Of a DNA stretch of 64,000 nucleotides, positions 1 to 64,000 are shown piece by piece. The position numbers were made by a program, and so were the translations under genes. Under the pieces are notes generated by a model that was not told where the DNA came from, did not search any database, and saw only the letters and a program-made list of their open reading frames with translations. This DNA comes from Aliiroseovarius sediminilitoris (GTDB lineage: Bacteria; Pseudomonadota; Alphaproteobacteria; Rhodobacterales; Rhodobacteraceae), in the NCBI RefSeq assembly GCF_900109955.1, contig NZ_FOJB01000001.1:868001-932000 (forward strand). Reading direction: 5' to 3'. Numbering within the stretch: the stretch's first letter is position 1; every line of letters starts with the position of its first letter.

Positions 1-1
1 T

Positions 2-466
2 CACCAGTTGCGTCCCTCGCCCATCGCCGAGGATGAGACCTTCACCAACTATGAATACCATAACATCGGGACACCCGTGAACGCCGATGTGCGCGCTGCG
101 AATGGTGTTGAGGGACCGGATCTTGGCTTGTTGGCGAACCCCGCTATCGACACCGCTGATGCGGGTGGGCGCTACAAGGTGCCGACGCTGCGCAATGTCG
201 CAGTTACCGGACCATACATGCACAATGGCGTGTTCAAGGACCTACGCACCGTTGTTCTGTTCTACAACAAGTACAACACGCTGGACAAAGACCGGCAGAT
301 CAACCCCGAGACCGGTAAACCTTGGGTGATGCCGGAAATTCCGCAGAATCTGGCGGTGACAGAGTTGATCCATGGACCCGCGCTGGACGACAAACGCATT
401 GATGCGCTGGTCGCGTTTATGAAGGCGCTGACAGATGCCCGGTATGAACATTTGCTGGAAGAGTAA
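2..466 (+). CDS. Di-haem cytochrome c peroxidase (MauG/CcpA family), C-terminal part
   Basis: The reading frame is already open at the left edge, so only the last 154 or so residues are present and the N-terminal haem domain lies outside the window. The visible part has the C-terminal signature of bacterial di-haem peroxidases: a KVPTLRNVAVTGPYMHNGVF block followed by a segment rich in Tyr and Asn, then a short helical tail with DALVAFMKALT. Family members are periplasmic and reduce hydrogen peroxide with electrons from small c-type cytochromes. The haem-attachment CXXCH motifs are not in view, so the exact subfamily (CcpA-like or MauG-like) cannot be decided. It ends 185 bases before groES and seems unrelated to it. 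Confidence 0.8.
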   Translation, partial: HQLRPSPIAEDETFTNYEYHNIGTPVNADVRAANGVEGPDLGLLANPAIDTADAGGRYKVPTLRNVAVTGPYMHNGVFKDLRTVVLFYNKYNTLDKDRQINPETGKPWVMPEIPQNLAVTELIHGPALDDKRIDALVAFMKALTDARYEHLLEE

Positions 467-554
467 GCCAAGTGAAACCGGTCAATTGGTTGCTCATGTC
501 GGCTGACTGTGTAATTGGCTGTGCAATGTCGATCCAAATTTCTGATCCGACTGC

Positions 555-583
555 TTGACAGCCCGAGGATGACTCCCTAACTC
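555..583 (+). promoter_or_regulatory. Putative sigma-70 type promoter of groESL
   Basis: TTGACA at 555-560 and TAACTC at 578-583 are separated by 17 bases. The predicted transcription start near 590 falls at the left edge of the CIRCE operator, the usual geometry for HrcA repression of groESL. The -10 match is imperfect, so this is an inference from spacing and the -35 match. Confidence 0.6.
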
Positions 584-590
584 TGCGCCG

Positions 591-617
591 TTAGCACTCG
601 CATCCGGTGAGTGCTAA
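591..617 (+). promoter_or_regulatory. CIRCE operator (HrcA binding site)
   Basis: Perfect CIRCE inverted repeat: TTAGCACTC at 591-599, a nine-base spacer, then GAGTGCTAA at 609-617. HrcA binds this element to repress groESL until heat stress. It lies in the groES leader, 34 bases before the start codon. hrcA itself is not in the window. Confidence 0.97.
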
Positions 618-651
618 GAGAACTGAAACTGAGCTTAGGGAGTCTCAGCAA

Positions 652-939
652 ATGGCATTTACACCACTGCATGACCGCGTGTTGGTCCGCCGCGTCGAAA
701 GCGACGAGAAAACAGCAGGCGGCCTGATCATTCCGGAAAGCGCCAAAGAAAAACCGGCCGAAGGTCTGGTTATTGCCGTAGGCGCTGGCGCCAAAGACGA
801 CGACGGTGATCGTATCGCCATGGACGTCAAGGAAGGCGACAAAATCCTTTTCGGCAAATGGTCCGGCACCGAAGTCACCATCGACGGTGAAGAGCTGCTG
901 ATCATGAAAGAATCCGACATCATGGGCATCATTGCCTGA
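652..939 (+). CDS. groES: Co-chaperonin GroES
   Basis: A 95-residue 10 kDa co-chaperonin that caps the GroEL ring and works with ATP in folding cytosolic proteins. The start at [14 protein letters not shown] matches the family N-terminus; an in-frame upstream start at 607 would put the CIRCE element inside the gene and is rejected. The mobile loop ([19 protein letters not shown], about residues 17-35) and the C-terminal KESDIMGII are intact. It is the first gene of a two-gene operon, 40 bases before groEL, with heat-shock control shown by the upstream CIRCE. Confidence 0.98.
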
Positions 940-979
940 TCGTCTGACCGATTTACACGTATTTCCAGGAGTAAGCTAA

Positions 980-2619
<1,640 letters not shown>

Positions 2620-2620
<1 letters not shown>

Positions 2621-2645
2621 ATCGAATTCCGCTAGGAATTCGATT
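2620..2645. repeat. Perfect hairpin directly after groEL
   Basis: An 11-bp perfect inverted repeat, with arms ATCGAATTCC and GGAATTCGAT plus the flanking A/T pair, around a GCTA loop. It begins at the last base of the groEL stop codon. No T-run follows, so it is more likely an RNA-stability or processing structure than a terminator. Confidence 0.85.
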
Positions 2646-2771
2646 GCGACAGGCGATTGGCCGCAAGGCCAATCTGCCGAAAGCTACCCGGCGACAGGCG
2701 ATTGGCCGCAAGGCCAATCTGCCGAAAGCTACCCGGCGACAGGTGATTGGCCGCAAGGCCAATCTGTTGAA
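2646..2771. repeat. Three tandem 45-bp repeats, each carrying a GCAA-loop hairpin
   Basis: Copies start at 2646, 2691 and 2736; the third is shortened and diverges after about 31 bases. Copies 1 and 2 are identical over 45 bases. Each holds the perfect 8-bp stem GATTGGCC/GGCCAATC closed by a GCAA (GNRA-type) tetraloop, and in copies 1 and 2 an outer GGC/GCC pairing extends it past one bulged T. No coding function is seen on either strand. Confidence 0.9.
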
Positions 2772-2789
2772 TGCCAACCATGATATTTG

Positions 2790-2820
2790 AAGGGCGCTCG
2801 TTTCGGGCGCCCTTTTCTTT
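2790..2820 (+). terminator. Rho-independent terminator of groESL
   Basis: Stem AAGGGCGC/GCGCCCTT around a nine-base loop, followed by a T-rich run. It ends the groESL unit after the tandem hairpins. Confidence 0.85.
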
Positions 2821-2909
2821 GTGGTGGAATTTTCATGCTGACCCCTTACAAAAGGTTGAAGCACCCTGTATGTTAATGGGTGTAACATAACCATTTGGCG
2901 GGGACTGCC

Positions 2910-4046
2910 ATGCTTCGATCCTTCATCCTTCTTTTCGTGACCCTTCTGGCTGTGCCTGCCACCGCGCAAGAGGTTTATCGCTTCGGCAACGACGCCTATA
3001 TGGCCGGGGACAACGTGACCCTGACAGGTGACGCGGTGGACGACGTGTTCATCGCAGGCAACACGGTTGTGGTGTCCGCACCGATTGAAGGCAGCGCCCA
3101 TGCCGGTGGCCGCTCGGTGTCAATCTCGGGACCCGTGGGGAACAGTCTTTATGCCGCCGGGATGAACGTAAATGTTTCCGGCGGTGTCGGCGGTGACGCG
3201 CACCTGCTGGGCGATACGGTTCTGGTCAATGATGATGTCGCAGGCGACCTGCGCGCCGCCGCCCAACGGATTGAGATCAACGGAGCCGTTGGCGACAGCG
3301 CCTTGGTGGCGGCCGAAAACATCCTGTTGACAGGCGTGATTGCTGGTGACGCCAGCTTCTCGGTTGATAACATCAGCTTTGGAGATGATGCCCGGATAGA
3401 AGGCACGCTTTACCTGTATTCCGATGATCCGAACGGCATTGAAATCCCAGACAGCGTGGCCCCCGAAGACCGGATCGAGCGGCACAATGTCGACGAGTTT
3501 GACGCCAGCGCTGATCCCGAAGGCGGGGCTACGATTGAGAGGTCCGGCTCTGGCTGGGGGGCATGGCTGGGTGGCAAGATCACGGCAATCCTGATTCTGA
3601 CAGCGGTGGTTACTCTGATTGCGGCACTCGCACCGACATTCCTTCTTGCGTTGCGGTTGCGCACTTTGGAAACACCTGCCCGCGCGCTTTGGATGGGCTT
3701 TCTGACCATTTCGGCGCTGGCCGGATCCCTGTTCCTGCTTGCCATGACTGGGTTCGGTATCCTGTTGATTCCCGTCTCCATCGTCTTGGCAATCCTCTTG
3801 GGCATCGCAGGCTATGTGATTGGCACCTATATTCTTGGCGTTGGGATGTTGGGCGCAGCCAACCGCCCGCTTCCGGAAACACTGGGGGAACGCGCAGTCG
3901 CGGCACTTGTGGGCGCGGTGTCGATCACGATCCTGGCTATGATCCCGTTTATCGGTTGGATCGCCGCACTGGCTGTTTCCGTTACCGGGGCCGGGGCGTT
4001 AATTATCCGCTGGTTTGCGCCGGGCTTCTATACCGAAGTGCGCTGA
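2910..4046 (+). CDS. Exported bactofilin-like beta-helix protein with C-terminal membrane domain
   Basis: A 378-residue protein. The start at MLRSFILLF is chosen because it gives a clean signal peptide (cleavage near ATAQ, residue 19) and has a GGCGGGG ribosome site. Residues of about 20-180 form short Gly/Val/Asp-rich repeats (GDAVDDVFIAGNTV, GGVGGDAHLLGDTVLV) typical of right-handed beta-helix polymer-forming domains such as bactofilins. An acidic linker follows, then four or five hydrophobic segments (about 227-253, 260-315, 325-370). The likely topology is an extracytoplasmic beta-helix anchored in the inner membrane. The role is unknown; the resemblance is structural and no enzyme motif is seen. 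It is monocistronic between two terminators. Confidence 0.7.
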   Translation: MLRSFILLFVTLLAVPATAQEVYRFGNDAYMAGDNVTLTGDAVDDVFIAGNTVVVSAPIEGSAHAGGRSVSISGPVGNSLYAAGMNVNVSGGVGGDAHLLGDTVLVNDDVAGDLRAAAQRIEINGAVGDSALVAAENILLTGVIAGDASFSVDNISFGDDARIEGTLYLYSDDPNGIEIPDSVAPEDRIERHNVDEFDASADPEGGATIERSGSGWGAWLGGKITAILILTAVVTLIAALAPTFLLALRLRTLETPARALWMGFLTISALAGSLFLLAMTGFGILLIPVSIVLAILLGIAGYVIGTYILGVGMLGAANRPLPETLGERAVAALVGAVSITILAMIPFIGWIAALAVSVTGAGALIIRWFAPGFYTEVR

Positions 4047-4063
4047 CCTAATCTGAAACTGAC

Positions 4064-4098
4064 AACGCCCCTGACAGTGCAAGTTGCCGGGGGCGTTT
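4064..4098. terminator. Bidirectional terminator between convergent genes
   Basis: Stem AACGCCCC (4064-4071) pairs with GGGGCGTT (4090-4097), with short T/A runs. It lies between the stop of the beta-helix protein and the stop of the minus-strand Nudix gene, so it can serve both. Confidence 0.7.
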
Positions 4099-4099
4099 C

Positions 4100-4561
4100 T
4101 TATCTGACAATGGCTTCCAAAGCGTCATAAGATGGAGCGACCTGTGCATCGCCCCAAGCCAGATCAGGCAAGGATAGCGGGCGGACGTGCAGCCCAGCGA
4201 TCTGATCCCGGCTGACCCATTTTCGGTCCGTCACGATCGCCTCTGGGTCTTGCCATGCAGGATCGAGACGCCCGCATTTTAACTGACAGTGAAAGACAAT
4301 CTCAACCTGGTGGAAACCGGTGCCGGGGTCATGAAACTCGTTCACCAGCGCGGGGGCGTCGACAGAAATGGTCAGACCGGTTTCCTCATGCACTTCGCGG
4401 ATCAGGTTGTCTGGCAGGCTCGCACCCGGCTCGACCCCGCCTCCGGGCAGGCACAGCAGGTCTGACACGCCGCCGCCGTAGGCATTGACCATCAACAGGC
4501 GGCTCTCATGCAGGATCAGGCCGCGCACAGCCAATCGGGGCGTTTTGAACGAAATCGACAT
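4100..4561 (-). CDS. Nudix family hydrolase
   Basis: A 153-residue single-domain Nudix protein that would hydrolyse a nucleoside diphosphate linked to another moiety, using Mg2+ or Mn2+. The Nudix box is at about residues 41-63 with REVHEETGL intact. The first Glu of GX5E is Ala (PGAS, residue 47), a substitution at a less critical position. Substrate cannot be told from sequence. It is divergent from the exported hydrolase at 4640, with about 78 bases between the starts. Confidence 0.85.
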
Positions 4562-4639
4562 GCGCCAAGATTTGCTTATCCACCTCCCTGTGACAAGCCG
4601 CCTCTCGCATCCTGCCGGTGTGATGCGTATTTATCCGAT

Positions 4640-5410
4640 ATGATCAGAACATTGACCCTTGCCCTTGGATTTGCCACCGCGCTTGCCGCGCCCGCGCGGG
4701 CGGAGTGCGTTATCCTTTTGCACGGTCTCGCGCGAACGCCGTCATCCTTGTGGGTGATGGAGGAAAGCCTGCGCGTTGCGGGCTATGACGTGGTCAATTT
4801 GGGCTACCCGTCGACCAAGGCTGAAATTGGTGTGTTGGTCGAAGCCGCTATCCCGCCTGCGTTGGAGGCCTGTGGCGATCAGAAAGTGAATTTCGTGACC
4901 CATTCGATGGGTGGTATCCTTGCGCGCGTCTGGTTGCAGGATAATCGCCCCGCCAATATGGGACGTGTGGTGATGATGGCCCCGCCCAATCAGGGGTCGC
5001 AACTGGTCGATGCATTTGGAGATCTTGAGCCATTTGAATGGTTGAACGGGCCAGCAGGGTTGCAACTTGGCACCGGCGAGGATTCGGTGCCCAACCGCAC
5101 CGGCTATGCAGCCTTCGAACTGGGTGTTATCGCAGGCAATCGGTCCCTGAACCCGATCTATTCAGCGGTGATCGACGGCGAAGATGATGGCAAAGTGTCG
5201 GTGGACAATACGCGGATCAGCGGCATGAACGACCATATCGTTCTGCCCGTGACACATACGTTCATGATGGTGAACCCTTTGGTGATCGCGCAGGTCACGG
5301 AATTCTTGAAAAACGGCAAGTTTGATCACGACCTGACCTTGGCGCAGGTGTTGGATGACATCGCCACCGAAGCGGGATACCGCAACCGCACCCTGCGCAA
5401 GGACCGTTAG
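4640..5410 (+). CDS. Exported alpha/beta hydrolase (lipase/esterase-like)
   Basis: A 256-residue protein. The chosen start [12 protein letters not shown] gives a signal peptide ending near APARA (residue 21). The alpha/beta-hydrolase fold is shown by the oxyanion-hole HGLART (28-33) and the nucleophile elbow THSMGG with Ser89; a C-terminal His in VTHTFMM is the likely catalytic base. The layout resembles triacylglycerol lipase or PGAP1-like proteins acting in the periplasm. The substrate is unknown. It ends ten bases before the stop of hemN on the other strand. Confidence 0.8.
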
Positions 5411-5420
5411 TGCAGGGCGA

Positions 5421-6776
5421 TCAAACAGCCTGGCTGTGGCCGCTTTCATTCATCTCGTAATCATCGAAATGCCGTGCGATCATGCGGGCGACAGGGCGTG
5501 CTTCGGGCCGAATGGAAAGCATGGTTCCGTCAAGGACGGTGGTGCCCGGCATCGCCTGTTCCAATCCATCGACCATGGACAGAAAGTCGTCGACAGGGCG
5601 GGCAAATTCTTCCGCCAGTTTGGCGAAATTGACGCGGAAATAGCACAGTAGCTCTTCGATTACGCGACCACGGGCAAGGTCATCCTTGGTAAAGACGTGG
5701 CCTTTTGCGCCCGCCAAGCGACCGTCACGCACGGCGGCTTGATATTTCGACGTGGCAGGCTCGTTTTGTGCATAACCTTGCGGATAACGCGCGATCGAGC
5801 TGGCACCCACACCGATCATCACCTTTGACACATCTTCGGTATAGCCTTGGAAGTTCCGCTTCATGGTTCCGGCCTTATGGGCCTTGGCCAGACCGTCCGA
5901 GGGCAGGGCGAAGTGGTCGATGCCAATCTCGTCATAACCGGCGGCAATGAACAGATCGCGGGCGGTGTTGTAAAGCTCTAGCCGTTCTTCGGCGGATGGC
6001 AATGCCTCGGTCGGAATAAGGGTCTGACGACGTGCCACCCATGGGACGTGGGCATAGCCGAACAGTGCCACCCGGTCGGGGCCAAGGCTGATCAGCTTTT
6101 CGACCGAATCCGTGATACGCGCCGTGTTTTGGTGCGGCAAACCATACAGGATATCCATGTTCAGGCTGTTGATGCCACGCGCGCGCAGGCCGTCCACGGC
6201 CTGTTTGGTGATTTCATAGCTTTGTGGGCGGCCGATAACCTCTTGAATCATCGGGTCGAAATCCTGCACCCCGATCGAGGCCCGGTTCATCCCCGCCGCC
6301 GCCAGCGCATCCAACCTTGCGTCATCAATCTCGGACGGGTCGATCTCGACCGAGAATTGCGCACCGGGCGCCAGTGGCGCGGTGGTCAGAATCGCATTGG
6401 TCAGATCGCTGATCATCTCGGGCTGCAACAGGGTCGGTGTCCCGCCGCCCCAATGCAGATGCTCCAGTTTGATCCCGTCGGCGAGCAGATCTTTGATCGT
6501 GGCAAGCTCTTGCTTCAGACTGTTCACATAGGCCGCGACCGGCTCTGCTGTGGTTGTGCCTTGGGTGCGGCAAGCACAGAACCAGCACAGACGCCGGCAG
6601 AACGGAACATGCACGTATAGCGATACTGCCTCATTCGCGGGGATTGCGCTGATCCAGTCTGACAGGGTTTCAGCGCCGATTCCCGCCTTGAAATGCGGGG
6701 CGGTCGGGTAGCTGGTGTAGCGGGGCACGCGCGCGTCAAAAAGACCGAGGCGTTTGAGTTGCGTAGTGGTCTGCAT
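5421..6776 (-). CDS. hemN: Oxygen-independent coproporphyrinogen III oxidase
   Basis: A 451-residue radical-SAM enzyme of anaerobic haem synthesis that decarboxylates coproporphyrinogen III to protoporphyrinogen IX. The cluster motif CX3CX2C is at Cys60, Cys64 and Cys67 (YVHVPFCRRLCWFC), preceded by the family N-terminus VPRYTSYPTAPHF; GGGTPTLL follows. Starts at 6776 (MQTTTQ) and 6782 (MRMQTTTQ) are both possible. The 6776 start is chosen on family length. Neither has a clear ribosome site. It is divergent from fnrL across a shared FNR box, which fits low-oxygen induction. Confidence 0.95.
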   Translation of the reverse strand: MQTTTQLKRLGLFDARVPRYTSYPTAPHFKAGIGAETLSDWISAIPANEAVSLYVHVPFCRRLCWFCACRTQGTTTAEPVAAYVNSLKQELATIKDLLADGIKLEHLHWGGGTPTLLQPEMISDLTNAILTTAPLAPGAQFSVEIDPSEIDDARLDALAAAGMNRASIGVQDFDPMIQEVIGRPQSYEITKQAVDGLRARGINSLNMDILYGLPHQNTARITDSVEKLISLGPDRVALFGYAHVPWVARRQTLIPTEALPSAEERLELYNTARDLFIAAGYDEIGIDHFALPSDGLAKAHKAGTMKRNFQGYTEDVSKVMIGVGASSIARYPQGYAQNEPATSKYQAAVRDGRLAGAKGHVFTKDDLARGRVIEELLCYFRVNFAKLAEEFARPVDDFLSMVDGLEQAMPGTTVLDGTMLSIRPEARPVARMIARHFDDYEMNESGHSQAV

Positions 6777-6811
6777 TCGCATAGGTTTGGATGACAAACG
6801 CGCGCCCAACT

Positions 6812-6825
6812 TTGATCAGGATCAA
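6812..6825. promoter_or_regulatory. FNR/FnrL box between hemN and fnrL
   Basis: TTGATCAGGATCAA is a perfect TTGAT-N4-ATCAA site. Its centre at 6818.5 is about 41 bases from the hemN start region, the class II activator distance. For fnrL, whose ATG is only 35 bases from the site centre, binding here would more likely repress. Confidence 0.92.
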
Positions 6826-6844
6826 ACAAGACACATCTCTTGTT
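6825..6844 (+). promoter_or_regulatory. Short inverted repeat in the fnrL leader
   Basis: A 7-bp inverted repeat AACAAGA/TCTTGTT around a six-base spacer, abutting the FNR box and lying 10 to 29 bases before the fnrL ATG. It could be a leader hairpin near the ribosome site or a second operator. No function is known. Confidence 0.45.
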
Positions 6845-6853
6845 GAAAAAATA

Positions 6854-7594
6854 ATGAACGAACTCCGCTTTAACACCCGTGATTGTGGCAGCTGCCCAAT
6901 TCGCCACCGCGCCGTGTGCGCGCGGTGCCAACCTGACGAATTGGAGCAGCTTGACGCGATCAAATATTATCGAACCTTCGAAGCGGGTCAGCCGGTGATC
7001 TGGTCCGGTGATCCGATGGAGTTCGTGTCCAGCGTTGTCAGTGGTATTGCGACGCTTAGCCAGACCATGGAGGACGGGCGCACGCAGATGGTCGGCCTGT
7101 TGCTTCCCTCGGATTTCATCGGGCGGCCGGGTCGTGATGCGGCCCCATTCGATGTTGTGGCTGTCACGGATCTGACGCTGTGCTGTTTCCGCAAAAAACC
7201 GTTTGAAGATATGATGGAGAAGACACCGTCCATTGGCACGCGTCTGTTGCAGATGACGTTGGACGAGTTGGACAGCGCGCGTGAATGGATGCTGGTGCTG
7301 GGTCGCAAGACGGCGCGCGAAAAGATTGCCAGTTTGCTGGCCATTCTGGCGCGCAGGGATGCCTCTTTGTATAAGAAGCCGCCGCATGATGGGATGAGCT
7401 TTGAATTACCACTGACGCGCGAATCGATGGCGGACTACCTTGGTCTGACTCTGGAAACCGTGAGTCGTCAGGTGTCGGCGTTGAAAAAATCCGGAGTAAT
7501 CGAGCTTCAGGGCAAGCGCAGGGTCATTATTCCCGATCTACAGGCGCTTGTCGCCGAGACTGGCGACGATGTGGATGGTGCCCCGATCACCTGA
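6854..7594 (+). CDS. fnrL: Oxygen-sensing Crp/Fnr family regulator FnrL
   Basis: A 246-residue transcription factor. The start at MNELRFNTRDC is chosen because an earlier start would cover the FNR box. N-terminal cysteines at 11, 14, 22 and 25 (CGSCPIRHRAVCARC) plus a CC pair near residue 115 can supply [4Fe-4S] ligands. A cyclic-nucleotide-binding-like fold follows. The C-terminal helix-turn-helix LTLETVSRQVSALKK carries the E-SR recognition pattern that reads TTGAT half sites. Matching boxes occur at hemN, ccoN and ccoG in this window, so the regulator sits beside its targets. Confidence 0.95.
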   Translation: MNELRFNTRDCGSCPIRHRAVCARCQPDELEQLDAIKYYRTFEAGQPVIWSGDPMEFVSSVVSGIATLSQTMEDGRTQMVGLLLPSDFIGRPGRDAAPFDVVAVTDLTLCCFRKKPFEDMMEKTPSIGTRLLQMTLDELDSAREWMLVLGRKTAREKIASLLAILARRDASLYKKPPHDGMSFELPLTRESMADYLGLTLETVSRQVSALKKSGVIELQGKRRVIIPDLQALVAETGDDVDGAPIT

Positions 7595-7625
7595 GACTTG
7601 ACGCGACGAACAGGTCGAAAACATC

Positions 7626-7652
7626 AAGGGCGCCGATGCCGGCACCCTTTTC
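7626..7652. terminator. Terminator between fnrL and usp
   Basis: Stem AAGGG-C-GCCG/CGGC-A-CCCTT with one C/A mismatch around an ATGC loop, then a T-rich run. It lies between convergent fnrL and the minus-strand usp gene. Confidence 0.75.
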
Positions 7653-7665
7653 TTTGTCGATGATG

Positions 7666-8505
7666 TCAGTGGGCGAGGACGATCGGCAGATCGGCCACTT
7701 CCAGCATGTGACGTGTCGCACCACCTAAGATCGACTCGCGGAACCGCGAATGCCCATAGGCCCCCATGACGATCATATCCGCATCGCGGTCACGCGCATG
7801 TCTGTTCAGGACATCCGAGATGCGTGGCATGGTCTTGGCCAGCACGCAGACCTCGGCCCGCACGCCATGCCGCGCAAGCAATTGGCTGAGTGCCCCGCCG
7901 GGATCAGACCGCTCTGGCCCGTGCTGCGGCGGGTCGATGATGGCGATGGAGACCGAGTCGGCCTCACGCAGGAACGGCAGCGCCTGGCGTACCGCCCGCA
8001 AGGCTTCCGGACTTTCGTTCCATGCGACTACGACATTGCCGACGGCTTGCGGAAATTCCGCGTTGTCGGGCATCACCAGCACCGGAACATTGCCGTCAAA
8101 CAACGCAGCTTCGACAATGGCTTCGGCGTCGTGACCCCGACCTTCGCCATAAGGCCGCGGCATGACGACGAGATCTGAAAACCGCGTCCGATGTGCGATG
8201 GCACCATTCAGTGCCACCATCTGTGCAGTCAGCGCATCACTTGACCAGGGCAAGGGATGAGCGGTCAGTGACCGGCGGGCAAACGTCTCAAGCTCCATGG
8301 CGTCTTCGCGGGCTTGCGCCAGATTGTCCTGCACAACCATGGCCGAGGCCCCCGCGTAATAGAAACCCTGTTGGGACCGGTCGATACCAAGACACAGCAC
8401 CTCAAGATGGGCATCGTGCTGAATGGCGACCGCCTTGGCGGCTTCGAGTGATCCTTTGCAATGGGTGGTGTCAGTGACGATAGTGGTCACGGTTCGGTAA
8501 TTCAT
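7666..8505 (-). CDS. Tandem-domain universal stress protein
   Basis: A 279-residue UspA-superfamily protein made of two Usp domains. The start MNYRTVTTIVTD is supported by a GGAGGG ribosome site; an upstream in-frame start lacks one. The C-terminal domain keeps the nucleotide-binding pattern GAYGHSRFRESILGGATRHML at the end of the protein, while the N-terminal domain is less conserved. Usp proteins of this type are induced under energy or oxygen limitation. The gene is divergent from ccoN and has an FNR-like palindrome 59 to 72 bases before its start, so co-regulation with the oxidase is likely but inferred. Confidence 0.88.
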   Translation of the reverse strand: MNYRTVTTIVTDTTHCKGSLEAAKAVAIQHDAHLEVLCLGIDRSQQGFYYAGASAMVVQDNLAQAREDAMELETFARRSLTAHPLPWSSDALTAQMVALNGAIAHRTRFSDLVVMPRPYGEGRGHDAEAIVEAALFDGNVPVLVMPDNAEFPQAVGNVVVAWNESPEALRAVRQALPFLREADSVSIAIIDPPQHGPERSDPGGALSQLLARHGVRAEVCVLAKTMPRISDVLNRHARDRDADMIVMGAYGHSRFRESILGGATRHMLEVADLPIVLAH

Positions 8506-8563
8506 CAGTTTGCCCTCCGATTTGGCCTGATGCGCAGCGTGCCCCTGTCGCGCCTGCGACGCT

Positions 8564-8577
8564 TTGACATGGGTCAA
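8564..8577. promoter_or_regulatory. FNR-like palindrome upstream of usp
   Basis: TTGACATGGGTCAA is symmetric (TTGAC-N4-GTCAA) and differs from the FNR consensus at one base per half. Its centre at 8570.5 is 65 bases before the usp start codon, which leaves a short leader if the site acts at -41.5. Confidence 0.55.
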
Positions 8578-8607
8578 TCAGGGTTTTTCTGCGGTGAGTG
8601 GGTTGTT

Positions 8608-8621
8608 TTGATATGGATCAA
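8608..8621. promoter_or_regulatory. FNR/FnrL box upstream of ccoN
   Basis: TTGATATGGATCAA is a perfect FNR site, centred 104 bases before the ccoN ATG. A class II start site would then fall near 8656, giving a leader of about 63 bases. Confidence 0.93.
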
Positions 8622-8718
8622 AGCAGGCTTGAAGGGATAGGTCCAAACCCACAAAAGTCGAACAGTGCCCCCATCCGGTCGTGGGAGGGGGGTAGGACAT
8701 AAGACGAAGGGACGCAAA

Positions 8719-10320
8719 ATGTGGGATTATCTCAAATTGGCGATCTACGGCCTCATCGCAGTGTTGGCCGCGATTGCTGCAAGTTATGCCCGCGACATCG
8801 CCTATCAGGTACACGCAATCCTGATAGTGTTGATCGCGGCGGGCCTGTTTGTCTTTTCACTCCGCACGGTGGGTGAAAAGAAGGCGGTCGCAACCGGCTA
8901 TATGGATGGCCCCGTGCGCGTGGGCGTCGCCTTGACCGCCTTCTGGGGCGCGGTTGGCTTTCTGGTTGGGACGTTTATCGCGTTTCAGTTGGCCTTTCCA
9001 AGCCTCAACTTTGGCTGGGCCGAAGGGTATCTGAACTTCGGTCGCTTGCGACCGCTGCATACGTCAGCGGTGATTTTCGCGTTTGGTGGGACAGCCTTGA
9101 TCACATCGTCGTTTTATGTCGTTCAGCGAACGTCAGGTGCGCGCCTTTGGGGCGGCAATCTGGCGTGGTTCGTGTTCTGGGGATACCAGATCGTAATCCT
9201 TCTGGCCGCAACGGGGTATCTGCTGGGCGCTACCCAGTCGAAAGAATATGCAGAACCCGAATGGTACACTGACATTTGGCTGACAGTCGTCTGGGTGGCG
9301 TATCTGCTGGTCTTCATGGGCACGCTCATGAAGCGGAAAGAACCGCATATTTATGTGGCCAACTGGTTCTATCTGTCTTTCATTGTCACGATTGCGATGT
9401 TGCACGTGATCAACAACCTCGCGATGCCAGTGTCGATCTTCGGGTCGAAGTCCGTGCAACTTTTCTCGGGCGTGCAGGATGCGATGACACAGTGGTGGTA
9501 TGGCCACAACGCGGTGGGGTTCTTCCTGACCGCTGGCTTCCTGGGCATGATGTATTATTTCGTGCCGAAACAGGCCGAACGCCCGGTGTTCAGCTATAAA
9601 CTGTCGATCATCCACTTCTGGGCGCTGATCTTCCTGTATATCTGGGCCGGCCCGCACCACTTGCACTATACCGCGCTGCCCGACTGGGCAGGCACGTTGG
9701 GTATGGTGTTCTCGGTCATCCTGTGGATGCCCAGCTGGGGTGGCATGATCAACGGCCTGATGACCCTGTCAGGCGCGTGGGACAAGCTGCGCACCGACCC
9801 GGTCATCCGCATGATGGTTGTGTCTATCGGCTTTTACGGCATGTCGACCTTCGAAGGCCCGATGATGTCGATCCGCGCCGTGAACTCGCTGTCACACTAC
9901 ACAGACTGGACCATTGGTCACGTGCACTCTGGCGCGTTGGGCTGGAACGGGATGATCACCTTCGGGATGCTCTATTTCCTGGTCCCCAAACTGTGGAACC
10001 GCGCCGGTCTTTACAGCCTGAAATTGGTCAGCTGGCACTTCTGGCTCGCCACCATCGGTATCGTGCTCTACGCCGCGTCGATGTGGGTGACTGGTATCAT
10101 GGAAGGTCTGATGTGGCGAGAAGTTGACGCACAAGGCTTCCTTGTGAACTCGTTCGCCGACACCGTTGCCGCCAAGTTCCCGATGTATGTGGTGCGCGCG
10201 ATGGGAGGGGTTCTGTTCCTCTCGGGTTCCCTGATCATGTGCTACAACCTTTGGATGACCGTTAAGCGTTCGCCGGCAGCGGAAACTGCCAGTGACGCTC
10301 AAACGGCTCCGGCAGAATAA
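8719..10320 (+). CDS. ccoN: cbb3-type cytochrome c oxidase subunit I
   Basis: A 533-residue catalytic subunit of the high-affinity cbb3 oxidase, which reduces oxygen to water in the inner membrane with haem b and the haem b3/CuB centre. The start at [12 protein letters not shown] is preceded by GAAGGGA. Conserved His segments [16 protein letters not shown], the [18 protein letters not shown] block, [15 protein letters not shown] and the [12 protein letters not shown] segment give the haem and copper ligands. About 12 membrane spans. It is the first gene of ccoNOQP, with a perfect FNR box upstream. Confidence 0.98.
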
Positions 10321-10334
10321 GGAGGGAAGGACCC

Positions 10335-11060
10335 ATGGGAATTCTCGACAAACACGTCGTTCTGGAAAAGAACGCAACACTTCTTCTGGTCGGTAGCCTT
10401 CTGGTTGTCACCGTGGGTGGTATCGTAGAGATCGCACCGCTCTTCTACCTCGAGAACACGATCGAGGACGTGGAGGGCATGCGCCCCTACTCGCCGCTCG
10501 AACTTGAGGGTCGGAACATCTATATCCGCGAAGGCTGCTATGTCTGCCACTCGCAGATGATCCGCCCGATGCGCGACGAAGTAGAGCGTTATGGTAACTA
10601 CTCGCTGGCTGCTGAAAGTCAGTATGACCACCCGTTCCAGTGGGGATCAAAGCGGACCGGGCCTGATCTTGCGCGCGTCGGTGGCCGTTACTCGGACGAA
10701 TGGCATGTGGATCACCTGAAAGATCCACAGTCGGTCGTGCCTGAATCGGTCATGCCGAAATATGCCTTCTTGGCCGATCGTTTGATCGAGCCGACATATA
10801 TCGAGGACCTGATGAGAGCCAATCAGATCGTTGGTGTGCCTTACACCGACGAGCAGATGGAAAACGCCGCAGCCGATTGGCTGGCGCAGGCCGACCCTGA
10901 CAGCGACTACGATGGCCTTCTGGCACGTTATCCGAAGGCGCAAGTGCGCAACTTCGATGGTGCGCCCGGTGTTTCGGAAATGGACGCCCTGATCGCCTAT
11001 ATGCAAATGTTGGGCACGTTGGTCGATTTCTCGACCTTCACGCCTGACCCGAGCCGGTAA
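10335..11060 (+). CDS. ccoO: cbb3-type cytochrome c oxidase subunit II (mono-haem)
   Basis: A 241-residue membrane-anchored c-type cytochrome that passes electrons to CcoN. One N-terminal transmembrane helix (about residues 15-38) precedes the haem motif [11 protein letters not shown]; a distal Met in the ESVMPKY segment is the probable sixth ligand. The ribosome site GGAGGGAAGG lies just before the ATG and the gene begins 14 bases after ccoN. Length and motifs match FixO/CcoO proteins. Confidence 0.97.
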
Positions 11061-11069
11061 GGAGCTGGG

Positions 11070-11285
11070 ATGATGGACACCTATTCTGTGCTCCGCCAAT
11101 TCGCTGACAGCTGGGTGCTTTTGGCCATGTTCATCTTTTTCCTTGGTGTTGTTGTCTGGGCGTTTCGTCCAGGCGGCCGCAAGGTTCATCATGATACGGC
11201 CAACATCCCCTTCCGCCACGAAGACAAACCTGCCGGTGACCGGGACACATCCGGGAGCTCAGCTCAAAGGGAGTTGCGGCAATGA
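11070..11285 (+). CDS. ccoQ: cbb3-type oxidase small subunit CcoQ
   Basis: A 71-residue single-span membrane protein (helix about residues 14-32, WVLLAMFIFFLGVVVWAF) followed by a basic then polar tail. CcoQ/FixQ stabilises the cbb3 complex. There are tandem ATGs at 11070 and 11073, and either can be the start. The stop overlaps the ccoP start as ATGA, showing translational coupling. Confidence 0.93.
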   Translation: MMDTYSVLRQFADSWVLLAMFIFFLGVVVWAFRPGGRKVHHDTANIPFRHEDKPAGDRDTSGSSAQRELRQ

Positions 11286-12154
11286 GTAAAAAACCTGTTG
11301 AAAAGAAAGAGGTCGAGACGACCGGCCACGAATGGGACGGTATCCAGGAGTTCAACAACCCACTGCCACGTTGGTGGGTCTGGGTGTTCTATCTGACCAT
11401 CATCTGGGGTGTTTGGTATACCATCGCCTATCCTGCCTGGCCGCTGATCAAAGGGGCCACCGCGGGTTATCTGGGTTATTCTACGCGTGCGGAAGTCGCA
11501 GCCGAAATCGACCGCTTCAAGGCCATGAACAGTGAGTTGGAAACCCAGTTGGCTTCGGTTGACCTGACTACGTTGGAACAAGGCACCGATCTGCACAACT
11601 ATGCAATTCAGTCCGGTCGAGCGACATTCACAACCTTCTGTTCGCAATGTCACGGCTCGGGTGCTGCCGGCAACGTCGGCTATCCCAACCTGTTGGATAA
11701 TGACTGGCTTTGGGGTGGCACGATCGAAGATATTCAACTGACCCTTCAGCACGGCATTCGCTCGGAAGATGACGAAGACACCCGGTATTCCGAGATGCCC
11801 GCCTTCGGTGACGATTATCTGAGCGATGAAGAAATCACGCAGGTGGTCAACTATGTGATGTCGCTGTCGCCCGTTACCAAGCCCGATGCCGATATGGCAC
11901 TGGCGGCGGGTGGGGAAACCTTGTTCGCCGACAACTGTTCCGCTTGCCACAAGGACGACGGCACCGGCGATCGCACCCAAGGGGCACCCAACCTGACGGA
12001 TGCCATCTGGCTGTATGGCGACAGCGAAGAAGCGATTACCGAGGTCGTGGCCACCGGCCCGTTCGGTGTGATGCCTGCCTGGAGCGGCAAGCTGAGTCAA
12101 AGTCAGATCAACGCGGTATCCGCGTATGTTCACCAGTTGGGCGGCGGCGAGTAA
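11282..12154 (+). CDS. ccoP: cbb3-type cytochrome c oxidase subunit III (di-haem)
   Basis: A 290-residue di-haem c-type cytochrome that takes electrons from soluble cytochromes for the oxidase. The N-terminal motif NNPLPRWWVWVFYLTI and one transmembrane helix are typical of CcoP. Two haem-binding motifs are visible, CSQCHGSG near residue 120 and CSACHKDDG near residue 220, each in its own cytochrome c domain. It overlaps ccoQ by four bases and closes the structural operon; three hairpins follow. Confidence 0.97.
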   Translation: MSKKPVEKKEVETTGHEWDGIQEFNNPLPRWWVWVFYLTIIWGVWYTIAYPAWPLIKGATAGYLGYSTRAEVAAEIDRFKAMNSELETQLASVDLTTLEQGTDLHNYAIQSGRATFTTFCSQCHGSGAAGNVGYPNLLDNDWLWGGTIEDIQLTLQHGIRSEDDEDTRYSEMPAFGDDYLSDEEITQVVNYVMSLSPVTKPDADMALAAGGETLFADNCSACHKDDGTGDRTQGAPNLTDAIWLYGDSEEAITEVVATGPFGVMPAWSGKLSQSQINAVSAYVHQLGGGE

Positions 12155-12175
12155 GCCATCGGCCAACTAAAAGTT

Positions 12176-12246
12176 CCGGGGCCTCACTCCCCGGTCAACG
12201 GCACCGACCCCTGATCCTGTTCGCGCGTTTCTCCGGGGTCGGTGCC
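12176..12246. repeat. Two inverted repeats after ccoP
   Basis: The first is CCGGGG (12176-12181) with CCCCGG (12189-12194), loop seven. The second is a perfect 12-bp pair, GGCACCGACCCC (12200-12211) with GGGGTCGGTGCC (12235-12246), loop 23. Neither has a T-run, so they probably protect or process the ccoNOQP 3' end. Confidence 0.75.
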
Positions 12247-12255
12247 ACCTTATCG

Positions 12256-12289
12256 AAAGCCCGGTTGCCTGAAAGCGACCGGGCTTTTT
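12256..12289 (+). terminator. Terminator of ccoNOQP
   Basis: A 10-bp perfect stem AAAGCCCGGT/ACCGGGCTTT around a 12-base loop, then TTTTT. Strong Rho-independent form. Confidence 0.9.
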
Positions 12290-12394
12290 CATGCGTGCGG
12301 GATCGTTTCAAAGGCAACGGGCCGCAGCAGGTTGCATTCTGGGTGCGGCCAATTGACCGGCTGCGACGGGATGGCGCTGTGACATTATGGAAAC

Positions 12395-12408
12395 TTGATA
12401 ATAATCAA
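12395..12408. promoter_or_regulatory. FNR/FnrL box 1 upstream of ccoG
   Basis: TTGATAATAATCAA is a perfect FNR site centred at 12401.5, about 125 bases before the ccoG ATG. Confidence 0.9.
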
Positions 12409-12448
12409 TGACTAATCACATAACCCATGAACGGCCCAGTCAAAATCT

Positions 12449-12462
12449 TTGATCCACATCAA
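12449..12462. promoter_or_regulatory. FNR/FnrL box 2 upstream of ccoG
   Basis: TTGATCCACATCAA is a perfect FNR site centred at 12455.5. With class II spacing, transcription would begin near 12497, a leader of about 30 bases. The centre is 54 bases from box 1. Confidence 0.92.
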
Positions 12463-12526
12463 GGCTGCAATGTAGAATAGTTCTTAGTTCCAAGATCAAC
12501 CCGAAAATCAGGATTGGAATCCGTCC

Positions 12527-13939
12527 ATGTCTGACGCCCCCGAACAGCTTTACGCCCCGCGCGAGCCAATTTTCCCAAAGCGGGTGAAGGGCGCGTTTCG
12601 CAGTTTGAAATGGTGGATCATGGGGATCACACTGGGTATCTATTATCTGACGCCATGGATACGTTGGGACCGTGGGCCGAACCTGCCTGATCAGGCGGTA
12701 TTGGTGGATATGGCCAACCGCCGGTTCTATTTCTTCTGGATCGAGATTTGGCCGCACGAGTTCTATTTCATCGCGGGCCTTTTGATCATGGCAGGGCTTG
12801 GGTTGTTCCTGTTCACGTCAGCCGCCGGGCGTGTCTGGTGCGGCTACGCCTGTCCGCAAACGGTATGGACCGATCTGTTCATCCTTGTTGAACGCTGGGT
12901 CGAAGGCGATCGCAACGCACGCCTGCGCCTGCATCGTCAGAACTGGAACGCCGAGAAAATTCGCAAACGTCTGATCAAGTTCACGCTCTGGATCATGATC
13001 GCGGTCGCGACCGGCGGGGCATGGGTGTTCTATTTCGCGGACGCGCCGACGCTTTTGGTCGATCTGGTCTCTGGGAATGCACATCCGTTGGCCTATTCCA
13101 CGGTGCTGGTGCTGACCCTGACCACGTTTGTTTTTGGCGGTATCGCACGCGAGCAGATTTGCATCTATGCTTGCCCCTGGCCGCGCATTCAGGCGGCGAT
13201 GATGGACGAGGATACGATCACGATTGCCTATCGCGACTGGCGCGGTGAGCCGCGCGGGAAGGGCAAGGATCGCGAAGATCTGGGCGACTGTATTGATTGC
13301 TATGCCTGCGTGAACGTCTGCCCGATGGGCATCGACATCCGCGATGGGCAGCAGATGGAGTGCATCACTTGCGGCCTGTGCATCGATGCTTGTGACGAGA
13401 TGATGGATAAAGTGGGCAAACCACGCGGCCTGATCGACTATCTGGCCCTGAAAGACGAGGCTTATGAACGTGCCGGGAACGAGAAAATCCCGGTTATCAA
13501 ACACCTGCTGCGCCCGCGCACGATCCTTTACACCTCGCTTTGGGCACTGGTCGGCATCGCCCTGACCGTGGCGTTGTTCGTTCGCCCGAAAGTGGACGTG
13601 ACGGTGCGCCCGGTCCGCAATCCGACGTATGTCACGCTGTCCGACGGGGCGATCCGCAACACCTATGACGTGGGTGTGCGCAACCGGCATGGCGAAGAAT
13701 GGCCATACTACTTCTCGCTTGCCGATGGCAATGATATGGTGATCGAGTTGGAAGGTAGCGACAAACTGGTTCTGGTTGCACCTCCCGACACCGAAGCGAA
13801 ACAACGGGTCTATGTGGTTGCACCTCCGGGGTCCGAAGCGGCACGCACGGCGCGCACCGAATTGCGCCTTTGGATTGTCGATGGCATCACCGGGGACCGC
13901 GTGTCTGTGGACACAGTATTCAACGGCAGGGGGCGCTAG
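12527..13939 (+). CDS. ccoG: cbb3 oxidase assembly protein CcoG (FixG/RdxA family)
   Basis: A 470-residue polyferredoxin of the inner membrane that acts in cbb3 maturation; the family is described as a Cu(II) reductase supplying copper for the oxidase. About five hydrophobic segments are seen. Two 4Fe-4S motifs, CIDCYACVNVCP and CITCGLCIDAC, sit in the central loop, and extra Cys pairs occur in VWCGYACP and IYACPW. An immunoglobulin-like C-terminal domain follows the last span. It starts a second operon, ccoGHIS, under two FNR boxes. Confidence 0.96.
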   Translation: MSDAPEQLYAPREPIFPKRVKGAFRSLKWWIMGITLGIYYLTPWIRWDRGPNLPDQAVLVDMANRRFYFFWIEIWPHEFYFIAGLLIMAGLGLFLFTSAAGRVWCGYACPQTVWTDLFILVERWVEGDRNARLRLHRQNWNAEKIRKRLIKFTLWIMIAVATGGAWVFYFADAPTLLVDLVSGNAHPLAYSTVLVLTLTTFVFGGIAREQICIYACPWPRIQAAMMDEDTITIAYRDWRGEPRGKGKDREDLGDCIDCYACVNVCPMGIDIRDGQQMECITCGLCIDACDEMMDKVGKPRGLIDYLALKDEAYERAGNEKIPVIKHLLRPRTILYTSLWALVGIALTVALFVRPKVDVTVRPVRNPTYVTLSDGAIRNTYDVGVRNRHGEEWPYYFSLADGNDMVIELEGSDKLVLVAPPDTEAKQRVYVVAPPGSEAARTARTELRLWIVDGITGDRVSVDTVFNGRGR

Positions 13940-13942
13940 GCG

Positions 13943-14428
13943 ATGGCCAATCCAAAGGACAAGAAAGAGTTCGAACTGACCGGCAAGCATGTTCTGGCCA
14001 TTGTGGTCTCGGCCTTTGCTGTGATCATTGGTGTGAACCTCTTCATGGCATACTCGGCCATTGACACCTTTCCGGGGCTGGAGACCAAGAACTCTTACGT
14101 CGCCAGCCAGAAATTTGATGTTCAGAAAGCGGCCCAAGAGGCCTTGGGCTGGAACGTGTCAGCCGAAATGGACGGAGAGGTTCTTGTGTTGGATATCAAG
14201 GATCGGGCAGGTGACGCTGTCACGGTCAAGTCCGTCTATGGTCTTTTGGGGCGCGCGACGCACGTAAAAGAGGATCGGGAACCAACCTTCGATCAAGGGT
14301 CAAGCGGCGCCTATCTGGCGCAGGTTGGTAAGCTGGGCGAGGGCAACTGGAACCTGCGCCTGAACGTCATTGCCGAAGACGGCACCAGCTTTCAACGTCG
14401 CATTCCGATCTTTGTCTCGGCCAGATAG
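13943..14428 (+). CDS. ccoH: cbb3 oxidase assembly protein CcoH (FixH)
   Basis: A 161-residue FixH-family protein with a single N-terminal transmembrane segment (about residues 14-36) and a periplasmic beta-rich domain. CcoH associates with CcoN/CcoO during cbb3 assembly. It begins three bases after the ccoG stop and is followed 31 bases later by ccoI. The function is assigned from family and gene order; there is no catalytic motif. Confidence 0.92.
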   Translation: MANPKDKKEFELTGKHVLAIVVSAFAVIIGVNLFMAYSAIDTFPGLETKNSYVASQKFDVQKAAQEALGWNVSAEMDGEVLVLDIKDRAGDAVTVKSVYGLLGRATHVKEDREPTFDQGSSGAYLAQVGKLGEGNWNLRLNVIAEDGTSFQRRIPIFVSAR

Positions 14429-14459
14429 GCCCGACTGACTGCGGACAAGGAACTCACCC

Positions 14460-16655
14460 ATGGCCACACCGATCTCTGCCTGCCCAGCCTGCGCTGCGGC
14501 CCCGCTTGCGGAAGAACAAGCAAGTGAAGGCTATCGCGGCAACGGGAACGAGGCGCAGCGCGTCATGTTGTCTTTGCCACAAATCTATTGTGCAGCCTGT
14601 ATTGCCGGAGTCGAACGCGGCCTTGTCGCGCAGCCGGGTGTGCGCGCGGCCCGTGTGAACCTGACGCTGAAGCGCGCCACAGTCGATGTCGATTCGGGCG
14701 TTGAGGCGCAGTCGCTGGCGGATTATCTGACCGGGATCGGGTTCGAAGCCTATGAACTGGATCCGGGACAATTGACCTCGACCGCGACAGACAAGCAGGG
14801 CAAGGACTTGCTGATGCGGCTGGGTGTGGCGGGTTTTGCCATGATGAACGTCATGCTGCTGAGCGTTGCTGTCTGGTCTGGGGCCACCGACGCCACCCGT
14901 GACCTGTTCCACTGGATCAGCGCGGCCATCGCGATTCCGACCATCGGTTTTTCCAGCCAGGTCTTTTTTCGTTCGGCGTGGTCGGCGTTGAGGGTGGGGC
15001 GTCTGAACATGGACGTGCCGATCTCGCTGGCGATCCTGTTGGCGCTGGGCATGTCTCTGTATGAGACAATGCATTCGGGCGAGCACGCTTATTTCGATGC
15101 CGCCCTGTCGCTGACCTTCTTTCTGTTGGCGGGCCGGTATCTGGATTATCGCACCCGTGCGGTTGCACGATCAGCGGCGGAAGAACTGGCCGCCCTTGAA
15201 GTGCCACGTGCCGCCCGCGTGGCTGAGGGGCAGGCGGATGAGCAGGTGGCCGTGTCCGATCTGACACCCGGCGACATCGTGCGCGTGGTGCCCGGCGCCC
15301 GCGTGCCGGTGGATGGGATCGTCGTGACAGGAGAAAGCGAGCTGGACCGTTCTTTGTTGACCGGGGAAAGCCTGCCGGTTGCAGCCGCGCCTGAAACCAT
15401 CGTCTCGGCGGGCGAGGTGAACCTGACCGGCCCCCTGACCGTGCGCGTGACAGCGGCCGGGCGTGACAGCTCTTTGCACCGGATGGCCGATCTGGTGGCC
15501 ATCGCGGAAACCGCGCGCAACAAATATACGTCGCTCGCAGACAAGGCGGCGGCGGTCTATGCGCCCGTCGTGCACCTGCTGGCCTTTGCGGCGTTCCTGT
15601 TCTGGTTCTGGTATTCCGGTGACTGGCGCATGGCGATGAACATTGCAGTGGCGACCCTGATCATCACCTGCCCCTGCGCGTTGGGCCTTGCCGTGCCGGC
15701 CGTGACCACAGCGGCGTCGGGACGTCTGTTCAAGCAAGGCATGCTGCTGAAATCCGCCACTGCAATGGAACGACTGGCCGAAGTCGATCACGTGGTGTTC
15801 GACAAGACCGGCACATTGACCGAGGGCAAGCCTGCATTGGGCGATCTGTCCCGCCACAAGTCCTGCGATCTGGAAATCGCTTTGGCGCTTGCCGAAGGGT
15901 CCAGCCACCCCTTGGCGCAATCTCTGGTGCAGGCGGTGCGTGCTGCGGGTGTGCAACCCGCCCAGGTGACAGCGATGCAAGAAGTGCCCGGTCGTGGTGT
16001 CGAAGGCAATTGGCAGGGTAAAATCGTGCGTCTGGGCCGTGCGGAATGGCTGGGTGCCAACGCGGTTGGGCAGACGGCAACCTATCTGTCCGTCTCGGGC
16101 GCGCATCCGGTCGCCTTCACCTTTACCGACGCGTTACGACCGGGGGTGGCTGACGCCATCACCGCCCTGAAAGCCAAGGGGATGGGTATCACACTGATTT
16201 CCGGTGACGTGCCTGCTGCCGTTGCCGATATCGCGGGCCGCGTAGGCATCGCAGACTGGAAAGCCGACACATTGCCTGAAGACAAGGCAGAATATGTCGC
16301 GCGTCTGGGTAAGGCGGGCAAGAAGGTCCTGATGGTTGGCGACGGGTTGAATGATACCGCTGCACTGGCAGCTGCCCATGTCTCGATCTCGCCAGCCTCG
16401 GCGTTGGAAGCGGCGCGCGTGGTGTCGGATATTGTTCTGTTGGGCAAATCGATGGAACCGCTGTCCAGCGCGATCGACATGTCAAAAGCCGCAACGCGCC
16501 GGATCAAGGAAAACTTTGCCATCGCGGCGGGTTACAACGCCATTGCGATCCCGATTGCCCTGATCGGGCTGGCAACCCCATTGGCGGCGGCGCTTGCCAT
16601 GTCAACCTCGTCCGTGACAGTGTCATTGAACGCCCTGCGGCTGAAGAAAGGCTGA
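14460..16655 (+). CDS. ccoI: Copper-exporting P1B-type ATPase CcoI (FixI)
   Basis: A 731-residue heavy-metal ATPase that exports copper to the periplasm for cbb3 assembly. In order: a Cys-rich N-terminus (CPAC at 8-11), an HMA domain with IYCAAC (Cys44, Cys47), the actuator TGES, the transmembrane CPC (Cys404-Cys406), the phosphorylation site DKTGT (Asp448), and the hinge GDGLNDTAAL. The extra N-terminal CPAC pair is typical of FixI-type pumps. It sits third in ccoGHIS and is followed directly by ccoS. Confidence 0.97.
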   Translation: MATPISACPACAAAPLAEEQASEGYRGNGNEAQRVMLSLPQIYCAACIAGVERGLVAQPGVRAARVNLTLKRATVDVDSGVEAQSLADYLTGIGFEAYELDPGQLTSTATDKQGKDLLMRLGVAGFAMMNVMLLSVAVWSGATDATRDLFHWISAAIAIPTIGFSSQVFFRSAWSALRVGRLNMDVPISLAILLALGMSLYETMHSGEHAYFDAALSLTFFLLAGRYLDYRTRAVARSAAEELAALEVPRAARVAEGQADEQVAVSDLTPGDIVRVVPGARVPVDGIVVTGESELDRSLLTGESLPVAAAPETIVSAGEVNLTGPLTVRVTAAGRDSSLHRMADLVAIAETARNKYTSLADKAAAVYAPVVHLLAFAAFLFWFWYSGDWRMAMNIAVATLIITCPCALGLAVPAVTTAASGRLFKQGMLLKSATAMERLAEVDHVVFDKTGTLTEGKPALGDLSRHKSCDLEIALALAEGSSHPLAQSLVQAVRAAGVQPAQVTAMQEVPGRGVEGNWQGKIVRLGRAEWLGANAVGQTATYLSVSGAHPVAFTFTDALRPGVADAITALKAKGMGITLISGDVPAAVADIAGRVGIADWKADTLPEDKAEYVARLGKAGKKVLMVGDGLNDTAALAAAHVSISPASALEAARVVSDIVLLGKSMEPLSSAIDMSKAATRRIKENFAIAAGYNAIAIPIALIGLATPLAAALAMSTSSVTVSLNALRLKKG

Positions 16656-16658
16656 TCG

Positions 16659-16820
16659 ATGAACGTGCTGGTCTACCTTATCCCTGTCTCGCTTCTGTTG
16701 GGCGGGCTGGGGCTGGCTGCGTTTTTCTGGACGTTGAAAAGCGAGCAGTATGAAGACCCGGACGGCGACAGCCACCGCATTCTAAGCGACCGTTGGGATG
16801 ACGCACCGCCCGAGGATTAA
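16659..16820 (+). CDS. ccoS: cbb3 oxidase maturation protein CcoS
   Basis: A 53-residue protein with one transmembrane helix (about residues 4-24, YLIPVSLLLGGLGLAAFFW) followed by the CcoS signature KSEQYEDPDGDS and an acidic tail. CcoS is needed for cofactor insertion in cbb3 oxidase. The ATG comes three bases after the ccoI stop, in the expected last position of ccoGHIS. Confidence 0.95.
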   Translation: MNVLVYLIPVSLLLGGLGLAAFFWTLKSEQYEDPDGDSHRILSDRWDDAPPED

Positions 16821-16827
16821 GGGCGGT

Positions 16828-17430
16828 TCATACCATTCCGCGATCCCGCGCGATCATTGCTGCATGGGTGCGATTTCGAGCACCGAGTTTTCGGATTACC
16901 GACCGCATATGCATTTTCACCGTCACTTCCTGAATGCCGAATGTATGCGCGATTTCCTTGTTCTGCTGACCGTCACATAAAAGCGCCAATATTTGCTCTT
17001 CGCGCCGCGACAACAGGTTTTCTTTGTCGGGTTTCAACATGCTACCCTGTGGCAGGACGATCAGATCATTGTGTCCTTTGGCCAAACTCAGGGCCGCTTT
17101 CAGGTCTGCATTCGACAAAAAGGCCGGGATGCAGGCGGTCACACCAAGGCGCAATGCCTGCCGTGCAATGGTCAGGGATGGCGTGTGCATCAACAGGACC
17201 ACCCTCGCATTTGCGCGGGCTTTGATCAGACGGGTAATTGCTTTCAACCCGCCAAGACCCGGCGTGCCAAAATCCACTGCCAGGACTTGCAGGTCAGTGA
17301 TGCGAGGCAGCAGCGTTTCGGCCTCTTGTATCGTCGTGCAGACGCGCAACGGGACGTCACCGCCCAGTTTCAAAACAGATGTGAACCTGCGCTGGATGGC
17401 AAGGTCCTCTGTCACCAACAGGATTGTCAC
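16828..17430 (-). CDS. LuxR-type response regulator with atypical receiver domain
   Basis: A 200-residue protein with an N-terminal receiver-like domain (1-115) and a C-terminal LuxR helix-turn-helix (about 138-195; LSRREEQILALLCDGQQNKEIA and EVTVKMHMRSVIRKLGARNR). The phospho-acceptor Asp53 is present, but the conserved Lys after beta-5 is Ala (IPAF, residue 103) and the switch Thr/Ser position is Met or His, so classical phosphoryl signalling is doubtful. No histidine kinase gene is adjacent. It ends seven bases from ccoS on the opposite strand. About 200 bases upstream, to tesA, hold no gene. Confidence 0.85.
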   Translation of the reverse strand: MTILLVTEDLAIQRRFTSVLKLGGDVPLRVCTTIQEAETLLPRITDLQVLAVDFGTPGLGGLKAITRLIKARANARVVLLMHTPSLTIARQALRLGVTACIPAFLSNADLKAALSLAKGHNDLIVLPQGSMLKPDKENLLSRREEQILALLCDGQQNKEIAHTFGIQEVTVKMHMRSVIRKLGARNRTHAAMIARDRGMV

Positions 17431-17637
17431 AGCGGCGCTCCGCTTCGCGATTTGTGGCCGTCATGGCCACGACCGGTTTTGGCGCGCAACATTCGCACAG
17501 CGAACGGGTGACGAACAGGTGTCACTAGGGATAGGTTTTCGGGCCAAAACCTGTCTGAAAGTGAGGTCTTGCAGACAGCACCGCGCAATGTGCAACAGAT
17601 CGCGGCTGTGTTGACAGTTGGTCAGGACGCCATGAGA

Positions 17638-18294
17638 CTAGGGCAGAATGTCCAAAACCACCGGTCCCAACGCGTCAACGATCAAGGAAACACCTTGGGC
17701 GGTTGGGTGTAACCCATCCTCTTGCAAATATTGAAGCGCGCCATTTGCGGACCCGGCGGCATCGGTCAGACCGGCCAGAAAACTGGGGTACAGCGGAATA
17801 TCATGTTCCTGCGCCAGCCGCTTGAACACCTGTTCGAACTCGGTTTTATACTCCGCGCCGAAATTGGCCGGACCGGGCATGCCGATCAGCAAGCAGGGCA
17901 GATCGCGCGCCGACAGCTCGGACAGGATGGCATCGAGATTGGCATAAGTCGTCTGTGGATCGGTCCCCCGCAGCATGTCATTGGCCCCCAACGCCACCAG
18001 AACCACGTCGATGTCGTCCGTCAAAACCCATCCCAGCCGCGCCGCGCCGCCTGCCGTGGTGTCGCCGGAAACGCCACCGTTTATGATGGTCGCGTCTGCG
18101 CCACGATCGTTCAGCCATGCCTCAAGCTGGGGCACGAACCCGTCTTGCTGGGGCAACCCATATCCGGCGGTCAGACTGTCACCAAACGCAAGGATCGTGA
18201 CATCACTGGCGCGCGCCGTCCCCGACAGCAACACGATTGCGGCCAAGCACTTGAGAAACCGGGTCAAAACCCCATATCCACGTGATATCACCAT
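17638..18294 (-). CDS. tesA: Periplasmic GDSL/SGNH arylesterase (TesA family)
   Basis: A 218-residue SGNH hydrolase; E. coli TesA is a lysophospholipase/thioesterase in the periplasm. The start MVISRGYGVLTRFLK gives a signal peptide cleaved near ARA (residue 29). Block I FGDSLTAGYG holds Ser40, GANDMLRG gives the oxyanion Asn, and DGLHPTAQG supplies the Asp/His pair. It is divergent from the ABC transporter at 18319 with 24 bases between the starts, the same arrangement as tesA-ybbA-ybbP in E. coli. Confidence 0.93.
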   Translation of the reverse strand: MVISRGYGVLTRFLKCLAAIVLLSGTARASDVTILAFGDSLTAGYGLPQQDGFVPQLEAWLNDRGADATIINGGVSGDTTAGGAARLGWVLTDDIDVVLVALGANDMLRGTDPQTTYANLDAILSELSARDLPCLLIGMPGPANFGAEYKTEFEQVFKRLAQEHDIPLYPSFLAGLTDAAGSANGALQYLQEDGLHPTAQGVSLIVDALGPVVLDILP

Positions 18295-18318
18295 GTTTTG
18301 CCCCTTACAGGATTTCCA

Positions 18319-18987
18319 ATGCCAGAGCCGATCATTTCCCTGACCGACGCCCGCCTTACGCTTGGCCATAATGCCGGACGGACCGAGATCCTCAAGGGCA
18401 TAGACATGTCTGTTACCGCGGGCGAGACATTGGGGCTGACGGGTCCGTCGGGGTCGGGCAAATCATCTCTCCTTATGGTGCTGGGCGGGTTGGAGCAGGC
18501 CAGCGGCGGCGGGGTAAACGTTCTGGGTCAGAATCTGAGTGCGATGGGCGAGGACGATCTTGCCCGGTTCCGCAGAGATCATATGGGGGTGGTGTTCCAA
18601 TCTTTCCACCTGATCCCGACAATGACCGCGCTGGAAAACGTGGCGACCCCATTGGAACTGGCCGGTGCGCCGGACGCGTTTGAGCGCGCAACGGAAGAAT
18701 TGAACGCGGTTGGATTGTCTCACCGGCTGGACCACTACCCAAGCCAGATGTCTGGTGGCGAACAGCAGCGTGTGGCACTGGCCCGCGCTGCCGCCCCGCG
18801 CCCCCAAATCCTGTTGGCGGACGAGCCAACAGGAAACCTGGACGGAAAAACCGGCGCGGCGATCATGGATCTGTTGTTTGGCCTGCGGGATCGCCATGGT
18901 GCGACGCTGATCCTGGTGACACATGCGCCAGAGCTTGCCGAACGCTGTGACCGCATCCTTCAGATACAAGACGGGGTGCTTGTATGA
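18319..18987 (+). CDS. ABC transporter ATP-binding protein (LolD/YbbA-like)
   Basis: A 222-residue ATPase of the MacB/LolD class. Walker A GPSGSGKSS, signature MSGGEQQRVALARA and Walker B ILLADEPTGNLD are intact. The start MPEPIISLTD has AGGA seven bases upstream. Its stop overlaps the permease start (ATGATG), so the two are coupled. By gene order with tesA this is the YbbA/YbbP pair; the substrate is unknown, but the class handles lipids or hydrophobic molecules leaving the inner membrane. Confidence 0.9.
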   Translation: MPEPIISLTDARLTLGHNAGRTEILKGIDMSVTAGETLGLTGPSGSGKSSLLMVLGGLEQASGGGVNVLGQNLSAMGEDDLARFRRDHMGVVFQSFHLIPTMTALENVATPLELAGAPDAFERATEELNAVGLSHRLDHYPSQMSGGEQQRVALARAAAPRPQILLADEPTGNLDGKTGAAIMDLLFGLRDRHGATLILVTHAPELAERCDRILQIQDGVLV

Positions 18988-21509
18988 TGCAGACGCTGAC
19001 CATGGCCTTGCGTCTGGCCCGACGCGAGATGCGTGGCGGGATGCGTGGGTTCCGCATTTTCCTGGCCTGCCTCGTGCTGGGTGTCGCGGCGATTGCCGGT
19101 GTGGGCAGCGTGCGCGAAGGACTTCGGGCGGGACTGGCCTCGCAAGGGGCGGTCTTGCTGGGGGGCGATGCGTCGGTGTCGTTCACCTATCGATTTGCCG
19201 AGGACACGGAAGCTGCGTTGCTGGCATCAGAAAGCGCTGCAATGACCGTGATGGCCGACTTTCGATCCATGGCGGTTGTGGGGGACGAGCGGGCCCTGAC
19301 CCAGATCAAAGCGGTCGATGACGCCTATCCGTTGGTTGGATCGGTCGAATTGGACCCTCCGATAGCCTTGTCCGCCGCGCTGGACGGGCAGCGGGGGCTG
19401 CCCGGAGGCGTGATGGACAACCTTTTGATCGAACGGCTGGGCTTGTCTTTGGGGGATGCTTTCCAACTTGGCGATGCCGAGTTTGTCTTGACGGCCGAAC
19501 TGGTCACGGAGCCCGACAATGCCAGTGGCGGTTTTGGTCTTGGCCCGCGCACCATCGTGCGTCGCATCGCATTGGATGGATCGGGTCTGTTGACTGAAGG
19601 CACGTTGTTCAACAGCCATTACAAGATGCGCCTAAAGGCAGAGCAAAACCTTGATGGGCTTTACGCCGCCACGATGCCGACGCTGGAATCGAAAGGTGCA
19701 CGCTGGCAGGATGCGCGCAACGGCGCGCCGGGAATGCGACGGTTGGTGGATCAACTTGGAGCGTTCCTTGTGCTGGTCGGACTTGCCGGGTTAGCGGTTG
19801 GCGGGGTCGGTATTTCGGCGGCAGTGCGCGCCTATCTGGACGGTAAAACCAGCACTATTGCGATCTTGCGAGCGTTGGGGGCATCCAAATTAACGATCTT
19901 TCTGACATATTTCCTACAAATCGGCTTGTTAACCGTAATTGGGCTGTCTTTGGGGCTTCTGCTAGGGGCTGTCGTGCCGTTGGCCTTGGCTCCGGTGATC
20001 TCGGCAGTGCTGCCCATCACGGCCGAGATCACGATCTATGCCCGACCTTTGGCCGAGGCTGCATTATACGGTGTTTTGGCCGCATTGTTGTTCACACTGT
20101 GGCCACTGGCGCGAACCGAGGATGTGAAGGCGGCGGCGTTGTTTCGGGATGCCGCACTGGGCCGCGCCCGCCTGCCGCGCCCGTTGTTCATCGGGGTGTG
20201 TTTGACCATCCTTGCGCTGCTGATCTGGTCTGCCTCGGTCCTGTCCGGGATGCCCCGCCTTGCGATGTGGAGCTTTATTGGATTGGCGGGAGCATTTGCC
20301 GCGCTGGTTCTGACCGGGTTGGCGGTGCGCTGGGCGGCCCGATGGGTTGGGCATCGAAAGGCTATGCGTGGCTGGCCGACCCTACGAATGGCGCTTGGCG
20401 CTGTGGGTGGGCCGGGGGGCGAAGCGGGTGCAGTCGTTCTGTCGCTAGGGTTGGGTTTGGCTGTTCTGGCTGCTGTGGGGCAGATCGACAACAACCTGCG
20501 CGGTGCGATTGCACGTGACTTGCCAGATGTGGCTCCCAGCTTTTTCGTAGTCGACATCCAACCCGACCAGATTGATGGCGTGAAAGCCCGATTGGAGGGC
20601 GACCCGCTGGTCACTCGGATCGATACCGCCCCAATGCTGCGGGGAGTGATTACCAAGATCAACGACCGTCCTGCGCGCGAAGTCGCGGGCGGACATTGGG
20701 TTGTGCACGGGGATCGCGGTCTGACCTATTCCGACACGCCCACCCGCTCCACGGTGGTGGACGGGGAATGGTGGCCCGAAGACTATCAAGGCCCGCCCCA
20801 GATCAGCTTTGCTGCTGAAGAGGCCGAGGAGATGGGGATCGGTATCGGCGACAGCCTGACCGTCAACATTCTGGGTCGTGACATAACCGGCGAAATTACC
20901 AGCCTGCGCGAGGTCGATTTCAGCCAAGCCGGGATGGGCTTTGTAATGACCATGAACCCATCGGCGTTGGCGGGCGCACCGCACAGCTATATCGCGACAA
21001 TCTATTCCCAAGCCGCCGGAGAGGCGGCAATCCTGCGCGACCTTGGCCGGGCGTATCCGAACATCACATTGATCTCGGTGCGCGATGCGATCACGCAGGT
21101 GACGGGGATCATGGGGCAGGTGGCTGCCGCGATCACTTATGGGGCGCTGGCCACGTTGCTGACTGGGTTTGTCGTGCTGATGGGTGCCGCCGCGGCGGGC
21201 GAACGCGCGCGGACATACGAGGCCGCGGTGATGAAAACCCTTGGGGCAACCCGGCCCGTTATCTTGGCAAACTTCGCGATCCGGTCTGCGGTGTTGGGTG
21301 CGGCGGCGGGGGCGGTCGCAGTGCTGGCGGGCGGATTGGCGGGGTGGGCCGTGACGTATTACATCATGGAAGAACGGTTCGTCTTCGATGCCGCCAATGC
21401 CATCGCAATTGTTTCGGGCGGCGTGGTTGCCACGGTGCTTGCTGGATTGTTCTATGCTTGGCGACCACTGTCTGCGCGTCCCGCGCGGGTGCTTCGCGCG
21501 CGAGAATGA
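18984..21509 (+). CDS. ABC transporter permease, FtsX/MacB family (YbbP-like)
   Basis: An 841-residue permease with an N-terminal signal-anchor helix, a periplasmic domain, then two FtsX-type permease blocks: about residues 255-380 with three spans, and about 715-835 with three or four spans (GERARTYEAAVMKTLGATRP motif). Two FtsX domains in one chain and a large periplasmic region after residue 510 match YbbP. It works with the preceding ATPase. Starts at 18984 and 18987 are both possible (tandem ATG). Confidence 0.9.
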   Translation: MMQTLTMALRLARREMRGGMRGFRIFLACLVLGVAAIAGVGSVREGLRAGLASQGAVLLGGDASVSFTYRFAEDTEAALLASESAAMTVMADFRSMAVVGDERALTQIKAVDDAYPLVGSVELDPPIALSAALDGQRGLPGGVMDNLLIERLGLSLGDAFQLGDAEFVLTAELVTEPDNASGGFGLGPRTIVRRIALDGSGLLTEGTLFNSHYKMRLKAEQNLDGLYAATMPTLESKGARWQDARNGAPGMRRLVDQLGAFLVLVGLAGLAVGGVGISAAVRAYLDGKTSTIAILRALGASKLTIFLTYFLQIGLLTVIGLSLGLLLGAVVPLALAPVISAVLPITAEITIYARPLAEAALYGVLAALLFTLWPLARTEDVKAAALFRDAALGRARLPRPLFIGVCLTILALLIWSASVLSGMPRLAMWSFIGLAGAFAALVLTGLAVRWAARWVGHRKAMRGWPTLRMALGAVGGPGGEAGAVVLSLGLGLAVLAAVGQIDNNLRGAIARDLPDVAPSFFVVDIQPDQIDGVKARLEGDPLVTRIDTAPMLRGVITKINDRPAREVAGGHWVVHGDRGLTYSDTPTRSTVVDGEWWPEDYQGPPQISFAAEEAEEMGIGIGDSLTVNILGRDITGEITSLREVDFSQAGMGFVMTMNPSALAGAPHSYIATIYSQAAGEAAILRDLGRAYPNITLISVRDAITQVTGIMGQVAAAITYGALATLLTGFVVLMGAAAAGERARTYEAAVMKTLGATRPVILANFAIRSAVLGAAAGAVAVLAGGLAGWAVTYYIMEERFVFDAANAIAIVSGGVVATVLAGLFYAWRPLSARPARVLRARE

Positions 21510-21512
21510 ACC

Positions 21513-21938
21513 TTAACCGTGCGTCGCACGATGCTTCTTGCAAATAACCAGTTTCAGGCCGGACCAGATGTCGTCCACCGCGCAGACTTTTACGTCCACC
21601 AGCGTTGTTTGCAGCGCGATTTCCCGGATTACATCCTCGGTCATGTCGGTGGGAACATTTGACGTTTTCTTGGGCCAAGAGACCCAGATCATTCCATCCT
21701 TGTCCAGTGTGACGAGCAATTTCGGCAACGCGGTCTCGAACGCTTTGCGGCTGTCTGTAAACATATGGATCACGTCATACGGGCCGCTTAAGGCCTCGGT
21801 TGAGACGGCTCGCGCACTCCTAAAGGCGCGGCTGGTGACAAGGTGGTCATGCGCGGCAGGGCGATCCAGCCATGCTACGCGTTGGCCATCCTTCAGGCCG
21901 AGCTTCTTCGCCAGAGGTGTATCGGAAGACCTTGTCAT
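21513..21938 (-). CDS. Small DUF3052-like protein
   Basis: A 141-residue soluble protein without a known catalytic motif. The segment MIWVSWPKKTSNVPTDMTEDVIRE and the C-terminal WSGLKLVICKK are typical of the DUF3052 family, whose role is unknown. Its ATG overlaps the stop of the ZIP-family gene by four bases (ATGA), so it is the last gene of a chain that begins at sdhC. It ends three bases from the permease stop on the other strand. Confidence 0.7.
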   Translation of the reverse strand: MTRSSDTPLAKKLGLKDGQRVAWLDRPAAHDHLVTSRAFRSARAVSTEALSGPYDVIHMFTDSRKAFETALPKLLVTLDKDGMIWVSWPKKTSNVPTDMTEDVIREIALQTTLVDVKVCAVDDIWSGLKLVICKKHRATHG

Positions 21939-22648
21939 AGAGTCAGGATATGTCCGCCCAACCCGAATGCGAAACCCATAATTGCCCCCAGCGGCGGGGA
22001 CCAATGTCGTTCCACTGGCACTTGCGGGGCGATGTCCTGAAACATCAAGTAAAGAATGCCACCCGCCGAGAACAGCATCAGAACGCCCAGCAGTTCGGGC
22101 CATCCGGAGAACATCGTGATGCCCAGAACCGCGGCAAGTGGCCCGGCTGGCACCAAGGCGAGAAACAATAACAGGCGCTTGCTGCGCGGTGTCTTGGACG
22201 AGGCTGCCAATTCGCGATCTGCATTGAACCCTTCCGGCAGGTTCTGCGCGCCGATCAGGATGGCCAGCAGCACCGCCAGTCCGGGATCGGCTGTCAGGAT
22301 TGCGCCCATGGCGATGGCTTCCGGGATGAAATCCATCAGCATCGCCATGAACTGCGCCTTGGAACCTCCTCGATGCGCCATTGCAATATCCGATACCAGT
22401 GCCGCAATTGCCCCTGCAAGCAATGGCAGAAGGGCCAACAGGCCGGGCACGCGGTCGATCCCCTCGGGGATCAGAACAAGGGCGACCGCCGACAACAACG
22501 CGCCTGCGCCAAACGCCATGATCCAGTGGTTGGCTTCGTTGCGCAGAGGGCCGGGCAGAATGCGGTCGAACCTTGCCAGCCACGCCCCCAAAGGAATGGC
22601 CGCCCCGGCGAGGGCGGCCAATAGGGTCGCATAAACGATGGCGCCCAT
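21935..22648 (-). CDS. ZIP-family (ZupT-like) metal transporter homologue
   Basis: A 237-residue protein with about eight hydrophobic segments. The two ZIP signature helices are recognisable as MDFIPEAIAMG and GAQNLPEGFN, but the His residues that usually begin HNxPEG in both are replaced (MD and AQ). The metal site is therefore altered, and transport of zinc or iron is not certain. A variable loop with Lys/Arg follows the second motif. Its ATG overlaps the sdhB stop by one base (TGATG), so it appears coupled to the succinate dehydrogenase operon. Confidence 0.75.
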   Translation of the reverse strand: MGAIVYATLLAALAGAAIPLGAWLARFDRILPGPLRNEANHWIMAFGAGALLSAVALVLIPEGIDRVPGLLALLPLLAGAIAALVSDIAMAHRGGSKAQFMAMLMDFIPEAIAMGAILTADPGLAVLLAILIGAQNLPEGFNADRELAASSKTPRSKRLLLFLALVPAGPLAAVLGITMFSGWPELLGVLMLFSAGGILYLMFQDIAPQVPVERHWSPPLGAIMGFAFGLGGHILTL

Positions 22649-23427
22649 CAGAGCGTGCGTTCGACCATCATCTTCTTGATCGAAGCGATCGCCTTGGCCG
22701 GGTTCAGACCTTTCGGGCAGGTCTTGGCGCAATTCATGATGGTGTGGCAGCGATAAAGTTTGAACGGGTCTTCCAACTCGTCCAGACGCTCGCCTGTGGC
22801 TTCGTCGCGGCTGTCAATGATCCAGCGATAGGCGTGCAGAAGCGCGGCCGGGCCAAGATACCGATCACCGTTCCACCAATAGCTGGGGCAGGCGGTCGAG
22901 CAGCTTGCGCACATGACGCATTCATAGAGACCATCCAGTTTCTTGCGATCTTCGATGGACTGCTTCCACTCTTTCGCGGGGCGGTTGGTCTTGGTTTCCA
23001 GCCACGGCATGATCGAAGCATGCTGCGCATAGAAATGCGTCAGATCCGGGATCAGGTCGCGCACCACCGGCATGTGCGGCAAGGGATAGATTTTCACATC
23101 GCCCTTGATTTCGTCCATGCCATAGATGCAGGCCAGCGTATTGATCCCGTCGATATTCATCGCGCAGGACCCGCAGATGCCTTCGCGGCAGGACCGGCGG
23201 AAGGTCAGTGTCGGGTCAATCTCGTTCTTGATCTTGATCAGCGCGTCCAGAACCATCGGCCCGCATTTGTCCATGTCGACGAAATAGGTATCGACGCTCG
23301 GGTTCTGCCCGTCATCCGGTGTCCAGCGATAAATCTGGAACTTGCGGACATTGGTCGCGCCCTCGGGTTTGGGCCAGGTCTTGCCGGTGCGGATGGTCGA
23401 GTTCTTCGGAAGTCTGAATTGAACCAT
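22648..23427 (-). CDS. sdhB: Succinate dehydrogenase iron-sulfur subunit
   Basis: A 259-residue subunit that carries electrons from FAD in SdhA to quinone. Three cluster-binding regions are visible: [15 protein letters not shown] with a later Cys for the 2Fe-2S centre, [12 protein letters not shown] for 4Fe-4S, and [17 protein letters not shown] for 3Fe-4S. It follows sdhA by 12 bases with AGGAGG before the ATG. Complex II works in the TCA cycle and the respiratory chain at the inner membrane. Confidence 0.98.
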
Positions 23428-23439
23428 ATCGTGTCCTCC

Positions 23440-25245
23440 TTAGAACGTCCGCGCTTTGGGCGCGATTTTCTTGAGACTGATGCCACCTTCGGTCTCGGTG
23501 GTCAGCGGATCGGTGATGACAGGACGATAGCTTAGATCGACCTTGTTGCCATCGACGCGGCTGACAGTGTGAACGCGCCACTTCTTGTCGTCGCGCTTGG
23601 GGAAGTCCTCGTGGGCGTGGGCGCCACGGCTTTCCTCGCGCGCTTCAGCCCCGTGGATGGTGGCCAGAGCGTTCGGCATCAGGTTGGTCAGTTCCAGCGT
23701 TTCCATCAGGTCCGAGTTCCAGACCAGCGAACGGTCGGTAACGGCCAGGTCATCCAGCTTGGCGGCGACATTGGTCATCTTCTTGACACCTTCCTTCAGC
23801 GTCTTGGCCGTGCGGAAGACGGCGGCGTCGGCCTGCATGGTCTTCTGCATCTCAAGCCGCAGCTCGGCGGTTGGAACGGAACCATTGGCGTTGCGCAATC
23901 CGTCGAAACGGTCAAACGCCTTGTCAACCGAGCCTTGGTTCAGAACCGGATTGGCGCTGTCAGCATCGACAATCTTACCGGCGCGGATCGCGGCGGCACG
24001 GCCAAAGACCACCAGGTCAATGAGCGAGTTCGACCCGAGGCGGTTCGCCCCATGCACCGAGGCGCAGCCCGCTTCGCCGACGGCCATCAGGCCTGGCACG
24101 ACAGCGGTTGGGTCGTCTTTGGTGGGGTTTAGCACTTCGCCCCAATAGTTGGTCGGAATGCCGCCCATGTTATAATGAACCGTGGGCAGAACCGGGATCG
24201 GTTCTTTGGTCACATCGACGCCTGCGAAAATCTTTGCGCTTTCGGAAATGCCGGGCAGGCGTTCGGCCAAAGCCTCAGATGGCAGGTGATCGAGGTGCAG
24301 ATAGATGTGGTCCTTTTCTTCGCCCACACCGCGCCCTTCGCGGATTTCCATGGTCATCGAGCGAGAGACATAATCACGCGGGGCAAGGTCCTTATACTGG
24401 GGCGCATAACGCTCCATAAACCGTTCGCCTTCGCTGTTCACCAGATAACCGCCTTCGCCCCGCGCACCTTCAGTGATCAGGCAGCCAGAGCCGTAGATGC
24501 CGGTTGGGTGGAACTGGACGAACTCCATGTCCTGCAAAGCCAGCCCCGCGCGCGCCACCATGCCGCCACCGTCGCCCGTACAAGTGTGGGCCGAGGTCGC
24601 CGAGAAAAAGGCGCGTCCGTAACCGCCGGTCGCCAGCACAACCATCTTCGCGTTGAAGACATGCATGGTGCCGTCATCGAGCTTCCAGCAGACAACGCCC
24701 TGACACTGACCGTCTTCGGACATGATCAGGTCGATGGCAAAATACTCGACATAGAACTCCGCATTGTTTTTCAGAGACTGACCATAGAGCGTGTGCAAGA
24801 TGGCGTGGCCGGTCCGGTCCGCGGCGGCACAGGTCCGCTGCACGGGGGGGCCGTCACCAAACTCGGTGGTGTGGCCGCCGAAGGGGCGCTGGTAAATCTT
24901 GCCTTCCTCGGTGCGCGAGAAAGGAACGCCGTAGTGCTCCAACTCATACACCGCTTTGGGCGCTTCACGGGCCAGATATTCCATCGCGTCGGTATCACCC
25001 AGCCAGTCCGAGCCTTTCACGGTGTCATACATGTGCCACTGCCAATTGTCCGGGCCCATGTTGGATAGGGACGCGGCGATGCCGCCCTGGGCTGCGACAG
25101 TGTGCGAGCGGGTCGGGAAAACTTTGGTTACACAGGCCGTGCGCAGACCTTGTTCGGCCATGCCAAGTGTGGCCCGCAGACCAGCGCCACCGGCACCGAC
25201 CACGACCACGTCATATTCGTGCGTTTCGTATTCGTAAGCTGCCAT
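23440..25245 (-). CDS. sdhA: Succinate dehydrogenase flavoprotein subunit
   Basis: A 601-residue catalytic subunit oxidising succinate to fumarate. The N-terminal FAD motif [15 protein letters not shown], the covalent-flavin region [16 protein letters not shown] with its His, and the active-site segment with [13 protein letters not shown] and the later [18 protein letters not shown] are all visible. Length is typical. Gene order is sdhC-sdhD-sdhA-sdhB, as in other alphaproteobacteria. Confidence 0.98.
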
Positions 25246-25263
25246 TTGGGTTGCTCTCCGGTC

Positions 25264-25635
25264 TTAAAAGGCGATGCTGCCGAGGCCATAAAGCCCGATC
25301 GCGAGTGTTGTGTAGGCAAGTGCCGTGCAGAAGATCACCAGGACCTTCTTGGTCACGCCGCGCGAATAATCCTCGATCACCACCTGGATACCATGACGGA
25401 AGTGAACCATGGCGGTCACAAGTGTCATCGCGGCGATGATGGCGGGGAAGGGGCGTTGATAATATGCGATGGCTTCCTCGTAAGGCAGCCCAAGCGCACA
25501 GCCGAAAGTCAGCGCGAACAACGGCATCAGGATCAGCAGGCCAACAGCCGAAATAGCCTGACCCCAGAAGTTTTCGGTGCCAGAGCCTGACGCCCCTTTA
25601 CCCACGGCGCGTTTGCGGTCGGTCAGATAGTGCAT
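25264..25635 (-). CDS. sdhD: Succinate dehydrogenase membrane anchor subunit
   Basis: A 123-residue membrane protein with three predicted spans. HFRHGIQVVIEDYSRG (near residue 80) is the SdhD haem/quinone region with the conserved His, Asp and Tyr. It starts 11 bases after sdhC and ends 18 bases before sdhA. It anchors the SdhAB dimer with SdhC. Confidence 0.93.
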   Translation of the reverse strand: MHYLTDRKRAVGKGASGSGTENFWGQAISAVGLLILMPLFALTFGCALGLPYEEAIAYYQRPFPAIIAAMTLVTAMVHFRHGIQVVIEDYSRGVTKKVLVIFCTALAYTTLAIGLYGLGSIAF

Positions 25636-25646
25636 GTCCGTCCCCC

Positions 25647-26030
25647 TTACACGATGATGGCGACGATGATCGCCAGAATAACGGAACCGAAGATGACACC
25701 CAGGCCCATCTTTTCTGCGGTAGGAACATCAAGGCCGATGCCAATGTCCCAGATCAGGTGCCGAAGACCGGACAGCGCATGGTAGCACAAAGCCCAAAGC
25801 GCGAGGAACATGATCACGTCCCCGATGAACGAGGTCATCAGACCGTTTACAAAATCATAATATCCCGGACCCATCGCGGCAGCGATAAACCACCAGACGA
25901 CCAGAATGGCGGCCCCGATCAGGGCCACGCCGGTGATCCGTGCGAAAATCGAGGTCATGGAGGTCAGCTGCGGGCGGTAAATCTGCAGATGCGGGGATAG
26001 TGGGCGATTGCCCCTATTCACGTCGGCCAT
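25647..26030 (-). CDS. sdhC: Succinate dehydrogenase cytochrome b556 subunit
   Basis: A 127-residue cytochrome b subunit. RPLSPHLQIYRPQLTSMTSIFARITG near the N-terminus and HALSGLRHLIWD (with the haem-ligand His) are family signatures, with three spans. It is the first gene of the sdh operon. The ATG follows GGAGG, and a pair of TGTGATCACA operators lies 124 to 154 bases upstream. Confidence 0.96.
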   Translation of the reverse strand: MADVNRGNRPLSPHLQIYRPQLTSMTSIFARITGVALIGAAILVVWWFIAAAMGPGYYDFVNGLMTSFIGDVIMFLALWALCYHALSGLRHLIWDIGIGLDVPTAEKMGLGVIFGSVILAIIVAIIV

Positions 26031-26153
26031 GGCGGCCTCCTTCTGTCTGTTGCGACTGTTGGGACAGGAATAGCGTCATTTACCGTGCAGAGTCACGCGT
26101 TATGGAAGGGGAATTCGGCGGAAATTGCGCTAACAAGGACTAAAATTCGACCT

Positions 26154-26184
26154 TGTGATCACAGAATTATTTTTTGTGATCACA
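26154..26184. promoter_or_regulatory. Paired TGTGATCACA operators upstream of sdhC
   Basis: Two identical 10-bp palindromes TGTGATCACA, at 26154-26163 and 26175-26184, 21 bases apart (two helical turns). The same pair with the same 21-base spacing is at 31042-31072 upstream of sucC, and one copy lies before the GntR gene at 43480. Downstream of the pair, at 26111-26133 on the minus strand, is a 23-base stretch that closely resembles 31084-31106 at sucC. Confidence 0.85.
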
Positions 26185-26284
26185 TATATTTAGCCGTTAT
26201 ATCCGACTGAATATATAAGGCAAACTGGTTGATATGCTGCTTCGCGGCGTAATTGGCCCGTAGCGATATGGGGTGCCTCGATGG

Positions 26285-27319
26285 CTATTTTGGCATCAGC
26301 GCCCAATAGTCGAGGTCCAGCATGACATCGGGGTGATACTTGCCATCCGCGCCTTTCAGGGAAAACTCCGGCGCGCCATGTTTTACCGCGACCAGACGCA
26401 ACCTTATCGCGCCAACACCCGGCGCATCCGTGTCGGCTTTGTCCAAAACCTCGGACCAGGCGCGGATCGTGTCGCCCGCAAAACAGGGGTTGGCATGCGC
26501 ACCGCCGTTCAGGCCGACGATCATCTGCGCGTTGGCCAGCCCGTTGAACGACAAGGCCCGCGCCACCGAGATCACGTGGCCGCCATAGATCAACCGCTTC
26601 CCGTCCGGACGGAATGTGGCGTCGAAATGAACCTTGGCGGTGTTCTGCCACAGACGCGTCGCCAGCATGTGCTCGGCTTCTTCGACGGTCACGCCATCGA
26701 CATGGTCGATCTTTTCCCCGATCTCATAGTCGCCCCAACGGTGCGGTTCACCGGCCAGATTGAAATCGTAGTCTTCGAGCGATAGTCCGGCAGGGATCAC
26801 CAGATCCTCGGCGTCCAACGTGGCTTTCAGATCAGGGATAACCGTGTCGGGCGCGGGTGCATCCAGATCGCCTTTGCGCACCATCACCCAGCGCACATAT
26901 TCCAGCACCGGCTCGTCCATCTGGTTCACACCGCGCGTGCGCACCCAGACCACGCCGGACTTGCCGTTGGAGTTCTGTTTCAGCCCGATCACCTCCGAGG
27001 ATGAGCGCAGCGTATCGCCGGGATAGACGGGCTTCAGCCAACGCCCTTCGGCATAGCCAAGGTTGGCCACAGCGTTCAGGGAAATGTCGGGCACGGTCTT
27101 GCCGAACACGATGTGGAACGCGATCAGGTCATCCAGCGGCGACCCTTCCAGCCCGCAATTGCCCGCAAATTCATCCGAGGAGTAAAGCGCATGCCGGGCA
27201 GGATAGAGCGCGTGATAGAGCGCGCGTTCGCCTTCTGCCGCGGTGCGTGGCACCGCATGCCCTATCACTTCGCCCAGCTTGTAATCTTCGAAAAAGCGGC
27301 CGGGATTGGTTTTCGCCAT
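26285..27319 (-). CDS. mch: Mesaconyl-CoA hydratase (MaoC-like, ethylmalonyl-CoA pathway)
   Basis: A 344-residue protein with two hot-dog (MaoC) domains. The family hydrates mesaconyl-CoA to beta-methylmalyl-CoA in the ethylmalonyl-CoA pathway, which replaces the glyoxylate shunt in many Rhodobacteraceae. N-terminal GRFFEDYKLGEVIGHAVPRT and the C-terminal YGGHVISVARALSFNGL segments fit Mch, and the length is as recalled for R. sphaeroides Mch. Its start overlaps the DUF1737 stop by one base. Nearby mcl2 supports the pathway assignment. A generic MaoC dehydratase is less likely. Confidence 0.88.
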   Translation of the reverse strand: MAKTNPGRFFEDYKLGEVIGHAVPRTAAEGERALYHALYPARHALYSSDEFAGNCGLEGSPLDDLIAFHIVFGKTVPDISLNAVANLGYAEGRWLKPVYPGDTLRSSSEVIGLKQNSNGKSGVVWVRTRGVNQMDEPVLEYVRWVMVRKGDLDAPAPDTVIPDLKATLDAEDLVIPAGLSLEDYDFNLAGEPHRWGDYEIGEKIDHVDGVTVEEAEHMLATRLWQNTAKVHFDATFRPDGKRLIYGGHVISVARALSFNGLANAQMIVGLNGGAHANPCFAGDTIRAWSEVLDKADTDAPGVGAIRLRLVAVKHGAPEFSLKGADGKYHPDVMLDLDYWALMPK

Positions 27320-27522
27320 CAGTGTTCTCCCAGTTTTGTGTCGGGCGTGTAATCGCCGGGAACCACCTTCACCACCGCTTGCGCACAGCGCATCTTACCG
27401 GTGGCGGCGTCATGGGCATAGGCCGGGTCGCCATGCAGTTCCCACCCTTTGTTCAGTGCTGCGGTGACTTTGTGGCAGAAGGCCGACGTGTCTTCTTCGG
27501 TCAGCAGGCGATAGAGCTTCAT
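27319..27522 (-). CDS. Small DUF1737 domain protein
   Basis: A 67-residue protein, MKLYRLLTEEDTSAFCHKVTAALNKGWELHGDP at its N-terminal half in outline, matching the DUF1737 family (a short domain with a conserved GWELHG motif). The role is unknown. The stop overlaps the mch start by one base and NnrU ends four bases upstream of its ATG, so it is a tightly packed member of the mcl2-NnrU-DUF1737-mch chain. Confidence 0.8.
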   Translation of the reverse strand: MKLYRLLTEEDTSAFCHKVTAALNKGWELHGDPAYAHDAATGKMRCAQAVVKVVPGDYTPDTKLGEH

Positions 27523-27525
27523 GGC

Positions 27526-28074
27526 TTACATTCCAAACGGTGAGGGGCCGATCAGCCCGTGGATAACGCCGATGATCACTGTCAGAACCACCGCCGCAGC
27601 AAGAAACATGCCGTCCTTGGCAATCGTGCCTTTCGGATGTGGGGTCCATGTCGGCTCGGCCCGGTTGATCACGATGATCTCGGCCACAGCCCAGAGTGTC
27701 AGGGCACCGAACAGGATGATCGAGGCAATATCCGGGTTCACCACGATATGCGCCACGCTCCAGATGATGAAGCCGGTCAGCATCGGGTGACGCATCCGAT
27801 AAAACAGCGCGCCTTTCGATGGGCCGGGGCTCATGAAGTAGATCGCGAAGACGATCGCCAGGTTGTTGATGTGTTTCAGGAAGGCCGGATAAGCGATCAG
27901 GTCATAGCTGTCCACACTACGATAGCCGATCACCATAAGGACGATGCCCACAAGAAGGATCAGCGCCGAGACACCTTTCGCCTTGTCCCCTATCGCAGCG
28001 TGGCGCGCGGGCAAGGCGCGTTTCCAGAAATGCCCGGCATACCAAAGGGCGATGCCGATAATCAGGATGGTCAT
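27526..28074 (-). CDS. NnrU family membrane protein
   Basis: A 182-residue integral membrane protein with five or six spans. The MRHPMLTGFIIWSVAHIVVNPD segment is the NnrU/isoprenylcysteine-methyltransferase-like signature (RHP-x4-G). NnrU was named from denitrifier loci; related proteins take part in varied redox or lipid roles, so the name does not prove a nitrogen function here. It lies 14 bases after mcl2. Confidence 0.82.
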   Translation of the reverse strand: MTILIIGIALWYAGHFWKRALPARHAAIGDKAKGVSALILLVGIVLMVIGYRSVDSYDLIAYPAFLKHINNLAIVFAIYFMSPGPSKGALFYRMRHPMLTGFIIWSVAHIVVNPDIASIILFGALTLWAVAEIIVINRAEPTWTPHPKGTIAKDGMFLAAAVVLTVIIGVIHGLIGPSPFGM

Positions 28075-28088
28075 GTGTGTTCTCCGCG

Positions 28089-28937
28089 TTAGCCGGCCAT
28101 TTTGGTGATAGCGTCCGCCTTGGCCAGAATTCCTTTTGCCGTCACAACATGCAGGTTTTCGACGATCTTACCATCCACAACCGCGACGCCCAGGCCGGAA
28201 GCTTTCGCTTTCTCGAACGCCGCGATCTGGCGTTGGGCAAGGTCGATTTCGTCCTTCGACGGGGCGAAAGCCGTGTTGGCGATGTCCAATTGAGCCGGAT
28301 GGATCAGGGTTTTGCCGTCCATGCCCATGTCACGGCCCTGTTCGCATTCGGCCTTCAACCCCTCGTTATCCTTGAAGGCATTATAGACCCCATCAATGAT
28401 CACCACACCGTGGGCCTTCGCTGCCAGCAGGCACATATGCAGACCGCCCATCATCGGCAGGCGATCGGCGCGAAAACGGGTGTTGAGCTCCTTGGCAAGG
28501 TCATTGGTTCCCATCACGAACCCCTTCAGGCGCGGGTGGGCGGCAATCTCGGCAGCGTTCAGCATGCCCAGCGGGGTTTCCATCATCGCCCAGAGGTCCA
28601 CGTCCGGGATCAGGGCTGCCAGTTCGTCCAGTTGGGCCGCGCTGTCCACTTTCGGCATCAGGACCGCGTCGATATCCGCCCCAACAAACGCGGCCACATC
28701 GTCCTTGCCCCACGCGGTGTCAAAACCGTTGATCCGCACGATTTTCGCGCGATTGCCGTAACCGCCCTTGTCCAGTTCATCCTTCAGAGTTGCACGGGCT
28801 TCAATTTTTGCATCGGGGGCGACCGCATCTTCCAGATCGAAGATAATCGCGTCGGCAGAAAGGCTGCGCGCCTTTTCCAACGCGCGCTCTTTCGAGCCGG
28901 GGATATAAAGGACGGAACGATAAGGACGAGTCGACAT
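28089..28937 (-). CDS. mcl2: (3S)-malyl-CoA thioesterase (Mcl2), CitE-like family
   Basis: A 282-residue TIM-barrel CoA-ester enzyme. The start MSTRPYRSVLYIPGS is used because the upstream alternative adds non-conserved residues. Acid-rich DAIIFDLEDAVAPDAK binds Mg2+ and Arg in IVRINGFDT binds the acyl-CoA; METPLGMLNA is the active-site Glu. The N-terminus and length fit Mcl2, which hydrolyses (S)-malyl-CoA to malate, better than the longer lyase Mcl1. Its position a few genes from mch is as recalled for R. sphaeroides. Malyl-CoA lyase or citramalyl-CoA lyase activity cannot be fully excluded. Confidence 0.8.
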   Translation of the reverse strand: MSTRPYRSVLYIPGSKERALEKARSLSADAIIFDLEDAVAPDAKIEARATLKDELDKGGYGNRAKIVRINGFDTAWGKDDVAAFVGADIDAVLMPKVDSAAQLDELAALIPDVDLWAMMETPLGMLNAAEIAAHPRLKGFVMGTNDLAKELNTRFRADRLPMMGGLHMCLLAAKAHGVVIIDGVYNAFKDNEGLKAECEQGRDMGMDGKTLIHPAQLDIANTAFAPSKDEIDLAQRQIAAFEKAKASGLGVAVVDGKIVENLHVVTAKGILAKADAITKMAG

Positions 28938-29048
28938 GATTCTGGATCTCCGCAATATTGTTGCGCAAGGGACCACATCTGCGCACCATTTCGCAAGGGT
29001 GGATTTGCCGCGTCGCAGAAGTTTCTTATTTCCTCAGTGCAGCGTTCG

Positions 29049-29807
29049 TCAGGTCAGACCTTCCCAAATCAGCTTCGTGCCGGTGATGATCAGGAACAGA
29101 TAGGTGAAGGCAAAAAAGCCCCGCTCTGACAGGCGGTGGTGCATGTGGACGCCGATCCAGACACCGATCACCGCAAACGGGATCAGGAACAGGTCAGCCC
29201 GGGCGGTTTGCCACGTGAAAATTCCCAAAGCGAAGTAGGGGATGAATTTCAAAAGATTGATTGCCCAGAAACTGATCACAGTCGTCGCCTGAAACGTGGT
29301 CTTGTCCAACCGCCGCGACAACAGGAACACCGCGGCCGGAGGGCCGCCCGCATGGCTGATGAAGCTGGTAAACCCGGCAATCAGTCCCCAAAACCCGCCC
29401 AGACCGGCGGACATCGGGTGGGCCGCCGGCGTAATCAGTCCGCGTGCACGTGCGGCCTGAAACGCGACGAAGCCCACAGCGATCAGACCGATCAACAAGC
29501 GGAAGATGTCCGGGTCGGCGATGGAATATAACAATGCGCCAACCGCAACGCCCGGCACCGCGCCCAGAACCAGCGCCTTGGCCGATGGCGTATCCCACTT
29601 GCGCCAATAGGGTTTCAGCGCGGTTACATCCATCAGCATCAACAGCGGCAACATCAACCCGATGGCCGCGCCCGGCTCCAGAATCAGCGCCAGCAAAGGT
29701 GTTGCCGCAAAAGCCGCGCCAGACCCAAAACCGCCCTTGGAAATGCCTGCAAAGATCACGGCGGGGATCGCAAAGGCAAAGAATGTGAGGTCAAGAACCT
29801 CGGGCAT
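29049..29807 (-). CDS. TauE/SafE family membrane permease
   Basis: A 252-residue protein with seven or eight spans. The start MPEVLDLTFFAFAIPAVIFAGISKGGFG carries the TauE motif around GxxKGGFGSGA, repeated in the second half as FTSFISHAGGPPAAVFLL. Members export or take up sulfite, sulfoacetate or related organic acids. No sulfur metabolism genes are near, so the substrate is open. It is divergent from mdh. Confidence 0.85.
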   Translation of the reverse strand: MPEVLDLTFFAFAIPAVIFAGISKGGFGSGAAFAATPLLALILEPGAAIGLMLPLLMLMDVTALKPYWRKWDTPSAKALVLGAVPGVAVGALLYSIADPDIFRLLIGLIAVGFVAFQAARARGLITPAAHPMSAGLGGFWGLIAGFTSFISHAGGPPAAVFLLSRRLDKTTFQATTVISFWAINLLKFIPYFALGIFTWQTARADLFLIPFAVIGVWIGVHMHHRLSERGFFAFTYLFLIITGTKLIWEGLT

Positions 29808-29950
29808 GGTGTATCCCCCAAACCGCTGGAAAACGAGTGTTTTAGCGCTATCGCGAATGCTGCACAGGGGCAAGCATCGCTTTATGCCGCAGCGCGGCAC
29901 CCTTGCACGAACGCCATAATCGGACTACGCATGCGCCCGAAAACAACTGA

Positions 29951-30928
<978 letters not shown>

Positions 30929-30951
30929 TATCATCAGTCAAACAGAATCGG

Positions 30952-30978
30952 GGCGTCCCATTCAGGGGCGCCTTTTTT
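30952..30978 (+). terminator. Terminator of mdh
   Basis: Stem GGCGTCCC/GGGGCGCC with one G-T pair around a five-base loop, followed by TTTTTT. Confidence 0.85.
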
Positions 30979-31041
30979 CATGTGACCGAAGCGCCTTTAG
31001 AATCACGAGATTTCTGCGTTTCTGCGCAGGTGAAGATTTTT

Positions 31042-31072
31042 TGTGATCACAGTATTTTCGCGTGTGATCACA
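31042..31072. promoter_or_regulatory. Paired TGTGATCACA operators upstream of sucC
   Basis: TGTGATCACA at 31042-31051 and 31063-31072, 21 bases apart, the same word and spacing as at sdhC. They lie 114 to 144 bases before the sucC ATG and after the mdh terminator. A 23-base stretch at 31084-31106, containing TTAGCGCAA, resembles the sequence downstream of the sdhC pair. Confidence 0.85.
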
Positions 31073-31185
31073 AAAAAGCAGGTTTAGCGCAAAAATCCAC
31101 CAATTCAGCAGAAAGTGTTTTCGACACTTCCGCCAGTTGTGCATGGTGTCCCCGACCAAATGGACCAACTGGATAGGATGACTTC

Positions 31186-32379
<1,194 letters not shown>

Positions 32380-32383
32380 GACA

Positions 32384-33268
32384 ATGGCAGTTCTCATCGA
32401 CGAAAACACCAAGGTCATCTGTCAGGGCTTCACCGGCTCGCAGGGGACCTTTCACTCGGAACAGGCCATTGCGTATGGCACCAAGATGGTCGGCGGTGTG
32501 ACGCCGGGCAAAGGGGGGCAGACGCATCTGGACCTTCCGGTCTTCAACTCGGTGCACGAGGCCAAGCACGTCACCGAAGCCAACGCTTCTGTGATCTATG
32601 TGCCACCGCCCTTCGCAGCGGACTCGATCCTTGAAGCGATCGACGCCGGGATGGAACTGATCGTCTGCATCACCGAAGGCATTCCGGTGCTGGACATGAT
32701 GCGGGTGCAGCGTGCGCTGGACGGTTCGAAAAGCCGTCTGATCGGGCCGAATTGCCCCGGTGTCATCACGCCCGACGCCTGCAAGATCGGCATCATGCCC
32801 GGCCACATCCACAAGCGCGGCTCGGTCGGTGTTGTGTCGCGGTCCGGCACCCTGACCTATGAGGCTGTGAAGCAGACCTCGGATATCGGTTTGGGCCAGT
32901 CGACTGCGGTTGGCATCGGTGGCGACCCCATCAAAGGCACCGAGCATATCGACGTTTTGGACATGTTCCTGGATGACGACGAAACGCAGTCGATCATCAT
33001 GATCGGTGAAATCGGTGGTTCGGCAGAAGAAGAAGCCGCCGAGTTCCTGGCCGAACAGAAGAAAAAAGGCCGCTGGAAGCCGGTTGCGGGCTTCATCGCG
33101 GGCCGCACGGCACCTCCGGGTCGTCGTATGGGCCATGCTGGCGCGATTGTTGCGGGTGGCAAAGGTGGCGCCGAAGACAAGATCGAAGCCATGCGTGCCG
33201 CTGGCATCGTGGTTGCCGACAGCCCAGCCACGCTGGGCGAGGCCGTGCTGGAAGCGATCGGCAAATAA
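32384..33268 (+). CDS. sucD: Succinyl-CoA synthetase alpha subunit
   Basis: A 294-residue subunit that binds CoA and carries the phosphohistidine. The CoA site [18 protein letters not shown] and the active-site [16 protein letters not shown] (phosphorylated His) are intact. It pairs with SucC. A strong hairpin with a T-run follows before sucA. Confidence 0.98.
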
Positions 33269-33277
33269 ACATCAAGG

Positions 33278-33309
33278 CGCGCGCCCCTGGACGCAGGGGC
33301 GCGTGTTTT
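33278..33309 (+). terminator. Terminator-like hairpin between sucD and sucA
   Basis: CGCGCCCCT (33280-33288) pairs perfectly with AGGGGCGCG (33295-33303) around a six-base loop; one G-T and one C-G pair extend it to 11 bp, and TTTT follows. It is placed 10 to 41 bases after the sucD stop, with the sucA ATG 20 bases further on. Confidence 0.8.
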
Positions 33310-33328
33310 CCAATTTTCAGGTGAACCC

Positions 33329-36307
33329 ATGACGGATCAGAGCCCCAACGACCTTTTTCATGCATCAAGTTTCATGCAAGGTCACAATGCCGAGTATCTT
33401 GAACAGCTTTACGCCCAATATGCGCGCGATCCCAACGCGGTGGATGCCGCGTGGCAGGCGTTTTTCACCGAGCTTGGGGATGACGGCGGTGACGTGACAG
33501 CCGAGGCGGCGGGACCGTCCTGGGCGCGGGCGGATTGGCCGCCGATGCCGACCGGCGACCGGGTTCACGGGCTGGACGGGCAGTGGCCCGAAGAACCGGT
33601 GGTCGAGGTCAAATCCGCAGGCAAGAAGATCGAAGCCAAGGCGGTTGAGAAAGGTGTTCAACTGTCCGACGATCAGGTCAAGCGCGCCGTGCTGGACAGC
33701 ATTCGCGCCCTGATGATCATCCGCGCCTATCGGATCCGGGGCCACCTGGCCGCCAATCTTGATCCGCTCGGGATGCGCGAGGCGTCGGATCATCCCGAGC
33801 TTGATCCGGCCTCCTACGGGTTCACCGAAGCCGATATGGATCGTCCGATCTTCATCGACAATGTGCTGGGGCTGGAAGTCGCCTCGATGCGGCAAATTCT
33901 GGCGATTGTGAAAAGCACCTATTGCGGCACGTTCGCGCTGCAATACATGCATATCTCGGACCCGGTTCAATCGGCGTGGCTGAAGGAACGGATCGAAGGG
34001 TTTGATCGCGAGATCAAGTTCACCCGCGAGGGCCGCAAAGCCATCCTGAACAAGCTGGTCGAGGCCGAGGGTTTCGAGAAGTTCCTGCATGTCAAATACA
34101 TGGGCACCAAACGGTTCGGTCTGGACGGTGGCGAAGCACTGATCCCCGCGATGGAGCAGATCATCAAGCGTGGTGGTCAGCTTGGCCTGAAAGACATCGT
34201 AGTCGGGATGCCGCACCGTGGTCGCCTATCGGTTTTGGCCAACGTGCTGCAAAAACCCTATCGCGCGATCTTCAACGAATTTCAGGGTGGCAGCTTCAAA
34301 CCGGAAGAGGTCGATGGCTCGGGCGATGTGAAATACCACCTTGGCGCGAGTTCGGACCGCGAGTTTGATGGCAATATCGTGCACCTGTCGCTGACCGCGA
34401 ACCCGTCCCACCTTGAGGCCGTGAACCCGGTGGTGCTGGGCAAGGTGCGCGCCAAGCAGGAACAGATGAACGACAAGGACCGCGATCAGGTTCTGCCGAT
34501 CCTTCTGCACGGCGACGCGGCCTTTGCCGGTCAGGGTGTTGTGGCCGAAGGCTTTGGTCTGTCGGGTCTGGTCGGTCACAAGACCGGCGGCACGATGCAT
34601 ATCGTGGTGAACAACCAGATCGGGTTCACCACCGCGCCGCATTTCAGCCGTTCGTCACCCTATCCGACGGATATCGCGCTGATGGTGGAGGCCCCGATCT
34701 TCCACGTGAACGGGGATGACCCCGAAGCCGTGGTGCACGCGGCCCGCGTCGCGATTGAGTTCCGCCAGAAGTTCCACAAGGACGTGGTTCTGGACATTTT
34801 CTGCTATCGCCGCTTCGGTCACAACGAAGGCGACGAGCCGATGTTCACCAACCCGCTGATGTACAAGCGGATCAAGAAACACCAGACCACGCTTCAGATC
34901 TATACTGATCGTTTGGTGAAAGACGGGTTGATCCCGGCTGGCGAGATTGAAGATATGAAAGCTGCGTTCCAGGCCAAGATGAACGAGGAGTTCGAGGCCG
35001 GGAAGGACTACAAACCCAACAAGGCCGATTGGCTGGATGGGCGCTGGTCGCATCTGGACAAGGAAAGCGACGAATATCAGCGTGGCAAGACCGAGATTTC
35101 GTCGGACACGCTGGCCGAGATCGGCAAGGCGCTGACCACGGTGCCGGAAGGTTTCCCTCTGCACAGAACCGTGGGCCGGTTGCTGGACGCCAAGAAAGAG
35201 ATGTTCGACAGCGGCAAAGGGTTTGACTGGGCCACTGGCGAGGCGATTGCCTTCGGCTCGCTGGTGACGGAAGGGTTCCCGGTCCGCCTGTCGGGGCAGG
35301 ACGCCACGCGTGGCACGTTCAGCCAGCGCCATTCCGGCCTGATCAATCAGGACACGGAAGAACGCTATTATCCGCTGAACCACGTGCGCGAAGGTCAGGC
35401 ACGTTACGAGGTCATCGACTCGATGCTGTCGGAATACGCGGTTCTTGGGTTCGAATATGGTTATTCGCTGGCCGAACCCAACGCGCTGGTGATGTGGGAA
35501 GCGCAGTTCGGCGACTTTGCCAACGGCGCGCAGATCATGTTCGACCAGTTCATCTCGTCTGGCGAGTCGAAATGGCTTCGGATGTCCGGCCTGACGGTTC
35601 TTCTGCCGCATGGTTATGAAGGGCAGGGGCCGGAACACAGCTCGTCCCGGCTGGAACGCTTCCTGCAAATGTGTGGCGGTGACAACTGGATCGTCGCCAA
35701 CTGCACCACGCCCGCCAACTATTGTCACATTCTGCGCCGTCAGTTGCATCGCGGCTATCGCAAGCCGCTGATCCTGATGACGCCGAAGTCGCTGCTGCGT
35801 CACAAGCTTGCGGTGTCGAACGCGAAAGACTTCACCGAAGGGTCCAGTTTCCACCGCGTGTTGTGGGATGATGGCGACCGTGACAACGGCACAGGTCGGT
35901 CCGAGGCCAAGCTTGTCACGGACAAGAAGATCAAGCGCGTCGTGATGTGTTCGGGCAAGGTCTATTACGACCTGCTGGAGGAACGTGACCGTCGCGGCAT
36001 TGAAGACGTCTATCTGCTGCGCCTTGAGCAGTTCTATCCCTTCCCCGCCATGTCGCTGGTGAAGGAGTTGGAACGTTTCAAAGGGGCGGAAATCGTCTGG
36101 TGCCAGGAAGAGCCCAAGAACCAGGGTGCCTGGTTCTTCGTTGAACCGAATATCGAATGGGTGCTGACCCGGATCGGGGCCAAGCACACGCGGCCCGTCT
36201 ATGCCGGTCGCCCGGCATCGGCATCGCCTGCCACCGGTCTGGCATCTCAGCACAAAGCACAACAAGAGGCGCTCGTGGACGCGGCGCTGAACCTGGAAGG
36301 GAAATAA
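33329..36307 (+). CDS. sucA: 2-oxoglutarate dehydrogenase E1 component
   Basis: A 992-residue thiamine-diphosphate enzyme that decarboxylates 2-oxoglutarate in the TCA cycle, longer than E. coli SucA (933). The N-terminal E2-binding segment (FMQGHNAEYLEQLYAQYA) is present. VVGMPHRGRLSVLANV, HGDAAFAGQGVVAEGF and NNQIGFTT mark the cofactor-binding core, and LLPHGYEGQGPEHSSSRLER the C-terminal domain. It begins 60 bases after sucD beyond a hairpin and is three bases from sucB. Confidence 0.98.
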   Translation: MTDQSPNDLFHASSFMQGHNAEYLEQLYAQYARDPNAVDAAWQAFFTELGDDGGDVTAEAAGPSWARADWPPMPTGDRVHGLDGQWPEEPVVEVKSAGKKIEAKAVEKGVQLSDDQVKRAVLDSIRALMIIRAYRIRGHLAANLDPLGMREASDHPELDPASYGFTEADMDRPIFIDNVLGLEVASMRQILAIVKSTYCGTFALQYMHISDPVQSAWLKERIEGFDREIKFTREGRKAILNKLVEAEGFEKFLHVKYMGTKRFGLDGGEALIPAMEQIIKRGGQLGLKDIVVGMPHRGRLSVLANVLQKPYRAIFNEFQGGSFKPEEVDGSGDVKYHLGASSDREFDGNIVHLSLTANPSHLEAVNPVVLGKVRAKQEQMNDKDRDQVLPILLHGDAAFAGQGVVAEGFGLSGLVGHKTGGTMHIVVNNQIGFTTAPHFSRSSPYPTDIALMVEAPIFHVNGDDPEAVVHAARVAIEFRQKFHKDVVLDIFCYRRFGHNEGDEPMFTNPLMYKRIKKHQTTLQIYTDRLVKDGLIPAGEIEDMKAAFQAKMNEEFEAGKDYKPNKADWLDGRWSHLDKESDEYQRGKTEISSDTLAEIGKALTTVPEGFPLHRTVGRLLDAKKEMFDSGKGFDWATGEAIAFGSLVTEGFPVRLSGQDATRGTFSQRHSGLINQDTEERYYPLNHVREGQARYEVIDSMLSEYAVLGFEYGYSLAEPNALVMWEAQFGDFANGAQIMFDQFISSGESKWLRMSGLTVLLPHGYEGQGPEHSSSRLERFLQMCGGDNWIVANCTTPANYCHILRRQLHRGYRKPLILMTPKSLLRHKLAVSNAKDFTEGSSFHRVLWDDGDRDNGTGRSEAKLVTDKKIKRVVMCSGKVYYDLLEERDRRGIEDVYLLRLEQFYPFPAMSLVKELERFKGAEIVWCQEEPKNQGAWFFVEPNIEWVLTRIGAKHTRPVYAGRPASASPATGLASQHKAQQEALVDAALNLEGK

Positions 36308-36310
36308 GCC

Positions 36311-37807
36311 ATGAGCATCGAAGTAAGGGTCCCAACATTGGGCGAAAGCGTCACCGAAGCCACGGTCGCCACATGGTTCAAGAAACCCGGTGATGCCGTG
36401 GCGGTGGACGAAATGCTCTGCGAGCTTGAAACCGACAAGGTGACGGTCGAAGTGCCGTCGCCCACCGCCGGTGTGATGGGTGAGATTGTCGCCGCCGAAG
36501 GTGAAACCGTGGGTGTCGACGCGCTTCTGGCAACCATCAGCGAAGGCGAAGGGGCGGCCCCGGCACCTGCACCCGAGAAGAAAGCCGACACCGCGCCCGC
36601 CGCCTCTGGCGATGATGCGCCTGCCGTCGATGTCATGGTGCCCAGCCTTGGCGAAAGCGTGACCGAGGCGACCGTGTCAAGCTGGTTCAAACAGGTTGGC
36701 GATACCGTGGCACAGGATGAAATGCTGTGCGAACTGGAAACCGACAAGGTGTCGGTCGAGGTCCCAGCCCCTGCCGGTGGTGTGCTGACCGAAATTCTTG
36801 CCGCCGAAGGCACCACCGTCGATGCCTCGGCCAAGCTCGCGGTGATCAGCGGCAGTGCAGATGGGGCTGTCGAACCCGCGCCCAAACCCGCCGCGGCACA
36901 GGCATCCGCAACGACCGGCAAGGACGTGGAAGATGCCCCATCGGCCAAGAAAGCCATGGCCGAAGCCGGTCTGAAACCGGGCGACGTGCAAGGCACGGGG
37001 CGCGATGGTCGCGTGATGAAGCATGACGTCGCTGCCGCCGTGGCCGCTCCGAAAGCTGCCCCTGCGCCTGCTGCCGCGCCCGCCGCACCGCGTGCCGCTG
37101 GGGACCCCGCCCGCGAAGAACGCGTGAAAATGACGCGCCTGCGCCAGACCATCGCGCGCCGCCTGAAAGACAGCCAGAACACCGCCGCCATGCTGACCAC
37201 CTATAACGAGGTCGACATGACCGAGGTGATGGCGCTGCGCAACGAATACAAAGCCGAGTTCGAAAAGAAACACGGCGTGCGCCTGGGCTTCATGTCCTTC
37301 TTCACCAAGGCCTGCTGTCACGCGCTGAAAGAGGTGCCCGAGGTGAACGCCGAGATTGACGGCACCGACATTGTTTACAAGAACTACGTGAACATGGGCG
37401 TCGCTGCGGGCACGCCCACGGGTCTGGTCGTGCCGGTGATCAATGACGCCGATGCGATGTCCTTCGCCGCGATCGAAAAAGCCATTGCCGAAAAGGGCCG
37501 CCGCGCCCGTGATGGCAAGCTGTCGATGGACGAAATGCAGGGCGGCACCTTCACCATCTCGAACGGCGGTGTCTATGGCTCGCTTATGTCTTCGCCGATC
37601 CTGAACCCACCGCAGTCGGGTATCCTTGGTATGCACAAAATCCAGGACCGCCCGATGGCGATCAACGGAGAGGTCGTGATCCGCCCGATGATGTATCTGG
37701 CACTGTCCTATGACCACCGCATCGTTGACGGCAAGGGTGCCGTGACCTTCCTTGTGCGCGTGAAAGAAGCACTGGAAGATCCGCGTCGGTTGTTGATGGA
37801 TTTGTGA
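36311..37807 (+). CDS. sucB: Dihydrolipoyllysine succinyltransferase (E2o) with two lipoyl domains
   Basis: A 498-residue E2 component of 2-oxoglutarate dehydrogenase. It has two nearly identical N-terminal lipoyl domains with the lipoylation sites ETDKVTVEV (Lys43) and ETDKVSVEV (Lys146), where most E2o proteins have one. Ala/Pro linkers, a peripheral-subunit-binding domain (about 208-245) and the acyltransferase core follow; catalytic SYDHRIVDG is near the end. The close match of the two lipoyl domains indicates an internal duplication. It is translated right after sucA. Confidence 0.97.
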
Positions 37808-37820
37808 GGCTGAACTTCGG

Positions 37821-38234
37821 ATGTTCAAAAGGTTGTTCGAAGATTTGCATCCGATGAAGCGTGGTTTATCTAGCCGCGAGGGAACCTTGTTCGACCAACT
37901 GTTGATTGTTGTCGTTTTCCGCCGTCATCTTAGAGCACAAGCAACTCAATCTGAGGTTAAAGATCTAGCAAAATCGCTAAAAGCATCTTGTCGAGAGCTC
38001 GGCTGGAACCGAAAAACCGCTGATAGACTGGTTAACTTTGGGGCGAAAAACTATCTACTTTATCGCCCCAAAGAAACTGAGATCTCGTTGGGTACTAGTA
38101 TCCAAGAGGTCATCCGCCGCGAACTGAATTGGTGCTTGTCACACGATGTAACTTCAATATCGGATTTGGAGATCCATTGTTCAGGTGCGATAGAACAGCT
38201 TGTTTCGGAGGTTCGCTCATTGAAGATCGAATGA
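37821..38234 (+). CDS. Hypothetical protein inserted in the suc-lpd operon
   Basis: A 137-residue protein of no recognised family. It is basic in the first half (FRRHLRAQ, KDLAKSLKASCRELGWNRKTADR) and acidic near the end, with no signal peptide or membrane span. Codon use and base content are visibly more AT-rich (for example TTATCTAGC, GATAGACTGGTTAACTTT) than in sucB and lpdA, so it is probably acquired. It starts 14 bases after sucB and ends 14 bases before the MAPEG gene, in the operon direction. Confidence 0.55.
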   Translation: MFKRLFEDLHPMKRGLSSREGTLFDQLLIVVVFRRHLRAQATQSEVKDLAKSLKASCRELGWNRKTADRLVNFGAKNYLLYRPKETEISLGTSIQEVIRRELNWCLSHDVTSISDLEIHCSGAIEQLVSEVRSLKIE

Positions 38235-38247
38235 AAGGGATGGATCT

Positions 38248-38637
38248 ATGACCCCCGAACTCACCATCCTCGCCCTCGCAGGCCTGCTGCAAGTGGTCCA
38301 GTTCTGCATCTACTCCGTTCTGGCGCAGATGCAGGTGGGGTCGAAATACGCGGCCTCGCCCCGTGACAAGCCGCGGGAGCTGACGGGCATCGCAGGTCGG
38401 GCGCAGCGGGCGTTGAATAACCATTTCGAAGGGCTGATCCTGTTCACGGCGGCAGTCGTGGTCGTCACGCTCTCGGGCCGGTCCACCGCGACGACGGCGA
38501 CATGCGGCTATGTCTATCTGGGCGCTCGGCTGTTGTATCTTCCCGCCTACCTGTTTGGCTGGGCGCCATGGCGCTCGCTGATCTGGTTCGTGGGCTTCCT
38601 TGCGACGACCGTGATGTTGATCTCGGCGCTCATATGA
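38248..38637 (+). CDS. MAPEG family membrane protein
   Basis: A 129-residue protein with four spans and the MAPEG-type segment GRAQRALNNHFEGLILF, including the conserved Arg, Asn and Glu. Eukaryotic members act in eicosanoid and glutathione metabolism; the bacterial role is unclear. It lies between sucB and lpdA, as recalled for related Rhodobacteraceae. Confidence 0.85.
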   Translation: MTPELTILALAGLLQVVQFCIYSVLAQMQVGSKYAASPRDKPRELTGIAGRAQRALNNHFEGLILFTAAVVVVTLSGRSTATTATCGYVYLGARLLYLPAYLFGWAPWRSLIWFVGFLATTVMLISALI

Positions 38638-38724
38638 ATATCACTAGGCAAGAATGCTCCGGGGTGAGCGGGACGATGGCGGACATACGCCACGCCCAGA
38701 CCCCAAATGAAAGGAACAAGACAC

Positions 38725-40110
38725 ATGGCAGACTATGACGTAATCATCATCGGCGGCGGTCCGGGCGGCTATGTCTGCGCGATACGCTGTGCACAGCTTG
38801 GCCTGAAAACCGCGTGCGTCGAAGGGCGCGAGACCTTGGGCGGCACCTGCCTGAACGTCGGCTGCATTCCGTCCAAGGCGCTTTTGCACGCATCGCACAG
38901 CCTGCACGAGGCCGAACACAACTTCGCCAAGATGGGTCTGAAGGGCAAAAGCCCTTCGGTCGATTGGAAGCAGATGCTGGCCTATAAGGATGACGTCATC
39001 GGCCAGAACACAAAGGGCATCGAGTTTCTGTTCAAGAAAAACAAGGTCGACTGGATCAAGGGCTGGGCGTCGATCCCCGCCGCCGGTCAGGTCAAGGTCG
39101 GCGACGAAGTCCACAACGCCAAGAACATCGTACTTGCCTCCGGGTCCGAGCCGTCGACCCTGCCCGGGGTCGAGGTGGACGAGAAAATCGTCGTGACCTC
39201 GACCGGTGCGCTTGAATTGCCGAAGGTTCCCAAGAAGATGGTTGTGATCGGGGCCGGTGTGATCGGGCTTGAGATGGGGTCGGTTTATGCACGTCTGGGC
39301 ACCGAGGTTACGGTCGTTGAATTCCTTGACGCCATCACACCAGGGATGGACAGCGATCTGGCCAAGACCTTCCAGCGTGCGCTGAAAAAGCAGGGGCTGA
39401 GCTTTGTCATGGGCGCGGCTGTTCAGAATGTGGACGCCAAGAAAACGAAGGCGACTGTGAACTACAAGCTGCGCAAGGATGACAGCGAGCACGCGATTGA
39501 TGCCGATGTGGTGCTGGTTGCCACAGGCCGCCGTCCGTATGTCGAAGGGTTGGGTCTGGACGCGCTGGGTATGAAAATGACCGAACGCGGGCAGATCGCG
39601 ACCGATCATTGGAAAACCTCCGTGTCGGGTGTCTGGGCCATTGGCGATGTCATCGAAGGCCCGATGCTGGCTCACAAAGCGGAAGACGAGGGCATTGCGG
39701 TGGCCGAGGCGATTGCCGGCCAGGCGGGCCATGTGAACTATGATGTCATTCCGGGCGTCGTCTATACAGCGCCTGAAGTGGCCTCTGTCGGCAAGACCGA
39801 GGAACAGTTGAAGGAAGAGGGCCGCGGCTACAAGGTCGGCAAGTTCAGCTTCATGGGCAATGCCCGCGCCAAGGCCGTGTTCCAGGGCGAGGGCTTTGTA
39901 AAAATTCTGGCTGACAAGGACACCGACCGCGTTCTGGGCGTCCACATCATGGGCCCAGCGGCGGGCGAATTGATCCACGAGGCTTGCGTGCTGATGGAAT
40001 TCGGCGGATCAGCCGAAGACCTGGCCCGCACCTGTCACGCCCACCCGACTTTCTCGGAAGCTGTGCGCGAGGCCGCGCTGGCTTGTGGCGATGGCGCGAT
40101 CCACGCGTAA
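38725..40110 (+). CDS. lpdA: Dihydrolipoyl dehydrogenase (E3)
   Basis: A 461-residue flavoenzyme that reoxidises the lipoyl groups of 2-oxoglutarate dehydrogenase, reducing NAD. The start [17 protein letters not shown] has AAGGAAC upstream. The redox disulfide [13 protein letters not shown] (Cys42, Cys47), the NAD-binding [15 protein letters not shown] and the C-terminal [10 protein letters not shown] with the catalytic His/Glu are intact. It closes the sucABlpd unit and a strong terminator follows. Confidence 0.97.
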
Positions 40111-40133
40111 TCCCTCGTAGACACGCATGAAAA

Positions 40134-40165
40134 AAAGCCACCGGATCGCTCCGGTGGCTTTCGTC
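40134..40165. terminator. Bidirectional terminator of lpdA and the alanine symporter
   Basis: A 12-bp perfect stem AAAGCCACCGGA/TCCGGTGGCTTT around a TCGC loop, flanked by an A-run and a T-rich run. It sits between convergent genes. Confidence 0.9.
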
Positions 40166-40197
40166 TTTTCTGACACATCTCTGTGTCCGGTGTCATC

Positions 40198-41742
40198 TCA
40201 TTCGAATTTCCGAATCTCGCCCGACTTGAGGCGCGACAGGTAGCTGTCCAACTCGCGCTTCACGACGGGCATCAGGAAATACAGCGCCAGGATGTTCACG
40301 ACCGCCATGGCAAAGATCGCCGCGTCCGAGAAGTCGATCACCGGACCAAGGTTGGCCGAGGCACCGATCACCACGAAGATGCAGAAGATCACCTTGAAGG
40401 TCAGTTCTTTCCTTTGGCCTTCGCCGAACAGGAAAGTCCACGCCTTGAGGCCATAGTAGGACCAGCTGATCATGGTCGAGAAAGCGAACAGGATCACCGC
40501 GATGGCGAGGACATATTTGAACCAACCGAACGAGGCCGAGAATGCAGCCGATGTCAGCGCAACCCCCTTGTTGCCGTCAATGGTCTGAATCGTCGCCCCG
40601 CCTTCATCCAGCAGATACATACCGGTTGCAGGATCGCTGATCAATTGGCCCGTGATGATGATCACAAGCGCCGTCATGGTGCAGATCACGACGGTATCGA
40701 TGAACGGCTCAAGCAGGGACACAAAGCCCTCGGTGATCGGTTCCTTGGTGCGCACGGCCGAGTGGGCAATCGCAGCCGACCCAACGCCGGCTTCGTTCGA
40801 GAACGCCGCCCGTTTGAAGCCTTGGATCAGTGCACCAACCATACCGCCAGCAACACCAAGACCGGTGAAAGCGCCTGCGAAGATCTGGCCGAACGCCCAG
40901 CCGATCATGTCTGCGTTTATCAGCAGGATGATCAAGGCGGTCAACACGTAGAGCACACCCATGAACGGCACAACTTTTTCAGTCACGCTGGCGATGGATT
41001 TCAGACCGCCCACGATTACCGCAAAAACGATGCCAGCGAAGATGATACCGGTGATCCAGCCCGGAAAATCTCCGACCACATTTGTGATTTGTGCATGTGC
41101 CTGATTGGCCTGGAACATATTCCCGCCGCCCAATGCGCCCAAGATACAGAAGATCGAGAACAAGACCGCCATGAATTTGCCAGCGGGCAGGCCGCGCTCG
41201 GCAAAGCCCTTGGTCATGTAATACATCGGGCCACCCGACACGGTGCCATCCTCGTATTCGTTACGGTATTTCACACCCAACGTACATTCGGTAAACTTCG
41301 ACGCCATGCCCAACAGGCCCGCAAGGATCATCCAGAAGGTGGCACCTGGCCCTCCGATGCCGACCGCGACGGCCACACCTGCGATGTTGCCAAGCCCGAC
41401 CGTGCCTGAAAGGGCGGTTGCCAAGGCTTGGAAGTGGCTGACCTCACCGGCGTCATTGGGGTCAGAGTAATCGCCTTTCACAAGCGCGATCGAATGCGGG
41501 AAGGCCCGGAATTGGATCAAGCCGAAATAGATTGTGAAGACCGTTGCCGCAACCACCAGCCAAGCAACGATCCACGGGAAGGACGTGCCGGGGAAAGGGC
41601 TGAAGATGAAGTTGACGAACCAGCCGGTTGAACTGGCAAATATGTCGTTGATTTTCTGGTCCATGGATTGGGCCATCGCGGGCGCTGTCGCCGCCAGCAT
41701 GGCCGGTGCGGCCCATGCCGCTGCCTTGATTGAGTAATTCAT
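40198..41742 (-). CDS. Alanine/glycine:cation symporter (AGCS family)
   Basis: A 514-residue sodium-coupled amino-acid importer. The start MNYSIKAAAWAAPAMLAATAPAMAQ gives an apparent signal-like N-terminus and has AGGGA before it. The AGCS motif GTVGLGNIAGVAVAVGIGGPGA and FSNEAGVGSAAIAHSAVRTKEP are diagnostic, with about ten spans. It lies 25 bases after a Usp gene on the same strand and near a divergent Lrp regulator, which fits control by amino-acid supply. Confidence 0.93.
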   Translation of the reverse strand: MNYSIKAAAWAAPAMLAATAPAMAQSMDQKINDIFASSTGWFVNFIFSPFPGTSFPWIVAWLVVAATVFTIYFGLIQFRAFPHSIALVKGDYSDPNDAGEVSHFQALATALSGTVGLGNIAGVAVAVGIGGPGATFWMILAGLLGMASKFTECTLGVKYRNEYEDGTVSGGPMYYMTKGFAERGLPAGKFMAVLFSIFCILGALGGGNMFQANQAHAQITNVVGDFPGWITGIIFAGIVFAVIVGGLKSIASVTEKVVPFMGVLYVLTALIILLINADMIGWAFGQIFAGAFTGLGVAGGMVGALIQGFKRAAFSNEAGVGSAAIAHSAVRTKEPITEGFVSLLEPFIDTVVICTMTALVIIITGQLISDPATGMYLLDEGGATIQTIDGNKGVALTSAAFSASFGWFKYVLAIAVILFAFSTMISWSYYGLKAWTFLFGEGQRKELTFKVIFCIFVVIGASANLGPVIDFSDAAIFAMAVVNILALYFLMPVVKRELDSYLSRLKSGEIRKFE

Positions 41743-41767
41743 AACTATCCCTGTTCGCATTGTTTTT

Positions 41768-42202
41768 TTAAGGAACGATGGTGACGGGCACCGGCGAGAT
41801 CTGCGCCAATGTGCCCGCGACCGAGCCGAAGATGCGTGATGACAGGCCCGAATTGCCGGTGCGGCCAACGATCACTTGCGTGGCACCCTCGGCTTTCACG
41901 ATATCGCACAGCGTATCAGCGATGCCGCCGTATTTCAGGGCGGTCGAGACCTTGACCCCGCTGTCGGCCAGCCCCTTGACGACGGGCGTCAGCACTGCCT
42001 TTTCCGCGCGCTCCAACTCCTCACCGCGCCGTTTGTGGCGTTCTTCGATCTCGTTTGGTGTCAGGAATGAATAGGGTGACCATTCCAGCACATGCGCCAC
42101 GACAAGTGCAGCGCCCTGCGATTTGGCCAGCCGAACCGCGAAATCCAGCGTCGCTTTGGAACTGTCGCTGCCATCGTATCCGACGACGATCTTATTGGAC
42201 AT
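41768..42202 (-). CDS. Universal stress protein, single domain
   Basis: A 144-residue UspA protein. VVGYDGSDSSKATLDFA and the C-terminal ATP-binding pattern VGRTGNSGLSSRIFGSVAGTL (GX2GX9GS) are intact, so it is likely of the ATP-binding class. It is the first gene of a two-gene unit with the alanine symporter; Usp domains beside transporters often modulate them. Confidence 0.92.
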   Translation of the reverse strand: MSNKIVVGYDGSDSSKATLDFAVRLAKSQGAALVVAHVLEWSPYSFLTPNEIEERHKRRGEELERAEKAVLTPVVKGLADSGVKVSTALKYGGIADTLCDIVKAEGATQVIVGRTGNSGLSSRIFGSVAGTLAQISPVPVTIVP

Positions 42203-42300
42203 TTTCTTCCTCCCTTGGGTGAACGTGTCACGTGTTAAGCAACTGTAGCCTAGCAGCGGTTGATCTGAAAAGGTTCCTTAATTTCTTGCAATGAAGGATG

Positions 42301-42312
42301 TTTTACGTAAAA
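42301..42312. promoter_or_regulatory. Palindrome between usp-AGCS and lrp
   Basis: TTTTACGTAAAA is a perfect 12-bp palindrome, 37 bases before the Lrp gene start and 98 bases before the usp start. Its position and AT-rich symmetric form suit an Lrp/AsnC-type operator; binding is inferred. Confidence 0.5.
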
Positions 42313-42348
42313 ACTATCGAACATACCTGATTGATCGGAAAATTTACG

Positions 42349-42804
42349 ATGGATAAGCTGGACACGAGGATTCTTTCCATCCTTCAAAAGGACGGCTCGA
42401 TTTCAATGTCGAAGCTTTCAGACAAGGTGGGTCTGTCGATCTCGGCCTGCCATCGGCGGGTCAAATTGTTGGAGGCGGACGGGTTCATCACCAATTACGC
42501 GGCGCGCCTGAACCGCAAGGCCATCGGCTTGGAAATTCAGGTGTTTATCGAGGCGAAGCTGGTCAGTCAGCGGCGTGAGGACATTCAGGCCTTCGAGGCG
42601 GCAATTCTTGAAATGCCAGAGGTGCTGGAATGTCATCTGATCTCAGGCGAGTTTGATTACTTGCTGCGAGTCGCGGCCAGAAACACCGAGGATTACGAGA
42701 AACTATATCGCGAAAGGCTGACTTCCATTCCGTCGTTCGCGCAGATGAAAACACTGCTCAGCTTGTCGACGGTGAAAGAGTTTCGGGGGTTTCATCTGGG
42801 TTGA
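42349..42804 (+). CDS. Lrp/AsnC family transcriptional regulator
   Basis: A 151-residue regulator with an N-terminal helix-turn-helix (MSKLSDKVGLSISACHRRVKLLEADG) and a C-terminal amino-acid-sensing RAM domain (GEFDYLLRVAARNTEDYEKL). The start MDKLDTRILSILQKDG is the standard family N-terminus. It is divergent from usp and the alanine symporter, so the local target is probably that unit, with alanine or a related amino acid as effector. Confidence 0.93.
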   Translation: MDKLDTRILSILQKDGSISMSKLSDKVGLSISACHRRVKLLEADGFITNYAARLNRKAIGLEIQVFIEAKLVSQRREDIQAFEAAILEMPEVLECHLISGEFDYLLRVAARNTEDYEKLYRERLTSIPSFAQMKTLLSLSTVKEFRGFHLG

Positions 42805-42817
42805 CTGCGGTCCGTGA

Positions 42818-43471
42818 TCAATCGGCCACCAGCATTTTCAAACCTTGCGTCACGTCCGTGCGCACCGCCAGTCGCAGGGCGGGTTCGTCACCGGCTGACA
42901 GAGCGGACAAGATCATCCGGTGGTGGCGTTGCAGATCGGTGCGTTGGCGACGCGCATAAAGGGCACGCATGGTCGGGCCGAGTTGCAGCCACACCGTTTC
43001 AGCCACAGCAAGGATCGCCGGCGCCTGTGCCCGAAGATAGAGCGTTCGGTGAAATTCCAGATTGGTACGCAGATAGCCGACCGCGTCTTGCTTGGTGACG
43101 CATTCCGACACCCGTACGTTGATGGCGCGCAGCCTGTCGATAAGCGCCATATGGGCGCGGGGCAGGGCGCGGGCCGCCAGCTCGGGTTCCAGCAGCGAGC
43201 GCAGCGCGGCCAACTCTTCGATCCGTTCGGCGGTTAGGTCGGGTGCTGACACTCGTCCGGAACTGGACAGTGTCAACGCGCCCTCGGCGGCCAGTCTGCG
43301 CACCGCTTCGCGGGCAGGGGTCATCGAGACGTCGTATTCCTTGCCGATCCCGCGGATTGTCAGGCTTTGGCCGGGGTCCAGCTCTCCGTGCATGATCCGC
43401 GCACGCAGGCTGCGATAGACGCGCTCATGGGCGCTGGACGTATCGGATGGTGAACGGGTTTGAGCCTGCAT
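42818..43471 (-). CDS. GntR family transcriptional regulator (FCD domain)
   Basis: A 217-residue regulator. The N-terminal winged helix spans about residues 15-80 (YRSLRARIMHGELDPGQSLTIRGIGKEYDVSMTPAREAVRRL in outline) and an all-helical FCD ligand domain follows, with His residues in EFHRTLYLR and HHRMILSAL that can bind a metal and an organic acid. A TGTGATCACA palindrome lies 9 to 18 bases before its ATG. The same word is paired at sdhC and sucC. I infer an autoregulated controller of the TCA operons. No ribosome site is clear. Confidence 0.85.
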   Translation of the reverse strand: MQAQTRSPSDTSSAHERVYRSLRARIMHGELDPGQSLTIRGIGKEYDVSMTPAREAVRRLAAEGALTLSSSGRVSAPDLTAERIEELAALRSLLEPELAARALPRAHMALIDRLRAINVRVSECVTKQDAVGYLRTNLEFHRTLYLRAQAPAILAVAETVWLQLGPTMRALYARRQRTDLQRHHRMILSALSAGDEPALRLAVRTDVTQGLKMLVAD

Positions 43472-43479
43472 GTCGTAAC

Positions 43480-43489
43480 TGTGATCACA
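43480..43489. promoter_or_regulatory. Single TGTGATCACA operator before the GntR gene
   Basis: An exact copy of the 10-bp palindrome present twice at sdhC and twice at sucC. It lies between the metallopeptidase stop and the GntR start. The position 21 bases to the right (43501) holds only a weak six-of-ten match. Confidence 0.8.
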
Positions 43490-43519
43490 AATTGGCGTGG
43501 CGTCAACACGCCCATGCGT

Positions 43520-44251
43520 TCAGTCGCGAAAGCGATAGCGATGCAGACCTGCGCCATGGTTGCGCAGCCACTGTCGGGGTGTTTGATAGGCCGGGCAAAT
43601 GGCTTCAACCTGCGCCCAGAATGCAGCCGAGTGATCCATATGCACGAGATGCGCAACCTCATGCGCCGCGACATAGTCCAACACCGCTTCGGGCGCCATC
43701 ACCAACCGCCAGGAATACATCAGGTTGCCCGTCGAACTACAGGATCCCCAGCGCGAGCGCGTGTCGCGCAGCGTCAGGCGACCGAAATTGCGGCCAACCA
43801 TGTCTGCATAGTGATCACTTGCCTTCGCCAGCCGGTCGCGCGCTTCGCGTTTCAAAAGCGCCTCAAGTCGGACGGCGGTCTTGCGGGCGTCACCGGGTGG
43901 CAGAATGAATTTGCCATCGCGGACGCGTGCGGCCCGTATTGGTGCCTCGGTGATCTGATGAGACTGGCCAAGAAATGGTAGGGTAGAGCCAAGGGCCGGA
44001 CGCTTTTCTGGCATCGCATCTGCCAGATGCTTGCGAATCCAATCGGCGCGTTCCGAGACAAATCGCACTGCCTCGTGGCGCGACGCCCCGTGTGGGACGG
44101 TCAAAGTCACGCGGCCATCCAGTTTGGAAACTCGCAAAGACAATCGCCGCGCCCGCACCGAAGGGCGCAACAAAACAGTAACGTCTGGTGTGCCTGCCAG
44201 ATCAATGTGTTCAGCTTCGGTCAGCCTGCTTGCCTGTTTTGACCAGAACAT
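43520..44251 (-). CDS. Zinc metallopeptidase, SprT-like/YgjP family (DUF45)
   Basis: A 243-residue protein with the zinc motif AAHEVAHLVHMDHS (His197, Glu198, His201 and probably His207) and the family segment DTRSRWGSCSSTGNLMYSWRLVMAP. The start MFWSKQASRL has AAGGGACC upstream; a longer frame upstream overlaps the next gene and lacks conservation. YgjP-like proteins are presumed cytosolic peptidases. It is upstream of the GntR gene on the same strand. Confidence 0.88.
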   Translation of the reverse strand: MFWSKQASRLTEAEHIDLAGTPDVTVLLRPSVRARRLSLRVSKLDGRVTLTVPHGASRHEAVRFVSERADWIRKHLADAMPEKRPALGSTLPFLGQSHQITEAPIRAARVRDGKFILPPGDARKTAVRLEALLKREARDRLAKASDHYADMVGRNFGRLTLRDTRSRWGSCSSTGNLMYSWRLVMAPEAVLDYVAAHEVAHLVHMDHSAAFWAQVEAICPAYQTPRQWLRNHGAGLHRYRFRD

Positions 44252-44380
44252 ATGGTCCCTTTTTTCCTTACAATTGCCACGGTATCCGCCCATAAGGGGA
44301 AAAGCCTTTGACACCTCTGCACACATGTGGCAGTTGGCGGCAAATCTCGCACGACTTAGACAGAACGGAAAGGGTTTTAC

Positions 44381-44701
44381 ATGCCCAAGGAAGAATGGGG
44401 CGTCAAACGCGTCTGCCCGACCACCGGTAAACGCTTTTATGACCTGAACGCCAATCCGGTGGTCAGCCCCTATACGAGTGAGGTTGTGAACCTCGAAACT
44501 GGCAAAGCATCGCGCACTATGGTTGCCGACAAAGAAGACAAAGCCGCAATGAAGGACGATCTGGTCGATGACGCAGATGCGGTTCTTGAAGACGATGAAG
44601 ATGTCGATGTCGATCTGGGCGATGACGTTCTGGAAGACGACGATGAAGATGAAGTCTCGCTGGACGACATCGCCGACGTCGCCGCAGATGACGACGACTA
44701 A
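44381..44701 (+). CDS. TIGR02300 family protein with acidic tail
   Basis: A 106-residue protein. The first half carries the family motif WGVKRVCPTTGKRFYDLNA and PVVSPYTSE; its single early Cys has no CXXC partner. Residues of about 60-106 are almost wholly Asp, Glu, Val and Leu. The family is widespread in alphaproteobacteria and its function is unknown. It is divergent from the metallopeptidase and precedes tRNA-Ala. Confidence 0.88.
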   Translation: MPKEEWGVKRVCPTTGKRFYDLNANPVVSPYTSEVVNLETGKASRTMVADKEDKAAMKDDLVDDADAVLEDDEDVDVDLGDDVLEDDDEDEVSLDDIADVAADDDD

Positions 44702-44718
44702 GCGGCACTGAATTTTTA

Positions 44719-44759
44719 GCAAAGGCGACTTTTAGGCTTGAACCCTAATGCGCCTTTGC
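44719..44759 (+). terminator. Inverted repeat after the TIGR02300 gene
   Basis: GCAAAGGCG (44719-44727) pairs with CGCCTTTGC (44751-44759) over a 23-base loop. There is no T-run, so it is a weak terminator candidate. Confidence 0.5.
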
Positions 44760-44797
44760 ATAAATACCGCGCATTGACGGCGGAAACGCCTTCGGAT

Positions 44798-44873
<76 letters not shown>

Positions 44874-44889
44874 AATTCTCCATGTGAAT

Positions 44890-44942
44890 GGCCACATAGT
44901 TTGACCCCTATGGACAGCACTTTGACCCCTATGGCCACATAG
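44890..44942. repeat. Nested direct repeats after tRNA-Ala
   Basis: TTTGACCCCTATGG occurs at 44900-44913 and 44921-44934 (period 21), and GGCCACATAG at 44890-44899 and 44933-44942. The remaining bases to 45124 hold no gene. The arrangement looks like a recombination scar or the remnant of a mobile element end. Confidence 0.6.
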
Positions 44943-45124
44943 ATTGTCTTTTTCTGGCAGCACCACTGACCCTATCTGGTGATAGCGGACCTTCAGTCAG
45001 AGCGCGGCGAAAGAGGAAAAAGAGCCCTTGGTGGCGAATGCTGCGCAACGATTGAATCACCGCTCGCGGGAAATACGCAGTTCTCAGCTAGAACATGTCC
45101 CTCGTGGCGAGACCCACAGGACGG

Positions 45125-45889
45125 TTAAGTACTTAGAGCCAACGCCTCCTTTAATTCAGCATAGATTTCGACAGCAATTTCTTGGACCTGATCCGCCAAA
45201 GAACGTGCCTCGTCCTCTTTGAGCCCCGTCGTTGGAATCGGTGCGCCAAAACGAATAAGTATCTTTCCTGCGCGCGCGCGCATTGAACCAAGCGGCATTA
45301 CTTGGTGGCCACCGCAGAATACAAGGGGAATTATGGGAACTTGCGCCCGTATTGCGATTAGACTTCCTCCGACCTTGAACCTTCCAACCGCGTCCTGGCC
45401 TTGCAGCCGACCCTCACCACCCCAAGCCAGCCGCTCTCCGCGTTTCAGGGCGGCCACTATTTTATGAAGCAAGCGTTCAGTGGCCTGACGATTCCCTCTT
45501 GGAACCAATTCGATCCCCGCCTTGCGAGCGGCCGAGCGTCCAAAAGGAAGATAACCGTAGAGTTCCGCTGCCGCCGCGCGATCAATATGGCCCCACAAAG
45601 ATGAACCATAGGCCATCACGTCGGCGAACGATGTTTCATTGTAGTTCAGAACGCAACCTTTGCCCGGGCTGGGTGGCTCACCATGCATCTCAACGTTAAC
45701 GCGGCAGGTTGCGAGGAACTTAGCGCATTGACTTGCCATGAGCATGCGCGCCTGTTCCTTGTTCATCGTGGAAAGTGCAATACGCGCGTTCACGATCGGA
45801 GCTTCAGACAACCAAACTAGTGAAGCGCGTGTGCCGCGCCAGGTCTCTGCAATCTTATCCATCCGTCTATACTCGGAGAAAGCGGACAT
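45125..45889 (-). CDS. PlsC-like lysophospholipid acyltransferase with altered HX4D motif
   Basis: A 254-residue protein related to 1-acyl-glycerol-3-phosphate acyltransferases. The fold is suggested by NYNETSFADV (motif I region), FGRSAARKAGIELVPRG (motif II), GGEGRLQGQDAVGRFKVGG (motif III) and VPIIPLVFCGG (motif IV). In motif I the catalytic His is Glu85 (E-TSFA-D90), and motif III has EGR in place of EGT. Activity is doubtful or specialised. There is no membrane helix. AGAGG lies before the ATG. The gene lies in the probable island and is less GC-rich than core genes. Confidence 0.75.
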   Translation of the reverse strand: MSAFSEYRRMDKIAETWRGTRASLVWLSEAPIVNARIALSTMNKEQARMLMASQCAKFLATCRVNVEMHGEPPSPGKGCVLNYNETSFADVMAYGSSLWGHIDRAAAAELYGYLPFGRSAARKAGIELVPRGNRQATERLLHKIVAALKRGERLAWGGEGRLQGQDAVGRFKVGGSLIAIRAQVPIIPLVFCGGHQVMPLGSMRARAGKILIRFGAPIPTTGLKEDEARSLADQVQEIAVEIYAELKEALALST

Positions 45890-45996
45890 TTAGTCTACCT
45901 CTGCGAACTAAGGCTTTGTCCGCACCTGAAACATTGAAGTGGTCCCACCTTTTAGGACAGGTTTGCAGCGTTTCTAAGGTGTATCAGGTTTAGATT

Positions 45997-46302
45997 TCAT
46001 GCTGCTTTTTGCTCTTCTAAGCCCGCCCAATATGCGTCGTCCGGCGTCTGCCGATCAAGTGCGGAATGGGAGCGCTTGTGATTGTAGAACTCCAACCACT
46101 TTCTGATCCCTGCCTTTGCCTCTGATCCGGTTTCCCCGGCATGTAGGTAGACGCATTCATACTTCAGGGATCGCCAGAGCCTTTCGACGAAGATGTTATC
46201 GGGAAACCGGCCTTTTCCGTCCATGGGGACGCTCACGCCGGATCGCCGCAAACGGTCTGTCCAAGCAAAGGACGTGAACTGGCTGGTTTCGATGATTTCG
46301 GC
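45997..46302 (-). pseudogene. IS3-family transposase fragment (OrfB, C-terminal end)
   Basis: Only the last 100 or so residues of an IS3-type DDE integrase remain: SQFTSFAWTDRLRRSG, GKGRFPDNIFVERLWRSLKYE with the catalytic Glu, and WLEFYNHKRSHSALDRQTP. An in-frame stop and a tandem duplication lie just upstream, and OrfA and the first two Asp residues are missing, so it is dead. A sequence at about 45935-45960 (TGAAGTGGTCCCACCTTTT) may be the remaining right end of the element. Confidence 0.88.
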
Positions 46303-46340
46303 AGGGGCAGAGACAAGCTAGCAGGGGCAGAGACAAGCTA
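46301..46340. repeat. 20-bp perfect tandem duplication at the broken IS end
   Basis: The unit at 46301-46320 is repeated exactly at 46321-46340. It marks the breakpoint of the truncated transposase. The 185 bases from 46341 to the next gene show nothing recognisable. Confidence 0.9.
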
Positions 46341-46525
46341 GTTATCAAAAACGGGTCAATCAGGAGCTTCATTCGGTTTTCGAGCGGGTCAAAGGGTGGT
46401 CAGCGATCTGCGCGCGCTGTCTCCATTGTGTATGCAGTCGGGTTTCCCCATCTTGTCACCCGAAATGTGATGCACAGATGTTGCGAGCGATGGTGTGCAA
46501 GGCTTGGACGCGATAAGAACCTCCT

Positions 46526-47182
46526 ATGACAATACCTGAAGCAATTATTTTCGATCTGGACGGCACCTTGGTCCATTCGGCACCGGATTTGCAGGCCGCA
46601 ACCAATGTGGTTTTGGCTGCACTAGACCGCGCGCCTCTCGATCTGCAGACCATTATCTCATTCATCGGTGATGGCGTCGAAAAATTGGTTGAACGGAGCT
46701 TGAAGGCAACGGGCGAGTTTAACGACAGTCTGCAAGCAGAAGCCTTGACGCTTTTTCTGGAAAACTATGAGCAGAATATGACGACATTGACCCGCCCGTA
46801 CCCGGGCGTGGTTGAATGTCTTGAACAGTTGTGCGCGTCTGACGTGCCGTTGGGTGTTTGTACGAACAAGCCGACTGAACCTGCTCGAAGAATTTGCGCA
46901 GAACTTGGTCTTACACGGTATTTCAACGTGATCGTGGGTGCCGAACCCAATGTGGCGAAGAAGCCTGACCCAGCGCCATTGCATGGCTGTATCTCTGGTC
47001 TTGGGACAACCCCGGATAAATCGGTTTATGTCGGTGACAGTGCTATTGATTTTCAAACTGCGCGAAATGCAGCGGTTCCGTTCCGGCTGTTTTCGGGCGG
47101 CTATCTGAATGGAAAGATACTGGATGTTCCGACGGAAAACTGTTTCAGAGATTGGACCGAAGCAGACTTTCTCAACCGTTGA
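46526..47182 (+). CDS. HAD hydrolase, phosphoglycolate phosphatase-like
   Basis: A 218-residue HAD phosphatase with motif I IIFDLDGTL (Asp10, Asp12), motif II VCTNKP, motif III Lys in VAKKPDP and motif IV VGDSAIDFQTA. The helical cap after residue 15 is of the Gph/PGMB type. Phosphoglycolate is the usual Gph substrate, but the position just before a phosphonate-type transporter suggests that the true substrate may be an imported or derived phosphorus compound. Confidence 0.85.
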   Translation: MTIPEAIIFDLDGTLVHSAPDLQAATNVVLAALDRAPLDLQTIISFIGDGVEKLVERSLKATGEFNDSLQAEALTLFLENYEQNMTTLTRPYPGVVECLEQLCASDVPLGVCTNKPTEPARRICAELGLTRYFNVIVGAEPNVAKKPDPAPLHGCISGLGTTPDKSVYVGDSAIDFQTARNAAVPFRLFSGGYLNGKILDVPTENCFRDWTEADFLNR

Positions 47183-47253
47183 TAGCAGTCGAATTATTTC
47201 TTGCTTGTTAGCGCTATTCCGCTCTAGCCTCACCGTCTAGGGAGGATATTTTC

Positions 47254-48228
47254 ATGAAAGTAATGACCACACTTCTGTCCGGAGCCGCTTTGGTATTTAG
47301 CCTTTCGCTGGCCGGGCCTGCCGCTGCACAAGACTGCCCGCGGGGCACTTTGGACGAAAGGTTTTGTGACGTTGACGGGGATCTGCTGGCAGACACACCC
47401 ACAGACCCAGCCGAGCAAATTGACCCTGACACCCTGATTTTTGCCTATACGCCCGTTGAAGACCCGGCGGTTTACAAAGAGGCTTGGTCTGATTTCCTGA
47501 CGCATCTGGAAAATGAAACTGGCAAGCCGGTCATGTTTTTCCCTGTGCAAAGCAACGCCGCACAGATTGAAGCAATGCGGTCAGGACGGCTGCATATTGC
47601 AGGGTTCAACACCGGGTCGAACCCCTTGGCTGTGAATTGTGCAGGTTTCAATCCGTTCACTATCATGGCGTCATTGGACGGCAATTTTGGATATGAGATG
47701 GAGATCATCACCTATCCTGGCTCTGGTATTGAAAAGGTTGAGGACATCAAGGGCAAGCAATTGGCCTTCACGTCGCCAACTTCGAACTCGGGTTTCAAAG
47801 CGCCTTCTGCTATCCTGAAGGGCGATTTCGATATGTTGCCTGATCGCGATTTCGAACCTGTCTTTTCGGGCAAGCACGACAACTCGATCCTTGGTGTGGC
47901 CAACAAAGACTATGTGGCGGCCTCCATCGCCAACTCGGTCAAGTCGCGCATGATCAGCCGGGATGTCATCAAAGAAGACGACGTCAAAGTGATCTATAAA
48001 TCGCAGACGTTTCCAACCACCGGGTTTGGCACGGTTTACAACCTTAAACCTGAGCTGAAGGAAAAGATACGTAACGCGTTCTTTAGCTTCGAATGGGAGG
48101 GCACGTCGCTACAGGCTGAGTTTGAGAAATCAAATGAGGGTCAATTCCTGGAAATGACCTACAAGGAATTTTGGGATGTGATCCGCAAGATCGATACAGC
48201 CAATGGCGTAAGCTACGCTTGCGAATAA
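47254..48228 (+). CDS. phnD: PhnD-family phosphonate/phosphite ABC transporter binding protein
   Basis: A 324-residue periplasmic binding protein with a signal peptide cleaved near AAAQ (residue 25). PVQSNAAQIEAMRSGRLHIAGFNTG and FTSPTSNSGFKAPSAIL are the ligand-loop regions typical of PhnD. The first 50 residues after cleavage include an extra Cys- and Asp-rich stretch (DCPRGTLDERFCDVDGD). The ligand (a phosphonate, phosphite or phosphate ester) cannot be told. It begins a phnD-phnC-phnE-phnE transport operon. Confidence 0.9.
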   Translation: MKVMTTLLSGAALVFSLSLAGPAAAQDCPRGTLDERFCDVDGDLLADTPTDPAEQIDPDTLIFAYTPVEDPAVYKEAWSDFLTHLENETGKPVMFFPVQSNAAQIEAMRSGRLHIAGFNTGSNPLAVNCAGFNPFTIMASLDGNFGYEMEIITYPGSGIEKVEDIKGKQLAFTSPTSNSGFKAPSAILKGDFDMLPDRDFEPVFSGKHDNSILGVANKDYVAASIANSVKSRMISRDVIKEDDVKVIYKSQTFPTTGFGTVYNLKPELKEKIRNAFFSFEWEGTSLQAEFEKSNEGQFLEMTYKEFWDVIRKIDTANGVSYACE

Positions 48229-48236
48229 ATATCGTT

Positions 48237-48260
48237 GGGGCGGACCAGAAGGTTCGCCCC
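48237..48260 (+). promoter_or_regulatory. Intercistronic hairpin between phnD and phnC
   Basis: GGGGCGGACC pairs with GGTTCGCCCC (one G-T pair) over an AGAA loop. There is no T-run. Such structures after binding-protein genes favour stability of the upstream message over the transporter genes. Confidence 0.75.
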
Positions 48261-48294
48261 ATCCAACAACAAGAACTGGGGCGGGGAGGCTTTC

Positions 48295-49083
48295 ATGCTG
48301 CGGCTTGAGAAGCTTGTAAAGACGTACAAGACCGGGGATCAGGCGCTGAAAGCGGTCGACCTGGATATCCCAGAAGGTCAGGTTCTGGCGTTGATCGGCC
48401 CATCTGGCGCGGGGAAGTCGACGCTAATCCGATGTATCAACAGGTTGGTTGAGCCAACGTCGGGCAAAGTTTACCTGGCTGATACGGAATTGACTGGGTT
48501 GTCGGCTGGCGCTCTGCGAAAAGAACGTCGGCGCATGGGAATGATTTTTCAGGAATATGCGCTCGTCGAAAGACTGACGGTGATGGAAAATGTGCTGTCT
48601 GGTCGATTGGGTTATGTCGGGTTCTGGCGCAGCTTTATGCGCAAGTTCCCTCAGTCCGACGTGGACGAAGCGTTCCGCCTGCTTGACCGTGTCGGGCTTG
48701 CACATATGGCTGACAAACGTGCGGATGAACTGTCGGGCGGGCAACGCCAAAGGGTGGGTATTTGCAGGGCCCTGATCCAAGATCCTGCGCTTCTGCTGGT
48801 CGATGAACCGACTGCATCGCTTGATCCAAAAACATCCCGTCAAATCATGCGATTGATCTGCGAGCTTTGCAAAGAACGCGGATTGGCGGCGATTATCAAC
48901 ATCCATGACGTGGCACTGGCGCAGATGTTTGTGCAGCGCGTCATCGGATTGCGCGTCGGCGCTGTCGAATTTGATGGCCCGCCCGAAGGTTTGACGCCCG
49001 ACGTGCTGACGACGATTTATGGCGAAGAGGACTGGGAAGCCACGATTGAAGCGGTCGATGACGACGAAGAGGCCGTCGGATGA
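48295..49083 (+). CDS. phnC: Phosphonate ABC transporter ATP-binding protein
   Basis: A 262-residue ATPase. Walker [12 protein letters not shown], signature [15 protein letters not shown] and Walker [14 protein letters not shown] are intact. The start [11 protein letters not shown] follows GGGGAGG. It overlaps phnE1 by four bases (ATGA). The C-terminal extension EDDEEAVG is acidic. Confidence 0.94.
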
Positions 49084-49892
49084 ATACGGAACTCGAAACG
49101 ATCTTGGGCAAGCCGTGGAAGAAAAAGCCGTTCGTTCAACGCGCTTGGTTGCGTTGGCTTTTGCTTATCGGATTTGTGGCATACCTGATTGCCGCCTACA
49201 TGACGATCGAGATCAACTGGTCTCGGGTATACGAGGGGCTGGAACGTGGCAAGCAGTTCGTGTTGGCCTTCACGAGCCCTGATTTCACGTCGCGATCGGC
49301 CGATATTTGGGGCGGGATGATCGAAAGCATCATTATGACGGTCGCATCATCCGTGGTCGGCATCTTGATTTCCATTCCCATTGCGCTTGGTGCGGCCCGC
49401 AATGTGGCGCCTTTGCCGATCTATTTCATTTGCCGTGGTATCATCGCAGTGTCGCGCGCCTTGCAAGAAATCATCGTCGCGATCCTGTTGGTCGCGATCT
49501 TTGGATTTGGACCGCTTGCCGGATTTCTGACACTTAGCTTCGCGACCATCGGATTCTTGTCAAAACTGCTGGCAGAAGACATCGAAAGCATGGACCGCGT
49601 GCAAGCCGAAGCCATCAAGGCGTCTGGTGCGAAATGGATGCAGTGGATCAACTACGGTGTGCAGCCTCAGGTCATGCCCCGCCTTATTGGGCTTTCGATG
49701 TATCGCCTCGACATCAATTTTCGTGAAAGTGCCATTCTGGGGTTGGTTGGTGCGGGCGGCATTGGCGCGACTCTTAACACTGCGTTCGATCGGTATGAAT
49801 ACGACACCGCAGCGGCCATTTTAATGATGATCATCATCATTGTCATGGCACTGGAATACCTGTCCGGTTTGATCCGGGCGAGGGTGCAATAA
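49080..49892 (+). CDS. phnE: Phosphonate ABC transporter permease 1
   Basis: A 270-residue permease with six or so spans and the PhnE signature of binding-protein-dependent permeases, [21 protein letters not shown] (EAA loop), followed by [16 protein letters not shown]. It overlaps the next permease by one base (TAATG). It pairs with the second PhnE as a heterodimer. Confidence 0.93.
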
Positions 49893-50707
49893 TGCCGGTG
49901 CGCGAATACAACGAACTGAAGCTTTGGCAACGTCGCACCGGGCGTGAAAGCTTGTTTCATTGGTTGCTTTGGCTGACCGGTGTGGCGATCTTTGCCTATT
50001 CGTGGCAGCAGATATCCGCCGCGACCACATGGTTTTTCGTTTGGGATGCACCCCGGATTGCCAGTGATATCTGGACCCGTGCAACGCCGCCAAGGTGGTC
50101 ATATATTTCACAACTGGGCAAACCCATCTGGGATACACTTAACATCGCGACACTTGGCACGATTATTGCGCTGATCCTTGCGGTGCCTGTGGCGTTCGCA
50201 GCTGCCCGAAACACCACGCCGTCAAAATTGTTTATCAGACCAGTTGCATTGTTGATCATCGTCTCAACGCGTTCGATCAATTCGTTGATCTGGGCATTGT
50301 TGCTGATTGCGATTATCGGCCCCGGCGTCTTCGCGGGCGTTGTTGCCATCGCAATTCGCTCAATCGGGTTCTGTGCGAAACTTCTTTACGAAGCGATTGA
50401 AGAAATTGACGAAACCCAAGTCGAGGCTATTTCCGCAACGGGCGCCAGCCGCTGGCAAATCATGGCATATGGTATCGTGCCGCAGATCCTGCCTGCTTTT
50501 GCCGGCATTGCAGTCTTCCGTTGGGACATCAATATTCGTGAAAGCACCGTGCTGGGGCTGGTGGGCGCGGGTGGGATCGGGCTGCAATTGTCGTCTTCGC
50601 TTAATGTGCTGGCGTGGCCGCAAGTCTCGCTGATCCTTTTGGTTATTTTGCTTGCAGTTGTGATTTCCGAATGGGTGTCAGCCAAAGTCAGAGGCGCGAT
50701 CATTTGA
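49892..50707 (+). CDS. phnE: Phosphonate ABC transporter permease 2
   Basis: A 271-residue paralogue of the preceding permease with the same EAA loop (EAISATGASRWQIMAYGIVPQ) and [16 protein letters not shown]. Two different PhnE chains in tandem are common in phosphonate and phosphite transporters. It overlaps the HAD gene at a TTGA start/stop. Confidence 0.93.
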   Translation: MPVREYNELKLWQRRTGRESLFHWLLWLTGVAIFAYSWQQISAATTWFFVWDAPRIASDIWTRATPPRWSYISQLGKPIWDTLNIATLGTIIALILAVPVAFAAARNTTPSKLFIRPVALLIIVSTRSINSLIWALLLIAIIGPGVFAGVVAIAIRSIGFCAKLLYEAIEEIDETQVEAISATGASRWQIMAYGIVPQILPAFAGIAVFRWDINIRESTVLGLVGAGGIGLQLSSSLNVLAWPQVSLILLVILLAVVISEWVSAKVRGAII

Positions 50708-51597
50708 ACTTGCCCGAGGCTTTTGCTGCTTACGAAGCGGTTCGACATCGCTTGCCGGCGGTGCGACGCAAAGGGGCAAGCCAACGGTTGCCTGACCTTG
50801 ATGCGTTAAGCGACACCATCGACACCTTCCTTTTGGACGCATTTGGGGTGCTGAACATCGGCGAGACAGCGATTGAAGGCGTGACCGAACGTGTGGCGGG
50901 TCTGCAAAAGACAGGAAAACGCGTGGTCGTGGTTTCGAATGCTGCTGGCTACCCTCACTCAACGCTGATGAAGAAATACAAGCGGCTGGGTTATGACTTC
51001 GCGCCAGAGGACGTGATCACAAGCCGGAAGACTGTGCTTCACGCCTTGTCATCCGAACCCGAAAGGCGCTGGGGTGTGATTGCACAGGAGAGCTTTGGGT
51101 GCGAAGGCCTGGAGCACCTTGATACGACCTTTCTGGCCGATGACGCATCGGACTATGACGCGGTTGACGGGTTCTTGATGCTCGGCAGTTCTAACTGGAC
51201 TGAGGAAAGACAAGTGCTTTTGGAAGCCTCACTTGCCCATACTGCGCGCCCGGTATTAGTGGGAAACCCTGATATTGTTGCACCGCGCGAGCATGGTTTT
51301 TCCACGGAACCAGGCCATTTTGCCCATCGACTTGCGAACCGGACGGGAACTGAACCTCAGTTCTTCGGCAAACCATTTATGAATATTTTTGAACTGGCGT
51401 TTGCGCAGCTTGGTGGATGTGACGCGATCCGCACCGTCATGGTGGGCGACAGTCTGCACACAGACATACTGGGTGCACAGACAGCAGGAATAAAATCGGC
51501 TTTGATTTCAGGTTTCGGGTTCTTTGACGGCCACGACCCGCATCGGCTGATCGAGTTGTCGGGCATTGTTCCGGATTTCGTTCTGGAACGGCCCTAG
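50704..51597 (+). CDS. HAD class IIA hydrolase (TIGR01459-like)
   Basis: A 297-residue NagD-type HAD protein. TTG at 50704 is chosen as start because it overlaps the permease stop (TTGA) and has AGAGG upstream. Motif I is LLDAFGVL, with the second Asp replaced by Phe, as in the TIGR01459 subgroup where Trp or Phe is usual. VVVSNAAGYP is motif II, FGKPFMNIFELA carries the motif III Lys, and VGDSLHTDILGA is motif IV. Translationally coupled to the transporter, so the substrate is likely related to its ligand. Confidence 0.85.
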   Translation: MNLPEAFAAYEAVRHRLPAVRRKGASQRLPDLDALSDTIDTFLLDAFGVLNIGETAIEGVTERVAGLQKTGKRVVVVSNAAGYPHSTLMKKYKRLGYDFAPEDVITSRKTVLHALSSEPERRWGVIAQESFGCEGLEHLDTTFLADDASDYDAVDGFLMLGSSNWTEERQVLLEASLAHTARPVLVGNPDIVAPREHGFSTEPGHFAHRLANRTGTEPQFFGKPFMNIFELAFAQLGGCDAIRTVMVGDSLHTDILGAQTAGIKSALISGFGFFDGHDPHRLIELSGIVPDFVLERP

Positions 51598-51603
51598 GCT
51601 TAA

Positions 51604-51643
51604 GCAAGAGGGTAGCGGTTCGACTTGGCTAGGCTCTCCACCA
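51604..51643 (+). other. Degenerate tRNA-Ala 3' fragment (possible att remnant)
   Basis: The stretch shares GCAAGAGG, AGCGGTTCGA, GCTAGGCT and CCACCA, in order, with the 3' half of tRNA-Ala at 44836-44873. Differences are two bases before the T-arm, CTTG for CCCC in the loop, and two extra bases before CCACCA. It lies directly after the HAD gene, 6.7 kb from the intact tRNA, in the same orientation. Confidence 0.75.
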
Positions 51644-51709
51644 TTTCCCACCTCTGTCAGTGTTACAGAACGCGGCTGGGCGCTTTAGGGGCGTCAGCAC
51701 AGCGTGGTG

Positions 51710-52810
51710 TCACTGAAACACCGACAGATCAACAAAGGACCCAATCGCGCTGGCCAGGATCGGCGAGGCGATGGCAAGGATGGATTTGAATGCCTCCATA
51801 CTTGCAATACGCCTTATGTCGAAGCCTTCAAGCGTGCTGCCCAGCTTGGTTTCTCCGACCGCTTCGCTTGCCTGTTTGAACCGCTCGATCCGCACCTTCA
51901 GGATCAGGCTGACCGGCATATAGAATGACAGAATCAGCACCGTATAGGTCACGCCGCGAAACATGGACAAAGAACTGACAACACTGTCATGTGCGTTGCG
52001 CAGAATCGGGTCTGCGATCAAGGCACCGGGCCATTTCATCCAGGACAGCACAAGCACCATCCCGGTCGTCAGCAAGACACCGGCACAATAGAGATACCGC
52101 TGGGTGCTTTCCTGCGCGTTTTGCAGTGCCGTGGCCTCGGAAATCAGTGCGTTCTTGTTGCTGCGATCAATGCCAACAGGGTCGGCCAGTGACAGAACCA
52201 TTCCCGCTATGATCGCCGCTGCCGCCAGTGAGGTCAGGATGTTGACGCGATCCAGCAGGTATTTCATCGCAAAGTATGCGCCCATATTCTCGCAAGGCCC
52301 TGTTAGTGCGCCGCCGGGGTCGCAGCCGGGCAGATTGCCGATGCCAAGCGCTGTGCGAAACAGGTTTTCGCCCAGCAAGGCTTGCGATTCAAAACTCGCG
52401 GGCATCCAGTCCGGCTCAAAAGTTGAAAAGCTGAGCGTCACCATGATGACCCCGACAATGCCGACCAGCGTATAGCAGATCGACTTTTTCGTATGGCGGG
52501 CATAAAGCTCGAATGAAAACATGGCGATAAGGGTGATGGTCACGGCCACGAATAAAAACAGGGCGGCAAGAAACTTGTAACGTCCGTCCAGCTCGATCAG
52601 CGGCGCCATCGGCGCAAGTTCGATCCCCTGCACCTGTAACGACGTATCACCGAACGTGCCCAGCAAATATTCTGAAGCAGTCAGCACCGCGACCGGCAAG
52701 AGAAGGATCAACAGATAGCGCGGTGCGATCTGTAGCTTTCCCGCAGTGACCGGTCGTGGCAACGGCACGGCGTCACTGTCGAGTGGTGGAGGCGCGTTTT
52801 CCTGTGTCAT
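51710..52810 (-). CDS. Uncharacterised multi-spanning membrane protein of the protease operon
   Basis: A 366-residue protein of no recognised family. After a Pro-rich cytoplasmic N-terminus (about 1-28) there are six or so hydrophobic segments (about 30-50, 82-102, 113-130, 190-208, 240-260, 285-310) and a last one near the C-terminus. A loop holds Cys in LPGCDPGGALTGPCENMG, which could form a disulfide. The start overlaps the caspase-gene stop by four bases (ATGA), so it is translationally coupled and probably works with that protein at the membrane. Confidence 0.75.
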   Translation of the reverse strand: MTQENAPPPLDSDAVPLPRPVTAGKLQIAPRYLLILLLPVAVLTASEYLLGTFGDTSLQVQGIELAPMAPLIELDGRYKFLAALFLFVAVTITLIAMFSFELYARHTKKSICYTLVGIVGVIMVTLSFSTFEPDWMPASFESQALLGENLFRTALGIGNLPGCDPGGALTGPCENMGAYFAMKYLLDRVNILTSLAAAAIIAGMVLSLADPVGIDRSNKNALISEATALQNAQESTQRYLYCAGVLLTTGMVLVLSWMKWPGALIADPILRNAHDSVVSSLSMFRGVTYTVLILSFYMPVSLILKVRIERFKQASEAVGETKLGSTLEGFDIRRIASMEAFKSILAIASPILASAIGSFVDLSVFQ

Positions 52811-55800
52811 CCGATGTCGATATCCGCAATCAGGGTTTTGCGCGTGTCCGCCAGCTTATCGCGAATGATCTCGCGTATATCGGCGTAGATCGTCGGGCTA
52901 AGGACGACTTTCTGCGCGGACAGCCAGTAGTCAAGTTCGTTCTTGCCCCATGACACAAACAGGATGTTCTGCTTTTTGTCTTTGAAATTGAAGTTGAACG
53001 CGCCCAAAGCCATCGAGATTACGTCACCCGATGCCTCGGCGCTTCCGATCTGGAAATTGCCACCGGTCGAAGTGGAGGTTTCGAAATCAAACAGCTTGAT
53101 TTTGCCGTCATCCGCTGCCAGCCCGCGCAGCGCCTCCATCGCGCTTTCGACGATCTTGAACTGGTTGCCGGTCGCGACCTGGGCAAGTGTGGCCAGGACG
53201 ACCTTATCGAAGCTGCCATTGCCTTTCATCTTCTGGCTGGCCTCGAAAGGCGCGGCCTCGCGGGTCCATCCCATCAGGCTGAGCATATCCATATAGGTTG
53301 TGTGCCACAGCTCACGTTCCTTCACCGGGTCGGCCTTTGCGTCCGCCGCCCGCTGGGCAAACAGCGTTGACAAAAGCACGTCCTCTTTCTGGCTGGGGGT
53401 CAGGTTCTCGACGAACGAGATCACGCTGGATGCGCTGACCGCTGCTTGTAGCGATTGCTGGTGTGCTGCATTTTCAGACGTTGGGTCGAAATCGTCGTTC
53501 GACCGGCTGACCGGGTCCGCGAAGGCCGAACTGCGGGATTTCGCACCCGGTGCCGATCTGGGCTTGGCCAACATAGTTGCAATCAGAATTGCGATCCGTT
53601 CCGCAAGATCGCGCGGCTCGCGTTTTTTCAGGGGCGACGAGCCGGACAGCTTCATGTCTCGGAATGCCGGTGGCCATGTGGCGTTGACGCCGCGCGTGTC
53701 GATATGGGTGAAGCTGCTATAGCGGCCGATCCCGCCGGTGAAGAACCCCTCTTTGTCACGCAGCCAGCGCAGGGCTTTTGCCGCCTCGGGGGCAGACATT
53801 CCAGAGACCTTGAAATCCAACGCGCAGAACTTCATGTGCTGGCTTTGTTTGGCCCCACCAATACAAGCGTTATACGCCGGGCCACGATACGCGTTGGTGA
53901 TGGCGATGGGTTTACCGATCCGGTCGCGGAAATGGTCCAGCGCCTGCGCGGTCTTGGCGATATTGGTCCACAAGCCGCGCGGTGGATAGGTGTTCTTGCC
54001 CTGACATTTCCCGCCGGGGGTCGAGTGCCCTCCACCCAGGATCAGGAACTCATCCGTACCGAAATTTTTCAGCCCAAGTGACCGGATAAATCCGTCGAAG
54101 TCCGCATAGTCTGGCCACTCAAGCGCCGCCGTGGCGCTGCGGAAGCCCGCCCCACGTGTCTTGGCTGACAGGATCGCATCAAGCTCGGCATCAGGCAGAA
54201 GGTCATTTTCGTCTCCTTCATCCTCGGTCATCGGATCGACCGATGCAGAGAATGATTTGGCCGCCACTGTGCCCGTTCCGGATGAAATACCGGCAGGTTG
54301 CAAGGTGAAGGGCCGATCAAGAACGAAATTCGGCTGTTTCAGCAACCGTTCAAACAGTTGCGGAGTTTGGCTGTCGCTGCCGATCTCGGCGTCGATTGCG
54401 GCACGGAAGGCGCGGTAGTCGCCGGTGAAGCGTCCGCCGTTCCAGACGTTCAGAAGGGCGCCGGTGAAGGCCCCGTTTTGCGGCCCGTCCATCGCATATT
54501 GCGTATCCTTGCACGCCCCAAGGTTCAGGACAGACGCCTGAATGGGGCTGCTGAGCGGCGCGGTCATGACGCTTTCTTTCATCGCGCTGTAAGACTTCGA
54601 CGCAGTGCGATAGGCGGCTTCGTTGGCCCGCCAGACTCGATCTTCAACATAAAGCGGCATGGCCCGGATGCGCGGGTCTTGCGGGATGACGCGCCCAAAC
54701 AACTCGGCCGGGGCGGTGGGACCAAACCGCGCCATCGACCCGGAATGGCAAGTGTCCGGCATGATCAGCACGCGAACCCCATCGCGGAACAGGGTCCAGA
54801 GCATATAAAGCTCGTCATCCGCGATCTGGAAATCATACAGGCATAAGGTTTCGTCCATCCGCTGGCTGTCGTCGTCATGGTCTTCGTCCTGATTGAAATC
54901 GGGCACCCGCCCGCCATGGCTGGACACGGTAAAAAGGAACATGTCACCCGGGGAAAGGTCTTTTGCAGCGCGCTTTATTTCGTCCACCACGTTCTGGCGG
55001 GTGGCGTCACTGGTCAACACAAGCTGCGGTTTGAACCCCTCGCTTTCAGCGATACCCTGCATCGCAAGAGCGTCGGCTTCGCAGGCGGCCAGTTGACCAT
55101 CCCAGCCGTCATAATGCGTCGGATCCACGGAGTTGATACCGACATGCAAGGACATGCCTTTTGCCGGGCCTCCAGCGATGACCGGGGGCGCTTGCAAGGC
55201 GCGTGACAACTCGACGGCCGAGCCAAACGGGCCGCTCACAACAACAGGCGGTCCGCTGCGGGCGTTGGCGATGCGATTGATCTCGAGCTGGAATTTGCGC
55301 GCGACATCGCCATAGCCTTCGCCTGTCGGGTGCAGCCCGTCGAACCAACGATTATTGCCCACCACACCCCGGCAATCAATATAGGTGACATTGGGCATCG
55401 ACCGGGACAGGCGGCGCAGGCGTCGGTTGAACTGGTCCATCATCTCGGCGGCGATGGCCATTTGCAGCGCGCGGTCGCGAATGCCCCGCGATTCCATCGG
55501 TTGGCCAAGCCACTTATCCTTGTTGGGCACGGGATAGTCATAGCCGTGGCACAGGATGTTGACATGGGGGAACCTTTGCTGCACCTGCCGGAACATCCGC
55601 CCATAATGCCCGAGCGCGTCATCGAGCAGCGCCTGGAAGGATGGCAGCAGGTAATCAGCAGGGGCGAGTTCGGGGTCGAAAGCCTCTAGATGGGAGGCCA
55701 GAGCGCCGCCAGCGACCAGATCGTTGCCGCCTCCTGACAGAAGCAATATCTCGGCGCCTGTTTCTTCCAGCGCGCGGATATATTCCTGTTTGTCCGCCAT

Positions 55801-56193
55801 ACGTTTCAGCAGATCGCCTGCGGCGCCCAGCGAATAGATCGCATAGCTGGCCATCAAGTGGTCGATCGTGTCGCGCAGGCGGATGGGATACTGAAACCAA
55901 CTGTCCCCTTCGGACACGATGATCGGGCCGTCATAGCCCTGTGCCAGTTTCTTCTGAAACGCGCTTTTGCGGTTCATCCGTGCAAACCAGTTGGCCGAGT
56001 TCATCAACGCCGCCGTGCGTTGGGCGGCGTTGGCGCCGCGAGGAATCTGAACGGTCGCAGGGTTCAGCTTGAACTTGGGGGAGAATGGACCTGATCGTTC
56101 CTCATCAAGTATGAAATACTCTGAGAGTTCGGATTCATCGGCGTTCAGATCCGACATTTTCGACATCAGTTGTTCAACAGTGATCTTGGTCAA
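52807..56193 (-). CDS. SGNH hydrolase - caspase - M15 peptidase fusion protein
   Basis: A 1128-residue protein with no signal peptide. Residues of about 90-310 are an SGNH hydrolase (EGDSWF with Ser98, GGGND with Asn157, DGLHP with Asp285/His288). Residues of about 345-635 are a caspase-like C14 peptidase (SSHGG with His426; PDTCHSGS with Cys482). Residues of about 700-850 resemble M15 D,D-carboxypeptidases (QSQHMKFCALDFKV and SSFTHIDTRG; likely zinc ligands His786, Asp793, His830). Residues of about 850-1128 match nothing I know. All catalytic residues look intact. It is the middle gene of a three-gene operon, 21 bases after the papain-like gene. Confidence 0.85.
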   Translation of the reverse strand: MTKITVEQLMSKMSDLNADESELSEYFILDEERSGPFSPKFKLNPATVQIPRGANAAQRTAALMNSANWFARMNRKSAFQKKLAQGYDGPIIVSEGDSWFQYPIRLRDTIDHLMASYAIYSLGAAGDLLKRMADKQEYIRALEETGAEILLLSGGGNDLVAGGALASHLEAFDPELAPADYLLPSFQALLDDALGHYGRMFRQVQQRFPHVNILCHGYDYPVPNKDKWLGQPMESRGIRDRALQMAIAAEMMDQFNRRLRRLSRSMPNVTYIDCRGVVGNNRWFDGLHPTGEGYGDVARKFQLEINRIANARSGPPVVVSGPFGSAVELSRALQAPPVIAGGPAKGMSLHVGINSVDPTHYDGWDGQLAACEADALAMQGIAESEGFKPQLVLTSDATRQNVVDEIKRAAKDLSPGDMFLFTVSSHGGRVPDFNQDEDHDDDSQRMDETLCLYDFQIADDELYMLWTLFRDGVRVLIMPDTCHSGSMARFGPTAPAELFGRVIPQDPRIRAMPLYVEDRVWRANEAAYRTASKSYSAMKESVMTAPLSSPIQASVLNLGACKDTQYAMDGPQNGAFTGALLNVWNGGRFTGDYRAFRAAIDAEIGSDSQTPQLFERLLKQPNFVLDRPFTLQPAGISSGTGTVAAKSFSASVDPMTEDEGDENDLLPDAELDAILSAKTRGAGFRSATAALEWPDYADFDGFIRSLGLKNFGTDEFLILGGGHSTPGGKCQGKNTYPPRGLWTNIAKTAQALDHFRDRIGKPIAITNAYRGPAYNACIGGAKQSQHMKFCALDFKVSGMSAPEAAKALRWLRDKEGFFTGGIGRYSSFTHIDTRGVNATWPPAFRDMKLSGSSPLKKREPRDLAERIAILIATMLAKPRSAPGAKSRSSAFADPVSRSNDDFDPTSENAAHQQSLQAAVSASSVISFVENLTPSQKEDVLLSTLFAQRAADAKADPVKERELWHTTYMDMLSLMGWTREAAPFEASQKMKGNGSFDKVVLATLAQVATGNQFKIVESAMEALRGLAADDGKIKLFDFETSTSTGGNFQIGSAEASGDVISMALGAFNFNFKDKKQNILFVSWGKNELDYWLSAQKVVLSPTIYADIREIIRDKLADTRKTLIADIDIG

Positions 56194-56214
56194 TGGTCTT
56201 CTCCTTGATGGCGT

Positions 56215-58431
56215 TCAGTGTCCCTTTTCCTGAAATCCTCTTATGCATTCGAAAATGCTGTTGGTGATGGTGGGGTCGTCGTTCAGGGCAGACTGCGGGA
56301 TGCGGTCCAGATTGTGTTTCTGCGCGGCAATACAGTTCAGCCGGAACACCGCATTTTGCACCGGGATTGTGGGATCATCCACGACACCCGACATGCCAAG
56401 AAACGGTCGAGGGCGCAGAAGATAGGGGGCCGAGGTGTCGTCGGCGTCTTGTGGCAAGGGGTATCGATCTTCGAATGCGCGCGAGACGAGGTGGAGGATG
56501 GATTTGCCATAGGCACCGAACTTCACGCGCTCCTCAAGTTCGGGCGTTGGGACGTAAATCCGCGCACGCGGAGGTGTCGTGTATTCCAGGTATTCCTGCA
56601 CCACCGGCTTGCGCGATGACGACTTGCGTTTCTTTTTGCCCGCAACAGGACCGTTCATTACGTTGATCAGCGGGATCAGGCGTTTCCTGGCGCGTGGCAT
56701 CCCAATAGCCGGATGGACCAGATGCAGCGTGTCAAACCGGTCCATCCCCCGCGGTTTCAAGGAAGCCGGATCGAACCAGCGTGTCTTGTGCGCCAGCAGC
56801 GACAGCATTTCGTGCACCACCAGAGCACCGGCCCCTTCGGCGACGATGTGAAGTTCACAACCCGTTTCTTTTCTTAACTCCAACAGGTCGAACAACAGAT
56901 CGCCGACAAAGCCGGTCTTGATCTTGTCAAGTTCGTCACTTTCGAAATCTTCATATGGCAGTTCTTCGGTGCCCCGCAGCGCGCGTCGGGCACTCAGTTC
57001 GATATCCCGCCAGAAAGCGCGACCCACGCCACGCACGCGGTTTTCGATCAGTTCGTCAAGATGGGCGGCATTTTCCCCAGCTTGTTCTTCGCAACTGTCA
57101 AACAGGCTTTGCAGCACCTCAAGTGATTTTTCGACGAAGCCGTTGCACCAGAAAATCGTATAGGGATACAGGCCCAGATCCTTGATCAGGGTCTTACGCC
57201 CGACCGCGTCGGCAAAGGCGGGCTTTATTCCCTCAAGACTGCCGGGGATCCAGATCAGGACGCCGCGATACTGGTTGTCCTTATTGGCGGGATCGGCCTT
57301 GGGGTCCAGCCGTTCTGAAAGGTATTTGCGGGTTCGTGTCCAGCCATCCTTGAAAGACGGATAAGACCCGGTGGCCACGTGATATCCATCATCCAGGTTC
57401 ATGTAATGGCCGACAAGTTCAAAACTGGGGGTGGAGCCGGACTGGATGGGGCCGGCGTCGCCCTTGGTGCCTTTTTCGCCAACAGACGCGCCGAAGGCAG
57501 AGGGGGCGAACACGCCCAGTCGCAGGACCCAGCTGTCCACCACGTTCTGCGCCCAATCGGTGTAAGACCACAAGCCCACCCCTGCTTGCCCGTTATATCC
57601 GCCCCATTTCGGTCCCCAAGAGTTCAGGATGTGAAATCCCATTTCATCATAGCCGATGACAACGAAAGCATGCGTGCCGGTCTTTCCAAGCGCGGGCGGC
57701 CAGGTGATCAGACCTCCTTTGTCGGGCAAAGCCTCAAGCCAGCCGTCATGAATATTCGCCGTGGTCAGGATCGCCTCGGCATCGTTCAGCGCCGCGTGAA
57801 AATGGTTCAGGATCGAGGCCAGGCGGAAATAGGCGCCAAGCCCGATCTCGCGCGCTTTCTTGGCCTGACCGACCGTGGTGAACTTACGCGCTTTGTCTGG
57901 CCCGTCCGCCAAATAGCATTCGCTTTGCCAGCGCCCCTCATCGGTGGTCGGTTCGCCAAAGGGCCAATCGCGACAGACGCCATGATGATAGAAGCCCTTG
58001 ATCGCAGATCGTAATGTCAGGATCCCTTCTTCTGCCAGCACTTCACCGTTTTCAAGCTCGGGATAGCGGTCATGGAAGGACGCCATGCGATACAGCATGT
58101 CTGCACTGACGATATCTTCCTGCACCTTTGACAGATCGGGTTCGGGATGATCGCTAGTGCTGGGCGTACGGCGCAGGGTTTGCAGAAGTCGTTGGATGTC
58201 GATCAGATTGGCCAGCGCAAAGCCGACACACCGACCGCTGCTGCCTTGATTGCGCGCACCAAAGACTGGCACCTGCAACCCGGTGGCGGGATCAGGGGTC
58301 AAGAGTTTCGGGTTCAGGGAAACCGTGTCACGCAGCACCGCCAGATTGGGGACATAATCCTGATCGCGCAGGTCCACCCAATCGGCGCGCACGCCGGTAT
58401 CCTTGATCAAGGATCGCGCAAAGCTGGCCAT
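56215..58431 (-). CDS. Papain-like (C1) peptidase fused to a degenerate alpha/beta-hydrolase domain
   Basis: A 738-residue protein without a signal peptide. Residues of about 15-310 form a C1 peptidase: RNQGSSGRCVGFA (Cys68), TGTHAFVVIGYD (His254) and HILNSWGPKWGG (Asn270), a full triad. Residues of about 385-735 resemble an alpha/beta-hydrolase, but the nucleophile elbow reads VAEGAGA, with Gly533 where Ser is expected, so this part is probably a binding domain. It is the first gene of the operon with the caspase fusion and the membrane protein. The upstream 58432-58550 stretch is notably AT-rich. Confidence 0.85.
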   Translation of the reverse strand: MASFARSLIKDTGVRADWVDLRDQDYVPNLAVLRDTVSLNPKLLTPDPATGLQVPVFGARNQGSSGRCVGFALANLIDIQRLLQTLRRTPSTSDHPEPDLSKVQEDIVSADMLYRMASFHDRYPELENGEVLAEEGILTLRSAIKGFYHHGVCRDWPFGEPTTDEGRWQSECYLADGPDKARKFTTVGQAKKAREIGLGAYFRLASILNHFHAALNDAEAILTTANIHDGWLEALPDKGGLITWPPALGKTGTHAFVVIGYDEMGFHILNSWGPKWGGYNGQAGVGLWSYTDWAQNVVDSWVLRLGVFAPSAFGASVGEKGTKGDAGPIQSGSTPSFELVGHYMNLDDGYHVATGSYPSFKDGWTRTRKYLSERLDPKADPANKDNQYRGVLIWIPGSLEGIKPAFADAVGRKTLIKDLGLYPYTIFWCNGFVEKSLEVLQSLFDSCEEQAGENAAHLDELIENRVRGVGRAFWRDIELSARRALRGTEELPYEDFESDELDKIKTGFVGDLLFDLLELRKETGCELHIVAEGAGALVVHEMLSLLAHKTRWFDPASLKPRGMDRFDTLHLVHPAIGMPRARKRLIPLINVMNGPVAGKKKRKSSSRKPVVQEYLEYTTPPRARIYVPTPELEERVKFGAYGKSILHLVSRAFEDRYPLPQDADDTSAPYLLRPRPFLGMSGVVDDPTIPVQNAVFRLNCIAAQKHNLDRIPQSALNDDPTITNSIFECIRGFQEKGH

Positions 58432-58674
58432 CGAAATAACCGTCCCTTACAAAACAATAGGTATTCAAAATCAACTAATCTGAGAAATAATAGTATTTTA
58501 CTCTATCAGAAAACTGTCCCGAATACAAAAACACTCTGTTTCTGAGTCAGAGTCCACCCGGTTGAACCTTGGTGAAGACCATCCGGTCGATGCCGGGAGC
58601 CGCATTTTTGAATGTTATCCTGGCCGAGATGGCGATAGGTTTTCCTTCGATTGAAACCGCTTGCCGGGGCACAT

Positions 58675-59430
58675 GTGACACAGCGTGATCCAAAACGATG
58701 CCCGCCCGATGGCCCGGTCATTTGCTCTGCCGGGGTGGATGGCATCCTTGTCCGTTTCGCCGAAACGCTAAGCGAGGCCGCCAACCGCGCTGCCTTGGCC
58801 TTTCGCGCCGCAATAGAAGCCGCCGGGTGGGCGGCAGTCGAGGAGACATCCTCTTCGTTGGTGTCGGTCTATCTGCGCTTCGATCCGCTCCATCTGGATC
58901 ACGTGACGCTGCGCGGCCAGATCCGGGGGCTGCTCGACAGTCGTGACTGGTATGCGGCAAACCTACCGGATGGGCGGCGTCTTTGGCGAATTCCTGCCGT
59001 GTTCGGCACCGATCTTGCCCCACAGCTTGCGCAGGCCGCCACGCAAGCCGGGCTGTCTGAGGACACGGCGATCGCATCCCTGACCTCGACTCGCTTGCGG
59101 GTTCAGACCATCGGGTTCGCACCCGGACAGCCCTATCTCGGCACGCTGCCCAAGGCATGGGACATTCCGCGCCAAAGCCAGCTGACCGCGCGGGTGCCGG
59201 AAGGGGCCATCGCGGTGGCGATCCGACAACTTGTGCTGTTTTCGGTGCCCACACCGACCGGTTGGCAGCATGTCGGACAGACCGCGATGCGTCTGTTTCA
59301 ACCCGATGCCGACGAGCCGTTCCTGTTGCGGGCTGGTGACGAGGTGCAGTTTGTGACCACAGAGCCCGACACGCTGGATCGTCTGCGCCGTGACCCGATG
59401 GGCGGCGCGACCGTCGCGGTGATCAGATGA
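58675..59430 (+). CDS. pxpB: 5-oxoprolinase subunit B
   Basis: A 251-residue KipI-type subunit of the PxpABC 5-oxoprolinase, which opens 5-oxoproline to glutamate with ATP. A GTG start at 58675 is chosen; a TTG at 58651 is also open and neither has a strong ribosome site. The TIGFAPGQPYLGTLP motif and the C-terminal VGQTAMRLFQPDADEPFLLRAGDEV are family signatures. Its stop overlaps the pxpC ATG by four bases. Confidence 0.9.
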   Translation: MTQRDPKRCPPDGPVICSAGVDGILVRFAETLSEAANRAALAFRAAIEAAGWAAVEETSSSLVSVYLRFDPLHLDHVTLRGQIRGLLDSRDWYAANLPDGRRLWRIPAVFGTDLAPQLAQAATQAGLSEDTAIASLTSTRLRVQTIGFAPGQPYLGTLPKAWDIPRQSQLTARVPEGAIAVAIRQLVLFSVPTPTGWQHVGQTAMRLFQPDADEPFLLRAGDEVQFVTTEPDTLDRLRRDPMGGATVAVIR

Positions 59431-60455
59431 GCGGGAATATGAAAGTTCTGCGGGCTGGACCGGGTGTAACCTTGCAAGACAAGGGACGTCCCGGATGGTT
59501 GGATTCGGGACTTTCCCGTGGCGGGGCTGTCGATCTTTTGGCGCTGACCGAAGGGGCCGTGTTGCTGGGCCAGTCCGATCATCTGCCCGCGGTTGAGATG
59601 GCGGGAATGGGCGGAGAGTTCGAAGCGGATTCCGATCTGCGCATCGCCCTGACCGGCGCGCCAATGCGGGCAATGCTGGATGGGATGAAACTGGCGTGGA
59701 ATGCCAGTCACAGATGGCCTGCGGGCACGCGGCTGTCCATCGGTGGTCCGGTGACGGGCAGCTATGGCTATCTGCATGTGGGCGGCGGCTTCGAAGGCAC
59801 CTCGCGGCTGGGCGCATGCTCGGCGCATTTGGCGGCAGGGATTGGCAGTGCGGTGAAGGCGGGCGATCACCTAGGGGTCTCTGATGATCCGGGTGGGCAG
59901 GCAGGCATGACGTTGGACGTTGCTGACCGCTTCAGCGGCGGCACCGTGCGGATCGTCGAAAGCCTCCAGACCAATCTTTTTCCTCAGGCCGAACGTGACA
60001 GGTTCACAACCACAACCTTTCATCGGGACGTGCGGGGCAACCGGATGGGCGCGCGGCTGGTGCCACCGGAGGAAGGGTTCCACACCGAGGGCGGCCGCAC
60101 GGTCTTGTCCGAGGTGGTCGTGCCGGGCGACATCCAGATCACCGGCGATGGCACGCCCTTCGTGCTGCTGTGCGAGTGTCAGACCACCGGCGGCTATCCT
60201 CGTATCGGCACTGTGCTGCCCTGCGATCTGCCGATCATCGCGCAAGCCCCGGCGGGCGCGCCGCTGCGGTTCCAATTCATCGAACTGGACCACGCGGTTG
60301 AAGTCGAACGGAAGGCCGCGATCGCACGCAAAGCGCTTGTGCAGAGCATCATCCCGCTGATCCGTGATCCCCATTCCATCCCTGACCTGCTATCCTATCA
60401 GTTGATCAGCGGGGTCACGGCAGGTGGTGACAGGACAGATGAGGACCAGAGGTAG
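59427..60455 (+). CDS. pxpC: 5-oxoprolinase subunit C
   Basis: A 342-residue KipA-type subunit, with the LQDKGRPGWLDSGLSRGGAVD motif near the N-terminus and the C-terminal TGGYPRIGTVLPCDLPIIAQ signature. It works in complex with PxpB and PxpA. It is coupled to pxpB and three bases before pxpA. Confidence 0.93.
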   Translation: MSGNMKVLRAGPGVTLQDKGRPGWLDSGLSRGGAVDLLALTEGAVLLGQSDHLPAVEMAGMGGEFEADSDLRIALTGAPMRAMLDGMKLAWNASHRWPAGTRLSIGGPVTGSYGYLHVGGGFEGTSRLGACSAHLAAGIGSAVKAGDHLGVSDDPGGQAGMTLDVADRFSGGTVRIVESLQTNLFPQAERDRFTTTTFHRDVRGNRMGARLVPPEEGFHTEGGRTVLSEVVVPGDIQITGDGTPFVLLCECQTTGGYPRIGTVLPCDLPIIAQAPAGAPLRFQFIELDHAVEVERKAAIARKALVQSIIPLIRDPHSIPDLLSYQLISGVTAGGDRTDEDQR

Positions 60456-60458
60456 AAG

Positions 60459-61232
60459 ATGCCACAGACAATCGATCTGAACGCGGATATGGGTGAGGGG
60501 TTTGGCCCTTGGCAGATGGGGGATGACGCGGCGCTGCTTGATATCGTGACATCGGCCAATATTGCCTGCGGGCTGCACGCAGGCGATTGGGACGTCATGG
60601 CCGCAACGATGAAAAATGCGGTTGCCAAGGGGGTTGGCATCGGCGCGCATCCGGGGTTTGCCGACCTGCACGGCTTCGGGCGGCGACGGATGGAGCTTCC
60701 CCGCGGAACGCTGCAAAACCTGGTGCGCTATCAACTGGGCGCGGCGCAGGCGGTGGCGGCGGCGGAAGGAGGACAGGTGCGGCATCTGAAACTGCACGGC
60801 GCAATGGCGAACATGGCCGCAGAGGATGCAGATTTGGCGCGCGCCTGCTATGACGCGGCGCTTTCGATCGCGCCCGAATTGATCATCATGGTGCTGGCAG
60901 GCACCGCCCAGCAAGATGCAGCCCGTGCTCTGGGATGCGCCACAGCCTGCGAGATTTTTGCCGACCGCGCCTATAATGATGACGCAACACTGGTGGATCG
61001 CCGCCTGCCGGGTGCGGTGATCCACGACCCGGACGCGGCAGGCGCACGGATGGCTCAGATGGTCCGCGAGGGTGCGATCATCACCGAAAGCGGTCAGCGC
61101 ATCCCGACACGGATCGACACGATCTGCCTGCATGGCGACACACCCAGCGCCGTGGTGATTGCCACCAAGGTGCGGCAGGCGCTTGAAGACAGCGGGATAG
61201 AACTCGCTCCATTCACGGGTGCCCGCGTCTAG
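60459..61232 (+). CDS. pxpA: 5-oxoprolinase subunit A (LamB/YcsF family)
   Basis: A 257-residue YcsF-family subunit. IDLNADMGEGFGPWQMGDD at the N-terminus, ANIACGLHAGDW, IGAHPGFADLHGFGRR and HLKLHGAMANMAA are diagnostic. It completes pxpBCA, which salvages 5-oxoproline formed by spontaneous glutamine or glutamate cyclisation. It ends 13 bases from the RND gene stop on the other strand. Confidence 0.95.
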   Translation: MPQTIDLNADMGEGFGPWQMGDDAALLDIVTSANIACGLHAGDWDVMAATMKNAVAKGVGIGAHPGFADLHGFGRRRMELPRGTLQNLVRYQLGAAQAVAAAEGGQVRHLKLHGAMANMAAEDADLARACYDAALSIAPELIIMVLAGTAQQDAARALGCATACEIFADRAYNDDATLVDRRLPGAVIHDPDAAGARMAQMVREGAIITESGQRIPTRIDTICLHGDTPSAVVIATKVRQALEDSGIELAPFTGARV

Positions 61233-61245
61233 CCGGTGCGGGTCA

Positions 61246-64000
61246 TCATGCCGGTTGCGCCGCCCCTCTGGCCACCGCCCGTGCCGAACGTTTTTCGCCC
61301 AGAACCAGCATCGAAGGCGTGACGATCAGGGTTAGCACCGTTGCGAAGACCAAGCCGCCTGCAATGGCGCTGGACAATTCGGTCCACCACTGGGTCGATG
61401 GCGCGCCATAGACGATTTCACGCGTGAAAAAGTTGATGTTCAACCCGATCACCATCGGCATCAGACCCAGCGCGGTCGTGACCGAGGTCAGCACAACCGG
61501 GCGCAGACGCTGCGCGCCGGTGCGCAACGCCGCCTCGTAGGGCGACGCACCCGCCGCTTTCAGCTCGTTATAGGTGTCGATCAACACGATGTTGTTGTTC
61601 ACCACGATACCCGCCAGCGCGATCACACCGATCCCACCCATGACGACACCAAAAGGCCGCCCGGTGATCATCAGGCCCAGCAGCACACCCGCGATGGAAA
61701 AGACGATGGCAGACATCACTACAAAGGCCTGCCAGAAGCTGTTGAACTGGGTCAGCAGGATCAGGAACATCAAACCGATGGCGGACAGGAACGCGCCGAT
61801 CAGGAAGGTCATGGCCTCTGCCTGTTCCTCGGCCTCGCCGCCGAATTTCACCTCGACGCTTTCGGGCAGATCCATCTTGTCCAACTCGCTTTGCAAGGCC
61901 AGGATCTGGTCGTTCACAAGCACCCCCGGTGCCACATCCGCCGAGATCGAGATGACGCGTTCCTGATCAATCCGCGTGATGACTCCACTGCGCGGGGCGG
62001 GATCGAATGACACGAAATTCGAGATCGGCACCAGCCCGGCGCTGGTCGGCACGCGAAGGTTCTGCAATTCGGCCAAGGTGCGGTCAACGGCCGGGAAGCG
62101 GACGACAATGTCCACCTCGCCATCCGTGTCTCCGGGGCGGTAGTTTGCCACCGTTATGCCCTGGGTCAGCAGTTGCACGGCTTGCCCCAGAATGGCCACG
62201 TCTGCGCCGGCGCGCGCGGCCTCGGACCGGTCGATAGTGATCTGCCATTCCACGCCGGGCGAGGCGCTGGTCTCCACGATATCGGTGAAGCCCCCCAGAC
62301 GCTCCATCGCCTCAATCAAAAGCGCGACACCGGCCTGCTGATCTTCAAGCGTGTTGGATGCGACCTCAAGATTAACCGGCTTGCCGCCACCGGGGCCAGC
62401 AACGGCGGTCTGCACTTGCACGTCAATACCCGGAATGGTGGCGACGTCCTTTCGGATATCCTCGGCGATGTCGACAACGGGTCTTCGCGTGTCCCATTCC
62501 GCCAGTTCCAACTGCAACGAGCCAATGGCGTCGCTGCCATCGCGGCCACCGCCCGAACGGGCATAGATGCTGGCGATCTCGTCATAACCCGACAGTTTGG
62601 CTTCGACCTGCCGCACCAATGCGTCCTGTTCATAGACCGAGAAATTGTCTTTCGCGCGCACCTCGACCTGCGCGTAATCCGGCTCGACCTCTGGAAAGAA
62701 GGTCAGGCCGTTGCCAAGGGATCCGTAGGCAATGAACGAGGCGACCAATGCGATCACCGCAAAGCTCAGCGTCACGCTTGGTCGCTTGATCGACCTTTTC
62801 AACAGGCTGACATATGCGCCCATGACGCCGGTCATCATCCGTGGATCACCGCGTTCGGCAGCATAGTGCTGTGCCTTCGACTTTGCGGATTGCTTTTGTT
62901 GTTTGCCAATCAGCCCGCCAACGACAGGGATGAAAACCAGCGCCATGAACAGCGAGGCCGCCAGTGTGATGATCACCGTGATGGGCAGGAATTTCATGAA
63001 CTCACCCACCGTTCCCGACCAGAATAGCAGTGGGAAGAACACACATAGTGTTGTGGCGGTCGAGGCGATGATGGGCCAGGCCATCCGCTTCGCGGCCTCG
63101 GCATATGCCTGTTTCGAGGATTTCCCTTCGTGCAGGTACCGGTCGGCGAGTTCGACGGTCACGATGGCACCATCGACCAGCATCCCGACCACAAGGATCA
63201 GCGAGAACAGGACCACGATATTCATTGTGTAGCCCATGAAATAAAGCCCTGCGACGCCGGTCAGAAACGCCCCCGGAATGGCCAGACCGACCAGCAGGGA
63301 CGAGCGCAAGCCAAGCGCATAAACCACGACAATCATCACCAGAATGATCGCAGCGATCACGTTTGCCTCAAGGTCCGACAGCATGGATTTAACCTGCTCG
63401 CTTTCATCAAGCGTATAGCTGATATGGACGCTGTCAGGCCAATTGGCCTGCGCGGTGCTGATCACATCGCGCACCTCGGCCACGGTTTCGATTATGTTAG
63501 CACCCACACGTTTCTTGATCTCAAGCGCCAAGGCGGGTTGGCCGTCGATCCGGGCAAAACCATCAGGGTCCTTGAAGGTCCGGCGGATGGTGGCGACATC
63601 TGCAAAGGTTACAACGGTTTGACCTCGCACCAGCACCGGAAGCTCCATCACGTCGGACATGTCCTCGATCAAGCCCGGCACTTTCAGGACGAGGCGCCCG
63701 GCTTCGCTTTCGATGGCACCGGCGGCAATCAATTGGTTGTTGCGGTTGATCGAGCTGATCAACTCTTCAAACGTAATATTGTATGTCTCGAACACCGTGG
63801 GGTCGATCAAGACCTCAAGCAATTGTTCGCGTTTGCCGCCAATGTCGACCTCCAGCACACCGCCCAAAGCCTCGATATCGTCCTTCAGATCGTCCGCCAG
63901 ATCGTTCAGCGTGCGTTCGGGCACCGGGCCGGACAGGATCACGGTCAGGATTGGAAACAGCGCGGTGTTAATCTCGGTCACGGTCAGGCGCGCGTCTTGG
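61246..64000 (-). CDS. RND efflux transporter permease, partial
   Basis: At least 917 codons are present; the frame stays open to the right edge, so roughly the first 100 or so residues are outside the window. RND features include the periplasmic porter domains, the GxxxDxxxV-like TM4 segment (LVVGMLVDGAIVTVELADRYLHEG) and, in the second half, IALAGIVVNNNIVLIDTYN. The protein is an inner-membrane proton-driven exporter that needs a periplasmic adaptor, which must lie beyond the edge. The substrate (drug, dye or lipid) is unknown; the sequence resembles the HAE1-type subgroup more than CzcA. Confidence 0.9.
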   Translation of the reverse strand, partial: QDARLTVTEINTALFPILTVILSGPVPERTLNDLADDLKDDIEALGGVLEVDIGGKREQLLEVLIDPTVFETYNITFEELISSINRNNQLIAAGAIESEAGRLVLKVPGLIEDMSDVMELPVLVRGQTVVTFADVATIRRTFKDPDGFARIDGQPALALEIKKRVGANIIETVAEVRDVISTAQANWPDSVHISYTLDESEQVKSMLSDLEANVIAAIILVMIVVVYALGLRSSLLVGLAIPGAFLTGVAGLYFMGYTMNIVVLFSLILVVGMLVDGAIVTVELADRYLHEGKSSKQAYAEAAKRMAWPIIASTATTLCVFFPLLFWSGTVGEFMKFLPITVIITLAASLFMALVFIPVVGGLIGKQQKQSAKSKAQHYAAERGDPRMMTGVMGAYVSLLKRSIKRPSVTLSFAVIALVASFIAYGSLGNGLTFFPEVEPDYAQVEVRAKDNFSVYEQDALVRQVEAKLSGYDEIASIYARSGGGRDGSDAIGSLQLELAEWDTRRPVVDIAEDIRKDVATIPGIDVQVQTAVAGPGGGKPVNLEVASNTLEDQQAGVALLIEAMERLGGFTDIVETSASPGVEWQITIDRSEAARAGADVAILGQAVQLLTQGITVANYRPGDTDGEVDIVVRFPAVDRTLAELQNLRVPTSAGLVPISNFVSFDPAPRSGVITRIDQERVISISADVAPGVLVNDQILALQSELDKMDLPESVEVKFGGEAEEQAEAMTFLIGAFLSAIGLMFLILLTQFNSFWQAFVVMSAIVFSIAGVLLGLMITGRPFGVVMGGIGVIALAGIVVNNNIVLIDTYNELKAAGASPYEAALRTGAQRLRPVVLTSVTTALGLMPMVIGLNINFFTREIVYGAPSTQWWTELSSAIAGGLVFATVLTLIVTPSMLVLGEKRSARAVARGAAQPA

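What the first reader, a model, noticed from the sequence alone, without database searches (positions are those of the whole stretch)
51710..58431. Three-gene operon of papain-like protease, SGNH-caspase-M15 fusion and membrane protein
Three tightly packed minus-strand genes combine a C1 peptidase with complete Cys/His/Asn triad, a 1128-residue chain with intact SGNH, caspase and M15 catalytic residues, and a multi-span membrane protein coupled by an ATGA overlap. I know of no described system with this set. Caspase-like proteins in bacteria take part in programmed death and phage defence, often with a second protease or membrane effector. M15 peptidases cut peptidoglycan, so an alternative is an envelope-remodelling machine. 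No nucleotide sensor or STAND-type NTPase is present, which argues against the known caspase defence types.
Basis: partly seen in the sequence, partly recalled or inferred. Interest (0 to 1): 0.9.

Follow-up and report, generated by a model that had tools for sequence, protein, structure and literature searches.

The report
Caspase-gated endolysin with a papain partner
A bacterium related to marine roseobacters carries two adjacent genes, one for a papain-type protease and one for a single chain that joins an esterase, a caspase and a phage-type wall-cutting enzyme, most likely a protease-controlled self-destruct device from a modular family that has hardly been described.

Summary
Three minus-strand genes encode a C1 peptidase with intact Gln/Cys/His/Asn, an SGNH-metacaspase-M15 chain with intact catalytic residues, and a seven-span membrane protein joined by an ATGA overlap. 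The conserved unit is two genes: C1-ABH adjoins the chain in 21 of 21 related loci, the membrane protein in 12 of 21 (eleven labelled Aliiroseovarius, one unassigned bin). In the wider family the SGNH core is fused to caspase, trypsin, zincin-like, amidase, M15, NucA or EEP parts, and C1-ABH is fused to trypsin or stands beside trypsin-NucA or a KAP NTPase: proteases and lethal hydrolases are exchanged around a recurrent, though not obligatory, SGNH/C1-ABH pair. I read it as a protease-gated lysis (programmed death or defence) module in which the metacaspase holds back an endolysin-type M15 domain. No activity, trigger or defence was shown. Precedents exist (a GDSL-caspase-amidase chain noted in 2012; trypsin-NucA systems; Canu; LypABC), so I call it a new variant of a known kind.

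The parts
56215..58431 (-). gene 1: C1 papain-like peptidase (about 1-310) plus alpha/beta-hydrolase-like half (about 335-738) with the nucleophile Ser lost (AEGAGA)
52807..56193 (-). gene 2: 1128-aa chain, N-terminal region + SGNH esterase + metacaspase + M15 endolysin-type peptidase + C-terminal domain
55264..56193 (-). N-terminal region and SGNH core of gene 2 (residues 1-310), the recurrent module of the wider family
54226..55173 (-). metacaspase region of gene 2 as searched (residues 341-656; domain about 345-632); closest solved relative 3bij (GSU0716)
54133..54168 (-). basic stretch SAKTRGAGFRSA (residues 676-687) in the caspase-M15 linker, candidate cleavage site (inference)
53659..54123 (-). 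M15 peptidase domain (residues 691-845), endolysin type
52810..53556 (-). CTD (residues 880-1128), a separate gene in other loci
51710..52810 (-). gene 3: seven-span membrane protein, lineage-specific accessory
58432..58650 (.). AT-rich stretch 5' of gene 1 (42.5% GC against 58.3% for the window); a promoter here is a guess, no sigma-70-like site was found on the minus strand there

Best explanation
A self-directed, protease-gated lysis module (programmed death, probably anti-phage), working like a caspase-locked endolysin. Shown: two linked genes without signal-like segments, conserved active-site residues, co-location and co-divergence, exchange of the lethal enzyme in relatives. Inferred: an unknown trigger, perhaps at the membrane (gene 3 here, other membrane proteins elsewhere), activates C1-ABH and/or the metacaspase; the metacaspase, of basic-residue-cutting type, cuts the conserved basic stretch before M15 and frees M15-CTD; the CTD and/or gene 3 bring M15 to the periplasm in the role of a holin, where it cuts peptidoglycan cross-bridges, while the SGNH esterase attacks acyl esters of lipid or wall. 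The serine-less alpha/beta half of gene 1 would be a docking or regulatory part.
For: C1-ABH directly 5' of the SGNH-caspase-M15 chain in 21 of 21 related loci and in 7 of 7 genomes with the full chain (the window's own included) among 292 of the order. Order sample: both C1-ABH and SGNH core in 13 genomes, C1 only 5, SGNH only 10, neither 264 (Fisher 6e-13); class sample 6/5/2/372 (3e-9). In the 13 the matches lie within about 4 kb of each other (G201 across the ends of a contig taken as circular). Distances of the two proteins correlate, r 0.92 over 171 pairs of 19 rows. M15 matches phage endolysin family phrog_894, 2.6e-25. Of 10 SGNH-caspase loci without M15, 8 have a separate wall-hydrolase gene in the same gene row (CHAP, GH19-like, GH46+YkuD, PG_binding+CHAP). 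SGNH core elsewhere fused to Amidase_3-M15, trypsin, trypsin-EEP, trypsin-NucA, a zincin-like part. Metacaspase hits with the D-x-C motif; linker residues 676-687 hold 3-5 Lys/Arg in 21 of 21 rows. No hydrophobic segment in genes 1 and 2 by a crude scale. Patchy: 7 of 292.
Against: No activity, cleavage, lysis or phage protection was tested. No sensor is identified. The pair is not obligatory in the wider family: in the order sample 10 of 23 genomes with the SGNH core lack C1-ABH and 5 of 18 with C1-ABH lack the core; of 10 SGNH-caspase loci without M15, C1-ABH adjoins in 7, lies divergent 3.7 kb away in L032, and is not in the fetched stretch of L094 and L095. Defence genes adjoin only in a few plasmid loci that I looked at by eye (L095 SIR2+AAA, L025 ABC-three-component, L024 VapBC), without a control; the window copy lies among metabolic genes. 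Gene 3 is absent from 9 of 21 loci and the CTD from 3 of 21, so neither can be an essential holin for the subtype. PADLOC finds only a caspase model (8.2e-7) in gene 2 and nothing in genes 1 and 3. An acidic stretch (about 659-664) in the linker is conserved too, so the basic one need not be a cleavage site. The AlphaFold model of gene 2 is poor (pLDDT 51).
Confidence: 0.5

Rival explanations
1. An exported antibacterial or predatory enzyme cocktail (interbacterial toxin) acting on other cells' envelopes.
For: Wall hydrolases, esterase and animal-type haem peroxidase travel together; a gene annotated as Rap1a/Tai immunity protein lies in L094, about 5.5 kb from the SGNH-caspase gene; M15 has no obvious way to its substrate from inside the cell.
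Against: No signal-like segment in genes 1 and 2 by a hydropathy scale only; no immunity gene in the two-gene unit; I saw no secretion-system part in the annotated tables that I read (five further plasmid stretches had no annotation), but did not search for one; DNase and protease parts fit intracellular targets better.
Confidence: 0.2
2. A lysis module for release of gene transfer agents, as LypABC does in Caulobacter.
For: The host has a GTA marker (PF13547, 8e-153); LypABC joins proteases to GTA lysis (PMC13236601).
Against: PF13547 is in 6 of 7 genomes with the chain and in 17 of 20 chosen genomes without it, so it does not track the module; relatives lie on rhizobial plasmids; no NLR-like ATPase in the three genes.
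Confidence: 0.07
3. A housekeeping or stress-response envelope-remodelling complex.
For: M15 also resembles the MepK endopeptidase model (3.7e-6, 26.9 bits, far below the cut-off of 185); the window copy is chromosomal with ordinary GC (58.1% against 58.3%).
Against: Full chain in 7 of 292 genomes of the order; about a dozen different gene settings among the 21 loci, with three groups of 4, 6 and 2 that share flanks; nuclease or peroxidase parts in related loci.
Confidence: 0.12
4. Proteases are the executioners: C1, caspase and SGNH destroy cell proteins and lipids, and M15 is one more blow after death, with no gating role.
For: All active sites are intact; relatives carry two or three different proteases in one locus.
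Against: Conserved stretches in the caspase-M15 linker after a hypervariable part and the swap of the downstream enzyme suggest release of a payload.
Confidence: 0.11

Closest known systems
Prokaryotic metacaspase chains with a wall amidase, including the Chitinophaga pinensis GDSL-caspase-Amidase_2 protein (Asplund-Samuelsson 2012, PMC3501461; passages and section 13 read)
   Same: GDSL/SGNH, metacaspase and a peptidoglycan hydrolase in one chain; authors proposed a destructive or programmed-death role
   Different: M15 instead of Amidase_2; extra CTD; C1-ABH partner; the partner and the wider modular family are not in the parts read
NucA-trypsin conflict systems ('System 3', Kaur 2020, PMC7159879; sections 32-33 and passages read)
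   Same: Mostly alphaproteobacterial protease plus killing enzyme, papain- and lysozyme-type parts recruited; relatives of the window genes include trypsin-NucA (L054, L062)
   Different: The window operon has no NucA and no trypsin; SGNH and GDSL do not occur in that text (0 occurrences each)
Canu caspase-nuclease defence (PMC12799240; passages read)
   Same: Caspase activates a pro-enzyme to kill or arrest infected cells
   Different: MBL-fold nuclease and a caspase with Ig-like fold; here an endolysin-type peptidase fused to a metacaspase
LypABC CARD-NLR-like lysis hub (PMC13236601; abstract and passages read)
   Same: Two protease proteins in an alphaproteobacterium drive host lysis; one is trypsin-endonuclease
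   Different: Has an NLR-like ATPase; its parts are trypsins, not caspase, papain or endolysin
Phage M15 endolysins (phrog_894)
   Same: M15 domain and endolysin profile
   Different: Here behind SGNH and caspase domains in a chromosomal protein

Membership tests
Metacaspase (C14) | His-Cys dyad and Asp two residues before the Cys | tested here: met
   H426, D480, C482 in 21 of 21 rows; 3bij 4e-64 and Metacaspase-1 1e-8; the role of the Asp in basic specificity is recalled
Papain family C1 | Gln-Cys-His-Asn | tested here: met
   Q62, C68, H254, N270 in 19 of 19 rows and in 15 of 15 rows of a more diverse alignment, 3 of them shared; also in 19 of 19 proteins
SGNH/GDSL hydrolase | Ser, Gly, Asn, Asp/His blocks | tested here: met
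   S98, G126, N157, H288 invariant in 16 of 16 diverse rows, D285 not in all (Asn in L049)
M15 endolysin | His-Asp-His metal site and endolysin profile | tested here: met
   phrog_894 2.6e-25; that these residues bind the metal is recalled
Holin-endolysin cassette | holin in the same unit | tested here: inconclusive
   gene 3 has 7 spans, no PHROG hit, absent from 9 of 21 loci
EACC1-caspase system (Kaur System 4) | 5' single-span EACC1 gene; caspase at the N-terminus | tested here: not met
   caspase_w_EACC1 15.4 bits against cut-off 140; caspase is internal, the 5' gene has no span
Canu | MBL-fold pro-nuclease beside a caspase | tested here: not met
   no such Pfam hit in genes 1-3 or seven further window ORFs
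CARD-NLR / LypABC | STAND/NLR-like ATPase plus trypsin | tested here: not met
   no such Pfam hit in genes 1-3 or seven further window ORFs
NucA-trypsin System 3 | NucA and trypsin domains | tested here: not met
   absent in the window operon; present in relatives L054, L062
Any anti-phage defence system | protection against phage | not testable with these tools
   needs a plating assay

The most novel reading that the evidence does not exclude
An undescribed class of modular bacterial death systems: a recurrent pair (SGNH esterase core and papain-alpha/beta-hydrolase protein) into which caspase, trypsin or zincin-like activators and interchangeable killing enzymes (endolysins and other wall hydrolases, NucA and EEP nucleases, haem peroxidase) are plugged, by fusion or as neighbours; in the window's member a metacaspase is the safety catch of a cell-encoded endolysin, and the alpha/beta partner turns into a serine-less pseudo-enzyme where a caspase stands beside it.
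Probability: 0.4. Interest if true: 0.8.

Novelty: new variant of a known kind. Interest (0 to 1): 0.63.

Why it matters
Caspase-type proteases of bacteria are known to activate a nuclease (Canu); a caspase that locks a wall-cutting endolysin in the same chain would be a new way to carry out programmed lysis, and the swap of wall enzymes, DNases and peroxidase around one recurrent pair would give a handle for finding more such systems in marine and rhizobial bacteria.

Tried and rejected
Gene 3 as constant member: rejected (12 of 21 loci; no plasmid record at E 1e-3). Gene 3 as a relative of the 583-643-aa membrane family near other SGNH loci: no support (hhalign probability below 1%). Phage origin: no P0001 or CTD match in 50,697 phage records; for P0002 398 records match, none covering 80% of the query, and of the 20 rows listed 19 lie on or around M15 and one on the caspase; 5 and 8 distant relatives in viral contigs, not followed. 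Identity of the CTD: no Pfam, PDB or PHROG hit. Alpha/beta half by fold: Foldseek best E 0.48, not significant; the name rests on the GHSAG elbow of relatives, predicted alternating strands and helices and a sub-threshold Abhydrolase_3 hit in L079 (0.027). Empty-site proof: the two same-genus genomes without the module do not keep both flanking genes. Giant proteins beside trypsin-C1 fusions: no Pfam hit in the one tested. GTA link: no tracking.

It is lost also in 6 of 6 trypsin-C1-ABH fusions (L035, L036, L058, L059, L065, L066). I had also written that relatives of gene 2 start with ATG; 15 of 21 do.

Rows dropped: three weak matches (G263, G144, G188) of 21 genomes, 59 of 82 genomes whose matches are M15-only, caspase-only, CTD-only or short; one of 9; thirteen of 24. 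Alignments left out L013 (A6) and L011, L013, L014 (A7). Genomes are related, so Fisher values overstate independence, and the order and class samples share G000 and G003.
Full report
Observation. The three ORFs are present as described, with a 21-nt gap between genes 1 and 2 and an ATGA overlap between 2 and 3. Gene 2 matches Lipase_GDSL_2, Peptidase_C14 and Peptidase_M15_3 above the Pfam cut-offs. Gene 1 has no Pfam hit but matches a solved C1 peptidase at 4.4e-9, and its Sinorhizobium relative matches Peptidase_C1 at 5.6e-9. The catalytic residues are the same in every aligned row.

Gene 1 has a second half that reads as an alpha/beta hydrolase (ABH). In a diverse alignment of 15 rows the nucleophile elbow keeps its serine in 9 and has lost it in 6. 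By context, with the proteins added: the serine is lost in 28 of 28 C1-ABH proteins that stand in line with an SGNH-caspase gene (window; 20 of the 21 gene-2 loci, L013 not aligned; L024, L034, L064, L091-L093, L097) and in 6 of 6 that are fused to trypsin; it is kept in 14 of 14 others examined (L033, L037, L039, L049-L051, L055, L056, L062, L078, L079, L084-L086) and in L032, whose C1-ABH gene is divergent from an SGNH-caspase gene. I did not examine L081 and L087-L089. Gene 2 carries about 240 further residues (CTD). CTD relatives are separate genes just 5' of the SGNH-Amidase_3-M15 gene of Sinorhizobium fredii (L025) and of an SGNH-trypsin gene (L057), and stand in tandem beside a trypsin-like gene on a S. 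meliloti plasmid (L067). Pfam, PDB and PHROGs do not know it.

Conservation of the unit. One scan of genome contigs gave 21 loci. In 21 of 21 a gene-1 homologue stands directly 5' of the gene-2 homologue; in L013 it is cut by the contig end. Gene 3 homologues occur in 12 of 21, eleven labelled Aliiroseovarius and one an alphaproteobacterial bin; the other nine lack it within the fetched flanks at E 1e-5. M15 is in 21 of 21, the CTD in 18 of 21 (not L019-L021). Flanking genes are shared inside three groups of 4, 6 and 2 loci (the first with the window) and otherwise mostly differ. Among 292 genomes of the order the full chain is in 7, each time with gene 1 next door; C1-ABH is in 18 and the SGNH core in 23, 13 shared where 1.4 would be expected. 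In the class sample of 385 genomes the figures are 11, 8 and 6; of those six, four have the genes together or within about 4 kb, and two (G735, G905) do not. So the pair is recurrent but not obligatory: 10 of 23 and 5 of 18 genomes of the order sample have one without the other. Distances between the two proteins correlate (r 0.92), though shared descent alone would also give a correlation.

The wider family. The SGNH core occurs with caspase-M15-CTD (window type), and with caspase alone. Of 10 such caspase-only loci, 8 have a separate wall-hydrolase gene in the same gene row: CHAP in L024 and L093; GH19-like in L091 (Pfam 7.3e-7) and a 315-aa ORF 90% and 89% identical to it in L092 and L097; GH46 plus YkuD in L095 and, 87% and 82% identical, in L094; PG_binding_1 with a sub-threshold CHAP hit in L096. 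L064 has none that I recognised and L032 is undecided. C1-ABH adjoins in 7 of the 10 (L096 across the start of its circular record, seen in L034), is divergent 3.7 kb away in L032, and is not seen in L094 and L095. The core occurs further with Amidase_3-M15 beside a trypsin-EEP-SLT-like chain (L025, L026; EEP and SLT there are my reading, Pfam names only the trypsin); with trypsin and, beside it, an animal haem peroxidase gene (L049; L050 and L051 have the same layout, their middle gene not scanned); with trypsin-EEP and a DUF4386 membrane gene (L052); with trypsin-NucA (L054); with a zincin-like part (L053, Peptidase_M10 at the cut-off); and alone beside C1-ABH (L078, L079). C1-ABH is fused to trypsin (Pfam for L035 and L059; by similarity L036, L058, L065, L066) or stands beside trypsin-NucA (L062) or a KAP NTPase (L056). 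So proteases and lethal hydrolases are exchanged around a recurrent pair.

Membrane side. Gene 3 is one of several unrelated membrane partners. A 583-643-aa multi-span family lies near L015, L026, L091-L094, L096 and L097, in five of these eight (L015, L026, L093, L094, L096) with an SBP_bac_3-type gene (Pfam shown for L026, L094, L096). This hints at a sensor or export role at the membrane, without proof.

Mechanism proposed. The caspase region is closest to GSU0716 (4e-64) and then to eukaryotic metacaspases; the invariant D480-x-C482 suggests cutting after Lys or Arg (recalled from metacaspase work). The linker between caspase and M15 has a mean modal fraction of 0.58 against 0.84-0.85 for the flanking domains; inside it an acidic stretch (about 659-664) and a basic one (676-687, 3-5 Lys/Arg in 21 of 21 rows) are conserved. 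I propose cutting at the basic stretch, by the caspase itself or by the C1 partner, to free M15-CTD. This is inference; the conserved stretch could also be the beginning of the M15 fold, and the AlphaFold models are of low confidence (mean pLDDT 57 and 51).

Known work. Of PMC3501461 I read passages and section 13 (a GDSL-caspase-Amidase_2 protein of Chitinophaga pinensis; an amidase in a Geobacter sulfurreducens metacaspase operon; a Rhizobium operon with protease and protease-inhibition functions); of PMC7159879 sections 32-33 and passages; of PMC12799240 and PMC8195603 passages; of PMC13236601 abstract and passages. Eight literature searches turned up no paper in which the SGNH/C1-ABH pair is described, as far as listings and passages show; most subscription journals and preprints are not covered.

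Verdict. Real, conserved and biologically coherent; best read as a protease-gated lysis or death module; function untested. New variant of a known kind (proteolytic-cascade conflict systems), with an unexcluded case for a new class.

Noticed in passing
L015, L026, L091-L094, L096, L097: A 583-643-aa multi-span membrane family, in several loci with an SBP_bac_3-type gene, recurs near SGNH-caspase and SGNH-amidase loci; possible sensor. The L015 copy appears interrupted.
   Followed up: partly
L067:7827-9495: Tandem CTD-family genes beside a trypsin-like gene and an NYN-domain gene on a conjugative Sinorhizobium meliloti plasmid; 48 plasmid records match the CTD.
   Followed up: partly
L035, L036, L058, L059, L065, L066: Trypsin-C1-ABH fusions stand head to head with giant ORFs of at least 1645-2143 aa (cut by the fetched ends); the one scanned (L059) has no Pfam hit. 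All six have lost the alpha/beta serine.
   Followed up: partly
L056:2911-6531: KAP-family NTPase (PADLOC QatA 9e-18) directly 3' of a C1-ABH gene, so some members have a P-loop NTPase.
   Followed up: no
L024:2002-4047: A second caspase gene, fused to an FGE-sulfatase domain, about 2 kb upstream of the C1 and SGNH-caspase pair in Sinorhizobium meliloti.
   Followed up: no
L032:3695-6802: A protein annotated as YEATS-associated-helix-containing and a trypsin-like gene with one span lie between an SGNH-caspase gene and a divergent C1-ABH gene in Rhizobium leguminosarum.
   Followed up: partly
L094:14347-14673: Gene annotated Rap1a/Tai immunity protein about 5.5 kb from an SGNH-caspase gene.
   Followed up: no
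L020: A close relative of the pair (66% and 55% identity) in a bin labelled Granulosicoccus, a gammaproteobacterium (recalled): transfer between classes or misbinning.
   Followed up: no
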